A DNA stretch of 64,000 nucleotides from an uncultured Polaribacter sp. (GTDB taxonomy: Bacteria; Bacteroidota; Bacteroidia; Flavobacteriales; Flavobacteriaceae): contig OX044355.1 in the NCBI GenBank assembly GCA_943846595.1, positions 186,001 to 250,000 of the forward strand, read 5' to 3'. Below, one piece after another: positions 1 through 64,000 of the stretch. A model generated the notes under the pieces. It saw only the letters and a program-made list of their open reading frames with translations, had not been told where the DNA came from and searched no databases. Positions within the stretch are counted from its first letter, which is position 1; each line of letters starts with the position of its first letter. Made by a program: the position numbers and the translations under genes.

Positions 1-1318
1 AATCCCATTTTAAATCGTCCATAATTTTACGTGCAACTTCTGGCAATCCATCTTTTTTTACCAATGGAAGAATCGCTGCTTTATAAGGTGCTAAGATTGC
101 GGGTAATTTTAAAACTGTACGTGAAGTACCATTTTCTATAGCTTCTTCTTGTAATGAATTTGAAAAAACGGCTAAGAACATTCGATCTAAACCAATAGAA
201 GTTTCTACTACATAAGGAGTGTAACTTTTATTGTCTTCGTGATCAAAGTATTGCAATTTTTTTCCAGAAAATTCTTCATGTGCTTTTAAATCAAAATCAG
301 TCCGAGAATGAATTCCTTCTAATTCTTTAAAACCAAATGGGAATTTAAACTCAATATCTGCTGCTGCATCTGCATAATGTGCTAATTTATCATGGTCATG
401 AAAACGATAGTTCTCTGCACCCATTCCTAGAGAGAGGTGCCATTTTAATCGGGTTGCTTTCCATTGATCATACCATTCTTTTTGGGTCCCTGGTTTTACA
501 AAAAATTGCATTTCCATTTGTTCAAACTCACGCATTCTAAAAATAAATTGTCGTGCAACGATTTCATTTCTAAAGGCTTTTCCAGTTTGTGCAATTCCAA
601 ACGGAATTTTCATTCTACCTGTTTTTTGAACATTGAGAAAATTCACAAAAATACCTTGTGCGGTTTCTGGACGCAAATACAAATCCATAGCGGTTTCAGC
701 AGAAGCACCTAACTTGGTACCAAACATTAAATTGAACTGTTTTACCTCTGTCCAATTTCTGGATCCTGTTAATGGGTCTGCAATTTCTAATTCTTCAATT
801 AATGCTTTTACATCCGGTAAATCTTCTTTTTCTAAGGAAGCACCCATTCTAGAAAGAATAGTGTTTATTTTTTCTTGATAGCCAACAACGCGCCCGTTGG
901 TTGCTAAAAATTCTTCTTTGTTAAAAGCTTCTCCAAAACGTTTAGCCGCTTTGTCTACTTCTTTGTTGATTTTTGCTTCAATTTTCGCACAGTAATCTTC
1001 TATTAAAACATCGGCTCTGTAGCGTTTTTTTGAATCTTTGTTGTCGATTAATGGATCATTAAAAGCATCTACGTGACCCGAAGCTTTCCAGGTTGTAGGA
1101 TGCATTAAAATGGAGGCATCGATCCCAACAATATTTTCGTGCATTTGCACCATTGCTTTCCACCAATAATCTCTAATATTCTTCTTTAACTCAACACCAT
1201 TTTGAGCATAATCGTACACTGCACTTAATCCGTCATAAATTTCACTTGATTGAAATACATAACCATATTCTTTTGCGTGCGATAGTACTTTTTTAAATTG
1301 ATCTTCTTGATTTGCCAT
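1..1318 (-). CDS. glyS: Glycine--tRNA ligase (partial, 3' end outside window)
   Basis: Charges tRNA-Gly with glycine in the cytoplasm; class II, single-chain alpha2-type enzyme. The reverse-strand frame is open from an ATG at 1318 (MANQEDQFKKVLSHAKEYGY) to the window edge, giving 439 codons of a protein usually a little over 500 residues, so the last part of the anticodon-binding domain is missing. The N-terminal motif reads YDYAQNGVELKKNI, the form I associate with Bacteroidetes GlyRS rather than the YDYGPLG of other bacteria. The visible end (DGLPEVARKIMDDLKWD) belongs to the anticodon-binding domain. A TTG-N19-TATATTTG promoter lies just upstream, so the leader is very short. Confidence 0.95.
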   Translation of the reverse strand, partial: MANQEDQFKKVLSHAKEYGYVFQSSEIYDGLSAVYDYAQNGVELKKNIRDYWWKAMVQMHENIVGIDASILMHPTTWKASGHVDAFNDPLIDNKDSKKRYRADVLIEDYCAKIEAKINKEVDKAAKRFGEAFNKEEFLATNGRVVGYQEKINTILSRMGASLEKEDLPDVKALIEELEIADPLTGSRNWTEVKQFNLMFGTKLGASAETAMDLYLRPETAQGIFVNFLNVQKTGRMKIPFGIAQTGKAFRNEIVARQFIFRMREFEQMEMQFFVKPGTQKEWYDQWKATRLKWHLSLGMGAENYRFHDHDKLAHYADAAADIEFKFPFGFKELEGIHSRTDFDLKAHEEFSGKKLQYFDHEDNKSYTPYVVETSIGLDRMFLAVFSNSLQEEAIENGTSRTVLKLPAILAPYKAAILPLVKKDGLPEVARKIMDDLKWD

Positions 1319-1326
1319 AATTAGGG

Positions 1327-1356
1327 CAAATATAAACGAATCTAAAAAGTTATCAA
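1327..1356 (-). promoter_or_regulatory. Bacteroidetes-type promoter of glyS
   Basis: On the minus strand TTG (1356-1354) is followed after 19 nt by TATATTTG (1334-1327), matching the -33 TTG / -7 TAnnTTTG pattern of Bacteroidetes. The glyS ATG is at 1318, so the transcript leader would be only a few bases or absent. Confidence 0.6.
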
Positions 1357-1362
1357 GAAAAA

Positions 1363-1926
1363 TCAGCCTACTTTCTTACATAAATAAATGAAAGCTGGAG
1401 GGAAATTTAAAAATTCAAATTTTAAAGAAATCGCATTTCTAAAAAATAGTTTAAGTTTCTTACGATTGGACAAACTATATTGATATTGCGTGAAGGTTCC
1501 ATTGGATCTCAAAACTTGATAAGATTGGGTTAAAATCACATCCGTAATCTTTTCAGGAAGCATCGACAAGGGCAGACTAGAAATGATATAATTCACTTCA
1601 GAAACGCCTAACTTGTGCAGCTCTTCTTCAAGGTTTTCTGCAGAGGATTTTAAAACAATCAGCTGCGAATGCTTAATTTCAGTTAAAGTTTTGTAAAAAT
1701 TCTCATTAATTTCAAAACAGATTAATAGTGCTGTTGGATTTAGTTTTCTTAAAATAAATTTTGTGATGGCGCCGTTTCCAGGGCCGAATTCTACAATAAC
1801 ATCTGCCGAAGCAAAATGAATATTTCGCAACATTTTTTTTGCTAAAAAAGAAGAACTGGGCATTACTGTTCCAGAAGTTTTTAATGTTCTTATGGCTTCT
1901 TTAAAAAACTTTATTTTATCTGTCAA
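1363..1926 (-). CDS. Class I SAM-dependent methyltransferase (PmtA/KsgA-like)
   Basis: A 187-residue Rossmann methyltransferase. The SAM-binding motif I is VEFGPGNGAIT (about residues 45-55), preceded by a helical N-terminus with SGTVMPSSSFLAKKM, as in phospholipid N-methyltransferases (COG3963) and rRNA adenine dimethylases. The segment YIISSLPLSMLPE sits where those families have their catalytic N/S-L-P motif. The likely substrate is a membrane aminophospholipid such as phosphatidylethanolamine, but the sequence alone cannot exclude another target. It is divergent from comF, with only 45 bases between the two starts, and sits 44 bases upstream of glyS. I saw no clear -7 box for it. Confidence 0.75.
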   Translation of the reverse strand: MTDKIKFFKEAIRTLKTSGTVMPSSSFLAKKMLRNIHFASADVIVEFGPGNGAITKFILRKLNPTALLICFEINENFYKTLTEIKHSQLIVLKSSAENLEEELHKLGVSEVNYIISSLPLSMLPEKITDVILTQSYQVLRSNGTFTQYQYSLSNRKKLKLFFRNAISLKFEFLNFPPAFIYLCKKVG

Positions 1927-1971
1927 ATGATTTAATTTTTAACTTTTTTATATCTTGGATAAAAAAGCTCA

Positions 1972-2665
1972 GTGAAAATACAAATTATAGAAGACCTACT
2001 CCAAATTTTTTATCCAAAATTATGTTTAATTTGCGAGTATCAACTTTTTGAAAATGAGGTTTTTGCTTGCACAATTTGCCGGCATGATTTGCCCGTATTA
2101 TTTTTCAAAGATGCTACTAATAACGAAATTTCGAGAAAATTTTATGGCAGAATCCCTTTAGAAGAAACAAATACCTTATTGTCTTTCAGCAAAGAAGGAA
2201 AAACAAAAAAACTGATTCATGAATTAAAATATAATGGGAATGAAAATATCGGAACTTTTCTAGGGAATTTGGATTGGCGAACTTCTCATAGAAAACAAAC
2301 AATTTACCGAAGTCGATTTTATTGTACCTGTTCCATTACATCCTAAAAAATTAAAGAAAAGAGGATACAATCAACTAACAAAGTTTGGAGAGCGCGTAAG
2401 TTTTTACTTGAATAAACCGATAAAACAAAATATTCTTTTAAAAATAGATGCAACAAAAACACAGACTTTCAAACAAAGTTTTGAAAGGTTTGATAACAAT
2501 GAATTGAAATTCGCTCTACAAGACGCTTCTATTTTGGCGAACAAACACATTCTATTGATAGACGATGTACTTACAACTGGAGCCACTTTAGAGGCTTGTA
2601 GTAAGGAATTACTAAAGAGTCCCAACATTAAAATAAGTATTTTAACAATGTCATTTACAAGATAA
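1972..2665 (+). pseudogene. comF: comF-like phosphoribosyltransferase, frameshifted
   Basis: ComF-type amidophosphoribosyltransferase, a family linked to DNA uptake and single-strand DNA handling in transformable bacteria. The first frame starts at GTG 1972 and holds a four-cysteine zinc finger (C18, C21, C33, C36). It leaves the family alignment near 2268-2270. From there the next frame continues perfectly: NWIGELLIENKQ, then IVPVPLHPKKLKKRGYNQ, then the PRPP motif IDDVLTTGATLEAC near 2557-2595, ending at 2665. One extra T in the run at 2268-2270 explains the break; without it the protein would be about 230 residues. Either a true frameshift mutation or a base-calling error in an A/T run. 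The Ig-like lipoprotein gene follows 55 bases later. Confidence 0.8.
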
Positions 2666-2720
2666 TTTTAACATTAAAAACTGAAAAATAAATTGTTTAT
2701 TTGTAATAAAATTATACCTC

Positions 2721-4328
2721 TTGAAAAACACGCTTAAAGTTTTATTTTTCACAGTCATTTCACTCGTTTTAGCAAACTGTGCAAGAACAAGTAGGCCCGA
2801 TGGTGGTCCAAGAGATGAGGCTGCACCATTAATGGTGACCGCTACTCCGCCCTACGAAAACATAAATTTTGAGGCTTCAAAAATTAAATTATCATTCAAC
2901 GAGTTTATAAAACTAAAAAACCTGAATAAGCAATTGGTGATTTCTCCACCAATGAAATACCCACCATTAATTACTCCACAGGGGTTTGCTAGTAAATATT
3001 TGGAAATAGAAATTGTCGACACCTTGATTAAGAATACCACTTATATTTTCAATTTCGGAAACGCCATAGAAGATAATAACGAAAGTAATCCTTTAGAACG
3101 TTTTAAATATGTTTTCTCAACAGGTAATTATATTGATTCTCTTAAATCTAAAGGAACTGTAAAAGATGTTTTAGTCAACAAACCCAACAGAGATTTTAAT
3201 GTTTTGCTCTATAAAATAGACAGTGCTTTTACAGACTCTTTAGTCTATCGAGAAAAACCGAATTATGTAACAACAACGACAGATTCTATTCACTTTAATT
3301 TCTCGAACTTAAAAAATGGAAACTATTTAATGGTTGCCTTACAAGAAACAACTAACGATTACCTATTTGATCCCAAAACAGATCAAATTGGTTTTTATAC
3401 CGATACCATTCAGTTGCCTAGAGACAGTATTCTTCAAAATGATATTGTCGTTTTTAAAGAAACACAACCTTTTAAATTTGGAAGAGCAAAAGAACTTAAA
3501 AAGGGACAATTAATTTTTCCTTTTTATGGGAAAAAAGAAGACCTAAAAGTGACATTGCTTTCAGATACACCACAAGATTTTAAAAGCATTGCAAAATTTG
3601 AACAAGAAAAAGATACTTTAAACTACTGGTTTACTCCTTTTGAGGCAGATTCATTAAACTTTATCATCTCAAATGCAACATTAAAAGATACTGTAACCGT
3701 AAAGCTTCGTAAAAAGAAATTAGATAGCTTAAGCATTACTGGGACTTCAGGGATCATTCATTTCAGAGACACCTTCTTCATACGCACAAACAACCCTGTT
3801 ATAGACATAGATACTACAAAAATAGCAATTATGAACAAGGATTCGCTAGCGGTAGGCTTTAAGAGTATTATTGATGAAAGAGAAAATAAACTAGCGATTG
3901 TTTTTGAAAAAGACCCAGTGCAACTGTATCGAATTTCTATTTTACCAGAAGCCATATCAGACATTTATGCGTTTAAAAATGACTCGCTAGCCTATCAGGT
4001 ACGAACACAAGAAATTGAAGACTATGGTCGAATAACCTTAAAAGTAGAAAATCCGGCTTCAAAAAATTACATTATCGAGTTGTTAGATTCAAAGTTAGAA
4101 TTAGTGCAACGAAACTTCGTACAAAAAACAACTACGATTGTCTATGATTTATTAATCCCAAAAGCATATACAGTAAGAGCTATTGAAGACTGGAATCAAA
4201 ACAATGTTTGGGATACCGGAAACTACTTGGAAAAAAGACTCCCAGAAAAAATTATCTATTTTAAGGATGAAGATTTAAGTGTAAGACCCAACTATTATCT
4301 AAATCCAGTATTTAAAGTAAACCAATAA
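2721..4328 (+). CDS. Ig-like domain lipoprotein (Big_5/SbsA-like)
   Basis: A 535-residue predicted outer-membrane or periplasmic lipoprotein. The signal peptide ends in a lipobox with the acyl-accepting Cys at residue 20 (LANC). Next come the GGPRD motif and an Ig-like fold (about residues 32-115) of the SbsA/Big_5 kind (PPYENINFEASKIKLSFNEF). The remainder is beta-rich, with a conserved C-terminal segment (AIEDWNQNNVWDTGNYLEK). Such proteins are common in Bacteroidetes; their function is not defined. The start is TTG at 2721, supported by the signal peptide beginning there. A hairpin after the stop probably ends transcription. Confidence 0.8.
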   Translation: MKNTLKVLFFTVISLVLANCARTSRPDGGPRDEAAPLMVTATPPYENINFEASKIKLSFNEFIKLKNLNKQLVISPPMKYPPLITPQGFASKYLEIEIVDTLIKNTTYIFNFGNAIEDNNESNPLERFKYVFSTGNYIDSLKSKGTVKDVLVNKPNRDFNVLLYKIDSAFTDSLVYREKPNYVTTTTDSIHFNFSNLKNGNYLMVALQETTNDYLFDPKTDQIGFYTDTIQLPRDSILQNDIVVFKETQPFKFGRAKELKKGQLIFPFYGKKEDLKVTLLSDTPQDFKSIAKFEQEKDTLNYWFTPFEADSLNFIISNATLKDTVTVKLRKKKLDSLSITGTSGIIHFRDTFFIRTNNPVIDIDTTKIAIMNKDSLAVGFKSIIDERENKLAIVFEKDPVQLYRISILPEAISDIYAFKNDSLAYQVRTQEIEDYGRITLKVENPASKNYIIELLDSKLELVQRNFVQKTTTIVYDLLIPKAYTVRAIEDWNQNNVWDTGNYLEKRLPEKIIYFKDEDLSVRPNYYLNPVFKVNQ

Positions 4329-4330
4329 AT

Positions 4331-4355
4331 AAAGCAGGCAAAATATGCCTTCTTT
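4331..4355. terminator. Hairpin between convergent genes
   Basis: AAAGCAGGCA (4331-4340) pairs with TGCCTTCTTT (4346-4355) with one mismatch around a 5-base loop. It lies three bases after the stop of the Ig-like lipoprotein and before the convergent dinB-like gene, so it may act in both directions. Confidence 0.5.
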
Positions 4356-4407
4356 GTGTTAGTGGTCCTGATGCCACTTGCAAATTTTTATAAATTAAGA
4401 ACAATAA

Positions 4408-4863
4408 TTACACAAATCTCTTAATCGATCTAATGATTCCATAATGGACGCCTTCGTGGAAATTATTAAATATCAATGCTGTTTCAAAAGAATTCAAAAC
4501 AAAACCGGTACTGGTTGGATATTCATGAAAATCGACAAAAATACCAGCTTCAAAATCTTCTTCTAAAGTATCTGGCAAGCCCACTAACAATTCTTTTACC
4601 TCTTCAAATGCTTCTTCAGAAAACGTTTTTGTTGGGAGTGTTCCTTTGGTATGGGCCTCAATTAAATCATCCGGGCACAAGCAATTTAAACCCGATAATT
4701 TGTAATGCAACAATTGTTGTGTCACCACTAAATGTGCAACATTCCATGCAATATTGTTTTTAAACCCTACTGGAATGGTATGGATTTGCGCTAATGTTAA
4801 TCCGTCTAATTCTTTTAAAACTAATGCTCGTGATTTTCTTAAAACATCGAATTGTATTTTCAT
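4408..4863 (-). CDS. DinB family protein
   Basis: A 151-residue four-helix-bundle protein of the DinB/DUF664 superfamily. Members usually bind a divalent metal through three histidines; here H44 (NVAHLV) and H136/H140 in FHEGVHYG near the C-terminus fit that triad. Some relatives are thiol-dependent transferases and others are damage-inducible proteins of unknown activity, so the substrate cannot be named. The start codon lies close to, and divergent from, the arsC-like gene, whose promoter overlaps this gene's 5' end. Confidence 0.75.
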   Translation of the reverse strand: MKIQFDVLRKSRALVLKELDGLTLAQIHTIPVGFKNNIAWNVAHLVVTQQLLHYKLSGLNCLCPDDLIEAHTKGTLPTKTFSEEAFEEVKELLVGLPDTLEEDFEAGIFVDFHEYPTSTGFVLNSFETALIFNNFHEGVHYGIIRSIKRFV

Positions 4864-4880
4864 TTTTATGTTTAATTTTG
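4852..4880 (+). promoter_or_regulatory. Promoter of the arsC-like gene
   Basis: TTG (4852-4854), an 18-nt spacer and TAATTTTG (4873-4880). It overlaps the first codons of the divergent dinB-like gene, and the arsC-like ATG is at 4907. Confidence 0.6.
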
Positions 4881-4906
4881 AAATGTAAATATAATACTAT
4901 AAATGA

Positions 4907-5254
4907 ATGAGGAAAGCCTATTTTTTACAAACTTGTGATACGTGTAGAAGAATTTTAAAAGAAGTAAATACCCCCAATTTTGAACACCAAGAAATAAAAT
5001 CGAATCCGATAAATGTCTCGCAATTAGAGGAAATGCACCAACTCTCTGGAAGTTATGAAGCATTATTTAACAAACGTGCAAAATTATACAAGTCCTTAGA
5101 TTTGAAAAATAAAAGACTTTCTGAAGCTGATTATCGAAAATTCATTCTGGAGGAATACACTTTTTTAAAACGCCCTGTATTTATGGTCGAAGACACTATT
5201 TTTATTGGAAATAGCAAAAATGTTATTGCAGCACTCAAAGCAAAAATCAATTAG
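4907..5254 (+). CDS. ArsC/Spx-family thioredoxin-fold protein
   Basis: A 115-residue protein of the arsenate reductase/Spx family with a thioredoxin-like fold. It carries a C10-D-T-C13 redox pair near the N-terminus (FLQTCDTCRRIL) and the family's later segments NKRAKLYKSLDLKNK and FLKRPVFMVED. With a CxxC instead of a single catalytic Cys it resembles Spx/MgsR- or YffB-like proteins more than true ArsC. Flavobacteria have no clear Spx regulon, so I keep the call at family level. ATG 4907 is used because the overlapping ATG at 4903 is in another frame. Its last 8 bases overlap the end of the convergent DUF3089 gene. Confidence 0.8.
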   Translation: MRKAYFLQTCDTCRRILKEVNTPNFEHQEIKSNPINVSQLEEMHQLSGSYEALFNKRAKLYKSLDLKNKRLSEADYRKFILEEYTFLKRPVFMVEDTIFIGNSKNVIAALKAKIN

Positions 5255-6251
5255 AATTTTCTAAAAAGGTTTGAGTTCTTAAAACTGCATTATCTCTTAT
5301 ATCTTGCCAAAAAAGATTGAGATCTCCTACATGATAGTTTTTCATAAAAGACATGAAAAAGCGCATTGGAAATTTAGGGTTTGTAGACCAGATGAGCCCA
5401 TCTGTTACTTCAATTTTTAATGCTTTTTTATAGATTTTTTTATTGGAATACAGAAAGCCTTTATGTTGGTTCAATTCTGTTGTTTTTTCGGCATTCCAGG
5501 TGATCGGATTTGTAGTTACACTTCCAATATAAATATTTTTCCCTTTCGGGTAATGACCTCTTTTAAAAGTATTCCACCCCACAAGACCACCAACTTCATT
5601 GGGCACTGTCATCGGTTGAATCGACCGAAATAAGTCTGGTTTTAAAACAGTACCTACTATATAGGCAGCAATCAGTTGTTTTTGCAATGGTTTATTATCA
5701 AAAAAATCGCGCAATAAAAACTTGGTGTGTGTTGAACCTTGACTGTGACTTGCTATAATGATTGGCCGACCATTATTGTATTTTTTTAAATAGGTTTCAA
5801 AAGCTCTTTTCACATCTGAATAGGCTAATAACAATGCTTTTTCTCCACCACTGTCTAGCATTTGATAAGATCGTATGTGTGCTTGTCTATAGAAGGGCAC
5901 ATATAATTTACCTGCAGTTGTAAAAGCGGATGCTTGAAAGAGTACGGCTTTATGAACAACCTTATTTTGTTGAATGATATCTTCAATGGGCACATTCCAA
6001 CGAACATCTTCTTTTTCGGTATTTAAAGTTGGGTACACATAAAATACATCGGCTTGTAAAGTATCTCTTTCTTGAGATGAAAAGGCGGCTAATTCTTTTG
6101 TATAAGTGGACGGTAAAACTGCCCAATTTTTTTCTTCATTGTAATTGGGCGCTAAGGGAATTTCTTCCGCAACAAATTTCTGGGTTTTGTAGGCGGATTT
6201 ACAACTCATCAAAAAACATACTGCTACTATTGAGAAAATAACTTTCTTCAT
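5247..6251 (-). CDS. DUF3089 alpha/beta-hydrolase-like lipoprotein
   Basis: A 334-residue predicted lipoprotein with its acyl-accepting Cys at residue 17 (LMSC). It has the alpha/beta-hydrolase layout of DUF3089 proteins: early DVFYVYPTLN strand, then the nucleophile elbow ASHSQGS with Ser170, then a long C-terminal region with NPKFPMRFFMSFMKNYHVGD. It probably acts as an esterase or lipase-like enzyme on the outside of a membrane, but no substrate is known. It is convergent with the arsC-like gene and lies 16 bases downstream of the glycosyltransferase gene on the same strand, suggesting co-transcription. Confidence 0.8.
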   Translation of the reverse strand: MKKVIFSIVAVCFLMSCKSAYKTQKFVAEEIPLAPNYNEEKNWAVLPSTYTKELAAFSSQERDTLQADVFYVYPTLNTEKEDVRWNVPIEDIIQQNKVVHKAVLFQASAFTTAGKLYVPFYRQAHIRSYQMLDSGGEKALLLAYSDVKRAFETYLKKYNNGRPIIIASHSQGSTHTKFLLRDFFDNKPLQKQLIAAYIVGTVLKPDLFRSIQPMTVPNEVGGLVGWNTFKRGHYPKGKNIYIGSVTTNPITWNAEKTTELNQHKGFLYSNKKIYKKALKIEVTDGLIWSTNPKFPMRFFMSFMKNYHVGDLNLFWQDIRDNAVLRTQTFLENSN

Positions 6252-6267
6252 TTTTTATCTTTTAAAA

Positions 6268-7011
6268 TTATTTCCAATAGTCTGCAACCCAAGGCGCTGC
6301 TCTTACATAGCGATACCATTTTCCTCTTCCGCCTTCAACGGCTTTATGTGGATTTATTTCTCCATGAAAAATAATTATTTTAGCTCCTTTTGGTATGGTT
6401 GGTTTTTTCCAAAAAGCCAATGGGAACCTTGAAACACAATCATACTTAAAACTTGGGCACCAGGCTTTGTCCCAATATTGAAGATTATCGTTGTCATTAA
6501 TGGCATGGGTAAGATATTCTTGCTCGTTTCTATGTAGCTTTCTTATTTCATCAAAATTAGATAAGAAATCATCAAAAACATAGCCATGTTTTCCGATTTC
6601 AAATCGATATACTGAGGAATTCCCCGTAATTCTCCAGCTTCTCCATCCATGATCTTTAATAATTCGAAAAGAACCGTCAACTTCAAAGAAACAATCGATA
6701 TTGTCTACAATAACAATGTCCAAGTCTAAAAACAAGGCTGTTCCTTTTAAACCATATAATTCTTTCTTGAGGGTAGTCAACTTCTTCCACATTCGTTCTG
6801 GAATATCAGTTCGAATCCCCATTTCAGGAATGTCATAACAGGCAACAGCTTCGTTAATACCTGTTGGGTCGTCTGTAAAACAAACCATTTTAAAATTGCT
6901 AGTTAAGTGCTGCTGAACCATTGAAAACAATCGATTTACATATTCCGCTCCGTAGAGCGTTCCCCACTTCATGCAAAAGATATATTTGGTGGGTATTTCT
7001 TTCTGTGCCAT
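6268..7011 (-). CDS. Glycosyltransferase with a DLD motif
   Basis: A cytoplasmic GT-A-like protein. Evidence is the N-terminal strand (KYIFCMKWGTLYG), the cFTDDPTGI segment and a FLDLDIVIVDN metal/nucleotide-binding motif (D96-x-D98), then a C-terminal FHGEINPHKAVEGG segment, as in family-8-like and capsular glycosyltransferases. The sugar and acceptor are unknown. I prefer ATG 7011 (MAQKEIP; 247 aa), just before the conserved region. An upstream ATG at 7032 would add seven residues and overlap the stop of the preceding gene by 8 bases, so translational coupling is possible. A DUF3089 lipoprotein gene follows. Confidence 0.75.
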   Translation of the reverse strand: MAQKEIPTKYIFCMKWGTLYGAEYVNRLFSMVQQHLTSNFKMVCFTDDPTGINEAVACYDIPEMGIRTDIPERMWKKLTTLKKELYGLKGTALFLDLDIVIVDNIDCFFEVDGSFRIIKDHGWRSWRITGNSSVYRFEIGKHGYVFDDFLSNFDEIRKLHRNEQEYLTHAINDNDNLQYWDKAWCPSFKYDCVSRFPLAFWKKPTIPKGAKIIIFHGEINPHKAVEGGRGKWYRYVRAAPWVADYWK

Positions 7012-7024
7012 TGTCAATGATTTC

Positions 7025-7864
7025 TTAAACAAATTTTCTTTGAATGATTTCCATGAAACGAGTTTCCAATTCTTCTTGCTCGCCCCATTTGTAATCTGGT
7101 TTCACCATTTTATTGATAAATTTAATGGCTTCCTTTTCTGTTTTAAAAGAGTTTAATTGTGAAACCACTCTGTTAAAATCTTCTTGACTCCCATCAAATA
7201 AATTTTTAACAAATGCAATTCGGTCATTTAAACCGATTTGAATATTATTCGTGAGTGTGTCATTTAAGGAAACTGGCTGAGCCATTTCAAATAAATTTGC
7301 CATCACATCAACAGGAATTGTGTCTTTTAATTCTTCTTCTAGTGTATGGATTTTTATTTGTTCAAAGTCTGCTGCTTCCTCTTGTGGTGTTTCTTCTAAC
7401 ACTTCTGAAGAGAATAAGGTTTCTTCCAATGCGTCTAAAGGTTGGTCTGAAACTATATTTTCTTCCGCTTCTATCGATAAATTATCATCAATTTCTCCTG
7501 TATCTAACTCTTGCCCTTTGTCCAATACTTCTGGTTCTACTTCAGCTTCGATGGGTGCTTCTTTTAGAGTTTCTTTTGGAGTTTCTTTTGGAGTTTCTTG
7601 CTCTTCAACAACTTTTACGGTGGCTTCAATAACTGTTTGTAATTCTTTGTTTTCAAAAGCCTTTTCTACCGAAGCAATTAATTCTTCTTTGGTTTCTTTT
7701 AAATTTGGCGTTGTATTTATGTAGGTTTCAACAAAAGCCAACATAGATAATTTACTCGAAATGATTTTTGCCTTTTCTTCTAAAGCAAAGACATCATCTC
7801 TGTTTTTCATCTGCAAAATGCTATGCGCTAAACTCATTAAATCGGCTTCTAATTTTTTGTGCAT
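7025..7864 (-). CDS. Conserved acidic protein of unknown function
   Basis: A 279-residue soluble protein that I do not recognise by name. Three parts are visible. A helical N-terminus covers about residues 1-75. A very acidic, low-complexity linker (about 80-185) contains the short repeat TPKETPKETLKE and many Glu residues. A C-terminal domain (about 190-279) includes NIQIGLNDRIAFVKNLFDGS and KFINKMVKPDYKW. The C-terminal domain looks conserved and could be a protein-interaction module. There is no signal peptide or membrane segment. It is the first gene of a minus-strand unit with the glycosyltransferase and the DUF3089 lipoprotein, and is divergent from tdk. Confidence 0.65.
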   Translation of the reverse strand: MHKKLEADLMSLAHSILQMKNRDDVFALEEKAKIISSKLSMLAFVETYINTTPNLKETKEELIASVEKAFENKELQTVIEATVKVVEEQETPKETPKETLKEAPIEAEVEPEVLDKGQELDTGEIDDNLSIEAEENIVSDQPLDALEETLFSSEVLEETPQEEAADFEQIKIHTLEEELKDTIPVDVMANLFEMAQPVSLNDTLTNNIQIGLNDRIAFVKNLFDGSQEDFNRVVSQLNSFKTEKEAIKFINKMVKPDYKWGEQEELETRFMEIIQRKFV

Positions 7865-7904
7865 AAGTTGTGTCTTGAATTTATTTTTTACTTATAAATA
7901 TTCT

Positions 7905-7912
7905 TAAATTTG
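7905..7912 (+). promoter_or_regulatory. -7 box upstream of tdk
   Basis: TAAATTTG, an exact TAnnTTTG match, 53 bases before the tdk start. No TTG is present at the proper distance, so support is moderate. Confidence 0.4.
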
Positions 7913-7965
7913 TTATTTGTAAAAATAATGCAAAATTTAAAAAAACGAATGCCTAAAGCTACAAA

Positions 7966-8613
7966 ATGTTTCTCGAAAATACAGTAAATCATACAGAACA
8001 ATTTGGCTGGATCGAAGTAATTTGTGGTTCTATGTTTTCTGGCAAAACCGAAGAATTAATCCGACGGTTGAAGCGAGCACAGTTTGCAAAACAACGAATT
8101 GAAATATTTAAACCTGCTCTAGACACTCGTTACGACGAGGAAGAAGTTGTTTCTCATAATGACAGTCGAATTCGTTCAACACCTGTTCCAATTGCGTCAA
8201 ACATTCGATTGCTAGCAAATGATGTAGATGTGGTTGGGATTGATGAAGCACAGTTTTTTGACAATGAAATTGTTGCTGTTTGTAACGACCTAGCAAATCG
8301 TGGAATTCGCGTTATTGTAGCTGGATTAGACATGGACTTCAAAGGAAATCCTTTTGGACCTATGCCCGCCTTAATGGCTACGGCTGAATATGTTACAAAA
8401 GTACATGCAGTATGCACCCATACCGGGAATTTAGCGCATTATAGTTTTAGAAAAGCTAAGAATGAGGATATCGTAATGCTGGGTGAAACACAAGAATATG
8501 AACCATTAAGTAGAGCAGCCTATTATAAAGCTCTCCAAAAACAACAAGAGGCAACTAATTCTTCAAAAGACGCTGCGCCGCTTCCTGAAGATACGCAAAC
8601 AAACGCCGATTAA
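7966..8613 (+). CDS. tdk: Thymidine kinase (type II)
   Basis: Phosphorylates thymidine with ATP in the salvage pathway to dTMP. The 215-residue protein has the Walker A motif GSMFSGKT (21-28), the Walker B/catalytic segment GIDEAQFF with Glu94, and the lasso-region substrate motifs. Type II enzymes usually carry a four-Cys zinc site. Here the first pair is reduced to C150-T-H-T and the rest is not visible, so this copy probably lacks structural zinc. The C-terminal tail is polar and variable. It leads a tight plus-strand group with alr (2 bases apart) and the sterol desaturase. Confidence 0.93.
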
Positions 8614-8615
8614 AG

Positions 8616-9716
8616 ATGAACAACCATGTGACTGTTTTAGAAATTGATGGAAGTGCACTAACGTGCAATCTTCACCATTTCAAAGAGCAACTACATCCAA
8701 CAACTAAAATATTAGCCGTTGTAAAAGCATTTGGTTATGGGAGTGATGGAGTTCAAATTGCAAGATTTCTAGCAGATAAAGTGGACTATTTTGCTGTTGC
8801 CTATGCACATGAAGGAATCGCACTGCGAGAAGCAGGAATAAAAGCACCCATTTTAGTCTTGCATCCTCAAATACCAAACCTCGTCGCAATCATAAACTAC
8901 TGTTTAGAACCCAATCTTTATAATTTTAAAATTTTTAATGCCTTTTTAAAAGTAGCATCGCAAACAGCACTGCAAGCATATCCAATTCATATAAAATTGA
9001 ACACTGGGTTAAATCGATTAGGATTTTCTACGAACGATGTTCCATCTATATTAGCGCAGTTAAAGGAAACAAAGCTATTAAAAGTACAATCGCTATTTTC
9101 TCATTTGGCAGTGAGTGAAGAACTAAAAGAACAAGCTTTTACAAGCCAACAAATAACAAAATTCTCAGAGAGCGCTCAGCAATTTCAGACAGGACTTGGG
9201 TACAAACCGATCTTACATATTTTAAACACCTCTGGAGTTATTAATTATCCAAAAGCACAGTTTGACATGGTACGAATTGGTATTGGACTCTATGGTTTTG
9301 GCAATGATGAAAAAGAAACAAATCAGTTAAAAAATACGCATAATTTAAAATCGATTATTTCTCAAATCCACAGCATTGAACCTAAAGAATCGGTAGGATA
9401 CAATAGAGCTTTTATTGCAAAGAAAAAAACCATAACGGCAACCATTCCTATTGGCCATGCAGATGGAATTTCAAGAAAATTAGGAAACGGTATCGGACAT
9501 GTTCTCATTAATGGGCAAAAAGCAAGCATTATTGGAAATGTTTGTATGGACATGATTATGGTCGATATTACAACAATTGATTGCGCTGAGGGAGATGAAG
9601 TTATTATTTTTAACAGCCAAGACATGATTCAAGAAATGGCAGATGCAACTGCAACCATTCCCTACGAAACATTAACTGCAATCTCTCAACGTGTGCAAAA
9701 AAAATTAAAGTCGTAA
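8616..9716 (+). CDS. alr: Alanine racemase
   Basis: PLP-dependent enzyme converting L- to D-alanine for peptidoglycan. The 366-residue protein starts with the TIM barrel. The PLP lysine is K37 in VVKAFGYGSDG, a Bacteroidetes-like variant of the VKANAYGHG motif. The C-terminal beta domain holds the catalytic tyrosine in ESVGYNRAF and the conserved CMDMIMVDIT. In many Bacteroidetes Alr is fused to a MurF-like domain; here it is a free-standing protein of ordinary length. It starts 2 bases after the tdk stop, indicating one transcript. Confidence 0.93.
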   Translation: MNNHVTVLEIDGSALTCNLHHFKEQLHPTTKILAVVKAFGYGSDGVQIARFLADKVDYFAVAYAHEGIALREAGIKAPILVLHPQIPNLVAIINYCLEPNLYNFKIFNAFLKVASQTALQAYPIHIKLNTGLNRLGFSTNDVPSILAQLKETKLLKVQSLFSHLAVSEELKEQAFTSQQITKFSESAQQFQTGLGYKPILHILNTSGVINYPKAQFDMVRIGIGLYGFGNDEKETNQLKNTHNLKSIISQIHSIEPKESVGYNRAFIAKKKTITATIPIGHADGISRKLGNGIGHVLINGQKASIIGNVCMDMIMVDITTIDCAEGDEVIIFNSQDMIQEMADATATIPYETLTAISQRVQKKLKS

Positions 9717-9720
9717 GAAA

Positions 9721-10605
9721 ATGGAAAAATACTTAGAAATTATCAAAAATTCGTATTCCAGTTACTGGAGTTACCTCAAAAAATCTGTTTTGATGGATTT
9801 AAATTGGGAGAATTATTTCTATGGATTGCTTCTCATTTCTATCGTTGTTTGGGGACTAGAAATGGCTTTCCCTTGGAGAAAAAACCAACCACGCTTTCGA
9901 AAAGGTTTTTGGTTGGATGTTTTTTACATGTTTTTTAATTTCTTTATACTAAATCTTATTGTTTTAATAGCATTGTCAAATTCAGCAGCTGAGGTTTTCA
10001 ATGATCTTTTGGGACTTGTTGGAATGTCCATTTCAAATTTTCAGTTACTAGACATTAACAAACTTCCTTTTGCTGCCAGAATACTCCTCTTTTTTATTGT
10101 AGTCGACTTTACGCAATGGTGGACACACAGATTGTTACATCGATTTGAATTTTTATGGAATTTTCACAAAGTTCACCATTCTGTAAAACAAATGGGATTT
10201 GCCGCACACCTCAGGTATCACTGGATGGAACCCATCATTTATAATTCCTTACGCTACATTCCATTGGCAATTATTGGCGGATTTTCTGCACAAGACGTAG
10301 CATTTGTGCATTTCTTCGCCATTACAATTGGTCACCTAAACCATGCCAATATTAATTTGAATTATGGTTTTTTAAAATACATTTTAAACAATCCAAAAAT
10401 GCATATTTGGCATCATGCAAAAGAATTACCAGAAGACCGAAAATATGGTGTGAATTTTGCTTTGACCTTGAGTATCTGGGACTATTTGTTTAAAACAAAT
10501 TACATTCCATATTCTGGAAAAAATATTGAAATCGGGTTTGAGGATGATGAAAAATTTCCAAAAAGTTTCTTCAAACAAGGCATTTATCCTTTAGGGAAAA
10601 AGTAA
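9721..10605 (+). CDS. Sterol desaturase / fatty acid hydroxylase family protein
   Basis: A 294-residue multi-spanning membrane di-iron enzyme. Hydrophobic helices lie around residues 33-50, 66-88, 118-132 and 172-205. The histidine clusters of the family are all present: H136-RLL-H140, H149-KV-H152-H153, H205/H208 and H228-IW-H231-H232. Such enzymes hydroxylate or desaturate lipids, carotenoids or ether lipids; the substrate cannot be told from sequence. It starts 4 bases after alr. Its stop codon is immediately followed by what looks like the tail of a lost antitoxin gene, so the downstream junction has been rearranged. Confidence 0.88.
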   Translation: MEKYLEIIKNSYSSYWSYLKKSVLMDLNWENYFYGLLLISIVVWGLEMAFPWRKNQPRFRKGFWLDVFYMFFNFFILNLIVLIALSNSAAEVFNDLLGLVGMSISNFQLLDINKLPFAARILLFFIVVDFTQWWTHRLLHRFEFLWNFHKVHHSVKQMGFAAHLRYHWMEPIIYNSLRYIPLAIIGGFSAQDVAFVHFFAITIGHLNHANINLNYGFLKYILNNPKMHIWHHAKELPEDRKYGVNFALTLSIWDYLFKTNYIPYSGKNIEIGFEDDEKFPKSFFKQGIYPLGKK

Positions 10606-10659
10606 CTAACTGAAAACGAAGTTGATGATGCAATTGAATTTTGTAAAAAAGCAGCTTAA
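10606..10659 (+). pseudogene. Remnant 3' end of an antitoxin gene
   Basis: The 17 codons LTENEVDDAIEFCKKAA plus stop follow the desaturase stop directly, without any start codon. Their TAA overlaps the ATG of the toxin pseudogene (TAATG), the usual coupling of antitoxin and toxin. The segment resembles the C-terminus of DUF433-type antitoxins, which precede PIN-like toxins. The rest of the gene is gone. The family assignment is inference from position and composition. Confidence 0.5.
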
Positions 10660-11078
10660 TGACGACTATCTAAATCGATGAAAACTTTGCGCCCCAATTA
10701 GCAAAAAGTTTAAACTTAATTCAAAGTCATCTTAATTTAAAAGAGAAGATCAAGTTTCAAGTAATTTCAATTGGAGAAAGATTTGAAAGAGGTGCTAAGG
10801 ACGAAGATTGGATTCCCATGGCAGGCAATGAAAACGCAGTTGTAATAACTCAAGATTTAAGAATACAAACAACAAGACATCAGAGAGATTTATATAATCA
10901 ATTTGGTCTTGGTGTTTTTTTTATTTCAGCCCCCTCTAAAAAAGGATTTTCATTCTGGGAAATGGTTTTACAACTTATTAAAAGATGGCCTGAGATTAAA
11001 AAGTTAACTTCAACTTCTGAAAGACCTTTTGCTTATAGGTGTAGCTCTAAACAAAATCATTTTAACCTTTTAGACTAA
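10659..11078 (+). pseudogene. PIN-like (DUF5615/VapC-type) toxin with an early stop
   Basis: The frame from ATG 10659 reads MTTI, a TAA stop at 10671-10673, then IDENFAPQLAKSLNL and onward without another stop to 11078 (140 codons in all). The IDENF acidic motif, the later GAKDEDWI segment and VVITQDLRI are hallmarks of PIN-like ribonuclease toxins of DUF5615 type. A single base change from a Tyr codon would explain the stop. No good downstream start precedes the IDENF motif; an internal ATG at 10818 would lack the first catalytic aspartate, so the toxin is very probably inactive. Confidence 0.65.
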
Positions 11079-11120
11079 GTAAGTACTCAAGGTTTAAAAC
11101 CCAGAACTAAAAACTGATTT

Positions 11121-12119
11121 TTATTGCGCATACAGCTCTTTTAGCAATTGAGCTGCAGGTTTATTTTGAGGTGTAAATCGATTATTTTGTTCTCCACCAG
11201 CACGATCATGTGTGTGAAACCATTTCCAGACAAAGCCTCCAGCAAACCAGTCTTCATCCCAAAATTGATTGTAAATCGCTTGCAATGCATTTGTTTGTGC
11301 TTCTAAATTCACTCCCGCTTCGACTCTTTTGGAGTCCCAAGGTTTTTTCCCTGAAAAATCTACGCTTCGATATCCAAACTCTGTAAACAAAACAGGTTTC
11401 TGAACTCGTTTTTGAAGTCTTACTATTTGTTTTTTATGAGGTTCCCAGCCTTGCTCGTAATTGGCAACGGTTGGCGTTTTAATAGTACTCAAAGGAAAAT
11501 AGGCGTCAATTCCTATATAATCCAAAGCATCCCAAAAGGGTACCTGTTGATATTCATCCCAATTGGCCGCATACGTAAGCTTCCCCTTGTAAACCCCTCG
11601 AATTTCTTGAATCAGTTTTCGCCAATATTGCGGTCTTTTTTTTACAAACTCTTCCAATTCTGTTCCAATACAAAGCAGTTCAGCATTTCCCTCTTCGGCG
11701 GCCGCAGCGTAAGTTAGCATAAATGCTCGATAAGAAGCTTCTAATGCGATCCAATTCGCTTCAGAATTCATTTTTATTTTGCCAGTGAATATACCCTTTG
11801 ACACCCAAATTTGAGGTTTTACCATAATGCCAATGTTTTCTTTTTGAAAACTTTTCGCATATTGCAACACACCTTTTTCTGTTTCACCAAACCATTGCCG
11901 ATTGGTATTGTGTATTATTTTAGGGGAAGACACATCTTTTATAAAGCCAAAAGGCATTAACGCTACAAAATTGCTTCGTATGTTTTGCACAGGTTTTATA
12001 TGGGAACTGTTTATGGAATCTCTTGATGCTACAAAACTGACCCCATTCATTTTTTTTATCTGATTTTGACAAGATAGGCAGAGTATCAAGAGTAAAAAAA
12101 AAGAGTAAATTTGTTGCAT
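11121..12119 (-). CDS. GH113-like glycoside hydrolase lipoprotein
   Basis: A TIM-barrel glycosidase, probably family GH113 (beta-mannanase-like), anchored as a lipoprotein. From ATG 12119 (332 aa) the signal peptide ends in LSC with Cys17. The acid/base Glu154 lies in CIGTELEEF, and the nucleophile Glu247 in VLFTEFGYRS. The barrel segments ALDYIGIDAYFPL and GGFVWKWF support the fold. An upstream ATG at 12203 would add 28 non-signal residues, so I reject it. It stands alone, not in a polysaccharide utilisation locus, which suggests a housekeeping rather than a nutritional role. Confidence 0.75.
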   Translation of the reverse strand: MQQIYSFFLLLILCLSCQNQIKKMNGVSFVASRDSINSSHIKPVQNIRSNFVALMPFGFIKDVSSPKIIHNTNRQWFGETEKGVLQYAKSFQKENIGIMVKPQIWVSKGIFTGKIKMNSEANWIALEASYRAFMLTYAAAAEEGNAELLCIGTELEEFVKKRPQYWRKLIQEIRGVYKGKLTYAANWDEYQQVPFWDALDYIGIDAYFPLSTIKTPTVANYEQGWEPHKKQIVRLQKRVQKPVLFTEFGYRSVDFSGKKPWDSKRVEAGVNLEAQTNALQAIYNQFWDEDWFAGGFVWKWFHTHDRAGGEQNNRFTPQNKPAAQLLKELYAQ

Positions 12120-12333
12120 ATATAGATCAAAAATAAACTTTTTATCCAGAGTACCCATGCAGGGCATTGTTAAAAATTTATTCTGAGTATTTTTCAAAAG
12201 CACGGATTGCTTTTTTAAAAAGAACTTTGTCTTATTCTTAGCGCAAGCACCAAAAAGTAATTTTAAAATTGTAATTTCCCTCTTTGATCAGGCTGTTTTT
12301 AAATTTCAACAAAAACATTACAATCATCTACAT

Positions 12334-13680
12334 ATGGACCATTTTGTTATTATTGGAAACGGAATTGCGGGTGTTACTGCTGCAAGACACATTCGAAAAA
12401 ATTCGGATGTGAAAATCACCATTATTTCTGCAGAAAATAAATACTTTTTTTCGAGAACAGCACTCATGTATGTGTACATGGGACATCTTACTTTTAAGCA
12501 TACACAACCTTATGAAGATTGGTTTTGGAAAAAAAACATGATCGAGCTAAAAGAAGGCTTAGTCATTTCAATAAACACGACAAATAAAACACTACAATTT
12601 ACGGACAGCACCTCCATAAATTATGACAAGCTAATTATTGCAACGGGCTCTAAACCCCATAAATTTGGATGGCCTGGTCAAGATTTAAAGGGAGTCATGG
12701 GCCTATATCACAAACAAGATTTAGAGCAATTAGAAAAATATGCCCCCAACAACAAAGTATGTAAAAGGGCAGTCATTGTGGGGGGTGGTTTAATTGGAAT
12801 AGAATTGGCCGAAATGCTTAGAAGTAGAAATATTCCAGTTACTTTTTTAGTGAGAGAACAAAGTTTTTGGAATGGAGTATTGCCCGCTCAAGAATCTGAA
12901 ATGATTAACAAACACATCCTAGAACATCAAATTGATTTGCGCTTAGGCGTTCATTTGAAAGAAATAAAATCAGATAAAAACGGACAGGTTTCCTCAATCA
13001 TAATAGAGGAAACTGGGGAAGAAATCCACTGTAATGTTGTTGGTTTAACAGCAGGTGTAACACCAAACATTGATTTCATTAAAGCATCTTCTATAGATAC
13101 TGGAAGAGGCGTTAAAGTGAATCGATTCCTAGAAACCAACATTGAAAATGTATATGCCATTGGCGATTGTGCAGAACAACATGAAGCTATTGGGCAAAGA
13201 AGAAATATAGAAGCTGTTTGGTATACGGGAAGAATGATGGGAGAAACAGTTGCACAAACAATTTGCGGAAATAAAACAGCATACAAACCAGGCCATTGGT
13301 TTAATTCTGCAAAATTTTTAGACATTGAATACCAGACTTATGGCTGGGTTTTTAGTGAACGAAACAAAACAGAAAACGAGGGTTATTTTCAGTGGAAACA
13401 TCCAAAAGAAGCAAAATGTATTACCATTTCATACGACAAAAAAAACCATCTTTTCCTGGGAATTAACACCTTTGGGATTCGGATGCGTCATAAGGTTTTT
13501 GACAAATGGTTGTCAGAAAAAAAATCAATTGAATTTATTATGGAACATTTGGCAGACGCCAATTTTGATCCTGAATTTTACAAACTGCATGAAACAGCTA
13601 TTGTGGCAAAATTCAACACAGAATTTAACACAAATATTACTTTAAGAAAAAAGAGTTGGAAACGAATATTTAGCAAATAA
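12334..13680 (+). CDS. NAD(P)/FAD-dependent oxidoreductase
   Basis: A 448-residue two-dinucleotide-fold flavoprotein. The FAD site is IIGNGIAGVTAA at the N-terminus, the NAD(P)H site is VIVGGGLIGIELAE (about 150-163), and NVYAIGDCAE is the second FAD contact. It resembles the reductase part of NirB and rubredoxin/ferredoxin reductases. Residues after about 330 form an extra C-terminal domain. The gene lies 3 bases before a membrane 4Fe-4S protein, so it likely passes electrons between NAD(P)H and that partner. The final acceptor or donor is unknown. Confidence 0.82.
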   Translation: MDHFVIIGNGIAGVTAARHIRKNSDVKITIISAENKYFFSRTALMYVYMGHLTFKHTQPYEDWFWKKNMIELKEGLVISINTTNKTLQFTDSTSINYDKLIIATGSKPHKFGWPGQDLKGVMGLYHKQDLEQLEKYAPNNKVCKRAVIVGGGLIGIELAEMLRSRNIPVTFLVREQSFWNGVLPAQESEMINKHILEHQIDLRLGVHLKEIKSDKNGQVSSIIIEETGEEIHCNVVGLTAGVTPNIDFIKASSIDTGRGVKVNRFLETNIENVYAIGDCAEQHEAIGQRRNIEAVWYTGRMMGETVAQTICGNKTAYKPGHWFNSAKFLDIEYQTYGWVFSERNKTENEGYFQWKHPKEAKCITISYDKKNHLFLGINTFGIRMRHKVFDKWLSEKKSIEFIMEHLADANFDPEFYKLHETAIVAKFNTEFNTNITLRKKSWKRIFSK

Positions 13681-13683
13681 AAT

Positions 13684-15288
13684 ATGAAAGCAATTAAAAA
13701 CATCGGATTGATACTCTGTTTTATTGGGTTTGCCATTTTTACAGGAAGCATATTTACAGGAAAAAATAAAGTCTCTCAAAAAACGTTTGATACTTGGGCA
13801 AAACAAAAAGTAAAAAGTGCATTTTTCATTGAAAAGGCACAAAAAGAGATTGTAGCGATCGAATTAAGTGCTTTTGAACTCTCACATCGAATTAGAGAAA
13901 TTGCGAAAGCTTCAAACACATATCATAAAAGTCAAAAAAAAATAGCGTGGCATAAAATCATTCCTTTGAAATGGAATAAAACGTCCAAAGATTTCATATA
14001 TCCACTCGTCAGAGCATCTGCAACAGGATGGCCACAACAACATCCAGGACTGTTTTTCTGGATTACTTTTGGGTTGGCAATTTTTGGGGGTACCATTGCA
14101 TTTGCAGCCGATTATAAAATACTAGGCAAAGCAGGGATTAAAAACAATGGAATTTTCCAACATTCGGCCACAAATAGAGGACCCCTTGGTATTCTTGCCT
14201 TTCTATTCTTTGTAGGCTTTTATGTGGTTTTATATTTCTTTCCAAATTTTTTAATCAATCCCATTGCCGCTGTAAACCCACTAAGTAAAAGTTTAAGTGG
14301 TAACGAATCTAGTCAATGGTTTCTCTATGGATTTATGTATTGTGCAGTCATGAGCGTTTTCGCTATCCGAATGTTCATCAAATACAGACATGATAATTAT
14401 CAAATTTTAAGAACTGCCGTTGTCTTATTTTTCCAAATAGCCTTTGCATTTCTCATTCCAGAGATTTTAGTGGCATTTAACAAACCTTGGTTTGATTTTA
14501 AAAATGCATTTCCACTCAATTATACGTTCTTCTTTGATTGGAATATTGACAATTTATTGGCAAGCGGCAACATGGGGATTTTTATGTTGGTGTGGGGTAT
14601 CCTACTCACTGTAATCATTGTACCTGTTATGGTCTATTTCTATGGGAAAAGATGGTATTGTTCTTGGGTATGTGGTTGTGGTGGATTGGCAGAAACTTTG
14701 GGTGATCCCTACAGGCAACTCTCTAGTAAATCCTTATTATCATGGAAAGTGGAACGTTGGCTAATTCATGGTGTTTTGGGTTTTGCCATCATAATGACCC
14801 TCATCACTTTATACACTTATTTTGCCGAAATCGAAAGTTGGAGAAAAATTGCTTTTGGGATCTCTGTTTACGACGTGCAAAGTTCTTACGGGTTTTTAGT
14901 AGGTGCTATTTTCTCAGGAGTAATCGGAACAGGATTTTATCCCATACTAGGCAATCGAGTTTGGTGTCGTTTTGGATGTCCTTTGGCTGCCTATATGGGT
15001 TTCGTACAACGCTTTAAATCTCGTTTTAGAATTACCACAAATGGAGGACAATGTATCTCATGTGGGAATTGCGCTACCTATTGTGAGCAAGGGATTGATG
15101 TTCGCTCCTATGCTCAAAAAGGAGAAAATATTGTACGTTCTAGTTGTGTCGGCTGTGGTATTTGTGCTGCAGTGTGCCCCAGAGGAGTTTTAAAATTAGA
15201 AAACGGCCCAGAACAAGGAAGAATTAATCCAACAGAGATCTTATTGGGAAATAATGTAGACTTAATGCAGTATATCAATAGAAAATAA
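13684..15288 (+). CDS. Membrane 4Fe-4S protein (NapH/NosR/CcoG-like)
   Basis: A 534-residue integral membrane electron-transfer protein. About eight hydrophobic segments are visible: one at the N-terminus, and the rest between about residues 115 and 430. Two membrane-side cysteine motifs, CSWVCGCGG (near 325) and C428RFGCP, match NapH/NosR/CcoG proteins. Near the C-terminus are two ferredoxin-type clusters, CISCGNCATYC (about 457-467) and CVGCGICAAVCP (about 491-502). No nitrate or nitrous-oxide reductase genes are nearby, so the redox partner differs from NapH/NosR. Tightly linked to the FAD oxidoreductase. Confidence 0.85.
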   Translation: MKAIKNIGLILCFIGFAIFTGSIFTGKNKVSQKTFDTWAKQKVKSAFFIEKAQKEIVAIELSAFELSHRIREIAKASNTYHKSQKKIAWHKIIPLKWNKTSKDFIYPLVRASATGWPQQHPGLFFWITFGLAIFGGTIAFAADYKILGKAGIKNNGIFQHSATNRGPLGILAFLFFVGFYVVLYFFPNFLINPIAAVNPLSKSLSGNESSQWFLYGFMYCAVMSVFAIRMFIKYRHDNYQILRTAVVLFFQIAFAFLIPEILVAFNKPWFDFKNAFPLNYTFFFDWNIDNLLASGNMGIFMLVWGILLTVIIVPVMVYFYGKRWYCSWVCGCGGLAETLGDPYRQLSSKSLLSWKVERWLIHGVLGFAIIMTLITLYTYFAEIESWRKIAFGISVYDVQSSYGFLVGAIFSGVIGTGFYPILGNRVWCRFGCPLAAYMGFVQRFKSRFRITTNGGQCISCGNCATYCEQGIDVRSYAQKGENIVRSSCVGCGICAAVCPRGVLKLENGPEQGRINPTEILLGNNVDLMQYINRK

Positions 15289-15300
15289 ATGAAATCTTAG

Positions 15301-15308
15301 TACTTTTG
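15301..15308 (+). promoter_or_regulatory. -7 box of the glycosyltransferase trio
   Basis: TACTTTTG, 56 bases before the first glycosyltransferase and just after the Fe-S gene. It suggests the trio has its own promoter; no -33 TTG at standard spacing. Confidence 0.45.
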
Positions 15309-15364
15309 CCTCCACAAACTTTTCAAAGAAAGAAAAGTAAAATTCATAAAAAAAAATTTAATGG

Positions 15365-16060
15365 ATGCAGGCAATTGTTAAAGTTATTATTCCAGCATAT
15401 AATGAACAAGACTCGATTGCAAATGTTGTAAATGACATTCCCAAAATTGTTGATGAAATAATTGTGATCAGCAACAACTCAACCGACAATACCCCAATAA
15501 ACGCCAAAAATGCGGGTGCCACCGTTTTGCATGAAAACAAAAAAGGCTATGGGTATGCCTGCCTAAAAGGATTGAATTATATCGAAAATCAAAAAATAAA
15601 ACCAGAAATTGTGGTGTTTTTAGATGGAGATTATTCAGATTATCCAGCACAATTAACAGAATTGATCGCACCAATTATTACTAAAAATATTGACTTTGTT
15701 TTGGGCGCAAGAGTAAAAGAACAGCGGGAGTCCGGTGCAATGACCCCGCAACAAATTTTCGGAAATTGGCTCGCAACTGCTTTAATGAAATTATTTTTTG
15801 GAGCTACCTATACAGATTTAGGGCCTTTTAGAGCTATTAAATACGAAAAGTTAATGGCTTTAAAAATGGAAGACAAAACCTATGGATGGACGGTTGAGAT
15901 GCAATTAAAAGTCTTAAAACAACAATTTACCTACCTCGAAATCCCAGTTAAATACCGAAATAGAATTGGAGTATCCAAAGTTTCAGGAACCATAAAAGGT
16001 GCTATATTTGCAGGGATTAAAATTCTTACCTGGATTTTTAAATACAGTTTAAAAAAATGA
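15365..16060 (+). CDS. Family 2 glycosyltransferase (DPM1-like)
   Basis: A 231-residue GT-A glycosyltransferase resembling dolichol/polyprenol-phosphate mannose or glucose synthases. It has the N-terminal VIIPAYNEQDSI and the VFLDGDYSDYP metal-binding motif (D87-x-D89), then the GPFRAIKYEKL and GWTVEMQLK regions of the family. It lacks C-terminal membrane helices. Likely role: loading a sugar onto a lipid carrier. It overlaps the next gene by ATGA, and a GT-C-type enzyme that would use such a lipid-linked sugar is third in the operon. ATG 15365 is used; the ATG at 15361 hits a stop after six codons. Confidence 0.82.
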   Translation: MQAIVKVIIPAYNEQDSIANVVNDIPKIVDEIIVISNNSTDNTPINAKNAGATVLHENKKGYGYACLKGLNYIENQKIKPEIVVFLDGDYSDYPAQLTELIAPIITKNIDFVLGARVKEQRESGAMTPQQIFGNWLATALMKLFFGATYTDLGPFRAIKYEKLMALKMEDKTYGWTVEMQLKVLKQQFTYLEIPVKYRNRIGVSKVSGTIKGAIFAGIKILTWIFKYSLKK

Positions 16061-17547
16061 TTCTAGAATACATTATTATTGCCATCTACTCTATCTCACT
16101 AGTGCTTATTTTCTTATACGCATTAGCACAATTAAATTTATTGTTTAATTACCTATCGGCACAAAAAAAAGAAGATCGTTCTCCACAATTCAATTTGTCA
16201 AAATCAAAAGAGGTTCCGTTTGTAACCATACAACTTCCCGTTTTTAACGAAATGTATGTAATGGAGCGTTTATTGGAAAACATTGTAAAACTCAAATATC
16301 CAAAAGAAAAATTAGAAATTCAAGTGCTAGATGACTCTACAGACGAATCTGTAAAAACAACTGCCGCTCATATTAAAAAGTTACAAGAACGAGGTGTCGA
16401 TATTCAACATATCTGCAGAACCAACAGACAAGGTTTTAAAGCAGGTGCGTTAAAAGAGGGTTTAGAAACTACAAAAGGAGAAATTATTGCTATTTTTGAT
16501 GCCGATTTTTTACCTGATGAAGACTGGTTGCTAAAAACAGTTCCTTATTTTAAGGATAAAAAAATTGGCGTTGTTCAAACTCGTTGGGGGCATATTAATC
16601 GAAATTATTCTACCCTTACAAAGATCCAGGCATTTGCACTGGACGCACATTTTACCCTAGAACAAGTGGGTAGAAATAGTAAGGGGCATTTCATTAACTT
16701 TAATGGAACAGCCGGCCTCTGGAGAAAAGAATGTATTTATGATGCTGGTAATTGGGAAGGGGATACCCTTACCGAAGATTTGGATCTAAGCTATAGAGCA
16801 CAATTAAAAAAATGGGAGTTTAAATATCTTGAAAACGTAGAAACACCTGCAGAGCTACCGGTTATTATTAGTGCTGCTCGCTCGCAACAATTTCGATGGA
16901 ACAAAGGGGGTGCAGAAAATTTTCAAAAAATGACTAAAAGGGTTTTAAAAGCAAAAGGATTGCCGCTGAAAACTAAAATTCATAGTGTACTGCATTTATT
17001 AAATAGTTCCATGTTTTTAAATGTCTTCATAGTTGCTGTTTTAAGTATCCCAATGTTGTACATCAAAAATGAATATGCGTCCCTAAAGAACTATTTCTAT
17101 ATGATGAGTTTCTTTGTCATCAGCTCATTAATTTTCTTTATCTGTTATTGGCAGATGTATAAGAGAATGTATGGGAATGGACTTTTGAAATTCTTTAATT
17201 TTATCGGTATGTTTTTTACATTTTTCTCAATCGCAATGGGTTTTTCTTTACACAATTCCATTGCAGTTCTGGAAGGTCATTTCGGTAAAAAAAGTGAATT
17301 TGTAAGAACCCCTAAATTCAATATTAAAAACCTAAAAGACGGCTGGAAAAACAACAAATACATCAAGAAAAAACCCTCTATTAATGTCATTGCTGAAGGA
17401 ATTTTGGTATTCTATTTTGCTTTTGGAATGTTCAGTGCATTTATCGTTGGAGATCAAGGTGGAGATTTTGGATTGTTTCCATTTCACTTAATGCTTTTTA
17501 TAGGTTTTGGATATGTCTTTTTTAAATCTATTTTTTCGAGAGCTTAA
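16057..17547 (+). CDS. Cellulose-synthase-like processive glycosyltransferase
   Basis: A 496-residue membrane GT2 enzyme. One N-terminal helix is followed by the catalytic GT-A domain with VLDDSTDES, IFDADFLP, EDLDLSYRA and the QQFRWNKG (QxxRW) signature, then four or more C-terminal helices (from about residue 325). This is the plan of bacterial cellulose-synthase-like A enzymes, such as beta-mannan synthases. It starts inside the stop of the preceding gene, and its own stop overlaps the following start (TAATG), indicating coupled translation. The polymer made is unknown; there is no PilZ domain or BcsB partner nearby. Confidence 0.8.
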   Translation: MILEYIIIAIYSISLVLIFLYALAQLNLLFNYLSAQKKEDRSPQFNLSKSKEVPFVTIQLPVFNEMYVMERLLENIVKLKYPKEKLEIQVLDDSTDESVKTTAAHIKKLQERGVDIQHICRTNRQGFKAGALKEGLETTKGEIIAIFDADFLPDEDWLLKTVPYFKDKKIGVVQTRWGHINRNYSTLTKIQAFALDAHFTLEQVGRNSKGHFINFNGTAGLWRKECIYDAGNWEGDTLTEDLDLSYRAQLKKWEFKYLENVETPAELPVIISAARSQQFRWNKGGAENFQKMTKRVLKAKGLPLKTKIHSVLHLLNSSMFLNVFIVAVLSIPMLYIKNEYASLKNYFYMMSFFVISSLIFFICYWQMYKRMYGNGLLKFFNFIGMFFTFFSIAMGFSLHNSIAVLEGHFGKKSEFVRTPKFNIKNLKDGWKNNKYIKKKPSINVIAEGILVFYFAFGMFSAFIVGDQGGDFGLFPFHLMLFIGFGYVFFKSIFSRA

Positions 17548-18965
17548 TGATTGGATTGGATAAATACAAAGCTATTTTCCTAATCCTTATCAGTTGTAGC
17601 CTCTATTTTTATATTGGCTATTTTTTAGAGAGATCCGCTTTTAACACATTGTTTTTTTCTTGGGTTTCTTTATTTATTTGCTTTTATTTTCTGATGAAAA
17701 GCAAGCCATTAAATTTTAAATATTTGGCAGGTATTTCCATCCTTTTTAGGTTGGTAATCCTATTCCAAATTCCAAATCTATCACAAGATTTCTATCGTTT
17801 TATTTGGGACGGAAGAATGATTCTCGAAGGACTAAACCCCTACCTTTCATTACCAGAGACCTACATTCAACAAGGATTAAATCCAATATCAGAAGCCCTA
17901 ACTCTGTATGAAGGAATGGGTACATTGAATGGAAGTCATTTCACCAATTATCCGCCATTGCATCAAATTGGTTTTTTAATTGCAGCCCTTTTTTCGAGTA
18001 AAAGTATTTTGGGCTCTATAGTGGTATTACGAGTCCTTATTATTATAGCCGATATAGGGATTCTTTATTTTGGAAAGAAATTATTAGAAAAACTGAAACT
18101 ACCGATTCAAAATATTTTTTGGTATGTACTCAACCCGTTTATCATTATTGAAATTACAGGAAACCTCCATTTTGAATCCATCATGTTATTCTTCTTGGTC
18201 TGTGCATTGTACAAATTAACACAAAAAAAATGGTGCTTTGCAGGGGTATTAATCGCAGGTGCTATTTCTGTGAAACTGATTCCACTTTTATTTTTACCAC
18301 TTTTTTACCAATGGTTTGCAAAACCGAAAAACCTAAAAAAAAATTCAGTAGAAGTTGAGGACAAAAGTAGCAATAGAATCCTAAGGAAAAAATGGGGGCC
18401 TAGCGTCCCAGGACTCAAAAATTTAATTGCCTTCTATGGTATTGTATTCACCACAATAATTGTCTTATTCTTACCTTTTTATTCACAAGAATTGGTTTCT
18501 AATTATTTAAAATCAATTGGTTTATGGTTTCTGAAATTTGAATTTAATGCGAGTTTTTACTACCTCTTTCGAGAAATTGGATACCTTTTTAGAGGCTGGA
18601 ATGAAATTGCAATCATTGGTAAAATAACCTCCACTCTAACCCTAATTTTCATAGGATACCTGAGCTTCTTTAGAAAAAACAGCTCGATGCCTCAACTCAT
18701 TACTGCACTCTTATTTGGAAGTTCTTTTTATTACTTTACCACCACAACAATGCATCCTTGGTATTTGGCGACATTACTTATTTTGAGCATTTTTACAAAG
18801 TATCGCTTCACAATCGTATGGAGTTTCCTCGTTATCCTAAGCTATCAGGCCTATGCAAATAGCACTTGGAAAGAAAATCTATGGATTGTAGGATTCGAAT
18901 ATTTCGTTGTTTTTTCCTACTTGATTTTTGAGCTTAAAAGGAAAAAAAACATTCAGTTAACCTAG
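17547..18965 (+). CDS. Multi-spanning GT-C-type glycosyltransferase
   Basis: A 472-residue hydrophobic protein with about ten membrane helices. The first extracytoplasmic loop has QDFYRFIWDGRMILEGLNPY, typical of GT-C enzymes (GT87/DUF2029-like mannosyltransferases) that use polyprenol-phosphate sugars. A charged cytoplasmic loop lies around residues 260-290. It is the last gene of the trio and could use the lipid-linked sugar made by the DPM1-like enzyme. The substrate is inferred from fold and context only. Confidence 0.75.
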   Translation: MIGLDKYKAIFLILISCSLYFYIGYFLERSAFNTLFFSWVSLFICFYFLMKSKPLNFKYLAGISILFRLVILFQIPNLSQDFYRFIWDGRMILEGLNPYLSLPETYIQQGLNPISEALTLYEGMGTLNGSHFTNYPPLHQIGFLIAALFSSKSILGSIVVLRVLIIIADIGILYFGKKLLEKLKLPIQNIFWYVLNPFIIIEITGNLHFESIMLFFLVCALYKLTQKKWCFAGVLIAGAISVKLIPLLFLPLFYQWFAKPKNLKKNSVEVEDKSSNRILRKKWGPSVPGLKNLIAFYGIVFTTIIVLFLPFYSQELVSNYLKSIGLWFLKFEFNASFYYLFREIGYLFRGWNEIAIIGKITSTLTLIFIGYLSFFRKNSSMPQLITALLFGSSFYYFTTTTMHPWYLATLLILSIFTKYRFTIVWSFLVILSYQAYANSTWKENLWIVGFEYFVVFSYLIFELKRKKNIQLT

Positions 18966-19008
18966 ATGTTCGTAGTTTTTTGTATTTTAGAGACTTATTA
19001 TTTTTTCA

Positions 19009-20040
19009 ATGAAAAGACTGACTATAAAAGACATCGCTAAAGAATTCAATGTTTCTATTTCAACCGTTTCCAAAGCATTGAATAACAGTTACGAAATTAG
19101 TATTAGTACCAAAGAAAAGATTCAAAAATTTGCAAAAGAGAACAATTACAAACCCAATTTTAATGCGTTAAGTTTAAAAAACAGACAAACTAAGACGATT
19201 GGAATTATCATTCCCAACATGCTAAATTATTTCTTTGCGCAAGTTTTTAAAGGCATCGAAAAAGTGGCAAATGATCGAGGTTATAAAATTATATCCTGCA
19301 TTTCCAATGAGTCTTATACTAAAGAAGTAGAAACAATAGAAATGCTTTCCAATGGAATTATAGATGGTTTTATTCTTTCTTTGGCAGAAGAAACCATTTT
19401 GAAAAATGATTTTTCGCATTTAAAAGAAATGATCAATAATAACACCCCTATTGTAATGTTTGATCGGGTTGCAGATGACATTGATTGTGACAAAGTAATT
19501 ACAGACGATTTTATCGGTACAGTAAACACCGTTAATCACCTAGTAAAAACTGGAAGTAAAAACATTGCCTTTATATCTACCATCAGCAAGTTAAAAATTG
19601 GTGAAAAAAGAAAACATGGTTACTTAAAAGGATTGGAAGAAAATAACATTACTGTAAACAGAAATTTAATTATCGATATTTTAGAGGATGATTACAAAGA
19701 ATACGAAAATATATTAACCCCTATTTTTGACAACAACACCATTGATGCTGTAATTGCTACAGATGAATCATCGGCAATTGCTGCAATGAAAGTTGCCATT
19801 AAGAAAGGATTCAAAGTTCCTCAAAACTTTTCTGTAATTTCTTTTTCAAACGGAATTTTAGCAAGACACTCCAGCCCAAAAATGACGACGATAAGTCAAC
19901 ATGGGGAAATAATGGGTGCCACTGCAGCTGAAATTTTGATTGACAAATTAGAGAAAAAAAATACACCCGAAAAACCGAAAACAGTCGTGATTAAAACAAA
20001 TTTAGTGGAACGAAATTCTACAAAAAAATTCGCCCTTTAA
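19009..20040 (+). CDS. LacI family transcriptional regulator
   Basis: A 343-residue DNA-binding regulator. The N-terminal helix-turn-helix (TIKDIAKEFNVSISTVSKAL, about 4-23) is followed by the hinge and a periplasmic-binding-protein-like sensor domain (from IGIIIPNMLNYFF). LacI proteins usually repress sugar-use genes and respond to a sugar. No sugar utilisation operon is adjacent, so its targets are elsewhere or include the upstream glycosyltransferases (inference). The 3' end overlaps the convergent nitrilase gene by 4 bases. Confidence 0.9.
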   Translation: MKRLTIKDIAKEFNVSISTVSKALNNSYEISISTKEKIQKFAKENNYKPNFNALSLKNRQTKTIGIIIPNMLNYFFAQVFKGIEKVANDRGYKIISCISNESYTKEVETIEMLSNGIIDGFILSLAEETILKNDFSHLKEMINNNTPIVMFDRVADDIDCDKVITDDFIGTVNTVNHLVKTGSKNIAFISTISKLKIGEKRKHGYLKGLEENNITVNRNLIIDILEDDYKEYENILTPIFDNNTIDAVIATDESSAIAAMKVAIKKGFKVPQNFSVISFSNGILARHSSPKMTTISQHGEIMGATAAEILIDKLEKKNTPEKPKTVVIKTNLVERNSTKKFAL

Positions 20041-20993
20041 TCCTCGTAGGAAACCGTACTTTGTCGTTCTCTATTTACCGATAACTTAGTTACATCGGGT
20101 CTGGAGTAATGCCCTACACAGTCAAAATTTTGTCGTTCTTCCAACACCCGGTTAAAATCTAAGGTTTCAATAATTAAACCTTCTTTCAACACAACGGGTG
20201 CCAATATCCATTCACCATCAGGACCTGCAATACAAGATCCTCCGTTTGCTAAAATAGCAGGTGCTTTTTCTAAAATTTTATCTAAATGAGGCGTCTCTTT
20301 TGGAAAATCTGATTTTGACATTAAACTTGAAACTGAAATGACAAAAGAACGAGATTCCCTCGCTATAAAACGAGTAATGTCTTTGGTGTTATGATCACTT
20401 CCAGGCCAAACAGCAATGTGTAAATTTTCACCCAAACCATATAAAGCTGTTCTTGGTAAAGGCATCCAATTTTCCCAACAATTCAAACCGCCGATTGTAA
20501 AATCTTTTAACGAGTGAACCTGCAAACCATTTCCGTCTCCTGCCGCCCAGGTTAAACGTTCGTCAAAAGTAGGCTGCAATTTACGATGTACTGACTTTAT
20601 TTCTCCTGCAGCATTAATATAAACCAAAGAAGCATAAATACTGTGTCCTCCCCTATTTTGAGCGCGCTCCATAACCCCTAAATAAATAGCAATATTATTA
20701 TTTTTCGCTAATCTACAAATGCTGTCTAACTCGCCTTTTTCGATGGTGATCGAATTGCGAACATAATGTGCATGCAATTCTTTTTGAGTTTTAGAATCCC
20801 ATGCTACTCCGTTTGTTAGTGCAATCCAAAAAGGGTATCCTGGCAATAGCGCCTCACCAAAAACAATGAGTTCACAATTCTCTTTTGCAGCATCTAAAAT
20901 AGATTTTTCTATTTTCTCGATGGTTTTTTCTTTGTTCAGCCAAACTGGTGAAATTTGTGCTAAGGCTACTTTTAATAGGTTTTTGGTCATCAT
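20037..20993 (-). CDS. Carbon-nitrogen hydrolase (nitrilase-like)
   Basis: A 318-residue cytoplasmic enzyme of the nitrilase superfamily. The catalytic triad is complete: Glu47 in FGEALLPGYPFW, Lys138 in HRKLQPT and Cys172 in GLNCWENWMP. The PGYPFW and CWENWMP context resembles branch-1 nitrilases (nitrile to acid and ammonia) rather than amidases. The natural substrate is unknown. The start could be either of two adjacent ATGs (20993 or 20990). It ends within the lacI-type gene on the opposite strand. Confidence 0.85.
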   Translation of the reverse strand: MMTKNLLKVALAQISPVWLNKEKTIEKIEKSILDAAKENCELIVFGEALLPGYPFWIALTNGVAWDSKTQKELHAHYVRNSITIEKGELDSICRLAKNNNIAIYLGVMERAQNRGGHSIYASLVYINAAGEIKSVHRKLQPTFDERLTWAAGDGNGLQVHSLKDFTIGGLNCWENWMPLPRTALYGLGENLHIAVWPGSDHNTKDITRFIARESRSFVISVSSLMSKSDFPKETPHLDKILEKAPAILANGGSCIAGPDGEWILAPVVLKEGLIIETLDFNRVLEERQNFDCVGHYSRPDVTKLSVNRERQSTVSYED

Positions 20994-21063
20994 TTATTTA
21001 TTATTTCACTATAAATGGTTACAACTATTGCTGTGTAAATTTTCGAAAAAATGATTTTTATTT

Positions 21064-21855
21064 TTACACTTTTATAGAAACAACTAAGCCTTCATTGGCT
21101 CTTACATTAAAAACAGTTTCATCCTCAAAAATTAAATACTGTCCCTTAATCCCAACCAATTTCCCTGTATAATGAAGTGTTTTCTTTAGGTTCAAACTTT
21201 TTGGTTTCTCGGGATATTTTATCACCGGAAAATTCAACTTGGTTTCTTTATTGTTCGCTATAAAATACGCTTGAGCTTCAACTGGTATGTATTGCTTTAA
21301 TTGATCTCTCCACTCGATAAGGTTTTCATCAGTATTGGCATTCTTTAGCATTTTTCGCCAATTGGTTTTGTCGGCTACGTAATCTTTTAAAGCTACTTCG
21401 GTAATTCCGGCTAAGTATCTATTGGGTACTTCTACTATTTCGATGGCTTCATGCGCCCCCTGATCTATCCAACGTGTAGGAACTTGCTGTTTTCTGGTAA
21501 CTCCTACTTTTACATTGCTAGAATTTGCCAAGTATACAACATGTGGTTTTAGTTGTACGCTTTTTTCATAAGCCAAATTTCGATCTTCTATCCCTAAATG
21601 TGCGGTACTTAATTCGGGTCGCATGATCCAGTCTCCAGCATTTGGAGTATCAAAAAAGCAGGATTTACAGAAACCTTGCCTGTAAATTTCTCTTTCTAAA
21701 TGACAGTTTAAGCATTCATAGGTCACAAAATCAAATGTTATTGTGGCATTCAATAATTGATTCATATTAATAAAATCATCAGTCATATCCAAATAATACT
21801 GAATTAGATCTTGATTCTCGGTCATCATTTTTTTTAAAACTCCTTGATAGGTCAT
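21064..21855 (-). CDS. DUF2797 family protein
   Basis: A 263-residue protein of family DUF2797. It contains a four-Cys zinc-ribbon-like site (YECLNCHLEREIYRQGFCKSC starts near residue 46) and a central segment VVYLANSSNVKVGVTRK with a following RWIDQGA, which resembles the GIY-YIG nuclease core in layout. Function is unknown; a nucleic-acid role would fit the zinc ribbon. It is divergent from the GH3-like gene, with about 80 bases between starts. Alternative in-frame starts exist at the Met residues 10 and 11. Confidence 0.75.
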   Translation of the reverse strand: MTYQGVLKKMMTENQDLIQYYLDMTDDFINMNQLLNATITFDFVTYECLNCHLEREIYRQGFCKSCFFDTPNAGDWIMRPELSTAHLGIEDRNLAYEKSVQLKPHVVYLANSSNVKVGVTRKQQVPTRWIDQGAHEAIEIVEVPNRYLAGITEVALKDYVADKTNWRKMLKNANTDENLIEWRDQLKQYIPVEAQAYFIANNKETKLNFPVIKYPEKPKSLNLKKTLHYTGKLVGIKGQYLIFEDETVFNVRANEGLVVSIKV

Positions 21856-21937
21856 ATAAAAGATTTTATTATTTTAGAGGAAGATTTCTTGCTATGTTTA
21901 AATAAGAAATAACACCAAACAAACTTACAAAAATTCT

Positions 21938-23446
21938 ATGGCGATTCAGATTATCAATTCTATAATATCTTGGTTTTTAAAGAAACGGATACACCAAATT
22001 GAATTGTTTACGAAATACCCCAACGATGTTCAAGAAGAACTGTTGCTAAGGCTCATAAATACTGCTAAAAATACCGAGTTTGGAATAGAAAAAGAATTTA
22101 CTGCCATTCATAAATATACAGATTTTCGTAAAAAAGTACCCATACAGCAATATGAAACTTTCGAACCTTTAATTGAACGCTGTCGAAAAGGAACCCAGAA
22201 TTTATTCTGGCCAACTCCTATAAAATGGTTTGCAAAAAGTAGCGGTACCACCAACGCAAAAAGTAAATTCATTCCTGTTTCTAATGATGCTTTAGAATAC
22301 TGTCACTTAAAAGCGGGAAAAGATATGTTGTGCTTGTACATTCACAATAATCCCAAAACACAGCTTTTTACAGGCAAAGGTTTGCGATTGGGAGGAAGTT
22401 CGGAAGTCTATCAAGACAACGGGTCTCATTTTGGCGACTTGTCTGCAATCATTACAGAAAACTTGCCTTTTTGGGCAGATTTTAGTTCCGCACCAAGTCA
22501 GCAAGTCGCGTTAATGGCAGAGTGGGAAACTAAAATGGAGGCCATTGTCAACGAGACAATCAATGAAAACATTACCAGTTTGGTAGGCGTTCCTTCATGG
22601 ATGTTGGTCTTATTGAATCGGGTTTTAGAAAAAACAGGAAAAGAGAATATATTAGAGGTTTGGCCAAATTTGGAGGTCTATTTTCACGGAGGAGTAAACT
22701 TTAACCCCTATAGAGAACAATACAAAAAGTTGATTCCGAAAGTCGATTTCAACTATTATGAAATTTACAATGCCTCCGAAGGTTTTTTTGCCATTCAAGA
22801 CAAACAGGGTTCTAAAGAATTGTTGTTAATGTTAGATTATGGAATTTTTTATGAATTCATTCCAATGATGCATTATAAGGGCGAAAATTCAATTGCTATC
22901 CCTTTGTCTGAAGTAGAAAAAGGTATTAATTATGCAATCTTAATCACCACCAATGGTGGCTTATGGCGTTATTTAATTGGTGATACTGTAAAGTTTACTT
23001 CCACTGACCCCTATCGAATTAAAATTACAGGTCGGACAAAACACCACATCAATGTTTTTGGGGAAGAATTGATTATTGAAAATACAGAAGAAGCTTTGCG
23101 CATCGCATGTGAGAAAACAAATGCAAGCATTTCTGAGTATACCGTAGGTCCCATTTTCATGGAAGGCAAAGAAAAAGGAGGACACGAGTGGATTATTGAA
23201 TTTACAAAAGAACCCAAAGTAATGGCGAAGTTTACTGAAATTTTAGACGAGGCATTAAAAGCGATCAACTCCGATTATGAGGCAAAAAGATATTCAAACA
23301 TGACCTTAATGCTGCCCATAGTACACAAAGCAAAAAAAGGATTGTTCTATAGCTGGCTCAAGAAAAAAGGCAAATTAGGAGGCCAACATAAAGTACCCAG
23401 ATTGTCGAATTCGAGAGCGTTTGTAGAGGAGCTATTAAATCTATAA
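21938..23446 (+). CDS. GH3 auxin-responsive-promoter-like adenylate-forming protein
   Basis: A 502-residue member of the GH3 family, which in plants conjugates amino acids to hormones through an acyl-adenylate. The ATP motif KSSGTTNAKSKFIPVS, the middle motif YYEIYNASEGFFAIQD and the LLLMLDYGIFYEF segment are all visible, so the enzyme is probably active as an acyl-acid ligase. Such genes are common in Bacteroidetes but their substrate is unknown. It is convergent with the polyprenyl synthase gene. Confidence 0.85.
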   Translation: MAIQIINSIISWFLKKRIHQIELFTKYPNDVQEELLLRLINTAKNTEFGIEKEFTAIHKYTDFRKKVPIQQYETFEPLIERCRKGTQNLFWPTPIKWFAKSSGTTNAKSKFIPVSNDALEYCHLKAGKDMLCLYIHNNPKTQLFTGKGLRLGGSSEVYQDNGSHFGDLSAIITENLPFWADFSSAPSQQVALMAEWETKMEAIVNETINENITSLVGVPSWMLVLLNRVLEKTGKENILEVWPNLEVYFHGGVNFNPYREQYKKLIPKVDFNYYEIYNASEGFFAIQDKQGSKELLLMLDYGIFYEFIPMMHYKGENSIAIPLSEVEKGINYAILITTNGGLWRYLIGDTVKFTSTDPYRIKITGRTKHHINVFGEELIIENTEEALRIACEKTNASISEYTVGPIFMEGKEKGGHEWIIEFTKEPKVMAKFTEILDEALKAINSDYEAKRYSNMTLMLPIVHKAKKGLFYSWLKKKGKLGGQHKVPRLSNSRAFVEELLNL

Positions 23447-23474
23447 AAATGATTGTACTTGGAATTGTACTTTA

Positions 23475-24452
23475 TTAAATCTTACGTTCCACAACGTATC
23501 CAATCATTTTAAGCAAGGAGGTTTTGTATTCTGAAGTTGGGTAATTTTCTAAAAGCGCAATGGCTTTTTGGATGTACTCCTCCATTTTAAGAGTTGTATA
23601 TTCAATTCCGCCGTTACTTTTTACAAACGTAATGATTTCTTTCACACGCTTTTTATCCTTGTTGTATTTTTTGATGGAATTGATCAACCAAGATTTCTCT
23701 TTTTTAGAACAATTATTTAGAGTATAAATTAAAGGCAATGTCATTTTTTGTTCTTTAATATCAATCCCAGTAGGCTTGCCAATCTTGGCATCCGAATAAT
23801 CAAATAAATCATCTTTAATCTGAAAAGCAATACCAATGTATTCTCCAAATTTTCTCATTTGATGAATCTTCTCTTGACTTGCGCCAACAGATGCTGCACC
23901 AATTCCACAGCAAGCAGCAATTAGAGTGGCTGTTTTTTTACGGATAATATCGAAATAAACAGCTTCGGTAATGTCTAATTTTCGAGCTTTTTCTATTTGC
24001 AACAATTCACCCTCACTCATTTCACGAACGGCAATGGAAATCAATTTTAACAAATCAAAATCTTCATTATCTATAGACAACAACAATCCTTTCGACAATA
24101 AAAAATCGCCTACAAGTACGGCGATTTTGTTTTTCCAGAGGGCATTTATGGAGAAAAACCCGCGCCTTCTATTGCTATCATCTACCACATCATCATGCAC
24201 CAAAGTAGCGGTATGAATTAATTCTACAACAGAAGCACCTCGATAAGTACGTTCATCAAAACCACCATTAGAAACCATTTTTGCCACTAAAAAAACAAAC
24301 ATCGGACGCATTTGTTTTCCTTTTCTTCGAACAATATAATAAGTAATTCTGTTTAAAAGCGGAACTTTTGAAAGCATCGCATCTTTGAACTTTTCTTCAA
24401 AAAGTTCCATTTCAGATAAAATGGGGCGTTTAATTTGCTCAACGGTATTCAT
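23475..24452 (-). CDS. Polyprenyl diphosphate synthase
   Basis: Trans-prenyltransferase that extends an allylic diphosphate with isopentenyl diphosphate, giving the side chain of menaquinone in flavobacteria. Both aspartate-rich motifs are present: HDDVVDDSNRRRG (first Asp 87 from the chosen start) and KDDLFDYSD. I use ATG 24452 (MNTVEQIKRPIL; 325 aa), because a TAATTTTG promoter box lies at 24458-24465, inside the 17-codon upstream extension to 24503. rlmN lies upstream on the same strand. Confidence 0.88.
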   Translation of the reverse strand: MNTVEQIKRPILSEMELFEEKFKDAMLSKVPLLNRITYYIVRRKGKQMRPMFVFLVAKMVSNGGFDERTYRGASVVELIHTATLVHDDVVDDSNRRRGFFSINALWKNKIAVLVGDFLLSKGLLLSIDNEDFDLLKLISIAVREMSEGELLQIEKARKLDITEAVYFDIIRKKTATLIAACCGIGAASVGASQEKIHQMRKFGEYIGIAFQIKDDLFDYSDAKIGKPTGIDIKEQKMTLPLIYTLNNCSKKEKSWLINSIKKYNKDKKRVKEIITFVKSNGGIEYTTLKMEEYIQKAIALLENYPTSEYKTSLLKMIGYVVERKI

Positions 24453-24457
24453 GTGCA

Positions 24458-24465
24458 CAAAATTA
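24458..24465 (-). promoter_or_regulatory. -7 box deciding the polyprenyl synthase start
   Basis: TAATTTTG on the minus strand, 5 bases before ATG 24452. If used, the mRNA would be nearly leaderless and the longer reading-frame start at 24503 cannot be the true one. Confidence 0.4.
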
Positions 24466-24520
24466 CGAAATTTAAACAAGACCAGACAGATTTTAAAAAC
24501 CAATCAGGTCTATAATCTAT

Positions 24521-25558
24521 TTAAGATTTATTGGCCAATTGGCCACAAGCAGCATCAATATCTTTTCCTCGAGAACGACGCACATTTACAGTAATGTCAT
24601 GCATTTCCAAATTGGAGATATAACTATTAATCGCAGAAGAGCTTGCTTGCTGAAACTCCCCATCATCAATTGGGTTGTATTCTATTAAGTTGACTTTACA
24701 GGGCACATAACTACAAAACTTTACCAAGGCTTGAATATCTTCTTTTCGGTCATTAATGCCTTTCCAAACAATGTATTCATAAGTAATGATACGCTCCGTT
24801 TTTTCATACCAATATTCCAAAGATGCTCTTAAATCATCTAAAGGAAAATTTGTATTAAAAGGCATAATTGAAGTTCGTACTTCGTCAATTGCAGAGTGTA
24901 AAGAGACGGCTAAATTGAATTTCACTCCGTCATCAGCCATTTTTTTGATAATTTTTGGCACGCCAGAAGTGGATACTGTAATTCTTTTTGGAGACATCCC
25001 TAAGCCTTCTGGTGATGTAATTTTTTCGATGGATTTAATGACGTTGTTATAGTTCATTAAAGGTTCTCCCATACCCATAAAAACAATATTAGACAACTTG
25101 TGATTATGATACAATCGACTTTGATTATCAATAGCAACTACTTGATCATAAATTTCATCTGGATTTAAATTTCGCATTCTTTTTAAACGAGAAGTTGCAC
25201 AAAATTTACAATCTAAACTACAACCTACCTGACTAGAAACACAGGCTGTTGTTCTTTTTGGTGTGGGTATTAAAACAGATTCTACTATAAAACCATCGTG
25301 TAATTTTATCCCGTTTTTAATAGTACCATCTTTACTTCTTTGCATCGAATCTACCTTTATATGATTGATCACAAAGTTCTCTTCCAACATGGCTCTGGTC
25401 GCTTTAGAAACGTTGGTCATGTCTTCAAAAGTATGAGAAGCCTTACTCCACAACCATTCGTACACTTGATTTCCACGAAAGGCTTTGTCGCCATTTTCAA
25501 CAAAAAAATCTCTTAATGCTTCTTTTGTTAATGCCCTGATGTCTTTCTTTTTATTCAA
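24521..25558 (-). CDS. rlmN: 23S rRNA (A2503-C2)/tRNA (A37-C2) methyltransferase RlmN
   Basis: Radical-SAM enzyme that methylates C2 of A2503 in 23S rRNA and of A37 in some tRNAs. The 345-residue protein has the radical-SAM cysteines C113, C117 and C120 (GCSLDCKFCATS), the GMGEPLMN motif, and the second catalytic cysteine C338 in the C-terminal DAACGQL. Length and order match the family. The gene has its own -7 box upstream and lies after queA on the same strand, separated from it by a terminator. Confidence 0.95.
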   Translation of the reverse strand: MNKKKDIRALTKEALRDFFVENGDKAFRGNQVYEWLWSKASHTFEDMTNVSKATRAMLEENFVINHIKVDSMQRSKDGTIKNGIKLHDGFIVESVLIPTPKRTTACVSSQVGCSLDCKFCATSRLKRMRNLNPDEIYDQVVAIDNQSRLYHNHKLSNIVFMGMGEPLMNYNNVIKSIEKITSPEGLGMSPKRITVSTSGVPKIIKKMADDGVKFNLAVSLHSAIDEVRTSIMPFNTNFPLDDLRASLEYWYEKTERIITYEYIVWKGINDRKEDIQALVKFCSYVPCKVNLIEYNPIDDGEFQQASSSAINSYISNLEMHDITVNVRRSRGKDIDAACGQLANKS

Positions 25559-25595
25559 TGTAAAATGATTAAACGGTTAAAAAATAGCACTGTTG

Positions 25596-25603
25596 CAAAA
25601 ATA
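25596..25603 (-). promoter_or_regulatory. -7 box of rlmN
   Basis: TATTTTTG on the minus strand, 37 bases before the rlmN ATG and just after the queA terminator hairpin, which fits a fresh transcription start. Confidence 0.45.
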
Positions 25604-25608
25604 TGCAT

Positions 25609-25643
25609 AAAAAAACTGGTACCTAAATGAAGTACCAGTTTTT
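25609..25643 (-). terminator. Intrinsic terminator of queA
   Basis: A perfect stem of AAAACTGGTAC type (25612-25622 paired with GTACCAGTTTT at 25632-25642) flanked by A and T runs, 23 bases after the queA stop. On the minus strand the stem is followed by a run of T. Confidence 0.75.
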
Positions 25644-25665
25644 AATTCTTGAATTGCTGAATCTC

Positions 25666-26715
25666 TTAGATAATCAACATTGCATCGCCATAAGCATAGA
25701 ATTTATACTTTTCTTTGATGGCAACTTTATAGGCTTCCATTATTAAGTCGTAACCTCCAAAAGCGGCAACAGACATTAATAAAGTAGATTTTGGTTTGTG
25801 AAAGTTTGAAATCATGCTGTTTGCAATGCTAAACTCATGAGGAGGGAAAAGAAATTTATTGGTCCAACCTGAAAATGGGTTTAATTGTTGACTAGCAGAA
25901 ACCGAAGACTCTACGGTTCTCATTACCGTAGTTCCTACTGCACAAATTCTTCTTTTTTCTATTTTAGCAGAATTTATTTTGTCTGCAGAATTTGAAGAAA
26001 TAACAATTTGCTCAGAATCCATTTTGTGCTTCGATAAGTCTTCTACCTCAACCGGTGCAAAAGTACCCAAACCAATATGTAATGTTGTTTCTGCAAATTC
26101 AACACCTTTAATTTCTAAACGTTTTAGCAAGTGTTTAGAAAAGTGCAATCCTGCAGATGGTGCAGCAACTGCTCCTTCATTTTTGGCAAAAATAGTTTGA
26201 TATCTTTCTTTGTCTAATTCTTCTACGTCTCTACCAATTAATTTTGGCAAAGGGGTTTCCCCTAATTCCAATAACTTTGCTCTAAATTCCTCATAACTTC
26301 CGTCAAACAAGAAACGCAATGTTCTTCCTCTAGATGTTGTATTGTCAATTACTTCAGCAACTAAACTATCATCTTCTCCAAAAAATAATTTGTTCCCGAT
26401 TCTAATTTTTCTTGCTGGATCTACCAATACATCCCACAATCTGTTCTCTGCATTTAGTTCTCTTAATAAGAAAACTTCAATCCTAGCACCTGTTTTTTCC
26501 TTATTCCCATACATTCTGGCAGGAAAAACCTTGGTATCATTCAACATCATTACATCACCTTCTTCGAAGTAATCAATAACGTCTTTAAAAAGTTTATGTT
26601 CTATAGTACCTTCTTTTCTATTGACCACCATCAAACGAGACTCATCTCGATGATCTGCTGGATATTTTGATATTAATTCTTCGGGTAATTCGAATTCGAA
26701 CTGGGATAGTTTCAT
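25666..26715 (-). CDS. queA: S-adenosylmethionine:tRNA ribosyltransferase-isomerase
   Basis: Transfers and isomerises the ribosyl part of SAM to preQ1-modified tRNA, giving epoxyqueuosine. Start at ATG 26715 ([15 protein letters not shown]; 349 aa), the conserved N-terminus; an upstream ATG at 26742 falls inside the promoter. The motifs [30 protein letters not shown] and [13 protein letters not shown] identify the family. aroA lies 74 bases upstream on the same strand but queA has its own promoter. Confidence 0.94.
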
Positions 26716-26739
26716 AATTTTTGTTTGATGTAAAGGCCG

Positions 26740-26771
26740 CAAAGATACGATATCGAAATAGGCGTTGTCAA
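26740..26771 (-). promoter_or_regulatory. Promoter of queA
   Basis: Minus strand TTG (26771-26769), a 21-nt spacer, then TATCTTTG (26747-26740), 25 bases before ATG 26715. It supports the shorter queA start. Confidence 0.6.
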
Positions 26772-26788
26772 GTGTTTCCCTGTTTAAT

Positions 26789-28018
26789 TTACAGTTCTTT
26801 TATTTGAATCCCTATTTGTTGCATGTCCTTCCAGAATTTCTGATAGGATTTAGAAACCACTTCAGCATTCAAAATAGCAATCGGCACTTTAAAAGCTAAA
26901 GGCGCAAAAGCCATTGCCATTCTGTGATCGTTGTAGGTTTTAATTGCAATATTCTCATGCATTACCTCTGACGTTGAAAGCGATAAGCTTTCATTGGTAA
27001 TTGCGATGACCGCACCTAATTTTTTTAATTCTGCTTCCAATGCTTCTAACCGATCTGTTTCCTTAATTTTTAAGGTGTGAAGTCCTGTTAAGTGACAAGC
27101 GACTCCCAATCCAAAGCAAGTAACAGCAATGGTTTGCGCAATGTCTGGAGCATTTTTTAGGTCAAGCGTTAAAGGACCCGCATCTGATGTTCTTACTTTT
27201 TTTAAGGTGATTGTATTTTGGTCAAAAACCGTTTCAACACCAAAGTAGGTATATATTTCTGCCAAACAGGAATCTCCCTGTAAACTTTCTTTTTTATAGG
27301 CAGACAGTTGAATTTCAGATCCAACTTCACTAAACGCTGCAACAGAATAAAAATAAGAAGCAGAACTCCAATCAGATTCTACAACCACCGTTTGCTTTTG
27401 AAGCTGTTTTGCTGGTAAAACTTGAATGGTATTCCCTTCAAAATAGGTTGATATTCCCAATTGATTCAACAAACTCAAAGTCATTTTTATATATGGAATC
27501 GAAGTAATTTCACCCATTAACTCAATGGTTACCCCTTTTGCTAAGTGAGTTCCCATTAGTATTAAAGAAGATATATATTGACTACTCACATTGCCATTAA
27601 TTTGTACCTTGTCTTTTGTAATGGCTTTTCCTTTAATTCTTACTGGTGGATATCCTTCATTTTCTACATAAGAAATGTCTGCTCCCAAGTCTCTTAGGGC
27701 TTCCACTAAAACACCAATGGGTCTTTGCTGCATTCTCTCTGAACCCGTTAAAATCACCTCGCTATTTTGTTTCGACGAAAAATAACCAACCAAAAAACGC
27801 ATGGCAGTTCCAGCATGACCAATATCTATGAAAGATGCTTTCGTAGAGAGAGCCTGCTGCAAATGCTTCGAATCATCTGAATCTGATAAATTATCTATCG
27901 AAATTTCTGGAAACAATTGTTGTAAAATGAGCAATCGGTTCGACTCACTTTTAGATCCAGAAATTACTATTTTCTCAATAATTTTTGCACTCGCACTAAC
28001 ATTTAATAAGATGTCCAT
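26789..28018 (-). CDS. aroA: 3-phosphoshikimate 1-carboxyvinyltransferase (EPSP synthase)
   Basis: Sixth step of the shikimate pathway: joins PEP and shikimate-3-phosphate. The 409-residue protein is slightly short but complete. It has [11 protein letters not shown] at the N-terminus, [12 protein letters not shown], and [13 protein letters not shown] near the C-terminus, with the final [12 protein letters not shown]. It is divergent from the large sortilin-like gene with only about 55 bases between starts. pabB, which uses the chorismate made by this pathway, is also in the window. Confidence 0.94.
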
Positions 28019-28073
28019 TCTAAAACCTGATTTTAATTCTTATTTTTAGACTCGAAAACAATAACGAACCCCT

Positions 28074-31000
28074 ATGAAAAAATACTTCCTTCTGGCAATT
28101 TGCCTAGTTCTTTCTATAAGTGTCAAAGTTACTGCACAAAAAAAAGCTAACAAAATTTCTTCGGAATATTTTAGCGCAACAAAATGGCGAAATATTGGAC
28201 CCCATAGAGGCGGGCGAAGTGCAGCTGTAACTGGTGTTTCCGGAAAAGCCAATCTATTTTACATGGGCAGCACTGGTGGTGGTGTTTGGAAAACAACCGA
28301 TGCGGGAAACACTTGGACAAATATTTCTGACGGATTCTTTGGAGGATCTGTTGGTGCTATTGCGGTTTCTGAGAGTGACAACAATGTCATATATGTTGGA
28401 ATGGGAGAAAAAACCGTTCGAGGAAATGTTTCTTCAGGAGACGGAATTTGGAAATCTGAAAATGCTGGTAAAACCTGGAAACATATTGGATTAAAAAATT
28501 CAAGACACATTCCAAGAATGAGAATTCACCCTAAAAATGCTGAAATTGTTTTTGCAGCAGTCCTGGGCGACCTCTACAAACCAACCAAAGAAAGAGGCGT
28601 TTACAAATCGATTGATGGAGGAAAAAATTGGAAACGCGTACTTTTTGCCGATGAAAACTCAGGAGCTATAGATTTAATTATCGATCCAAACAATCCAAGA
28701 ATTTTATATGCAACTACCTGGGACGTTAGAAGAACACCCTATAGCTTATCTTCTGGCGGAAAAGGTTCGGCACTCTACAAGAGTACTGATGGTGGAGATA
28801 GTTGGGCAAACATATCTACCCATAAAGGACTCCCAAAGGGAACCTGGGGTATTAGTGGCGTTACTGTTTCGCCAGTAAATTCTGATATTGTGTGGGCACT
28901 TATCGAAAACGAAAAAGGAGGTGTTTACAAATCGATCGATGCAGGAACAACTTGGAAATTAATTAATGCAGAACGAAAATTAAGACAAAGAGCTTGGTAC
29001 TATACCCGTTTATATGCAGATACACAGGATGAAGACATTATATATGTATTGAATGTTCGGTATCACAAATCTACAGACGGAGGAAAAACCTATACCACAT
29101 TTAATGCACCTCATGGAGATCATCACGATTTGTGGATTGCACCCGAGGACAACCAACGAATGATAATTGCAGATGACGGTGGTGCACAAGTTTCTTTTGA
29201 TGCAGGAGAAAATTGGAGTACCTATATGAACCAACCAACGTCGCAGTTTTACAGAGTAACCACAGACAATCATTTTCCGTATCGAATTTATGTCGCTCAG
29301 CAAGACAATTCAACATTACGAATTCCCCATCGAACAAATGGTCGTTTTATCAACGAGCGTGATTGGGAAACAACAGCAGGTGGTGAAAGTGCACATATTG
29401 CTGTAGATCCCACGAACAATGATATTGTTTATGGTGGAAGTTATAGTGGATTACTTACAAGAAAAAACCATAAAACAGGAGAAACAAGAGCCATCAATGT
29501 TTGGCCAGACGATCCTATGGGCCACGGTGCCATCGATTCTAAATACCGTTTTCAATGGAATTTTCCAATCTTCTTCTCACCCAATACAACCAATCGATTA
29601 TATGCTGCATCAAATCATTTACATAAAACAGAAAATGAAGGACAGTCTTGGGAAGTGATCAGTCCAGATTTAACAAGGAATGATCCAAAAACATTAGGCC
29701 CTTCAGGAGGTCCAATTACCAAAGACAATACCAGTGTAGAATACTATGGAACCATTTTCGCAGCAGTAGAATCCAAGTATGAAAAAAACCTAATTTGGGT
29801 GGGTTCTGATGATGGATTAGTACATATCACAAAAAATGGAGGTGAAACTTGGACAGACATCACCCCAAAAAAAATGCCAGAATGGATGATGATTAATAGC
29901 ATAGCGGTAGATCCTTTTACAAAAGGAGGTGCTTATATTGTAGGCACAAAATACAAAACAGGAGATTACAGACCCTATATTTATAAAACCGAAAACTATG
30001 GAAAATCTTGGAAATTAATTGTTGATGGAATTGGAGAGGAAGCTTTTACTAGAGCATTGAAAGCAGACCCTAAAAGAAAAGGATTGCTATATGCCGGAAC
30101 TGAGCGTGGCATGTATATTTCATTTAATGATGGTAAAAACTGGCAACAATTCCAACAAAATTTACCCATCGTGCCCATTACCGATTTGGCCATTAAAAAT
30201 GACAATTTAATTGCAGCAACTCAAGGAAGATCTTTGTGGATTATAGATGACTTAACGCCAATTCATCAAATAAACCAAGAGTTGATGGAACAAGAGGTGG
30301 TGCTTTTTAAACCCCAAGACGCATATCGAATGGGAGGAGGAAACGGACGCACCTCAAGAACTGCAGGAACCAATCATCCAGGAGGCGCTGCCCTGAATTT
30401 TTTCATCAAACAAATAGGAGAAAAAGACAGCATCGCTCTCCGTATTTTTGATGCGAATAATCAGTTGGTAAAAATATTTAGTAATCACCCAAATAAAGAT
30501 CAAAAAGAAAGCCTACTAAAGGTCGAAGAAGGAAACAATATTTGCTATTGGAACATGATGTATGAGGGTGCCGAAAAAGTAAAAGGAATGATTTTGTGGT
30601 GGGCATCTTTAAATGGTCCAATGGCTTTACCTGGGAAATATACCGTTGAATTGTCTGTAAACGGCAAAACCCAGAAACAATCCTTTTCGCTATTAAGAAA
30701 CCCTGTTTCTGAAGCTTCCGAAGCGGATATGAAAGCGCAATTTGATTTCATTAATGAAATCAATAAAAAAGTAACAGAAATTCATATTGCCCTGAAGAAT
30801 GTAAAAAAAGTAAACGCACAAATTGCGATCTTAAAAAAATCAATTGCTGACAAGAAAAAGCACAAAGAATTGATTGATTTCGCAAATACATTGGTCAAAG
30901 AGATGACGGCAATAGAAGAAACATTGTATCAGACCAAAAGTAAAAGTGGACAAGATCCTTTAAATTATCCGATTCGTTTGAATAATAAATTGGCACATAT

Positions 31001-31181
31001 CAATTCACTAACCCGAGTTGGAAACTACAGACCTACCCAGCAAGAAATTGATTTTAAAAATGAGATTACAAAAAAGATTGATATCGAATTGGCAAAATTA
31101 TATACTTTGTTTGAAATCAAAGTTCAAGCATTGAATAAAAAGGTGAAAGAAAGTACGATCGGCTTTATTCAATTGGATTGA
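28074..31181 (+). CDS. Sortilin/VPS10-like beta-propeller secreted protein
   Basis: A 1,035-residue exported protein with a signal peptide ending at about residue 21 (VTAQ). Many BNR/Asp-box-type repeats (such as STDGGDSWANIS, KSIDAGTTWK, KTENEGQSWE, KNGGETWTDI) build one or two large beta-propellers through about residue 720. The C-terminal part has a beta domain, then a coiled, Lys-rich helical region (about 880-1035). Databases often call these 'glycosyl hydrolase', but no glycosidase catalytic pair is evident. A role in binding or processing extracellular polymers is inference. Confidence 0.82.
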   Translation: MKKYFLLAICLVLSISVKVTAQKKANKISSEYFSATKWRNIGPHRGGRSAAVTGVSGKANLFYMGSTGGGVWKTTDAGNTWTNISDGFFGGSVGAIAVSESDNNVIYVGMGEKTVRGNVSSGDGIWKSENAGKTWKHIGLKNSRHIPRMRIHPKNAEIVFAAVLGDLYKPTKERGVYKSIDGGKNWKRVLFADENSGAIDLIIDPNNPRILYATTWDVRRTPYSLSSGGKGSALYKSTDGGDSWANISTHKGLPKGTWGISGVTVSPVNSDIVWALIENEKGGVYKSIDAGTTWKLINAERKLRQRAWYYTRLYADTQDEDIIYVLNVRYHKSTDGGKTYTTFNAPHGDHHDLWIAPEDNQRMIIADDGGAQVSFDAGENWSTYMNQPTSQFYRVTTDNHFPYRIYVAQQDNSTLRIPHRTNGRFINERDWETTAGGESAHIAVDPTNNDIVYGGSYSGLLTRKNHKTGETRAINVWPDDPMGHGAIDSKYRFQWNFPIFFSPNTTNRLYAASNHLHKTENEGQSWEVISPDLTRNDPKTLGPSGGPITKDNTSVEYYGTIFAAVESKYEKNLIWVGSDDGLVHITKNGGETWTDITPKKMPEWMMINSIAVDPFTKGGAYIVGTKYKTGDYRPYIYKTENYGKSWKLIVDGIGEEAFTRALKADPKRKGLLYAGTERGMYISFNDGKNWQQFQQNLPIVPITDLAIKNDNLIAATQGRSLWIIDDLTPIHQINQELMEQEVVLFKPQDAYRMGGGNGRTSRTAGTNHPGGAALNFFIKQIGEKDSIALRIFDANNQLVKIFSNHPNKDQKESLLKVEEGNNICYWNMMYEGAEKVKGMILWWASLNGPMALPGKYTVELSVNGKTQKQSFSLLRNPVSEASEADMKAQFDFINEINKKVTEIHIALKNVKKVNAQIAILKKSIADKKKHKELIDFANTLVKEMTAIEETLYQTKSKSGQDPLNYPIRLNNKLAHINSLTRVGNYRPTQQEIDFKNEITKKIDIELAKLYTLFEIKVQALNKKVKESTIGFIQLD

Positions 31182-31198
31182 TTCTACTGTGTCTATAT

Positions 31199-31234
31199 AA
31201 GCGTGTTGGAGCATACAAAGTCTTCAACACGCTT
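31199..31234 (+). terminator. Hairpin after the sortilin-like gene
   Basis: AAGCGTGTTG (31199-31208) pairs perfectly with CAACACGCTT (31225-31234) around a 16-base loop, 17 bases after the stop codon. There is only a short T run after it. Confidence 0.55.
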
Positions 31235-31316
31235 TGACTTACACATCGATGAAATAAAAAAATAATTTTTAATAATTATAAGGAAGTTAGTCTGAGCGTG
31301 TCGAAGTTTTAAGCAA

Positions 31317-31565
31317 TTACTTCATATTCTTATTGGTAACATACATCCCGTAGATAAAACAGATAACCACTTTTGTTCCCCAGAAAATTTTCCATTTCCC
31401 AGCAGCAAAATTAATTTCAGAAACTACAGCCCAATCTCCAGCAAAAATGGCTTTCCAACTATTAAAAAAAAGAGAGAATAACGTAACAATGAGAAAGAAG
31501 GGGATTGCCACTTTTAGCACATTGCTCCAAAATTCTTGTTGTTTTATTTTTTGTGAAAAATTCAT
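31317..31565 (-). CDS. Small membrane protein of unknown function
   Basis: An 82-residue protein with two hydrophobic segments (about 18-38 and 56-78) separated by a loop with AGDWAVVSEINFAAGKWK. I do not recognise a family. Its ATG follows the stop codon of the MazG-like gene without a gap, so both are translated from one mRNA. Nothing links it to nucleotide metabolism except that position. Confidence 0.6.
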   Translation of the reverse strand: MNFSQKIKQQEFWSNVLKVAIPFFLIVTLFSLFFNSWKAIFAGDWAVVSEINFAAGKWKIFWGTKVVICFIYGMYVTNKNMK

Positions 31566-31892
31566 TTATTTTAATTTTTGATTGTTGTGATGACGATCGT
31601 GATCACGTTGTGTTTTAATAGCTAATTTTTTCTCGAAAGCATCTTTTAAGTCAATACCTGTTTGGTTTGCCAGACAAAGCACAACAAAGAGTACGTCTGC
31701 TAATTCTTCCCCTAAATCTTTATTTTTATCCGATGCTTTCTCACTTTGCTCCCCATATCTTCGGGCGATGATTCTGGCTACTTCGCCAACCTCTTCGGTT
31801 AGTTGTGCCATATTGGTTAATTCGTTAAAATAACGTACACCGTGGGCTTTGATCCAATCGTCTACTTGCTTCTGAGCGTTTTCTATATTCAT
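31566..31892 (-). CDS. MazG-like nucleotide pyrophosphohydrolase
   Basis: A 108-residue all-alpha NTP pyrophosphatase. The metal-binding residues are visible: E33-E-x-x-E37 in LTEEVGEVAR and E62/E63 with D66 in GEELADVLF. Such enzymes remove abnormal or excess nucleoside triphosphates. The single short domain resembles RS21-C6/MazG-like proteins rather than full-length MazG. It sits between aat and the small membrane protein gene on the minus strand. Confidence 0.85.
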   Translation of the reverse strand: MNIENAQKQVDDWIKAHGVRYFNELTNMAQLTEEVGEVARIIARRYGEQSEKASDKNKDLGEELADVLFVVLCLANQTGIDLKDAFEKKLAIKTQRDHDRHHNNQKLK

Positions 31893-31937
31893 GTTTCAGT
31901 TTTCTGTGCATGTAAAGTTACAAAGTCTTCTAGATAT

Positions 31938-32564
31938 TTAAGATTTTAAAAGCTGTAAAAATTGATTCCTTGAAATTTCTCTTGCTCCTAAACTTTCCAA
32001 ATGGGCATTATGCACCTGACAATCGATCAACTTATACCCCCCTTTTCTCACCAAGTGAATGAATGCCAATTTCGATGTGTTTGAGATTTTTGAAAACATA
32101 CTTTCTCCACAAAACACAGTGCCAACTTCAACTCCATACAAACCACCAACCAATTCATCTCCTTGCCAAACTTCAATTGATTTTGCAATACCCATAGTAT
32201 GTAATTTAAAATATGCTTGCTCCATATCATTGGTGATCCAAGTTCCTAAACCCTCTTTTCTCTCAACATTCTTACAGTTGAAAATGACTTCTTTAAAAGC
32301 CGTATTTTCTGTAATGGAATAGGTGGTTTTTTTGAGAACTTGTCGCATCGATTTCGAAACTTTCAATTCTTCAGGATATAAGACCATTCTTTCTGCTGGA
32401 CAATACCAAACAATAGGTTCTCCATCGGAAAACCATGGGAAAATTCCGTTTTTATATGCGTGAATTAACCTTTTCTCAGATAAATCCCCACCCAAAGCAA
32501 GCACCCCGTCATTGGTTGCATTATCATAAGAAGGAAAATCGATTGTTTCAGAAAGCCAAATCAA
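31938..32564 (-). CDS. aat: Leucyl/phenylalanyl-tRNA--protein transferase
   Basis: Adds Leu or Phe from charged tRNA to N-terminal Arg/Lys of proteins, marking them for ClpAP degradation (N-degron pathway). The 208-residue length is normal. WFSDGEPIVWYCPAERMVL, GLGTWITNDMEQAYFKLH, GGLYGVEVGTVFCGESMF and the final IDCQVHNAHLESLGA are signature segments. It is the first gene of the minus-strand unit aat / mazG-like / small membrane protein, divergent from the DedA-like gene. Confidence 0.94.
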   Translation of the reverse strand: MIWLSETIDFPSYDNATNDGVLALGGDLSEKRLIHAYKNGIFPWFSDGEPIVWYCPAERMVLYPEELKVSKSMRQVLKKTTYSITENTAFKEVIFNCKNVERKEGLGTWITNDMEQAYFKLHTMGIAKSIEVWQGDELVGGLYGVEVGTVFCGESMFSKISNTSKLAFIHLVRKGGYKLIDCQVHNAHLESLGAREISRNQFLQLLKS

Positions 32565-32651
32565 AATTATTGCTGTTTTTTTTATGAGATTTTAAGAATC
32601 ACAAAAATTTGTTAATATTTTTTTCATACCTGTTTTCACAAAATTAGTTCT

Positions 32652-32659
32652 TATTTTTG
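32652..32659 (+). promoter_or_regulatory. -7 box of the DedA-like gene
   Basis: TATTTTTG, 24 bases before the TTG start at 32684. No -33 TTG at standard spacing. Confidence 0.4.
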
Positions 32660-32683
32660 CAAAACAATTAAAATACTTTCCGA

Positions 32684-33313
32684 TTGGAAAAAAAAGTAAA
32701 AAAAAGAAAAAAAAATACTGCGTTTATAGGCAAGAGACTCCATAACTATTATGAAAGAACTGGCTTTTACTTGTTTGTTTGGGAAAGTCTTAAAAAAGCA
32801 TTCTTACCCATTGTATTGGTCGTTATTTGTTTGTTTTTATTTAACAAATATGTTTATGACATCAATGATGGTCTAGAAAACTTAACCGAAACCTTTTCTC
32901 GAATCGGTGTGTTAACGACTTTTTTCATCTCCGAGACTTTACTGGGTTTAATACCTCCAGAAATATTTATTGCTTGGTCTAAAAAAACAGCAGACCCAAT
33001 TTTCAATTTAACTCTTTTAGCAACACTATCTTATGGTGGTGGATTAATTTCTTATTTTTTGGGTCGAATGACTTTAAAACTAAAAGCGGTAAAAAATTAC
33101 TTGGAAGTAAAAATGGCTGAAAATCTAAAAAACACTCGCAAATGGGGTGGTTTCTTAATTTTGGTGGGTGCTTTATTGCCCTTACCTTTTTCAATTGCTT
33201 GTCTTGCTGCTGGAATGATAAAATACTCTTTTAGGAACGTTGTGATCTTTGGTTTATTTCGCTTTGCCCGATTTGCCATTTATGCATGGGCAATTTTTAA
33301 AGTAGTCAATTAA
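32684..33313 (+). CDS. DedA-like (VTT domain) membrane protein
   Basis: A 209-residue inner-membrane protein with a very basic N-terminus (EKKVKKRKKN), a first helix at about 38-55 and further helices at about 75-95, 105-125, 150-172 and 180-205. The segment LLGLIPPEIFIAW and the later GALLPLPFSIACLAAGM resemble the DedA/VTT (SNARE-associated) fold of lipid scramblases. Function is inferred from family only. It begins at TTG 32684, and the DUF1456 gene follows 19 bases later with its own promoter box. Confidence 0.7.
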   Translation: MEKKVKKRKKNTAFIGKRLHNYYERTGFYLFVWESLKKAFLPIVLVVICLFLFNKYVYDINDGLENLTETFSRIGVLTTFFISETLLGLIPPEIFIAWSKKTADPIFNLTLLATLSYGGGLISYFLGRMTLKLKAVKNYLEVKMAENLKNTRKWGGFLILVGALLPLPFSIACLAAGMIKYSFRNVVIFGLFRFARFAIYAWAIFKVVN

Positions 33314-33320
33314 TTTCTCT

Positions 33321-33328
33321 TACATTTG
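33321..33328 (+). promoter_or_regulatory. -7 box of the DUF1456 gene
   Basis: TACATTTG, 4 bases before ATG 33333, implying a leaderless or nearly leaderless transcript. Confidence 0.4.
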
Positions 33329-33332
33329 CATT

Positions 33333-33578
33333 ATGGGACTGACAAATAACGATATTTTAAAAAAATTACGTGTGGCGCATAAATTGCGTGATACTGATAT
33401 TATAGCAATCTGCGCTTTGGCAGATTTTAAGGTAAGTAAAGGAGAATTAGGTGCTTTATTCAGAAACGAAGCGCATGATAAATATGTAGAATGTGGGGAT
33501 CAAATTCTACGTAATTTCTTAAACGGACTGGTAATTCACTTACGAGGGCCTATGCCTAAAAAAGGAGAAAAAAAGTAA
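33333..33578 (+). CDS. DUF1456 (YehS-like) protein, single repeat
   Basis: An 81-residue protein matching the repeat unit of YehS/DUF1456: NNDILKKLRVAHKLRDTDI and the end ECGDQILRNFLNGLVIHLRG. E. coli YehS has two such units in tandem; this protein has one, closest to the second unit, so it may work as a dimer. Function is unknown. It ends before a long palindromic terminator and is convergent with the DUF3127 gene. Confidence 0.8.
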   Translation: MGLTNNDILKKLRVAHKLRDTDIIAICALADFKVSKGELGALFRNEAHDKYVECGDQILRNFLNGLVIHLRGPMPKKGEKK

Positions 33579-33630
33579 TTCTTTAAACTACTTTTTGTTT
33601 GAAAAAGAACAACACTACATTCATTAAACA

Positions 33631-33668
33631 ACAAAAGAGTGTTCATTATATAATGAACACTCTTTTGT
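33631..33668. terminator. 38-bp perfect palindrome, bidirectional terminator
   Basis: A perfect inverted repeat without loop (centre between 33649 and 33650) with A-rich left and T-rich right ends. It lies between the convergent DUF1456 and DUF3127 genes, so it can form the same hairpin in both transcripts. Confidence 0.75.
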
Positions 33669-33695
33669 GTGATTGCTAAAAATCTTTACGAAACG

Positions 33696-34061
33696 TTAGA
33701 AAGGCAAATCGTCTGGTTCTGCATCAGAAACATTTGCTGCAGGTTGAAATTGATCTACTGGAGGCAAGTTGCTTGGAGCTGCTTGCGACAATCCTTCAAT
33801 TCTCCACCCTTGTATAGAGTTAAAGTATTTTGCTTCTCCTTGTGGGTTGATCCATTCTCTACCTCTCAAATTGATCGCAACTTTTACATCTTGACCCACA
33901 GCAAAATTGTTTAATAAATCACATTTATCTTGTACAAATTCTACCATAATCATTTGAGGGTATTGCTCGTCTGTTGTAACAACCAATTCTCTTTTTCTAA
34001 ATCCGTTTGATCCAAAAGTTTGCACCTCACCAATTAACTTTACTTTACCGATTACTTCCAT
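33696..34061 (-). CDS. DUF3127 OB-fold protein with SSB-like tail
   Basis: A 121-residue protein. The N-terminal part is a DUF3127 OB-fold-like domain (VKLIGEVQTFGSNGFRKRELVV, VGQDVKVAINLRGREW). A flexible Pro/Gln/Ala-rich linker follows, then an acidic tail EPDDLPF. That tail closely resembles the SSB C-terminal tip (DDxPF) that binds DNA repair proteins, so this may be a second single-strand DNA-binding protein. The function is inferred. The flavin reductase gene is 13 bases upstream on the same strand. Confidence 0.8.
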   Translation of the reverse strand: MEVIGKVKLIGEVQTFGSNGFRKRELVVTTDEQYPQMIMVEFVQDKCDLLNNFAVGQDVKVAINLRGREWINPQGEAKYFNSIQGWRIEGLSQAAPSNLPPVDQFQPAANVSDAEPDDLPF

Positions 34062-34074
34062 AATATATTCTTAA

Positions 34075-34935
34075 CTATTTAATTAAAAGCACTTTCCAAG
34101 CACTTTCTACCTCTTTTTTGTTTAAAAACTCTTTCGCAAATGTATGTTTTTTTAGGGTTTCTAACCCAATAAATTTTGGATGTTCTTTTGCAAAGTTATC
34201 AACAGTACTCTTGCTTGGCAATTGTGCTACATTGCCTAACATCCCTAAGTCATTTCCAGTTAAAATAGGGCTATTTCTAATAGCTGCTGGAATGGCATCT
34301 ACTCCAATTCCCAAACTACTTATTGGTTTCAAAATTTCAAAGAAACCAGCTCGTGCTCTTGAATAATAACTTCCACCAGCTCGTGCTACTAAATCAATTT
34401 TATACTGATCTATTGCTCCATGCACATCCAAAACAGCTTCAGAAATATGCATTTTTACAACTTCACAAACAATTAAATTCCCAGCACCACCTTCACTACC
34501 AGTCCCAATTACATCGGTCACTTTGCATTCAAATTGTACAGGAGACTCTGCCACTCTAAAGGGCTTAATATTCTCTGAAGCCAACATGGTAAAACCCGCT
34601 TTATCAAATTCATTTACTCCTGCTGGATATTCAGAACTGCTCAAAGACATTTGTTGCACGATGTCATAGTTGACCATATTAATGACCACTTCTTTTGTAG
34701 CCAATGCATTTTCTAAAGTATGTTTTGTGGTATTGTCTCGAACTCTTCTTGCAGGAGAAAATATAAGAATCGGCGGATTGGCACCAAAAACATTGAAAAA
34801 ACTAAACGGAGATAGATTTGGATTTCCGTCTGCATCCATCGTACTTGCAAAAGCAATCGGTCTTGGCGCAACAGCGCCTAATAAATAACCGTGTAATTTA
34901 TTGGTTGAAATTTCTTTTGGGTCTATTGAAAGCAT
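34075..34935 (-). CDS. Flavin reductase-like FMN-binding protein
   Basis: A 286-residue split-barrel flavoprotein. The N-terminal domain has the flavin-reductase-like signature (LGAVAPRPIAFASTMDADGN, LSPFSFFNVFGANPPIL and RRVRDNTTKHTL). The C-terminal 90 residues are an extra helical extension typical of the Bacteroidetes form. It may supply reduced FMN or act as an oxidoreductase itself; no monooxygenase partner is nearby. It precedes the DUF3127 gene on the minus strand. Confidence 0.85.
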   Translation of the reverse strand: MLSIDPKEISTNKLHGYLLGAVAPRPIAFASTMDADGNPNLSPFSFFNVFGANPPILIFSPARRVRDNTTKHTLENALATKEVVINMVNYDIVQQMSLSSSEYPAGVNEFDKAGFTMLASENIKPFRVAESPVQFECKVTDVIGTGSEGGAGNLIVCEVVKMHISEAVLDVHGAIDQYKIDLVARAGGSYYSRARAGFFEILKPISSLGIGVDAIPAAIRNSPILTGNDLGMLGNVAQLPSKSTVDNFAKEHPKFIGLETLKKHTFAKEFLNKKEVESAWKVLLIK

Positions 34936-35050
34936 TCTTACTTTTTTTTATAAACAATTGCCTTGCACGCAATTGAAATGTTTAAACTTTTAAATTGTCC
35001 GATCAAGGACAAAAATTTATTGATATGTAAAGATACTATCAAAATCATAA

Positions 35051-36235
35051 ATGAGTTATATCAAAGAAACCTTTATATTTGTTTTGATGAACTTTCTTAC
35101 AAACACTCTTTTATTTAAGCGAATTGCCATTCTAATTTCTTTAATTATTGTGTCATTGATCCTCTGGAATACCGCAGTATTTTTTCAAAAATTCAAACAA
35201 GAAGAACGTGCTAAAATAGAAATTTTTGCAACCGCACAAAGAGAACTTTCTACGAATGAAGATTTAAATGCTAATGTAGATTTACCGCTAAAAATCATTA
35301 AAAATAGCACTGATATTCCAATGATTTTAGTCAATGAAGTGGGTGAAATTGAATATAAGAATTTAGATACTATAAAAAGTCAAGATCCGATATATGTGCA
35401 AAATCAATTGCAAAAAATGAAATCTGAAAATGCTCCCATCGAGATCAGTTATAATGGAAAAAACAAAAAATTCATCTATTACAGAGATTCCGATCTTTTA
35501 AACAAACTCACCTATTACCCACTCGCACTTATCCTAATTCTAGTTTTATTCCTCAGTGTGATTTATCTATTTTTTAGTTCCAATAAAGCAGCGGAAACCA
35601 ATAAATTATGGACAGGAATGGCGAAAGAAACTGCGCATCAAATTGGCACACCCCTTTCTTCTTTACTGGGATGGATTGCCATTCTAAAAATGGAAAAAAT
35701 AAATGAAAAATATGTATCAGAAATTGAAAAAGATGTGCATCGTTTAAACACCATCGCCAATCGATTTTCTAAAATTGGTTCTGTTCCAGAACTTAAAAAG
35801 GAAAACATTGTTCACATTACAAAACAAGTCTATGATTATTTAGAATCTCGAAGTTCAAAACAAATTTTATTTACCTTTTATTCCGAGAGAAAAGAACTTT
35901 TTGTCAATTTAAATAATGAACTTTTTGGCTGGGTAATTGAAAACCTAATCAAAAATGCTATTGACGCAATGCAAAAAGAAGGTGCTTTAAAGCTAGAAAT
36001 CGCCCCCATTGGAAAAAACGTAAAAATTTGCATTTCAGATTCAGGAAAAGGGATGCACAAATCGTTGTTTAAGCAAATTTTCAAACCGGGTTTTACTACA
36101 AAAAAAAGAGGTTGGGGATTGGGATTGTCACTTTCTAAAAGAATTGTGGAAGATTACCACAAAGGAAAAATAAGTGTGCAAAAATCGGAAATCGGAAAAG
36201 GAACTACTTTTGAAATTTTATTAGAAAGTGTTTAA
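35051..36235 (+). CDS. Membrane sensor histidine kinase
   Basis: A 394-residue sensor kinase. Two membrane helices (about 24-44 and 155-175) flank a periplasmic sensor of about 110 residues. The phospho-accepting His196 lies in KETAHQIGTPLSSLLGW, followed by the N box (ENLIKNAIDAM), G1 (DSGKGM) and G2 (RGWGLGLSLSKRIVEDY) of the ATPase domain. No response regulator lies next to it, so it is an orphan whose partner must be elsewhere. A second ATG at 35087 is an equally good start and would remove 12 residues. Confidence 0.9.
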   Translation: MSYIKETFIFVLMNFLTNTLLFKRIAILISLIIVSLILWNTAVFFQKFKQEERAKIEIFATAQRELSTNEDLNANVDLPLKIIKNSTDIPMILVNEVGEIEYKNLDTIKSQDPIYVQNQLQKMKSENAPIEISYNGKNKKFIYYRDSDLLNKLTYYPLALILILVLFLSVIYLFFSSNKAAETNKLWTGMAKETAHQIGTPLSSLLGWIAILKMEKINEKYVSEIEKDVHRLNTIANRFSKIGSVPELKKENIVHITKQVYDYLESRSSKQILFTFYSERKELFVNLNNELFGWVIENLIKNAIDAMQKEGALKLEIAPIGKNVKICISDSGKGMHKSLFKQIFKPGFTTKKRGWGLGLSLSKRIVEDYHKGKISVQKSEIGKGTTFEILLESV

Positions 36236-36269
36236 GCACTTTTTTGAAATCTAAAAAAAACAATCCTAT

Positions 36270-36656
36270 TTAAAAATTCTTTGAAATCGCTTCAGCCAAA
36301 TCGATAAATTCATCCTTTGACAAAGTTACTTTTTGCACGAATTGAATGTCTGCCATCGCATTCAGTGGAATTAAATGCACATGAACATGAGGCACTTCCA
36401 GTCCAATAACACTCATTCCAACACGTTTGCAGGGCAGTGTTTTTTCGATGGCTTTTGCTACTTGATATGAAAAATCCATTAAACTCGCATAGGCCTCCTT
36501 CGACAAATCAAAAATTTTGTTTTCTTCTTTTTTTGGCACCACAAGTGTATGCCCTTTTGCATTTGGGTTGATATCTAAAAAAGCAATAAAATCGCTGTTT
36601 TCTGCAACTTTATAACTTGGGATTTCGCCAGTAATAATTTTCGTAAAGAGACTCAT
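36270..36656 (-). CDS. HIT family nucleotide-binding protein
   Basis: A 128-residue histidine-triad hydrolase of the HINT/Hit type. The triad H90-V-H92-V-H94-L sits in VPHVHVHLIPL near the C-terminus, and the N-terminal IITGEIPSYKVAE is typical. Members hydrolyse purine nucleotide phosphoramidates such as AMP-lysine. It lies 33 bases after greA on the same strand, a pairing common in Bacteroidetes, and is convergent with the histidine kinase. Confidence 0.92.
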   Translation of the reverse strand: MSLFTKIITGEIPSYKVAENSDFIAFLDINPNAKGHTLVVPKKEENKIFDLSKEAYASLMDFSYQVAKAIEKTLPCKRVGMSVIGLEVPHVHVHLIPLNAMADIQFVQKVTLSKDEFIDLAEAISKNF

Positions 36657-36689
36657 TTGTGGATGTTTTTTTTAATAAAATAAAAAGAA

Positions 36690-37163
36690 TTATCTAAAAA
36701 CTTTCATGATTTCAAACTTCATGATTCCATTTGGCACCTGAATTTCTGCAATGTCTCCCACTTGTTTCCCCAACAAACCTTTTCCTATAGGAGAGTTTAC
36801 GGACAGTTTTCCATTTCTTACATCAGTCTCAGAATCTGCAACCAATCGATAAGAAAACTCCATACCATTGGTTGTGTTTTTTATTACAACATTCGAGTGA
36901 ATCAATACTTTGGATGTATCTAATTGGCTTTCGTCTAAAATGCGTGCATTGGAAATTACATTTTTCAACTTTGCAATTTTGAATTCCAAATGAGACTGCT
37001 CTTCTTTTGCTGCATGGTATTCAGCGTTCTCACTCAAATCGCCTTTATCACGTGCATCCGCAATTTCTTGGGTAACTCTGGGTCTTTCATATTGTTCCAA
37101 TTGAAACAATTCTTCTTTTAATTTCTTTAAGCCTTCAGCCGAATAATAGGATATATTGCTCAT
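36690..37163 (-). CDS. greA: Transcription elongation factor GreA
   Basis: Rescues backtracked RNA polymerase by stimulating transcript cleavage. The 157-residue protein has the N-terminal coiled coil with the acidic tip (ADARDKGDLSENAEYHAAKE) and the C-terminal FKBP-like domain (SPIGKGLLGKQVGDIAEIQV). It is first in a two-gene unit with the HIT protein. A good promoter lies about 145 bases upstream, giving a rather long leader. Confidence 0.95.
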   Translation of the reverse strand: MSNISYYSAEGLKKLKEELFQLEQYERPRVTQEIADARDKGDLSENAEYHAAKEEQSHLEFKIAKLKNVISNARILDESQLDTSKVLIHSNVVIKNTTNGMEFSYRLVADSETDVRNGKLSVNSPIGKGLLGKQVGDIAEIQVPNGIMKFEIMKVFR

Positions 37164-37307
37164 TTTTTTTATTTAAAATTTAGTTCCTTTCTCAAACCAA
37201 TCCCTTTTATTTATTTGAAAAAACACTCTTGTATCTCCTTGGCAATAAATAATAAGGACTTAAATTTAAAAAATCCCATAACTGAAAACAGCAATGAGAT
37301 TGGACTG

Positions 37308-37337
37308 CAAATGTACAAAATATTTGTAGATTGCAAA
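37308..37337 (-). promoter_or_regulatory. Candidate promoter of greA
   Basis: Minus strand TTTG (37337-37334), an 18-nt spacer and TACATTTG (37315-37308), matching both Bacteroidetes boxes. It is 145 bases from the greA start and overlaps the upstream extension of the divergent Rieske-like reading frame. Confidence 0.5.
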
Positions 37338-37364
37338 CGTTTTCATTCAAACACCTCTTTTATC

Positions 37365-37784
37365 TTGACTAAAAAAAGCATTTTTTTGTTCGCCTGTATG
37401 TTATTCTTTGCCTGCGCAGACAATACTCAGATTGGTAATTGTTTGCCGAATATTAACCTCGAAGTCTCAACAGATTTAAACAACCCCATTAATATCAATG
37501 CGCAAACTCCAGGAGGTTTTACAATTTTAAATGGTGGCAGCAAGGGCATATTACTCTTCAATATAAATAGCACGTCCTTTGTTGCGTTCGATTTACTTTG
37601 CCCAAACAATGACTGTAGTACGCCAATGACGTTTGAAAATGGACTGACATTAAAATGTGAATGTGACGATAGCGAATACAGTGTCCACTTGGGAGGTGCT
37701 CCTCAAACAAATGGCTCAAATTGTCCAGCAAGAGAGTACCGCGTTTTAAAAAACGGCACGAGTATACGAATCACTAATTTTTAG
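37365..37784 (+). CDS. Rieske-fold lipoprotein lacking the His ligands
   Basis: A small exported protein of about 140 residues. I choose the TTG at 37365, because the signal peptide starts there (KKSIFLFACMLFFAC, likely lipid Cys17). The frame is open back to 37215, but that part has no signal and overlaps the greA promoter. The C-terminal half follows the Rieske layout: CPNNDC (79-84) where CxH is expected and CECDD (98-102) where CPCH is expected, then GGAPQTN. Both ligand histidines are replaced (Asn, Asp), so a normal 2Fe-2S cluster is unlikely. The function is unknown. Confidence 0.6.
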   Translation: MTKKSIFLFACMLFFACADNTQIGNCLPNINLEVSTDLNNPININAQTPGGFTILNGGSKGILLFNINSTSFVAFDLLCPNNDCSTPMTFENGLTLKCECDDSEYSVHLGGAPQTNGSNCPAREYRVLKNGTSIRITNF

Positions 37785-37807
37785 TAGCTTAAATCCAATT
37801 AGATTGT

Positions 37808-37815
37808 TATTTTTG
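37808..37815 (+). promoter_or_regulatory. -7 box of purK
   Basis: TATTTTTG, 23 bases before the TTG start of purK at 37839. Confidence 0.4.
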
Positions 37816-37838
37816 TAGGACACAACTAAAATTACATC

Positions 37839-38996
37839 TTGAAAAATTATTTCTCTTCAGACTTTAAATTGGGTGTTCTTGGTGGCGGTCAGCTCGGACG
37901 AATGCTCCTTGCAGAAACCCAAAAATTCGATATTTTCACAACCATTTTAGATGGGAATGAAAACGCTCCCTGCGCGCAAATTTGCAACCAGTTTGTACAA
38001 GGAGATTTATTGGATTATGAGACTGTATATCGTTTTGGAAAACAAGTCGACCTATTGACTATTGAAATAGAAAATGTAAACTTAGACGCCCTAGATCAAC
38101 TCGAATCTGAAGGTTTGACAATATTTCCAACTCCTAAAACACTTCGCATCATACAAAGCAAAGCGAGACAGAAAAATTTTTATATAGATCATCAGATCCC
38201 TACCGCAACTTATTCTCACTATGCTTATTTGGAAGAATTAAAACACTCTTACGAAAATAACATCATTGATTTTCCTTTTGTATGGAAAGCCGCTCGTTTT
38301 GGTTATGACGGGAATGGAGTGAAAATTGTAAGGACCATCGCAGATTTAGAAAGTTTGCCCAATGTGGAATGCATCACAGAAAAATTAATCCCCTTTAAAA
38401 ACGAATTAGCGGTCATAGTTGCTAGAAATAAAGCAGGAGAAACAAAAACCTATCCCGTTGTAGAAATGGAGTTTCATCCAGAAGCAAATCAAGTAGAATA
38501 TGTAATTTGTCCTGCAAGAATTGAAGATACGGTTGCACAAAAAGCGCAAGAAATTGCTTTAAAGGTGGTCAAAGACCTAGATTTCATAGGCCTTTTGGCT
38601 GTTGAAATGTTTCAAACAGAAGCGGATACAATTTTGGTAAATGAAGTGGCGCCAAGGCCGCACAATTCAGGGCATTATTCAATAGAAGCAAGTGATACCA
38701 ATCAATTTGAACAACACCTAAGAAGTATCTTAAATCTTCCGTTAGGAAATACAGAAAGTACCGTTGCTGGAATTATGGTAAACTTGGTCGGTGAGGAAGG
38801 GTTTTCTGGAGCAGTTGTGTATGAAAATATAAATGATATTTTAAAAATAGATGGGGTTACGCCTCATATTTATGGCAAAAAAGAAACGCGCCCATTTCGT
38901 AAAATGGGACATGTTACGATTGTCAATAATGACATCGCTAAAGCAAGAGAAATTGCACAAAAAGTGAAAGAAACTATTCGAGTAATTTCAAAATAA
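37839..38996 (+). CDS. purK: 5-(carboxyamino)imidazole ribonucleotide synthase
   Basis: ATP-grasp enzyme of purine synthesis: carboxylates AIR to N5-CAIR using ATP and bicarbonate. The 385-residue protein has the nucleotide-binding LGVLGGGQLGRML near the N-terminus, the FPFVWKAARFGYDGNGVKIV ATP-grasp segment and NEVAPRPHNSGHYSIEA. It starts at TTG 37839, supported by the conserved N-terminus a few residues later. purE follows after 47 bases; its product uses N5-CAIR next. Confidence 0.94.
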   Translation: MKNYFSSDFKLGVLGGGQLGRMLLAETQKFDIFTTILDGNENAPCAQICNQFVQGDLLDYETVYRFGKQVDLLTIEIENVNLDALDQLESEGLTIFPTPKTLRIIQSKARQKNFYIDHQIPTATYSHYAYLEELKHSYENNIIDFPFVWKAARFGYDGNGVKIVRTIADLESLPNVECITEKLIPFKNELAVIVARNKAGETKTYPVVEMEFHPEANQVEYVICPARIEDTVAQKAQEIALKVVKDLDFIGLLAVEMFQTEADTILVNEVAPRPHNSGHYSIEASDTNQFEQHLRSILNLPLGNTESTVAGIMVNLVGEEGFSGAVVYENINDILKIDGVTPHIYGKKETRPFRKMGHVTIVNNDIAKAREIAQKVKETIRVISK

Positions 38997-39043
38997 TAGC
39001 GAAACTAAAATAACGAAGTGCATTCGACAAAAAAGTAAAAATT

Positions 39044-39523
39044 ATGGTAGGAATAATAATGGGGAGTGATTCAGATCTTCCAATCATGCAAGAAGCAATA
39101 GAAATCTTGGAAAGTTTTGACATTCAAATTGAAGTAGATATTGTTTCTGCTCACAGAACTCCTGAGAAATTATTTGACTATGCAACCAATGCGCACAAAC
39201 GCGGCTTAAAAGTGATTATTGCGGGTGCTGGTGGCGCTGCACATTTGCCAGGAATGGTGGCAGCTATGAGTCCGTTACCCATTATTGGTGTTCCCGTAAA
39301 AAGTAGCAACTCCATCGATGGCTGGGACTCTGTTTTGTCTATTTTACAAATGCCAGGAGGAGTTCCTGTTGCGACCGTTGCACTAGATGGCGCAAAGAAT
39401 GCAGGGATTTTAGCCGCACAAATCATTGGCGCTTCAGATACCTGTATTTTAGACAGAATTATTGCTTATAAAGAAGGCTTAAAATTGAAAGTTGAAAAAG
39501 CTTCAGAACGCGTAAAGAAATAA
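39044..39523 (+). CDS. purE: 5-(carboxyamino)imidazole ribonucleotide mutase
   Basis: Class I PurE: rearranges N5-CAIR to CAIR in purine synthesis. The 159-residue protein has the substrate-binding GSDSDLPIM near the N-terminus, SAHRTPEKLFDYA, and GAGGAAHLPGMVAA with GVPVKS. Length and motifs are standard. It is the second gene of the purK-purE unit; the M3 peptidase gene follows after 47 bases and may share the transcript. Confidence 0.95.
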   Translation: MVGIIMGSDSDLPIMQEAIEILESFDIQIEVDIVSAHRTPEKLFDYATNAHKRGLKVIIAGAGGAAHLPGMVAAMSPLPIIGVPVKSSNSIDGWDSVLSILQMPGGVPVATVALDGAKNAGILAAQIIGASDTCILDRIIAYKEGLKLKVEKASERVKK

Positions 39524-39570
39524 AAAACTACGCAGTCCCTCAGTAAGAAATTTAAAGAATCACACCCTCA

Positions 39571-41586
39571 ATGAATCCACTTTTACAGCCTTTCAATACT
39601 GCTCCATTTTCAAAAATTTCAACCGAGCATTACAAACCTGCTATCAAAAAAGCCATCGAATTGGCGAAAAAAGAGATTGCAGAAATTGTTGAAAATGAGG
39701 CAAAACCTACTTTTGAAAACACCACAGAAGCGTTAGATTTTACAGGAGAAAGACTCAATCGAATTACCAGTATCTTTTTCAATTTAAATTCGGCAGAAAC
39801 CAGTGATGAAATTCAAAAAATTGCCCAGGAAATTTCGCCTTGGCTTAGTGAATTTAAGAATGATATTACTTTAAACCAAGCACTATTTCAAAGAATAAAA
39901 ACTGTTTTTGAGGATCGAGATCGTTTGAAACTCACCCCTGAACAAAAAACACTATTAGAAAAACAATACAAAGGATTTGCGAGAAATGGTGCGAATCTAA
40001 ATGACCTTGATAAAAAGGCACTTCGAAAAATCGATGCTTCACTTTCTAAATTATCCTTAAAGTTTGGTGAAAATGTTTTGACTGAAACCAATGCGTTTGA
40101 ATTGCACCTGGTAGAAGAAAAACAGCTTTCTGGATTGCCAGATTCTACAAAAGAAGCTGCGCATCAACTGGCAACTGAAAGAGGAAAAGAAGGATGGGTT
40201 TTTACACTAGATTACCCAAGTTACATTCCTTTTTTAACCTATGCAGACAATCGAGAATTGCGAAAAGAAATGGCCATTGCTGCCGGTAAAAAAGCATTTC
40301 AAAACAATGCGTTTAACAACGAACAAATTGTTTTAGATATTGTAAAATTGCGTCACCAAAGAGCCCTTTTGTTAGGTTACAAAACCCATGCACATTTTGT
40401 TTTAGAAGAAAGAATGGCAGAAACCCCCGAAAAAGTAATTGCCTTTTCAAAAGATCTCTTAAAGAAAGCTAAGCCCGCAGCAAAAAAAGAATTTAAAAAT
40501 TTAGAAAACTACGCAAAAAAAATAGGCGGAATTTCACAACTTCAAAAGTGGGACGGAGCCTATTATGCTGAAAAGCTCAAGAAAGAAATTTTCGATTTAG
40601 ATCAAGAAATCTTAAAACCTTATTTTAAATTAGAAAATGTCATCGCTGGAGCCTTTACCATTGCCCATAAATTATTTGATTTAAACTTCGAAGCGGTTAC
40701 AACAATTGACAAATACCATGAGGATGTAAAAACCTACAATGTAACTGACACGAATGGCGATTTTATTGCTATATTTTATGCAGATTTTCACCCTCGAAAA
40801 GGCAAAAGAAATGGCGCTTGGATGACCAGCTACAAACCACAGCAAATTAAAAATAGTAAAAACGAAAGACCGCATATATCCATCGTTTGCAACTTTACAA
40901 AACCAACGGCTACAAAACCATCATTACTCACGTTTAATGAAGTGACTACTTTGTTCCATGAATTTGGACACGCCTTACACGGCATGTTGGCAAACACTAC
41001 TTACAATAGCTTATCAGGAACTTCTGTTTCTTGGGATTTTGTAGAATTGCCCAGTCAAATTTTAGAGAATTGGTGTTATGAAAAAGAAGCTTTGGCATTG
41101 TTTGCAACACATTATGAAACCGGAGAAATGCTTCCAATGGAATATGTTGAAAAAATAAAAGAATCTGCCAGTTTTCACGAAGGAATGCAAACTTTACGAC
41201 AATTGAGTTTTGGTTTATTGGATATGTGTTGGCACTCCCAGGACCCTTCCACAATAAGCAGTATCAAAGATTTTGAAAATGCCGCTTTTGCAAACACCAA
41301 ACTCTATCCAAATATTGAAGAAAACTGTATGAGTACCGGATTTTCACATATCTTTCAAGGAGGCTATTCAGCAGGATATTATTCTTACAAATGGGCAGAG
41401 GTTTTAGATGCAGATGCTTTTGAATATTTCATAGAAGAAGGAGTCTTCAACAAAGAAGTGGCTACTAAATTTAAAGAAAATATATTGTCTAAAGGAGGAA
41501 CAGAAAAACCAATGACCCTCTACAAACGATTCCGAGGAAAAGAACCGAAACCAGATGCATTATTAAAAAGGGCCGGATTGTTGTAA
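39571..41586 (+). CDS. M3 family metallopeptidase (Dcp/oligopeptidase-like)
   Basis: A 671-residue zinc peptidase of the thimet-oligopeptidase family, cleaving short peptides. The zinc site is H463-E464-F-G-H467 in LFHEFGHALHGM, with the third ligand expected in the ELPSQILENW segment. The N-terminal NPLLQPFNTAPFSKI is typical for Dcp-type members. No signal peptide is seen, so it is probably cytoplasmic. It could be peptidyl-dipeptidase or oligopeptidase A; I cannot separate the two by eye. Confidence 0.9.
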   Translation: MNPLLQPFNTAPFSKISTEHYKPAIKKAIELAKKEIAEIVENEAKPTFENTTEALDFTGERLNRITSIFFNLNSAETSDEIQKIAQEISPWLSEFKNDITLNQALFQRIKTVFEDRDRLKLTPEQKTLLEKQYKGFARNGANLNDLDKKALRKIDASLSKLSLKFGENVLTETNAFELHLVEEKQLSGLPDSTKEAAHQLATERGKEGWVFTLDYPSYIPFLTYADNRELRKEMAIAAGKKAFQNNAFNNEQIVLDIVKLRHQRALLLGYKTHAHFVLEERMAETPEKVIAFSKDLLKKAKPAAKKEFKNLENYAKKIGGISQLQKWDGAYYAEKLKKEIFDLDQEILKPYFKLENVIAGAFTIAHKLFDLNFEAVTTIDKYHEDVKTYNVTDTNGDFIAIFYADFHPRKGKRNGAWMTSYKPQQIKNSKNERPHISIVCNFTKPTATKPSLLTFNEVTTLFHEFGHALHGMLANTTYNSLSGTSVSWDFVELPSQILENWCYEKEALALFATHYETGEMLPMEYVEKIKESASFHEGMQTLRQLSFGLLDMCWHSQDPSTISSIKDFENAAFANTKLYPNIEENCMSTGFSHIFQGGYSAGYYSYKWAEVLDADAFEYFIEEGVFNKEVATKFKENILSKGGTEKPMTLYKRFRGKEPKPDALLKRAGLL

Positions 41587-41611
41587 GTTTCAAGAGTTCC
41601 ATAAAATACTC

Positions 41612-42853
41612 CTAGCACCTATTTTTAGCCTCAATCCACTTACTCATGTATTTGGTGCTTTGCAAGGTTTGGTGTTGTAGCATACTCCCCAAAAAATTCG
41701 CAATTCTGTGTTGGGGTAAATTTTCCTGAATATTAGTAATGGTATTTATCAACAATGGACCGGTTTTTTCTTTATCATAGTGCGAGTTGATGATTGCGAC
41801 TCCATTTTCTTGAGCGGCTACCCAACGTTTTTCATCCGTATACAATGCGACTGCATTTTGAGCAAAATCTTCAAAATCATCGGTCACAAAACCATTCCAT
41901 GGCAACTGCCCATGCATACCCTCTGCTCCAATGGAGGTGGTTACACTAGGTGCACCAAAGACCATAGCTTCTGTTAGTTTTCCTTTGATTCCTGCACCAA
42001 AACGTAAGGGTGCTAAAACTACTTTTGTGTTACGAACTACATCTTCAGGACTTGATACAAATCCTTTGACAAAGAACCCTTCCTTTTTATTGTGTAATTC
42101 TAAAATTTGTTGGGTTGGATAGGCCCCATAAATATGCAACTCTGCCGCTGGAAGTTGTTCCCGAATTTGCTTCCAAATTGTATTTTTCAAGACCAATACT
42201 GCATCCACATTTGGTGCATGTAAAAAATTACCAATCATAGTAAAATTTTTCCGTTCATCAAAACGCTTCCAACTCGCTACTTGCGTTTTGTCAATTTGAG
42301 AGAGCATAAAAGGCAAGTGGTACAGTAATTTTTGATCAATCTTAAAAAAGTTTTGAAGCAGGTCCATTTCAAAAGTGGATATTATTAATGACAAATCGCA
42401 GCGTAAAATGGATGCAATTTCTCTTTTCGTAATAGCTTCTTTCAGGAGATCGTTTTTGGAAAAGATACGCTTTTCTTTCAACACTTTGTGTCGTACTTTA
42501 CGTAAACAATGTAAATCTTCCGTATCTAAAATCCGCAATGCATTGGGGCAATTTTCTGCGACTCTCCAACCAAATTGTTCTTCAATCATAAAACGATCAA
42601 ACAAAACGATTGTTGGGTTCACTTTTTTTATAAATACATCGAAAGAGGGTTGGTTCAATTCGATTGCAACTTCTGACACACCAATGGATTTTAGATCCAT
42701 TGCTTTTTCACCCTTGGTGGCAGTAGTAGCAAAAACGACCTCCCACTGTTGTTGCAAAAACTGCCTAATCAACTGCAACATTCTTGAGCCTGCTGCTGAA
42801 GAATTGGGTGCTACCCATACAGCACCAATGATAAGTACGGTATTTTTTGACAA
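41612..42853 (-). CDS. Family 4-type glycosyltransferase
   Basis: A 413-residue GT-B glycosyltransferase. The N-terminal domain begins with LIIGAVWVAPNSSAAGSRML (the acceptor-side Rossmann fold). The C-terminal domain has MIGNFLHAPNVDAV, the FVKGFVSSPEDVV segment and LAPLRFGAGIKGKLTEAMVF, the nucleotide-sugar binding loop. The target is unknown. It starts directly before the stop of the heme-binding protein gene on the same strand, so the two are co-transcribed. Confidence 0.82.
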   Translation of the reverse strand: MSKNTVLIIGAVWVAPNSSAAGSRMLQLIRQFLQQQWEVVFATTATKGEKAMDLKSIGVSEVAIELNQPSFDVFIKKVNPTIVLFDRFMIEEQFGWRVAENCPNALRILDTEDLHCLRKVRHKVLKEKRIFSKNDLLKEAITKREIASILRCDLSLIISTFEMDLLQNFFKIDQKLLYHLPFMLSQIDKTQVASWKRFDERKNFTMIGNFLHAPNVDAVLVLKNTIWKQIREQLPAAELHIYGAYPTQQILELHNKKEGFFVKGFVSSPEDVVRNTKVVLAPLRFGAGIKGKLTEAMVFGAPSVTTSIGAEGMHGQLPWNGFVTDDFEDFAQNAVALYTDEKRWVAAQENGVAIINSHYDKEKTGPLLINTITNIQENLPQHRIANFLGSMLQHQTLQSTKYMSKWIEAKNRC

Positions 42854-43327
42854 CTAATTTGCGTTGAGTTGTTGTTGATAATCTCCTTGTACTTTTTTCC
42901 CCCATGCAACAACGGCGGCAATTTCCTCAGGGGTTAAATTGGCATCTGCATGCGTCCAAGTATAGGATTTTAAAGGCATTTCTCCTTCCGAGACTTCTTC
43001 TTGCAATTCATCCATTTTATGCTCCTTTCTTTTTAAAGAATAGCTAGACCATGCAGAGAAATCCAAGTGTTTTTTCCCATCATTCACATGGCTTTCTAAC
43101 CAATAATTTACTGGGGTAATGGAATTGTACCAAGGATAATTGGTTTTATTGGAATGACAATCGAAACAAGTCGTTTCTAAAATAGTTTTTACATTTTCTG
43201 GCGGATTCGTTTCGTTTAAAAAAGGAACTACAGCAATCAAATTTCCTTCATTTTTTTCAGGGCTGAAAAACTGAGCTATCAGCAACAACAGTAATAAAGT
43301 ATAACCTACTTTTTTAAAAATTTTCAT
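42854..43327 (-). CDS. Periplasmic heme-binding domain protein (CxxCH)
   Basis: A 157-residue exported protein. An N-terminal hydrophobic helix (about 7-22) serves as signal or anchor. The motif C54-F-D-C57-H58 within TTCFDCHSNKTNYPWY is a c-type heme attachment site, and the conserved NYPWYNSITPVNYWLESHV and GEMPLKSYTWTHADANLTPEE mark the Bacteroidetes 'haem-binding domain' family. It may be a small cytochrome or heme sensor; the partner is not known. Confidence 0.83.
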   Translation of the reverse strand: MKIFKKVGYTLLLLLLIAQFFSPEKNEGNLIAVVPFLNETNPPENVKTILETTCFDCHSNKTNYPWYNSITPVNYWLESHVNDGKKHLDFSAWSSYSLKRKEHKMDELQEEVSEGEMPLKSYTWTHADANLTPEEIAAVVAWGKKVQGDYQQQLNAN

Positions 43328-43396
43328 GGGAATCGTTTTTAGATTTTAAAGATAGTAAAACTAAGCATTTCTATTAATTTTTTCTAAAAATATATG

Positions 43397-43404
43397 TATT
43401 TTTG
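43397..43404 (+). promoter_or_regulatory. -7 box of lpdA, deciding its start
   Basis: TATTTTTG lies 67 bases before ATG 43472. It sits inside the upstream extension of the reading frame (first ATG 43394), so the long form cannot be translated from this promoter. Confidence 0.5.
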
Positions 43405-43471
43405 TATTTCAATTTGTAAGATAAAAAAGGAAACAAAGTTGTTTCCAAAGAATTCAAAAACAATCATACAC

Positions 43472-44872
43472 ATGAAATACGATTTAATCGTTATTGGTTC
43501 TGGCCCAGGAGGATATATTGCAGCAGTTAGAGCCTCTCAACTAGGCAAAAAAGTAGCACTTATAGAAAAATACCCAACCCTAGGAGGAACCTGTTTAAAT
43601 GTTGGATGCATTCCGTCAAAAGCATTGTTAGATTCATCACACCATTATTACGATGCAGTGCATCATTTTGAAGCGCATGGTATTTCGGTGGAAAAGCCTA
43701 CTTTCGATTTTAAGAAAATGCTAGCCAGAAAAGCTAACGTAGTAGAAACTACGACTGGCGGAATCAAATATTTGATGGACAAAAACAACATCGAAGTATA
43801 TGAAGGTTTGGGTTCTTTTGAAGACAAAACACATGTAAAAGTTTCTAAAAACGATGGTACCTCTGTCGTCATTGAAGGAACCAATATCATTATTGCTACC
43901 GGTTCAAAACCTTCAAGTTTGCCTTTTATAAAAATTGACAAAGAACGCGTTATTACCTCAACAGAAGCCTTAAAACTGAAAGAAGTACCCAAACATTTAC
44001 TTGTTATTGGTGGGGGTGTTATTGGATTGGAATTAGGATCTGTGTACAAAAGATTGGGTGCTGATGTGACTGTTATTGAATACATGGACAAGATTGTGCC
44101 TGGTATGGATGCAGATGTTTCTAAAGAGCTGCAAAAAGTATTCAAGAAACAGGGAATTAAATTTGCAACAAGTCATAAAGTAACCTCGGTACAAAAAAAC
44201 GGAGATACGGTTGTTGTAAAAGCAACAGATAAAAAAGACCGCGAAATAGAATTTAATGGAGACTATTGTTTGGTCTCTGTAGGTAGAAAGCCCTATACGG
44301 AAGGCTTAGGGTTGGAAAAAGTGGGGGTTCAAGTAAATGAGAGAGGACAAATAGAAACCAACAATCATTTACAAACCAATGTTGCTTCCATCTATGCCAT
44401 TGGTGATGTTGTGCAAGGTGCAATGTTGGCCCATAAAGCAGAAGAAGAAGGGGTAATTGTTGCCGAATTTTTATCGGGACAAAAACCACACATCGATTAT
44501 AACTTGATTCCTGGAATTGTATACACCTGGCCAGAAGCTGCAGCTGTAGGAAAAACAGAACAAGAATTAAAAGACGCAAACATTGCATATAAATCAGGAA
44601 AGTTCTCAATGCGTGCATTGGGTAGATCTCGAGCTAGTGGAGATATTGACGGATTTGTAAAAGTATTGGCCGATAAAAATACAGATGAAATTCTAGGCGT
44701 TCACATGGTAGGTGCTCGTGTAGCAGATTTGATCATGGAAGCTGCCGTTGCCATGGAGTTTAGAGCATCAGCCGAAGACTTGGCAAGAATTTGTCATGGT
44801 CATCCTACCTATTCTGAAGCTGTAAAAGAAGCCGCCAAAGCTGCATGGGATGGAATGCCTTTAAATGCTTAA
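43472..44872 (+). CDS. lpdA: Dihydrolipoyl dehydrogenase
   Basis: E3 component of pyruvate and 2-oxoglutarate dehydrogenases: reoxidises lipoamide with NAD+. From ATG 43472 (MKYDLIVIGSGPGG) it has 466 residues. The redox disulfide is in GGTCLNVGCIPSKALL, the NAD site in VIGGGVIGLELGS, the second FAD site in IYAIGDVVQGAM, and the catalytic His-Glu pair in GHPTYSEAVKEAA. A strong palindromic terminator follows. No other dehydrogenase-complex genes are nearby. Confidence 0.94.
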   Translation: MKYDLIVIGSGPGGYIAAVRASQLGKKVALIEKYPTLGGTCLNVGCIPSKALLDSSHHYYDAVHHFEAHGISVEKPTFDFKKMLARKANVVETTTGGIKYLMDKNNIEVYEGLGSFEDKTHVKVSKNDGTSVVIEGTNIIIATGSKPSSLPFIKIDKERVITSTEALKLKEVPKHLLVIGGGVIGLELGSVYKRLGADVTVIEYMDKIVPGMDADVSKELQKVFKKQGIKFATSHKVTSVQKNGDTVVVKATDKKDREIEFNGDYCLVSVGRKPYTEGLGLEKVGVQVNERGQIETNNHLQTNVASIYAIGDVVQGAMLAHKAEEEGVIVAEFLSGQKPHIDYNLIPGIVYTWPEAAAVGKTEQELKDANIAYKSGKFSMRALGRSRASGDIDGFVKVLADKNTDEILGVHMVGARVADLIMEAAVAMEFRASAEDLARICHGHPTYSEAVKEAAKAAWDGMPLNA

Positions 44873-44913
44873 TAGGATTCTTTAATTTGGTTACAAGATT
44901 TAAAATTACACAT

Positions 44914-44948
44914 ACAAAGCAATCCCATGGGATTGCTTTGTTCTTTTT
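44914..44948 (+). terminator. Intrinsic terminator of lpdA
   Basis: A perfect 28-bp palindrome (44914-44941, centre CATG) followed by TCTTTTT. It lies 41 bases after the lpdA stop. Confidence 0.8.
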
Positions 44949-44997
44949 AGACCTCTTTGCTGTCCCTTAAAGAAACAAATAGGAATCTATATAAAAA

Positions 44998-45031
44998 TTG
45001 TAATTTCTACGAAATAAGAATTGTATTTTTG
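44998..45031 (+). promoter_or_regulatory. Promoter of pabB
   Basis: TTG (44998-45000), a 23-nt spacer and TATTTTTG (45024-45031), only 5 bases before ATG 45037. This suggests a leaderless or nearly leaderless mRNA. Confidence 0.5.
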
Positions 45032-45036
45032 CAACA

Positions 45037-46365
45037 ATGACTCAAAGAACCGTTCGCACATTTTCGATTGATAATATCAATGATTTTAAGCAATACTTGT
45101 TTGCATGGTCTCAGCAATTTGAAACAATTGTTTGGCTAGATTCTAACAACTACAAACAAACATACAGTACTTTTGATTGCGCATTAGCGGTTGAGGAATT
45201 CACCGCAATAAAGACGGATTATCAGCATGCGTTTGAAAAACTAAGAGAATATCAAACCAATACAAAAGATTATATTTTTGGCTACATCTCTTATGATGTT
45301 AAAAATGATGTAGAACAAATGACCTCCAACAATTTGGATCCATTGAATTTTGCTGATCTTTATTTTTTTCAACCACAAAAATTAATTTTCGTCAAAGGAA
45401 CTCAAGTTGAATTTCACTATTTAAAAATGATCGCGGATGAAATTGAGGGTGATTTCAAGGAAATAAAACTAGGAGTGCAGGCCTCAACGGAACCGCCAAA
45501 AACAGCCCTTGAAATAAAACGACGTATTCCAAAAGCGCAGTACCTTCAAAAAGTTACAAAAGTAATTGAGCACATCAAAAGAGGAGACATTTACGAAGCC
45601 AATTTTTGTCAAGAATTTTATGCAGAAAACGCCACAATAGACCCCTTTGAAGTTTATGCGCATTTAAATGACATTTCAAGCCCTCCGTTTGCTGCCTTTT
45701 TAAAAATGGATACGCAATACCTACTGTCAGCATCCCCCGAAAGATACTTAAAAAAAGAGGGAACAAAAGTGATCTCTCAACCCATTAAAGGAACCGCAAG
45801 AAGAGTCACCAACAATAGGGATGACGAAAAAATTGCTGCAGACCTATCCAGAGATGAAAAAGAGCGTGCAGAGAATGTAATGATTGTAGATTTGGTACGA
45901 AATGACATGTCTAAAACTGCCAAGATAGGAACCGTTAAAGTAGAAGAATTGTGCAAAGTACATTCCTTCAAGCAAGTCCATCAAATGATTTCGACGGTTG
46001 TTTCTGAAGTGGGAGAAAAATTGCATCCTGTAGAAATTATACGGAGCACATTTCCTATGGGCAGTATGACTGGAGCGCCTAAAGTTTCCGCAATGAACAT
46101 CATAGAAAACCTTGAAGAAACCAAACGAGGCGTGTATTCTGGTGCTGTGGGTTATTTTACCCCTGAGCATGATTTTGACTTTAACGTTGTCATTCGAAGT
46201 ATTTTATATAACCAAGAAAAAAGCTACGTTTCATACGCTGTTGGTGGTGCCATTACTGCAAAATCGAGCCCAGAAAAAGAGTACGAAGAATGCTTATTAA
46301 AAGCAAAAGCTATGCAATTTGTGTTAATGAATGCGAGAGTGCCATTGCTTCAAACTATAGAATGA
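45037..46365 (+). CDS. pabB: Aminodeoxychorismate synthase component I-like
   Basis: Chorismate-binding enzyme for p-aminobenzoate (folate) synthesis. The 442-residue protein has the PIKGTARR motif, in which the Lys distinguishes PabB from the PIAGT of TrpE; this is my reason for the symbol. Other family motifs are RGDIYEANFCQEFY, SASPERYL, STFPMGSMTGAPK and AVGGAITAKSSPEKE. It opens a plus-strand run with an 80-residue unknown, tilS and dsbD. Confidence 0.87.
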   Translation: MTQRTVRTFSIDNINDFKQYLFAWSQQFETIVWLDSNNYKQTYSTFDCALAVEEFTAIKTDYQHAFEKLREYQTNTKDYIFGYISYDVKNDVEQMTSNNLDPLNFADLYFFQPQKLIFVKGTQVEFHYLKMIADEIEGDFKEIKLGVQASTEPPKTALEIKRRIPKAQYLQKVTKVIEHIKRGDIYEANFCQEFYAENATIDPFEVYAHLNDISSPPFAAFLKMDTQYLLSASPERYLKKEGTKVISQPIKGTARRVTNNRDDEKIAADLSRDEKERAENVMIVDLVRNDMSKTAKIGTVKVEELCKVHSFKQVHQMISTVVSEVGEKLHPVEIIRSTFPMGSMTGAPKVSAMNIIENLEETKRGVYSGAVGYFTPEHDFDFNVVIRSILYNQEKSYVSYAVGGAITAKSSPEKEYEECLLKAKAMQFVLMNARVPLLQTIE

Positions 46366-46403
46366 TTTTCACAGCATTTCAACCTCGGCAGGAATCTATT
46401 TTT

Positions 46404-46411
46404 TATATTTG
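46404..46411 (+). promoter_or_regulatory. -7 box of the 80-aa gene
   Basis: TATATTTG, 5 bases before ATG 46417, between pabB and the small gene. Confidence 0.4.
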
Positions 46412-46416
46412 CAACT

Positions 46417-46659
46417 ATGATTCAGCACCTGGAAGAAAAATTCAAAAACACCTTAGCGCATTTAGATGAAAAACCGAGTGAACAAAACATGTTCAATCAA
46501 TTTTTAGCGCTATATCCTGCAGATTGGAAGTTACTAAAAGTTACTTTTTCAAAATTCAATAGAAGCAAGCAATTTGGCAAAACAATTCCATTACCAAGGC
46601 CAGAACAGCAATTGAGAAAACAGCTTCGCTCTTGGTTAAAATTACAAGTTTTAAAGTAG
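46417..46659 (+). CDS. Small basic protein of unknown function
   Basis: An 80-residue soluble protein with a helical, basic C-terminus (RPEQQLRKQLRSWLKLQVLK) and a central WKLLKVTFSKFNRSKQFGK segment. I do not recognise it. Reasons to think it is real are a -7 box just upstream, base composition like its neighbours, and its place 15 bases before tilS in a co-directional run. The Arg/Lys-rich face could bind nucleic acid; that is a guess. Confidence 0.55.
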   Translation: MIQHLEEKFKNTLAHLDEKPSEQNMFNQFLALYPADWKLLKVTFSKFNRSKQFGKTIPLPRPEQQLRKQLRSWLKLQVLK

Positions 46660-46667
46660 TACTTTTG
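46660..46667 (+). promoter_or_regulatory. -7 box of tilS
   Basis: TACTTTTG begins directly after the stop codon of the 80-aa gene and ends 7 bases before the tilS ATG. Confidence 0.35.
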
Positions 46668-46674
46668 AAATGAA

Positions 46675-48003
46675 ATGCAGCACAAACTAGAACAACATAT
46701 TTCCACTAATTTTCCTTTCTTAAAGGAAAAAAAAATATTAATTGCCATTTCTGGCGGTGTAGATTCTGTAGTTTTAACACAATTATTCTTTGACTTGAAA
46801 TATGATATTTCATTGGCACACTGCAATTTTAAATTGCGTGATCAAGAAAGTGAATTGGATGCTTTGTTTGTCAAAGACTTTGCAAAAAAGCGGAGTATTA
46901 CTTGTTTTTCAAAGTCATTTGACACGGAAAAATTTGCAAAAGAACACAAACAATCTACACAAATTGCAGCAAGAAATCTACGCTATAAGTGGTTTCAAGA
47001 GTTGTGCTTACAAAATAATTTTGATTTTATTTTAACAGCACATCATGCAGATGATAACCTAGAAACTTTTTTAATCAACCTTACCCGTGGTTCGGGATTG
47101 GATGGTTTTACAGGCATCCCAAAAGTTCATAAAAACATCGTACGTCCACTGTTGATTTTTTCTAGAGATGAGATTCTCAATTTTGCCATGGAAAATAAAA
47201 TTGTTTGGAGAGAAGATCAAAGCAACACATCCTTGAAATATACTCGAAATAAAATAAGGCACCAGGTTGTTCCTATACTCAAAGAAATCAACCCAAGTCT
47301 TTTAAACAGCTTTTCAAAAACGATTGAAAACCTTCAAGGAACGCAGCAAGTTCTTGCTGATCAGATACAGGAAATACAATCAAAAATATTTCGCCCTTTT
47401 GGAACAAAAGCGGAAGAATCCTTTGAATTAGACATTCAAGAAATTACTAAATTATCAAATCCAAAAGCCTATTTATTTCCTCTTTTAAGACCATATCATT
47501 TCACAGAATTTAATGATATTGTAGATTTATTGAAGGCACAATCTGGAAAAAAAATAGTTTCTAAAACACACCAACTATTAAAAAATAGAACTTCTTTGCT
47601 GCTTACTAAAATTGACCAGAAGCCCACCCAACAGATCTATCATCTGGAAGAAAATGCAACAGCAATCACGCAACCCATTTCTTTACATTTAAAAAAAGGT
47701 TTCGAAAAAATTGAAAAAGACAAAAACACGATCTACATTTCAAAAGAAAAATTGACCTTCCCATTGATCATCCGAAAATGGAAAAATGGAGATTCTTTCT
47801 ATCCAGTTGGAATGAAGGGCTGCAAAAAATTAAGCAAATATTTTAAAGATGAAAAATATTCCCTGGTTGAAAAGAAAGAAGCATGGTTGCTTTGCAACAA
47901 TAATCAGGAAATAATTTGGATTATTGGAAAGCGTCAAGACAGTCGTTTTTATGCTTCAACGGAAAGTGAAACTACAATTCAAATTAATCTTAACATAGAA
48001 TAA
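46675..48003 (+). CDS. tilS: tRNA(Ile)-lysidine synthetase
   Basis: Makes lysidine at C34 of tRNA-Ile2 so that it reads AUA codons and accepts isoleucine. The 442-residue protein has the PP-loop AISGGVDSVVL (about 24-34), the AHCNFKLRD and HHADDNLETFLINLTRG motifs of the catalytic domain, and the C-terminal TilS domain (IRKWKNGDSFYPVGMKGCKK). Essential in most bacteria. dsbD starts 24 bases after it. Confidence 0.95.
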   Translation: MQHKLEQHISTNFPFLKEKKILIAISGGVDSVVLTQLFFDLKYDISLAHCNFKLRDQESELDALFVKDFAKKRSITCFSKSFDTEKFAKEHKQSTQIAARNLRYKWFQELCLQNNFDFILTAHHADDNLETFLINLTRGSGLDGFTGIPKVHKNIVRPLLIFSRDEILNFAMENKIVWREDQSNTSLKYTRNKIRHQVVPILKEINPSLLNSFSKTIENLQGTQQVLADQIQEIQSKIFRPFGTKAEESFELDIQEITKLSNPKAYLFPLLRPYHFTEFNDIVDLLKAQSGKKIVSKTHQLLKNRTSLLLTKIDQKPTQQIYHLEENATAITQPISLHLKKGFEKIEKDKNTIYISKEKLTFPLIIRKWKNGDSFYPVGMKGCKKLSKYFKDEKYSLVEKKEAWLLCNNNQEIIWIIGKRQDSRFYASTESETTIQINLNIE

Positions 48004-48027
48004 AAAATTGTACTTTAAAAAAAAAAC

Positions 48028-49992
48028 ATGAAGCACTTATTAATTTTATTAATTTTCTTTCTTTCTGCATCTACAAATGCGCAAACCGAAGCCAATCCTG
48101 TTGTTTGGAAAACATCTGTTGAAAAAATATCTGATACCAAATATGATTTAACCTTTACTGGAAGTATTTTAGAAAACTGGTATGTGTATTCACAATACAA
48201 CCCTGAGGATGCTTCTTTGCCAATGGAAATCACTATCCCAGAAGGACAAACTGGATTTCAACTGATTGGAAAGGCTGTAGAAGGAAAAACATATAAAAAA
48301 TATTCAGAAACCTGGGGGAAAGATGAAATTATTTTTAAAAAGAGAGCAATTGTAACCCAAAGAATTCAACTTACAGACAAAGAAATTACACAAGTAACAT
48401 TAAATTTATTTGGACAGGTTTGTAAAACTTCCTGCATCCAATTTGAAGATAACTACACCTTTTCTTTAAATGGTTCCGTCTTTAAAAAACAAGTAGTTGT
48501 GTTGGATGAAAAAAGCAAATTACTTTCCAATCAATTAAAACTGGATCTAAAAAACACCTCTTTATTAAAAGATACAACGAGCAACTCTGAAGATAGTAGT
48601 TGGTTCAATATTTTCTTTTTAGGTTTTGCAGGAGGCTTATTAGCACTCCTAACGCCTTGTGTTTTTCCAATGATTCCATTAACGGTTTCTTTTTTCACAA
48701 AGCAGTCACAATCAAAAAGCAAAGGAATTGCAAATGCCATTTTATACGGACTTTTTATTGTTTTAACCTATGTACTATTGAGTGTTCCATTTCATCTAAT
48801 TGATGGTTTAGATCCCAATGTATTGAACACAATTTCAACAAATATCTGGCTCAATATTTTCTTTTTTCTGGTCTTGGTTTTTTTCTCAGGATCGTTTTTT
48901 GGGTATTATGAAATTACCCTACCGAGCTCTTGGGGAAATAAGATGGACACTGCATCCAATGTTGGGGGCATTTCTGGAATCTTTTTTATGGCCTTAACCT
49001 TAGCCATCATTTCTTTTTCGTGTACAGGTCCTATTTTAGGTTCTTTACTCGCTGGATCGATTACTGCTACCGGAGAAACTGCAAATCAACTGACTGCAGG
49101 AATGAGTGGTTTTGGAGTAGCTTTGGCTTTACCCTTTGCCTTGTTTGCGCTGTTTCCAAGTTGGTTGAACTCATTGCCCAAATCTGGCGGATGGTTAAAT
49201 ACAACGAAAGTTATTTTAGGGTTTTTAGAATTGGCTTTTGCCTTTAAATTCTTGTCAAATTCAGATTTAGTAGGACACTGGGGAATTTTTAAACGAGAAC
49301 TTTTTATTGTTGTCTGGATTCTCATCTTTACAGGACTCACATTATACCTCTTTGCAAAAATAAAGTTCCCACACGATTCACCTGTTCGAAAACTTTCATT
49401 TTCACGCATTTCTTTTGGAATATTTGTGGGTGCATTTGTTGTCTATCTAATTCCTGGAGTATTCAAAACACCGGCCTGGGAATTGAACCTATTAAGTGGT
49501 TTTCCACCGCCACAATTTTACAGTATCTACGAACAAGAATCAGATTGTCCACTGGGACTCGATTGTTACAAAGATTTTGAAGAAGGTCTTACTGCCGCAA
49601 AAGAAGCAAACAAACCCATTTTGTTAGATTTTACAGGCTGGGCATGTGTAAACTGCCGAAAAATGGAAGAAAACGTTTGGAATCAAAACAATATTTACAA
49701 CCTACTAAAAAAAGAGTATATTCTAATATCTTTGTATGTAGATGACTATGAAAAAGAGCTTCCAAAAGAACAACAATTTACCTACTTAAAAGCCAATGGG
49801 AATGTAAAAAAAATTAAAACCTATGGAGACAAATGGTCTACATTTCAGATTGTAAATTTTAAAAATGCATCACAGCCTTATTACATCTTAATGAATGCTA
49901 ATTTAGAAATTTTAAACACCCCACAACAATATACAGATAAAGACACTTATTTTAATTGGTTGCAAAAAGGAATTAATAATTTCAAAAAATAA
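48028..49992 (+). CDS. dsbD: Thiol:disulfide interchange protein DsbD
   Basis: Carries electrons from cytoplasmic thioredoxin to the periplasm. The 654-residue protein begins with a signal peptide (to about residue 19). The alpha domain has the redox pair in GQVCKTSCIQF. The beta domain of eight membrane helices has LTPCVFPMIPLTVSFF and SFSCTGPILG, each with a conserved Cys. The C-terminal gamma domain is a thioredoxin fold with WACVNCRKMEE. All three redox pairs are intact. It may serve cytochrome c maturation, in keeping with the CxxCH protein in this window. Confidence 0.93.
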   Translation: MKHLLILLIFFLSASTNAQTEANPVVWKTSVEKISDTKYDLTFTGSILENWYVYSQYNPEDASLPMEITIPEGQTGFQLIGKAVEGKTYKKYSETWGKDEIIFKKRAIVTQRIQLTDKEITQVTLNLFGQVCKTSCIQFEDNYTFSLNGSVFKKQVVVLDEKSKLLSNQLKLDLKNTSLLKDTTSNSEDSSWFNIFFLGFAGGLLALLTPCVFPMIPLTVSFFTKQSQSKSKGIANAILYGLFIVLTYVLLSVPFHLIDGLDPNVLNTISTNIWLNIFFFLVLVFFSGSFFGYYEITLPSSWGNKMDTASNVGGISGIFFMALTLAIISFSCTGPILGSLLAGSITATGETANQLTAGMSGFGVALALPFALFALFPSWLNSLPKSGGWLNTTKVILGFLELAFAFKFLSNSDLVGHWGIFKRELFIVVWILIFTGLTLYLFAKIKFPHDSPVRKLSFSRISFGIFVGAFVVYLIPGVFKTPAWELNLLSGFPPPQFYSIYEQESDCPLGLDCYKDFEEGLTAAKEANKPILLDFTGWACVNCRKMEENVWNQNNIYNLLKKEYILISLYVDDYEKELPKEQQFTYLKANGNVKKIKTYGDKWSTFQIVNFKNASQPYYILMNANLEILNTPQQYTDKDTYFNWLQKGINNFKK

Positions 49993-50022
49993 TGTATATT
50001 GTAATGTAATTTTTTGAGAAAC

Positions 50023-50526
50023 ATGAAGTTGTACTATTTTTTTACAAAAACACGAACCTTACTTATTATACTTTCTTTAGGAGCCAGTATTGGATGCTAT
50101 GCACAACAAGAAAGCAAAATGCTTGAAAAAAATCCGCAAAGTATTTATACATTTAATCCTTCGTATAATGATGATTTACACACTGCAGTTTCCTTGAAAA
50201 AAAAGCTTGGTTTTTTATCCTTTGAGTTTTTTCAAGTTTACCTACCCGATTTAGATTTTAACAGTGTAGAAGGACTCTTTGGAGGTTTTGGCGGAAACAG
50301 AAGAAGTGTTTTTGAATTTAAAGGAATGAAGAAGAAACCTGAGATCTATAAATTAGACGATCTAGTCCGCTATCAAAACAATAAATTGGCGCGGGAAATT
50401 AACTACAGAAACGACCCTTCCCAATGGAATCTTCATCGAAAAGAGAATAGAATTCAACCTTATTTTTTAAAAAAAGACAAAGAGCATTTAGACGGTAAAA
50501 CCCAAAAATCATTAAAAAAATTATAA
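50023..50526 (+). CDS. Exported protein of unknown function
   Basis: A 167-residue protein starting at ATG 50023 (a TTG at 50014 is an alternative). A hydrophobic N-terminal signal (about 11-30, ending in SIGCYAQQ) predicts export, either cleaved or, if Cys is used, lipidated. The mature part has SIYTFNPSYNDDLHTAV, a Gly-rich GLFGGFGGNRR and a very basic C-terminus. No family is recognised. It follows dsbD by 30 bases and is probably co-transcribed with it. Confidence 0.6.
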   Translation: MKLYYFFTKTRTLLIILSLGASIGCYAQQESKMLEKNPQSIYTFNPSYNDDLHTAVSLKKKLGFLSFEFFQVYLPDLDFNSVEGLFGGFGGNRRSVFEFKGMKKKPEIYKLDDLVRYQNNKLAREINYRNDPSQWNLHRKENRIQPYFLKKDKEHLDGKTQKSLKKL

Positions 50527-50561
50527 GGTAATTTTTCAAACTCTTGCTAAGTTTTAGTTCG

Positions 50562-50591
50562 TTTAAAAATAGGGATATTGCTATTTTTAAA
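50562..50591 (+). terminator. AT-rich hairpin before ppc
   Basis: TTTAAAAATAG (50562-50572) pairs perfectly with CTATTTTTAAA (50581-50591) around an 8-base loop, 35 bases after the preceding stop. The stem is nearly all A/T, so strength is uncertain. The rest of the 211-base gap up to ppc shows no clear promoter box. Confidence 0.45.
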
Positions 50592-50737
50592 GTGATTTTC
50601 TCCCATCCTGAATTTCGATTTTCTCTAAAATCAACTTAAATTTCTATCATTTCATCAAATAATCGTCCGATTATTACCAAAAAAACACGTGCTATAGTTT
50701 TCATTTTTTGTAATTTCCAAACTTAAAATTCATCAAA

Positions 50738-53317
50738 ATGTCTACACTTCCAAAATTAGCGCGCTTTAACGAAAACGTGTTGTCTAGATACCAAATTTAC
50801 AACAGTATTTTCATGACACTTCCTTTCGACACGATCAGCAATACGGGCGTATTATTACCTCTATTTCATGCGGTTTGTGAAAAAGGATTTGCAGCAGGAA
50901 AGCATCCAACAGAGATTGTAGAGACCTTCTTTGAAAAGTACCAAGAAAACCCCTCTGAGAGCCAGAAAAAAGACTTGTTATTTCAATTTATTCAATACAT
51001 CGAACGTCAAGTAGTATTGTTTGATGCCATTGAAGATGCTTCCTTTCCAATCGTTAACAATATGGATGGTATTGGAACCCTTCGAAATTCGAAAGAAATT
51101 GCGTTTTCAAAAGACAAGAAAGAAGCCCTCCAAAAACATTTAGAAGATTTTAAAGTACGGATCGTTTTAACTGCTCATCCTACACAATTTTATCCTGGAG
51201 AGGTATTAGGAATCATTACAGATCTCGACAATGCCATACAAAATAACAACTTATTGTTAATCAAAGACTTGTTATCTCAGTTAGGAAAAACACCTTTCTT
51301 TAAAAAACAAAAACCAACTCCTTACGATGAGGCAGTTAGTCTTATTTGGTATTTAGAAAATGTTTTTTATCACTCGGTGAGCAAGATTCACAACTACATC
51401 GAAACCAATATTTTTGATGGTGAAAAAGTAGACAATCAGATCATTGATCTTGGTTTTTGGCCAGGAGGTGATCGCGATGGAAACCCTTTTGTAACTACCC
51501 AAATAACCTTAGATGTAGCAGAACGATTACGGCAATCTATCCTAAGAAACTATTACAGAGATATCAAACGTTTAAAAAGGCGTTTTACATTCAGTGGCGT
51601 ACAAGAAATCTTAGTCCGTTTAGAAAAAAGACTCTACAAACATGTGGTTCGTAGTTATGCCAACGTAAACTTTTCTCAAAAAATACTCTTAGATGAATTA
51701 GAAACTGCCAAAGAAATTGTCATCAACAAGCATCAATCCTTGTTTCTTGATGAGCTAAACGATGTGATTAATAAAATCCGTATTTTTGGTTTTCACTTTG
51801 CAACGCTCGATATACGACAAGACAGTCGCGTGCATCACAGTGCTTTCACCCAGCTAGTTAAAGATCTTTTGGCGAGTGGAGACACCACATTCCCAGAAGA
51901 TTATTTCAGCTTTTCAGAAAAAGAACAGCTTGCATTTTTAGCCACCGTCAAAGGAAAAATAGATCCAACTATTTTAACCGATGAAATGTCAGTAAAAACC
52001 ATCGAATCGATGTATGCAATTAAAACCGTCCAAGCTAGAAATGGTGAACGCGGGTCAAATCGATATATCATAAGTAATAATCAAACCGCTTTGCATGTAA
52101 TGCAAGCCTTTGCGATGCTTAATTTATGTGATTTTGAAGATTGCTTACCCGTAGATGTCATCCCACTTTTTGAAACCGTAGATGATTTACAGAATGCAGA
52201 GGAAGTCATGCGTACTATCTACACAAACCAGCATTATAGAGCCCATGTAGCACAACGTAAAAACAAACAAACCATCATGTTAGGTTTTTCTGACGGAACA
52301 AAAGATGGGGGTTATTTAATGGCAAATTGGGGGATTTTTAAAGCAAAAGAAGCATTAACAAAAATCTCACGTGAATTTGGAATTGAAGTTATTTTCTTTG
52401 ACGGTCGTGGAGGACCCCCTGCACGTGGAGGTGGAAAAACACATCAATTTTATGCCTCTTTAGGCCCTACGATTGAAGACAAAGAAATTCAATTAACCGT
52501 ACAAGGACAAACCATAAGTTCCAATTTTGGAACCTTAAACTCTTCGCAATACAACCTAGAACAATTATTGAGTTCTGGAATTAAAAATGAAGTGTTTACC
52601 AAGGATCAATTGAACGATGCGCACAGAAGCATTATCGATGATTTGGCTGCTACTAGCTATAAAGCTTATGTAGATTTTAAAAATCATCCACAATTTCTAC
52701 CCTATCTCGAAGAGATGAGTACCTTAAAATACTATGCGAAAACAAATATCGGTAGTCGACCAAGCAAACGATCTTCTTCAGCAACCTTAGATTTCTCTGC
52801 ACTAAGAGCCATTCCTTTTGTAGGAAGTTGGAGTCAATTGAAACAAAATGTTCCTGGTTTTTTTGGTGTTGGAACCGCATTGAAAAAGTACGAAGATGCC
52901 GACCGATTTGATGAAGTAGTCGCATTTTACAACGCCTCCGATTTCTTTAAAACTTTGCTCGAAAACAGCATGATGAGTTTGACAAAATCATTTTTCGGAT
53001 TGACCGCCTACATGGCAGAGGATCCTGTATATGGCGACTTTTGGAAACTGATTTTTGAAGAATACAATACCACAAAACGATTGCTATTAAAACTGTCTGG
53101 ACAAACTGAATTGATGGAGAATTTTCCAGAGGGAAAAGCGTCCATAGCTGTAAGAGAACATATTGTATTGCCACTTTTAACCATTCAGCAATATGCCTTA
53201 AAGAAAATTCAAGAACTTCAAAAAGAAACGGGCAACACCGAAGAACTTGCTGTTTTTGAAAAAATGGTTACGCGATCTTTGTTTGGAAATATCAATGCAA
53301 GTAGAAATTCGGCCTAG
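50738..53317 (+). CDS. ppc: Phosphoenolpyruvate carboxylase
   Basis: Anaplerotic enzyme forming oxaloacetate from PEP and bicarbonate. The 859-residue length fits the flavobacterial form. The catalytic motif VLTAHPTQ (about residue 147), the FWPGGDRDGNPFVT loop, LGFSDGTKDGG and FFDGRGGPPARGGGKTHQF are all intact, as is the C-terminal RSLFGNINASRN. It stands alone, between an AT-rich hairpin and a 40-bp palindrome. Confidence 0.95.
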   Translation: MSTLPKLARFNENVLSRYQIYNSIFMTLPFDTISNTGVLLPLFHAVCEKGFAAGKHPTEIVETFFEKYQENPSESQKKDLLFQFIQYIERQVVLFDAIEDASFPIVNNMDGIGTLRNSKEIAFSKDKKEALQKHLEDFKVRIVLTAHPTQFYPGEVLGIITDLDNAIQNNNLLLIKDLLSQLGKTPFFKKQKPTPYDEAVSLIWYLENVFYHSVSKIHNYIETNIFDGEKVDNQIIDLGFWPGGDRDGNPFVTTQITLDVAERLRQSILRNYYRDIKRLKRRFTFSGVQEILVRLEKRLYKHVVRSYANVNFSQKILLDELETAKEIVINKHQSLFLDELNDVINKIRIFGFHFATLDIRQDSRVHHSAFTQLVKDLLASGDTTFPEDYFSFSEKEQLAFLATVKGKIDPTILTDEMSVKTIESMYAIKTVQARNGERGSNRYIISNNQTALHVMQAFAMLNLCDFEDCLPVDVIPLFETVDDLQNAEEVMRTIYTNQHYRAHVAQRKNKQTIMLGFSDGTKDGGYLMANWGIFKAKEALTKISREFGIEVIFFDGRGGPPARGGGKTHQFYASLGPTIEDKEIQLTVQGQTISSNFGTLNSSQYNLEQLLSSGIKNEVFTKDQLNDAHRSIIDDLAATSYKAYVDFKNHPQFLPYLEEMSTLKYYAKTNIGSRPSKRSSSATLDFSALRAIPFVGSWSQLKQNVPGFFGVGTALKKYEDADRFDEVVAFYNASDFFKTLLENSMMSLTKSFFGLTAYMAEDPVYGDFWKLIFEEYNTTKRLLLKLSGQTELMENFPEGKASIAVREHIVLPLLTIQQYALKKIQELQKETGNTEELAVFEKMVTRSLFGNINASRNSA

Positions 53318-53368
53318 ACAATTACTTTATACAAAACGCTCAATTCCTTGAATTGCTAAAAAATTTCT

Positions 53369-53408
53369 AGGTACTAAAAAATATACATATGTATATTTTT
53401 TAGTACCT
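53369..53408. repeat. 40-bp perfect palindrome between ppc and comM
   Basis: Perfect inverted repeat with centre between 53388 and 53389. It starts 51 bases after the ppc stop and ends 13 bases before the comM start. It has an A-run on the left arm and a T-run on the right, so it can end ppc transcription. Its position right at the comM ribosome-binding region means it could also affect comM expression. Confidence 0.7.
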
Positions 53409-53421
53409 TTAAAGAAAAAAC

Positions 53422-54285
53422 ATGCTTGTTAAGGTCTATGGCTCGGCTGTTTTCGGCATTGAAGCTACTACAATTACTGTTGAAGTAAACATTGATAAAG
53501 GCATTGGGTATCATTTGGTAGGCTTGCCAGACAATGCGGTGAGAGAAAGCTCCTTTCGAATTTCGGCTGCACTCAACAATAATAGCTACAAACTTCCTGG
53601 TAAAAAGATCATTATCAATATGGCGCCTGCCGATATTCGGAAAGAAGGCGCGGCTTATGATCTAACACTGGCGGTTGGAATTTTGGCTGCCTCCCATCAA
53701 ATAAAATCAGACACTATAAATGACTATATCATCATGGGTGAGCTTTCTTTGGACGGAAGTTTGCAGCCCATAAGAGGTGTTTTGCCCATGGCCATCAAAG
53801 CCAAAGAGGAAGGGTTTAAATACTTTATGGTACCCAAAGCCAATGCCAAAGAGGCCACAATTGTTGATGATTTAACTATTTTAGGGGTGAGTCATATTAT
53901 GGAGGTCATCCAGCATTTTAACGGCGACAAAAAAATGGAGCCTACCCTTGTAGATACCCGAGCCGAATTTTATAAAAACATTGATTTTCCTGAGTTTGAT
54001 TTTTCAGATGTAAAAGGGCAAGAATCCATCAAACGCTGTATGGAAATTGCGGCAGCTGGCGGACATAATATTATCCTCATTGGCCCACCGGGATCTGGAA
54101 AAACCATGTTGGCAAAACGGTTGCCATCCATCCTCCCTCCCATGTCCCTTAATGAAGCCTTAGAAACCACAAAAATCCATTCCGTAATTGGTAACACCAA
54201 AAATGAAGGACTTCTTTATCAGCGGCCTTTTCGAAATCCTCACCATACCATTTTCAATGTAATAGTATATAATGTAGTTTTATAA
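53422..54285 (+). pseudogene. comM: ComM/YifB Mg-chelatase-like ATPase, 3' half missing
   Basis: ComM is a ring helicase that helps branch migration during natural transformation. Full-length proteins have about 510 residues; this one stops after 287. The N-terminal LonC-like domain (VFGIEATTITVEV, INMAPADIRKEG) and the start of the AAA+ domain with Walker A GPPGSGKTMLAKRLP are present. The match ends at RPFRNPHHTI (residue 277, codon 54250-54252), where SDVALVGGG is expected, and continues with about ten unrelated residues. The Walker B, sensor and C-terminal parts are absent, so it should be inactive. AT-rich DNA follows. Confidence 0.85.
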
Positions 54286-54295
54286 ATTAATATAT

Positions 54296-54365
54296 GTATC
54301 TCTCTCTTTATATCCATTTATCTATTTCTTTATCTCTCTATTTCTTTATGTATCTATCTATTTAT
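54296..54365. repeat. Low-complexity ATCT/TTTC-like tract
   Basis: An imperfect pyrimidine-rich short-repeat tract built from units like TATC, TCTC and TTTC, placed just after the comM break. The remaining noncoding DNA to 54601 (about 235 bases) is AT-rich with no recognisable gene or -7 box except the hairpin at 54542. Confidence 0.6.
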
Positions 54366-54541
54366 GGTTGAACCCTCGCTATAATAAAAATACCTAACCA
54401 TCAATAAGTTAAGTGCTTTTACTACTGTATTTTTTACATTTTTTTTAATGCTTTACTAACTTTATATGTATAAAAACGAGAGAATAGACACTAATCAAAT
54501 GCCAACAGAGTTTCAGATTGAGATTATACAATAAAAGAAAA

Positions 54542-54561
54542 CCCCTACATTTCTGTAAGGG
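54542..54561 (-). terminator. Terminator of the island lipoprotein gene
   Basis: On the minus strand CCCTTACA pairs with TGTAGGGG (one mismatch) around a 4-base loop, followed by TTTTCTTTTATT. It lies 40 bases after the stop of the 98-residue lipoprotein gene. Confidence 0.55.
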
Positions 54562-54601
54562 TATTTATATTGTTTTATTTTAATATGCTTTGAATCTAAC
54601 T

Positions 54602-54898
54602 TTAATCTCTGCAAGGAGAATTCTTGTAATCAAGAATCTGGTCGCCATTTACAGCACTTCCAGTTCTCCAGCTAATATACCTTATATAGTATTTTCTTTT
54701 ACCTATTTCTGTAAACTCAATTATATCTCTATCCATTTGTTTCATTTTAGACTCTATAAAACTTTTATCGCCATAACCATTACAGTCATTTGTTCTTTTT
54801 TTTCTTTCAGTTGAACTGTTAATGCTTTTAGTTCTGTTTTCACAGTTTATCAATAAAAGTGAGAATGTAAATATTAATAAAATCTGTTTAATTTTCAT
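54602..54898 (-). CDS. Small lipoprotein of unknown function
   Basis: A 98-residue protein with a classical lipoprotein signal: KIKQILLIFTFSLLLINC, acyl-accepting Cys19. The mature part is hydrophilic, with two more cysteines (in NDCNGYG and at the end in NSPCRD) that could form a disulfide, and a YYIRYISWRTGSAVNGD segment. I do not recognise a family. It is the second gene of a minus-strand pair in the AT-rich island behind the broken comM gene. Confidence 0.6.
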   Translation of the reverse strand: MKIKQILLIFTFSLLLINCENRTKSINSSTERKKRTNDCNGYGDKSFIESKMKQMDRDIIEFTEIGKRKYYIRYISWRTGSAVNGDQILDYKNSPCRD

Positions 54899-54976
54899 TT
54901 TTTCTGATTTTAAATGTTAATATGAAATAGTTCCTTATTGAGTTTTAATTTGAGATAATAGTTTGATTTTTAAATT

Positions 54977-55438
54977 CTAAATCAACATTTCTAATCCTCC
55001 TCCAAAGAAGAACCAAATTATTATAACAAAGAATATTAAATAAAAAATCATATTCTTAGTCTGACCTTTTTTCAAGTTTTTTATGTCTTCTTCTGTTATT
55101 TTATATCCTTCCAAACATTTTACTAAAAAAGTCATAAACTCATCTAAATTTTTCTTGGCATATAAATTACTATCATCATTTGTCATTCCTCCAGTAAATT
55201 TTGAAACTTCAATTTCAAAAGTTGTAGAGTCTCCCTCTGACTCTTGAAACCTAATATCTAAATGTTGAGGTTGAAAAGCTCTTGTAACTTGAATACGAAT
55301 TGAATTTAAGGTCTTATTATTGTCTAATAACTTATAAGTAGGAAGTTTTTCCGCGATATATATTATGATATTTTCAATTTCATTTCGTGTAAATTTTAAA
55401 GTGTAAGTTTGCCTTGGTGTTGGTATTGCATTGCTCAT
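54977..55438 (-). CDS. Tail-anchored protein of unknown function
   Basis: A 153-residue protein. The first 125 residues are soluble and mixed alpha/beta (YTLKFTRNEIENIIIYIAEKL, FQPQHLDIRFQESEGDST), and a single C-terminal hydrophobic helix (about 131-150, YLIFFVIIIWFFFGGGLEML) would anchor it with the N-domain in the cytoplasm. There is no N-terminal signal. I do not recognise the family. The lipoprotein gene follows 78 bases downstream on the same strand; together they fill the island. Confidence 0.6.
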   Translation of the reverse strand: MSNAIPTPRQTYTLKFTRNEIENIIIYIAEKLPTYKLLDNNKTLNSIRIQVTRAFQPQHLDIRFQESEGDSTTFEIEVSKFTGGMTNDDSNLYAKKNLDEFMTFLVKCLEGYKITEEDIKNLKKGQTKNMIFYLIFFVIIIWFFFGGGLEMLI

Positions 55439-55908
55439 AATTATGGTTTTTTTTCAATATATAAAAATATAACCAACCAACCAAAGTTAACTATATGAAT
55501 ATTAGTATTCAAACTAAATACTACACCTCAACTATATTCATTCTAAATCAAACACTTACATAATAATTGTAATAGTATAACTATATATAATTAATAAGGA
55601 TTAACCATTTTACTAATTCCTAAACCCTTACTAGTATTGCGTTTAGAAGAGGTGTATTTACCACAAAAACCACTTACCCATTTTACTAAAGTTATTTAGT
55701 TTAAAAGAAATATTGTCTATAAATAATGGAAGATTATATAGTGGTTGTGACTCAAGATTATTCTTGGCTTTTTATATGTTTTATCATCATTTCTAACTAT
55801 TTTCTAGAGCGGTCATCTCTCGTTTGTGCATATCAAGTGCTTTTTTTAGGAAAGATAGTGAAAATTGAGTGATTTTTTAAAAGCAATGAATAAGCAGTAA
55901 TAAAGACA
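55439..55908. other. AT-rich intergenic region, no supported gene
   Basis: About 470 bases without a convincing gene. It begins with CCAACCAACCAA direct repeats upstream of the tail-anchored gene. A 48-codon plus-strand frame (55726-55872) with one hydrophobic stretch is the only open frame of note; it lacks a promoter box and I do not call it. The right end is the ahcY terminator, so the junction of the island probably lies here. Confidence 0.5.
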
Positions 55909-55942
55909 AAAAAAACCTCACAATTTTTTGTAAGGTTTTTTT
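55909..55942 (-). terminator. Intrinsic terminator of ahcY
   Basis: CCTCACAA (55916-55923) pairs with TTGTAAGG (55928-55935), one mismatch, flanked by an A-run and a T-run, 50 bases after the ahcY stop on the minus strand. Confidence 0.7.
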
Positions 55943-55991
55943 GAGTAGTAAGTAGGCAATCCTTTGAACTAGAAGTACAGAAAATAAATTT

Positions 55992-57299
55992 CTAGTATCT
56001 ATAGTGTTCTGGTTTAAAAGGTCCTGCTTGAGTAACTCCAATATATTCTGCTTGATCTTGACGCAATTCTGTCAACTCAACACCAATTTTTGCCAAGTGT
56101 AAAAAGGCTACTTTCTCATCCAAATGTTTTGGCAACATATATACTTCGTTTTTGTAGGCTTTCGCGTTGTTCCAAAGTTCTATTTGTGCTAATGTTTGGT
56201 TAGTAAATGAATTGGACATTACAAAACTAGGGTGTCCCGTAGCACAACCTAAATTAACCAAACGCCCTTCTGCTAATAAGATAATATCGTTTCCATTGAT
56301 ATTGTATTTGTCAACTTGTGGTTTGATTTCAACTTTCTCGCTATTTGCATTTAAATAAGGAACATCAATTTCATTATCAAAATGACCAATATTGGCAATA
56401 ATTACCTTGTCTTTCATCGCTTCAAAATGTTCTCCGCGAACGATGTCTTTATTTCCAGTAGTAGTAATTATAATGTCCGAATTTCCAACAACTGTTTCCA
56501 ATCTCTTTACTTCAAATCCGTCCATGGCCGCTTGTAAGGCACAAATAGGATCGATTTCTGTAATAGTAACGATAGAACCAGCACCTTTAAAAGAAGCCGC
56601 AGTACCTTTACCTACGTCACCATATCCACATACTGTTACCCTTTTTCCTGCCAACATGATATCAGTTGCTCTCCGAATGGCATCAACCGCAGATTCTTTA
56701 CAACCGTATTTATTATCAAATTTCGATTTTGTTACCGAGTCATTGATATTGATTGCTGGGATTGGCAATGTTCCGTTTTTAACACGTTCGTATAATCTGT
56801 GAACTCCCGTAGTCGTTTCTTCAGACAATCCATTGATCCCTTCCGCCAACTCTGGAAAACGATCCAAGACCATATTAGTTAAATCACCACCATCATCCAA
56901 AATCATATTCAATGGTTTTTTGTCTTCACCAAAAAATAAAGTTTGTTCAATACACCAATCAAATTCTTCTTCGTTCATCCCTTTCCAAGCATAAACTGAC
57001 GTTCCTGTTGCTGCAATCGCAGCAGCAGCTTGATCTTGTGTCGAAAAAATATTACAAGAACTCCAAGTAACTTCCGCGCCTAAAGCTTGTAAAGTTTCGA
57101 TTAAAATCGCTGTTTGAATGGTCATGTGTAAACACCCTGCAATTCTTGCCCCTTTTAAAGGCTGGGAGTCTCTATACTCTTCTCTCAAACTCATTAATCC
57201 TGGCATTTCTGCTTCTGCCAAATCCATTTCTTTTCTTCCCCAATCTGCTAAAGAAATATCCTTAACTTTGAAGGGAACGTACGCTGTGGTTGCACTCAT
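55992..57299 (-). CDS. ahcY: Adenosylhomocysteinase
   Basis: NAD-dependent enzyme splitting S-adenosylhomocysteine into adenosine and homocysteine, which relieves inhibition of the SAM methyltransferases (several are in this window). The 435-residue protein has [20 protein letters not shown], the NAD-binding [37 protein letters not shown] and the C-terminal PFKPEHYRY. It is divergent from the phosphopantetheinyl transferase gene, and the promoters of the two overlap. Confidence 0.96.
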
Positions 57300-57306
57300 A
57301 TTTTTG
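57299..57306 (+). promoter_or_regulatory. -7 box toward the phosphopantetheinyl transferase gene
   Basis: TATTTTTG starting on the first base of the ahcY start codon (opposite strand), 56 bases before ATG 57363. Confidence 0.4.
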
Positions 57307-57334
57307 TATCTTTATGTTCTAATTTTTCAAGGTG

Positions 57335-57342
57335 CAAAGTTA
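57335..57342 (-). promoter_or_regulatory. -7 box of ahcY
   Basis: TAACTTTG on the minus strand, 35 bases before the ahcY ATG at 57299. It faces the plus-strand box at 57299-57306, so the two transcripts would overlap at their 5' ends. Confidence 0.45.
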
Positions 57343-57362
57343 CAACATCCATTTTAAAAAAT

Positions 57363-57989
57363 ATGGCTCTTTATAAAATAGTATCCGTAAATAAAACAAC
57401 TAAAGTCCTGATTTGGAAGATTGAAGAATCGATTTCAGAATTAAAGAAAGGAATTTCCTTGTCAAAAAATAGTGCAACGCGCTTGCAATCAATGAAATCG
57501 GAATTGCATCAAAAGGGATTTTTAAGCATTCGCCATTTATTGAAGGAAATTGGATATTCTGATTTTGATCTCATTTATGATACTTTTGGTAAACCCCATC
57601 TAAAAAATGGGCAATTTATTTCCATCACGCACTCATTTACATTTACTGGAATTATTTTCTCTGAAAACATACCTGTTGGAATTGATATTGAAAAACAACG
57701 AGAGAAAATTTTAAAAATCGCCCATAAATTCACCTCCTTAGAAGAATACAAAACCATTGCAAATGTAGGAGCTTTAATTCGAAAACTCACCATTGTTTGG
57801 GGTGCCAAAGAAAGTTTGTATAAGATATACGGAAAGAAAAAACTTTTATTTTTACATCACATACACATCACAGATTTTAAATTTGAAGATAAAAAAACAA
57901 CGGGAGAAATTCGTTACGATGGGACCTCAAAAGCATACCAAATTCAATTTTTAGAATTTGAAGATTTTACCTGTGTATTCGCTTATTAA
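57363..57989 (+). CDS. 4'-phosphopantetheinyl transferase superfamily protein
   Basis: Transfers the phosphopantetheine arm of CoA to carrier proteins (Sfp/EntD type). The 208-residue protein has the metal-binding VGIDIEKQREKI (with the acidic pair at about 104-106) and the WGAKESLYKIYGKKKL motif, as well as ITHSF before them. The Sfp-type enzyme may serve acyl carrier protein, since flavobacteria often lack a typical AcpS; that is inference. No polyketide or peptide synthase lies nearby. Confidence 0.85.
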   Translation: MALYKIVSVNKTTKVLIWKIEESISELKKGISLSKNSATRLQSMKSELHQKGFLSIRHLLKEIGYSDFDLIYDTFGKPHLKNGQFISITHSFTFTGIIFSENIPVGIDIEKQREKILKIAHKFTSLEEYKTIANVGALIRKLTIVWGAKESLYKIYGKKKLLFLHHIHITDFKFEDKKTTGEIRYDGTSKAYQIQFLEFEDFTCVFAY

Positions 57990-58077
57990 AAAAACCCACA
58001 CAAATATCCCTTTCAACACCATCAAACCACCCAGTGAATCGCTTAAAAAAAGAACCTAAAGTTCCATAAGAACTTCT

Positions 58078-58085
58078 TACTTTTG
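58078..58085 (+). promoter_or_regulatory. -7 box of pnuC
   Basis: TACTTTTG, 28 bases before the pnuC ATG. No riboswitch-like sequence is evident between 57990 and 58113. Confidence 0.45.
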
Positions 58086-58113
58086 CTTCACAAAAATCTG
58101 TTTAAAAACAACC

Positions 58114-58743
58114 ATGTCAGAAATTTTTGACTTCTTTTTCGCCCAATACAAAACCTACTCAACATCAGAGACTGCTTTGGAAATTATTGCTGTTGTCTTT
58201 GGATTCTTATCGGTTTGGTGCTCGAAAAAAAACAACATCTGGGTATTCCCTACCGGAATGATTAGCACCGCTATCTTTGTATATCTATTGGTTCAATGGG
58301 AACTTTTAGGCGACATGATGATCAACGGCTACTATTTCATCATGAGTGTGTATGGCTGGTATTTATGGTCCCGAAAGGTAGATAACATTCCAGTCACTAA
58401 AATTTCCAAAACGACTTTTAAAGAGCAAAAAATTTCCTTCTTTATATTTATTGCCACACTACTCTTCGTATATTTAGTATACAAGGCTTTTAACAAATGG
58501 ACAAACTGGGTTGCCTATGCAGATACCATAACCACGGCTATTTTCTTTGTAGGAATGTGGTTAATGGCAAAAAGGAAAATCGAAAATTGGCTCTTTTGGA
58601 TTGTGGGCGACATCATTTCAGTACCCTTGTATTTTTACAAAGGATTTACATTTACAAGTTTTCAATATTTAGGATTTACATTTATTGCCATTTTTGGCTA
58701 TTACGCATGGAAAAAGAACTTAAACAAGACCCTATCAACTTAG
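58114..58743 (+). CDS. pnuC: PnuC/PnuT-type vitamin transporter
   Basis: A 209-residue inner-membrane facilitator with about seven helices. Members import nicotinamide riboside (PnuC) or thiamine (PnuT). The conserved region NKWTNWVAYADTIT (WxxW) and ENWLFWIVGDIISVPLYFYKG is present. The adjacent kinase gene would trap the substrate by phosphorylation. A TPP riboswitch and TonB receptor lie 1.1 kb downstream, so thiamine is a real alternative to nicotinamide riboside. The end overlaps the kinase gene by 37 bases. Confidence 0.85.
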   Translation: MSEIFDFFFAQYKTYSTSETALEIIAVVFGFLSVWCSKKNNIWVFPTGMISTAIFVYLLVQWELLGDMMINGYYFIMSVYGWYLWSRKVDNIPVTKISKTTFKEQKISFFIFIATLLFVYLVYKAFNKWTNWVAYADTITTAIFFVGMWLMAKRKIENWLFWIVGDIISVPLYFYKGFTFTSFQYLGFTFIAIFGYYAWKKNLNKTLST

Positions 58744-59336
58744 TGAAAGTTGTTTTATTTGGCCCAGAATCTACCGGAAAAACAACACTTTCCAAACAAC
58801 TAGCTCGTCATTACAATACGGTTTGGACCCCAGAATTTGCAAGAGAATATTTGCAGAAAAAATGGAATAACGAACGAAAAACCTGTGAAATTTCTGACTT
58901 AGTACCGATAGCAATCGGGCAAATGCGCTTAGAAAACAAATTGGCAAAAAGAGCCGATAAGCTGCTTATTTGCGATACCGATTTGTTAGAAACCAAAGTC
59001 TATTCCGAAGAGTATTATGGTGGGTTTGTAGACGAAAAACTCAACAAAGCCTCTGAAGAAAATCAGTATGATTTGTACCTACTCACCTATGTAGATACTC
59101 CCTGGGAAGAAGACGATTTAAGAGATCGACCTGGAAGACGTTTGGAGATGTTTACCGCTTTTGAAAATGCCTTAAAAAAGAACCAAAAAAATTATATTTT
59201 ATTAAAAGGAGATAAAGAAACACGTTTAAAGGTCGCAACAGCAGCCATTGATGAAATCATCCGTCAGAAAGAATACTTGTTCTCATTTTCTGAATCCTTG
59301 ACAGCAAAGGAACAAAAAGTAGCCGTCAAAAAATAA
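58707..59336 (+). CDS. NadR-like AAA ATPase/kinase
   Basis: A 209-residue P-loop kinase similar to the ribosylnicotinamide kinase domain of NadR. The Walker A motif is FGPESTGKTTLSKQLA. Further motifs are WTPEFAREYLQKKW, ICDTDLLETKVYSEEY, LLTYVDTPWEEDDLRDRPG and LLKGDKETR. Probably phosphorylates the vitamin imported by the preceding transporter. I choose ATG 58707, which overlaps pnuC; a GTG at 58743 on the pnuC stop is possible. It lacks the nucleotidyltransferase domain of full NadR. Confidence 0.83.
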   Translation: MEKELKQDPINLVKVVLFGPESTGKTTLSKQLARHYNTVWTPEFAREYLQKKWNNERKTCEISDLVPIAIGQMRLENKLAKRADKLLICDTDLLETKVYSEEYYGGFVDEKLNKASEENQYDLYLLTYVDTPWEEDDLRDRPGRRLEMFTAFENALKKNQKNYILLKGDKETRLKVATAAIDEIIRQKEYLFSFSESLTAKEQKVAVKK

Positions 59337-59409
59337 AATTCAACCTCCTTTTCCTCAAGAGGTTTTTTAAAATTAGTGCACGTTTGCTCGGCTTAAAAAT
59401 TGTAGGTAC

Positions 59410-59814
59410 ATGAACAAAGAAAACATCCTAAAAGAACTCCATTTTAAAGCAAGTCGAAGCTCAGGCGCAGGAGGGCAGCATGTAAACAAAGTCTCTTCTC
59501 GGGTCGAATTATATTTTGATCTAGAGAAATCAACCATATTGTCTGAAAATGAAAAACAACTTTTAAAACAAAAATTAGCCTCAAAACTTACCAAAGAAAA
59601 TCATCTTATTTTATCCTGTGAAGCGACCAGGTCACAACACCGAAACAAAGAAATTGCCCTTCAAAAATTTTTGCAATTAATTGCAGAAAATCTAGCTCGC
59701 CCTAAAAAAAGAAGACCTACAAAACCGACTAAGGCATCGCTGCGAAGACGTTCTGAAACCAAACAAAGAACCGCTGCAAAAAAAACACTACGAAAAAAAC
59801 CAAAGCTCGATTAA
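59410..59814 (+). CDS. arfB: Alternative ribosome-rescue factor B (peptidyl-tRNA hydrolase)
   Basis: Releases peptides from ribosomes stalled without a stop codon. The 134-residue protein is the short release-factor type (YaeJ/ICT1): GGQ at residues 21-23 in SSGAGGQHVNKVSSRVEL, no codon-recognition domain, and a Lys/Arg-rich C-terminal tail (KKRRPTKPTKASLRRR) that enters the empty mRNA channel. It sits between the kinase gene and the TPP riboswitch. Confidence 0.92.
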   Translation: MNKENILKELHFKASRSSGAGGQHVNKVSSRVELYFDLEKSTILSENEKQLLKQKLASKLTKENHLILSCEATRSQHRNKEIALQKFLQLIAENLARPKKRRPTKPTKASLRRRSETKQRTAAKKTLRKKPKLD

Positions 59815-59869
59815 AAAAAACCCTTTTTTAGTTTCTCATTACAAAAAAGCAACTTAATTTTGTCATGTT

Positions 59870-59946
59870 CTCATAAAGGGGTGCTTTAATCGGCTGAGAT
59901 CATACCCATTGAACCTAGAACAGGTAATGCTGTTTAGGAAACGTAA
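59870..59946 (+). ncRNA. TPP riboswitch (THI element)
   Basis: The conserved THI-box parts occur in order: AAAGGGGTGC, CGGCTGAGATCATACCC, TTGAACCTAGAACAGGTAATG and CTGTTTAGGAAACG. They form the three-way TPP aptamer (P1-P5). The TonB-dependent receptor gene begins 129 bases downstream, so TPP is expected to switch its expression off. Confidence 0.9.
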
Positions 59947-59951
59947 ATTCG

Positions 59952-59973
59952 TAGAAGACCTTATTGTCTTTTC
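59952..59973 (+). promoter_or_regulatory. Possible expression-platform hairpin
   Basis: AGAAGAC (59953-59959) and GTCTTTT (59966-59972) can form a 7-bp stem (one G-T pair) directly after the aptamer. It may be the regulated terminator or a ribosome-site sequestering element; the T-run is short. Confidence 0.35.
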
Positions 59974-60074
59974 GGAAATACAATTGTGATGCATTTACTG
60001 CACACAAAAATTAATTATTCACTACTAATCATTAAGAATAATTACCTCTTTTTATTCGTTTTAAATTTTTTAAA

Positions 60075-62438
60075 ATGAAAAAAATTACACTTTTTTTATG
60101 CTTCTTTACAAGCGTTCTTGTCAATGCACAAATGGTAACATTGTCTGGGAAAGTTGTAGATCAAAACCAAGAACCCTTATCGGGAGCCACTATTCAAATT
60201 CGCTCATTGAACCAAGGAGCGACTACCGATATTGAAGGAAAATTTTCTTTAACCATTTCCAAAGGAACCTACAAAGTAGCCATTTCCTATCTGGGGTTTA
60301 AAACGCGTTATTTGGATCAAAAAATAACTCAAAACGAAAATATTATTGTCGAATTATTTTTGGAAGAAACTATTTTAGAAGAAGTATTGGTTTCAGCAGT
60401 CAGAGTAAATACAGAAGTTCCTGTTACCTTCTCCAACTTATCAAAAAAAGAAATTGCAAAAAGAAACCTCGGGCAAGACATTCCTATTCTATTGAACTAT
60501 ATGCCTTCTGTTGTTTCTTCCTCAGATGCAGGAGCAGGTGTTGGCTATACCTACATGAGTGTTCGAGGTTCTAATGGAGAACGCATTAATGTAACCGTTA
60601 ACGGAATTCCGTATAACGATGCAGAAAGTCATGGAACATTTTGGGTAAACTTAGGCGATTTTGCTTCCTCTACACAAAACCTACAATTGCAACGTGGTGT
60701 TGGGACTTCTACCAATGGGTCGGGCGCTTTTGGAGCCAGTTTAAATATTTTAACAGACGCTATTTCTGAAGATGCGTTCGGAGAAATCTCCAATTCTTTT
60801 GGGTCTTTTAATACCCGAAAAAATACTTTAAAGTTCAGTACTGGAAAATTAAATACTACAGCCCTTGGTCAAAGTGTAGAAATTGCGGGACGTTTGTCAA
60901 CAATTGCATCCGATGGCTATGTAGACAGAGCCTCTGCAGATTTAAAATCCTATTATTTACAAGCCAGTTACACCGATGAAAACACCCTGATAAAAGCAGT
61001 TTCTTTTGGAGGTAAAGAAAAAACATATCAAGCTTGGTATGGTTTAACGGCAGAGGAATTAATAGAAGATCGAAGACAAAACCCATATACCTATGACAAT
61101 GAGGTAGACGATTATATTCAAAACCATTACCAATTGCATTGGAATCAAAAACTAAATGCACAATGGACTTCGACACTTGGATTGAACTATACAAAAGGAG
61201 CTGGTTTTTTCGAGCAGTATAAGGCGGAAGAAAACGCAGCAAACTTTGATAATTTAATTGTCGATGGCAGCGATGTTATTGTAAGACGTTGGTTAGAAAA
61301 TGATTTTTATGTCTTTAATTTCAACACCAACTACAAAACCGACATGCTAAATTTTATTGCCGGAGTTTCCTATTCAAACTACAAAGGAGATCATTTTGGC
61401 GAAGTCATTTGGGGAGCAGATTTAGCTCCCAACACCAGCATTCGAGATCGCTACTACTTTTCAGATGCTACCAAAACTGACTTTTCAGCATTTGCAAAAG
61501 CGACCTTTACACTTTCCAACAAATTATCAGGATACTTAGATTTGCAAGGGAGATTCGTAGGTTATCAAACAAAAGGCATCACTTCCGATATAGAAGCCAT
61601 TGATGTAGATGCATCCTTTGATTTCTTCAATCCAAAATTTGGGTTTACCTATACAGTCAATGACCGTAACAAGCTCTACACTTCTTTTGCTGTAGCCAAT
61701 AGAGAACCTAACAGAAATGATTTTGAAAGTGGAATTGATACTCCAGAAACCTTACACGATTTCGAATTGGGTTGGCGTTTAAAAAATGAAAATATCAAAC
61801 TGAATACCAATATTTACTATATGGACTATAAAAATCAGTTGGTGCTCACAGGGGCTATTGATGATGTAGGAGCTCCAATAAGAGCAACTTCAGGAAGCAG
61901 TTATCGATTGGGTTTAGAAATAGATGCAGACATTCGCCTCAGCGATGCATTGACCATTCGTCCCAATGCAGCTTTTAGCAGCAATAAAAACAATGCATTC
62001 TTTATCAACAGAGATGGAGAAGAGAGCCCTGTAGCTTTGGGAGACACCCATTTATCATTTTCGCCAAATGTGGTGATTGGAAATGTATTTACCTATGCTC
62101 CAGAAGAGAATTTACAAATCTCCCTATTATCAAAGTATGTTGGCAAACAATACATGAGTAATTTTAGCAGTGCCATTTCAACCAATGATGTCTTAAAAAG
62201 TTTTTTCACCTCAGACATCAACCTTGTGTATGCATTGAGAGCTACCTCGGTTTTTAAATCCGTCGTATTTTCTGCATTGATCAATAATATTTTCAACAAA
62301 GAATATTTAGACAGAGGCTACTATTATACCTATGAAGATGACTGGTCTAGTCCAGGAGAAATAACAACAGTAGATGGGGCTGGTTATTATCCACAAGCCA
62401 CTCGAAACTTTTTAATAGGAGTTACGCTAACCTTTTAA
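60075..62438 (+). CDS. TonB-dependent outer-membrane receptor (thiamine-regulated)
   Basis: A 787-residue energy-coupled outer-membrane transporter. Signal peptide to about residue 19 (VNAQ). A carboxypeptidase-regulatory-like domain (about 22-100: SGKVVDQNQEPLSGATIQIR) is typical of Bacteroidetes receptors. The plug follows (about 110-230: RGSNGERINVTVNGIPYNDAE), then a 22-strand barrel ending in TRNFLIGVTLTF with a final Phe. No SusD partner follows. The upstream TPP riboswitch indicates that thiamine or a thiamine phosphate/precursor is the substrate. Confidence 0.93.
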   Translation: MKKITLFLCFFTSVLVNAQMVTLSGKVVDQNQEPLSGATIQIRSLNQGATTDIEGKFSLTISKGTYKVAISYLGFKTRYLDQKITQNENIIVELFLEETILEEVLVSAVRVNTEVPVTFSNLSKKEIAKRNLGQDIPILLNYMPSVVSSSDAGAGVGYTYMSVRGSNGERINVTVNGIPYNDAESHGTFWVNLGDFASSTQNLQLQRGVGTSTNGSGAFGASLNILTDAISEDAFGEISNSFGSFNTRKNTLKFSTGKLNTTALGQSVEIAGRLSTIASDGYVDRASADLKSYYLQASYTDENTLIKAVSFGGKEKTYQAWYGLTAEELIEDRRQNPYTYDNEVDDYIQNHYQLHWNQKLNAQWTSTLGLNYTKGAGFFEQYKAEENAANFDNLIVDGSDVIVRRWLENDFYVFNFNTNYKTDMLNFIAGVSYSNYKGDHFGEVIWGADLAPNTSIRDRYYFSDATKTDFSAFAKATFTLSNKLSGYLDLQGRFVGYQTKGITSDIEAIDVDASFDFFNPKFGFTYTVNDRNKLYTSFAVANREPNRNDFESGIDTPETLHDFELGWRLKNENIKLNTNIYYMDYKNQLVLTGAIDDVGAPIRATSGSSYRLGLEIDADIRLSDALTIRPNAAFSSNKNNAFFINRDGEESPVALGDTHLSFSPNVVIGNVFTYAPEENLQISLLSKYVGKQYMSNFSSAISTNDVLKSFFTSDINLVYALRATSVFKSVVFSALINNIFNKEYLDRGYYYTYEDDWSSPGEITTVDGAGYYPQATRNFLIGVTLTF

Positions 62439-62459
62439 ACTGCTATAAATACAATCTCT

Positions 62460-62488
62460 AAACCCCCAAGTAATCCTTGGGGGTTTTT
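62460..62488. terminator. Strong intrinsic terminator
   Basis: CCCCCAAG (62463-62470) pairs with CTTGGGGG (62476-62483), loop 5, followed by TTTTT and preceded by an A-run. It lies between the convergent receptor and hydrolase genes. Confidence 0.85.
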
Positions 62489-62506
62489 ATTTTTTGATAA
62501 TTTTGA

Positions 62507-63274
62507 TTAGGCTGCTAAAAAACCAACCACCGCATTGTAAAAATCTTTGGAATTTTCTGCATGCAACCAATGTCCTGCGTTGGCAATAGTAACCACAGTT
62601 GCATTTGAGAAATGCGAATCTATAACTGGCAATTCTTGGTCTGTAATATACCCCGATTTTGCACCCTTTAGGAATAAGGTTTTCCCTGCAAAAGAAGACC
62701 CATTTGGTAAGGCATCACCAATATGAGCATTGTTTTCGGTCAATGATTGTAGGTGAAAACGAAACGCCAATCTTCCTTTTTCAATCCAGTACACATTTTT
62801 AAGTAAAAATTGTCGGATTCCCACTTCTGGAATCAGTTCCGCCAATTTTGCATCTACCAACCTTCTAGTAGTTTGTATGGAAAAATCAATGGAATTCAAT
62901 CCCGCTAAAATGGCATTGTGATGGGGTTCGTATTTTCTTGGAGAAATGTCTGCAATCATTAGTTTCGCAATCATTTGGGGATGCGTAACGGCAAAAAGCA
63001 TGGCTGTTTTTCCACCCATCGAGTGTCCCAAAAGATGTACTTCTTCTAGTTGATGGTGTTGAATATAACGGTATAGGTCTTCTACCAGCAATGCATAATT
63101 AAACGCCGAAGCATGAAAACTACGTCCGTGATTTCTTTGATCAATTAAATGCACTTGGTAATTTTCTGCAAACTGATTCCCAAGGGTTTTCCAGTTGTCA
63201 CTCATTCCAAAATACCCGTGTAAAATGAGCAAAGGTTTTCCAGTTCCTTTGATCGTTGCATGTAAAATCTCCAT
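62507..63274 (-). CDS. Alpha/beta fold hydrolase (YbfF-like)
   Basis: A 255-residue cytoplasmic esterase-like hydrolase. The oxyanion/first strand region LLILHGYFGMSDNW, DQRNHGRS, the nucleophile Ser85 in LLGHSMGGKT and the catalytic His in NAGHWLHAE resemble E. coli YbfF (an acyl-CoA/ester hydrolase). The physiological substrate is unknown. It starts one base after the pdxJ stop, so it is translated from the same mRNA. Confidence 0.88.
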   Translation of the reverse strand: MEILHATIKGTGKPLLILHGYFGMSDNWKTLGNQFAENYQVHLIDQRNHGRSFHASAFNYALLVEDLYRYIQHHQLEEVHLLGHSMGGKTAMLFAVTHPQMIAKLMIADISPRKYEPHHNAILAGLNSIDFSIQTTRRLVDAKLAELIPEVGIRQFLLKNVYWIEKGRLAFRFHLQSLTENNAHIGDALPNGSSFAGKTLFLKGAKSGYITDQELPVIDSHFSNATVVTIANAGHWLHAENSKDFYNAVVGFLAA

Positions 63275-63275
63275 A

Positions 63276-63989
63276 TTATTGTAATCGATGTAGGTACATA
63301 TTTACAACATTTTCAAGTCCTAAGTATAGACTTTCAGCTATCAATGCATGTCCAATAGAAACTTCCGCTAAATACGGAATATTCTCTTTAAAAAATTGGA
63401 TGTTCTCTAAACTCAAATCGTGCCCTGCATTGATTCCTAATCCTAAAGAATGTGCTAAAATCGCAGCTTCAGTATAGGGTTTTATAGCTGCTTTGTTTCC
63501 CCTCTCATATTGGGTGGCAAAATCTTCTGTATAAAGTTCTATGCGATCTGTTCCTGTTTTTGCAGCCGCTTCAATCAGTTGTAAATCGGTGCCAATAAAT
63601 ACCGAAGTTCGAATTCCGTTTTGTTGAAACTCACCAATCACCTCTTGCAAAAAAGACTGGTGTTGTAGGGTATCCCAGCCAGCATTCGACGTAATGGCAT
63701 CTACTCCATCGGGTACCAAAGTAACTTGGGTCGGTTTTGTTTCTAGCACCAAATCGATGAAAGATTGAATTGGATTCCCTTCAATATTGTATTCTGTATG
63801 TACTACAGAAACCAAGTCTCTCGCGTCTTGATATTTAATATGACGTTCATCGGGTCTGGGATGAATGGTAATGCCCTGAGCACCAAAATCCTGAATATCG
63901 GAAGCTACTTGTAAGAGGTTGGGAACATCTCCCCCTCTTGAATTGCGTAAAGTTGCAATTTTATTGATATTTACACTTAACTTTGTCAT
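63276..63989 (-). CDS. pdxJ: Pyridoxine 5'-phosphate synthase
   Basis: Last step of the DXP-dependent vitamin B6 pathway: condenses 3-amino-1-hydroxyacetone phosphate with deoxyxylulose 5-phosphate. The 237-residue TIM-barrel protein has [44 protein letters not shown] and [12 protein letters not shown], all family signatures. Complete within the window; its ATG is 11 bases from the right edge. Co-directional with the hydrolase gene downstream. Confidence 0.95.
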
Positions 63990-64000
63990 TGTCTAAAATT

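Follow-up and report, generated by a model that had tools for sequence, protein, structure and literature searches.

Loss of the 3′ half of comM in an uncultured Polaribacter sp., most likely a casualty of mobile DNA

The comM gene has already been described as a target of mobile elements (PMC10083194, PMC10293859). Of the predicted site-specific integrases, 12.4% target the magnesium chelatase/ATP-dependent protease gene, and integrase targets are enriched in DNA competence genes (PMC10083194). By annotation, the large serine recombinase elements of that study have the same target gene as the locus described here. The prophage WO variant sr1WO, which has a serine recombinase, interrupts a magnesium chelatase gene in Wolbachia, and in strains with rearrangements each prophage fragment keeps part of this gene (PMC9203015). 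Tn6022 and the Tsy elements likewise insert into comM and disrupt it (PMC10293859). In the available text of a further paper (PMC8649781) we found no mention of comM.

The window analysed here comprises 64,000 nucleotides of the genome of an uncultured Polaribacter sp. (G000), a single contig of 2,314,258 bases that is rated 98.7% complete. Codons 1–280 of comM/yifB occupy positions 53422..54261 of the + strand, encode the S16-like N-terminal domain and Walker A, and contain no stop or frameshift. They are followed by a foreign tail of seven codons and a stop (54262..54285, + strand), giving an ORF (53422–54285) of 287 amino acids. The TIGR00368 profile matches this ORF over positions 1–273 of 499 with 330 bits, against a family cut-off of 362.4 bits, and Pfam identifies ChlI and the first 85 of the 207 positions of Mg_chelatase. 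The remnant thus falls short of an intact ComM/YifB, with a score below the cut-off and without Walker B and the C-terminal domain; because these two are lost, it should, judging from its sequence, have no ComM helicase activity. A search of the whole of G000 with the C-terminal half of comM (query from G001) gave no match at an E-value of 0.001, and TIGR00368, run across G000 at E-values up to 1, matched positions 1–273 at the window locus and elsewhere gave only eight matches, each of at most 29 bits.

The nearest relative was chosen by AhcY identity (19 genomes compared, 17 matched), which to G000 is 98% for G095 and 97% for G125, G084 and G019. The gene order in G095 is ppc, comM (511 codons), a gene which we take to be of the DUF1569 type, three small ORFs and ahcY. 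Over residues 1–280 the remnant is 95% identical to the intact ComM of G095; the DNA identity ends together with codon 280, at 54261, and foreign DNA begins at 54262. Relative to G095, 1,129 bases, comprising the 3′ end of comM and most of the DUF1569-type gene, are swapped for 1,528 bases. The lost portion of comM, codons 281–511, amounts to 231 of the 511 codons (45%) and includes Walker B and the C-terminal domain, and the GC content falls from 0.43 at 53750–54249 to about 0.25 past the junction. The alignment to G095 picks up again at 55790, within the 5′ end of the DUF1569-type gene, of which all but a 5′ remnant has been replaced (55790..55873, − strand, the end being approximate, from BLAST and alignment to G095, G125, G084 and G019); stop codons follow this remnant. 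The right flank is in the ancestral order, with ahcY (adenosylhomocysteinase) in its ancestral position at 55992..57299 on the − strand, and the left neighbour, ppc (phosphoenolpyruvate carboxylase; Pfam PEPcase; 50738..53317, + strand), has the same position in G095, G084 and G125. A 40-base perfect inverted repeat at 53369–53408, between ppc and comM, is largely kept in G095 and is probably the hairpin terminator of ppc.

A preliminary description of this locus had claimed that comM is cut off after Walker A, and the partial TIGR00368 and Pfam matches and the alignment to G095 bear this out. It had placed the end of the match at residue 277; the truncation stands but the exact end does not, as identity to G095 runs three codons further, to codon 280. 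Its estimate that about 45% of the protein is missing, Walker B and the C-terminal domain included, agrees with the codon count from G095, and its remark on unrelated AT-rich DNA agrees with the fall in GC content. The missing half, reported there as not found in the window, was not found in the whole 2.31 Mb genome either by the C-half and TIGR00368 searches. Of the two checks that it proposed, the genome-wide search for the 3′ half found none in G000, and the comparison with relatives showed an intact comM in G095, the 3′ end of which the foreign segment replaces. The breakpoint placed near 54253–54262 is correct to a few bases; described as a deletion or an insertion, it proved to be both, with foreign DNA gained from 54262 and codons 281–511 and most of the next gene gone relative to G095.

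Among five small related genomes (G000, G095, G125, G084 and G019), intact comM was seen only in G095. G125 is without comM, the next ORF lying 8 bases from the ppc stop; G084 has a 90-amino-acid ORF between ppc and the DUF1569-type gene; and G019 has comM divided between two contig ends (codons 268 and 279), so that the gene may or may not be broken. The dN/dS of the N-terminal half of comM to G095 is 0.065, compared with 0.040 for ppc, 0.022 for ahcY and 0.056 for comM between G095 and G019. About 9.5 nonsynonymous changes fall on the G000 branch and 10 on the G095 branch, by a rough calculation that uses three pairwise counts (over 276 codons in one case and 268 in the other two), and private changes at otherwise invariant columns number three in G000, one in G095 and up to four in other sequences (among 40). 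The N-terminal half thus shows no clear decay, so that either the event is recent or this half is still under constraint.

For a survey of comM, 146 genomes were drawn from the larger genus, which holds Polaribacter and some Tenacibaculum, and comM was taken as intact when one match covered at least 490 of the 511 residues. Among the matches listed, comM was intact in 114 genomes, incomplete in 15 and without a match in 17, four of which reach a completeness of 90% or more with contamination of no more than 5%. A comM match is absent in G084, G093, G125 and G010, each rated at least 90% complete. Loss of the 3′ half was found in one of the 15 incomplete genomes, G000 itself. An insert splits comM on one contig in six genomes (G002, G011, G022, G064, G119 and G132). 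In the others, comM is in two pieces at contig ends (G019 and G117), is broken into several fragments that are spread over more than one contig (G086), is interrupted by the end of a contig (G097), is frameshifted by match coordinates (G035 and G127) or, among the matches listed, gives a weak match only (G074). G031 was rejected as a broken comM, its gap being a run of N; G031, G035, G127, G019, G117, G097 and G086 were not counted as insertions. Of 80 named loci fetched by the N-terminal half, 73 carry a full-length comM, and some of the other seven are survey genomes; one contig (L198) ends at comM codon 280.

Vestiges of comM were also observed apart from the main gene. Codons 1–61 or 1–75 lie 3–5 kb upstream of the main comM in G126 (L133), G075 (L134) and G119 (L130), as though elements inserting at this place had made comM whole again with a 5′ part of their own. 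Vestigial 3′ ends, from codon ~444–476 onward, lie downstream of the full-length gene in G015 (L058), G108 (L136) and Croceitalea (L226, L228 and L231), and G004 has one on a separate contig. For L230 and L233, it is the match to comM itself that ends at 475–477. The 3′ vestiges and these stops suggest a further insertion site.

Focusing on the crossover sites, a large serine recombinase is present in four of the six inserts (G002, G011, G064 and G119). The two comM junctions overlap in AAT, codon 279, for the G119 insert and in GAT, also codon 279, for the G064 insert, and the recombinases of both contain Resolvase, Recombinase and Zn-ribbon domains. The overlap for the G011 insert, which carries a 497-amino-acid serine recombinase, is inferred as AT at codons 277/278, and the G002 insert crosses near codon 235. 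The recombinases of G011 and G002 are 45% identical, and those of G064 and G119 about 24%. In G000 the break falls at AAT of codon 279, with the comM match running on through GTA of codon 280, and its left junction is thus the crossover codon of the G064 and G119 inserts. A random break would fall within 3 bases of codon 279 in about 0.5% of cases, by rough, after-the-fact arithmetic. Inverted attP arms are visible by eye in G119, G064, G011 and G002, and one possible arm is left in G000; in the G000 stretches searched, no inverted partner of this left arm was found, as up to 8 mismatches of 25 gave 32 matches besides the two known copies, against 32 in a reversed control.

Sequence of the comM C-terminal half was found in 57 viral contigs, and the junctions of nine were inspected. 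A recombinase-like ORF lies right beside comM codon 278–279 in L250 and L269 (confirmed by Pfam for L269) and beside codon 215 in L249. The comM match stops at codon 349 in eight of the 57 viral loci (L278–L281, L283, L284, L286 and L287), pointing to codon 349 as another common attachment site in other hosts.

Because the break coincides with crossover codon 279, we favour, with some reserve, the reading that mobile DNA entered at an attachment hotspot and that the 3′ side was later deleted. The recombinase-like ORFs of L250 and L269, the contig ends at comM codon 280 (L198) and at codons 268 and 279 (G019), and the ancestral order of the right flank also speak for it. The mobile DNA would have entered by site-specific recombination at codon 279, the apparent attachment site for two large serine recombinases only distantly similar to each other (those of G064 and G119, ~24%), and a later deletion would have removed the recombinase of the element, its right end, the 3′ half of comM and part of the DUF1569-type gene. 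The 1.5 kb remnant holds no recombinase, its 98- and 153-amino-acid ORFs giving no Pfam match, and the PF07508 matches in G000 lie at 689–694 and 766 kb, away from comM. Neither a right junction with the rest of comM nor a right-hand att site was found in G000, where the genome-wide searches did not find the 3′ half. These absences and that of an inverted partner of the left arm in the stretches searched count against entry at an att site. So do the N-terminal half, with its lack of clear decay, the viral contigs, five of the nine inspected showing no recombinase match at the comM junction and L272 having its recombinase beyond codon 349 and not at codon 277, and a 6-base microhomology (AATGTA) with a repeat elsewhere, which is also expected from plain illegitimate recombination. 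Since no recombinase or right-hand att site survives, microhomology-mediated replacement stays a live rival.

This rival would be a one-step illegitimate replacement in which lipoprotein-island DNA, from G000 or a related strain, was joined to comM at AATGTA and, on its other side, recombined within the DUF1569-type gene; agreement with a recombinase site would then be coincidental. The 1,528-base foreign segment is AT-rich, with two orphan ORFs and with end repeats that recur in other islands of G000. Codons 279–280 (AATGTA; 54256..54261, + strand) are common to comM and to repeat A (54256..54566), which has 311 bases and is 97% identical to G000:C1:754417–754727 (−); the match to this 754 kb copy starts exactly at AATGTA, which the intact comM of G095 natively has. 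A third copy at 1298449–1298738 (+) is about 90% identical from 54286, its match starting 30 bases further in. Across the genus, repeat A was matched in 15 of the 146 genomes at an E-value of 1e-4, over most of its length only in G000 and G074. Repeat B (55521..55683) is 79% identical to G000:C1:1293876–1294037 (−), and its part 55523–55589 is 94% identical to 754977–755043 (−). The recurrence of both repeats in other islands and the lack of a recombinase in the remnant are as an illegitimate replacement would leave them, but its breakpoint would have to hit by chance the very triplet, codon 279, at which two other inserts cross over, and we regard it as possible but rather unlikely.

The segment carries, between its repeats, a 98-amino-acid ORF (54602..54898, − strand), a putative lipoprotein by eye that has no family in Pfam, NCBIfam, PHROGs or PADLOC, and a 153-amino-acid orphan ORF (54977..55438, − strand), which has one match in G000, is matched in one of the 146 genus genomes, its own, and has no Pfam or NCBIfam family. 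A phage, plasmid or defence origin of these ORFs was rejected, as there was no PHROGs match (best E-value 0.082, for the 153-amino-acid ORF) and none in PADLOC. The 153-amino-acid ORF gave no match in INPHARED (tblastn) or IMG/VR, the 98-amino-acid ORF gave none in PLSDB (tblastn), and Rfam gave no family at gathering score on 53900–56100.

At 754, 911 and 1298 kb, whole or partial copies of repeat A follow arrays of small genes that by eye are lipoprotein-like. In the G000 islands (C1:753000–773000, 903000–917500 and 1298000–1302000; L084–L087), small lipoprotein-like genes are separated by repeated terminator-like spacers, and their signal peptides are nearly identical (MRIKQILVAFLFTALVISCGN..., MKTLKRSITVLVCLILF...) but their mature parts differ; a serine recombinase is present in the first island (753–773 kb) and integrase fragments in the second (903–917 kb). 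Repeat B holds TGTAATAGTATAA at 55568, which directly repeats the A end (at 54258) with a single mismatch, and at 754 kb the A and B ends are in reverse order, as a head-to-tail junction would give. The two TGTAATAGTATAW direct repeats enclose 1.3 kb (A, the 98-amino-acid ORF, the 153-amino-acid ORF and B) that might be a small non-autonomous mobile cassette, a reading which we consider doubtful. The repeat pattern, at up to one mismatch, gave 23 matches (three exact) against 13 in a reversed control, and many one-mismatch matches must therefore be chance. The 12-base repeat was rejected as a tyrosine-recombinase core in comM because intact comM shares TGTA only. An integron or tyrosine-recombinase cassette array was also rejected: G000 has nine PF00589 matches, none of them in the window or in the 753–773 or 1298–1302 kb islands, and the two in the 903–917 kb island are fragments. 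If the cassette reading were true, other elements would provide the recombinases by which such lipoprotein-gene cassettes spread through flavobacterial genomes, and comM codon 279 would be one of their entry sites.

A functional short ComM, limited to the S16-like domain and Walker A, is very improbable. The N-terminal half has no stops, frameshifts or clear rate increase, and N-halves of 277–297 amino acids stay open in G011, G064 and G119, but Walker B is absent, and each of these N-halves of similar length arises from a separate insertion, is followed by different DNA and lies 6.9–46.5 kb from the C-half. A short form conserved in relatives, which the preliminary description had named as evidence against a truncation, was not found, comM being full-length in 114 of the 146 genomes among the matches listed. 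Misassembly, in which repeat A made the assembler join comM to the wrong place, deserves still less credence: repeat A does start at the junction and is nearly identical to its 754 kb copy, but the DUF1569-type remnant and ahcY are back 1.5 kb later in the right orientation, both flanks keep their gene order, the 153-amino-acid ORF has a single match in the genome and the 3′ half of comM was not found in a genome of such completeness. Least credible of all is a Tn7-like transposon that inserted and then decayed, since, although such transposons split comM in two of the 146 genomes (G132 with TnsA, TnsB, TnsC/TniB and TniQ all present, and G022 with TnsA, a TnsB-like protein and TniQ, TnsC not having been scanned), with comM absent from codon ~115 (G022) or ~85 (G132) to ~280–285 and right junctions thus close to the G000 break, their left junctions are not at codon 279, and the remnant ORFs contain no Tns domain and show no similar end by eye.

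The truncation of comM is most likely real and a rather ordinary instance of damage by mobile DNA. The comM gene is a repeatedly struck attachment gene in Polaribacter and its relatives; in it, distantly related serine recombinases converge on codons 277–279 and Tn7-like elements use other positions. A role of comM in natural transformation has been reported for other bacteria; if comM serves this process here, mobile DNA switches off DNA uptake again and again.

Close counterparts of the G000 locus are the G064, G119 and G011 inserts, which occur in the same genus and at the same or an adjacent comM codon, but in which both halves of comM and the recombinase are still present. Wolbachia belongs to a different phylum from the present host. 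The sr1WO variant differs from the G000 segment in that the WO prophage is still recognisable (PMC9203015). Tn6022 and the Tsy elements differ in using TnsF (PMC10293859); the Walker B motif, at which TnsF binds, is in the part that is missing from G000 comM. Compared with the large serine recombinase elements (PMC10083194), the G000 locus retains neither a recombinase nor a second att site and is at most a scar. The comM gene of G000 is most likely a further case of the known targeting of comM, of which only a scar is left.
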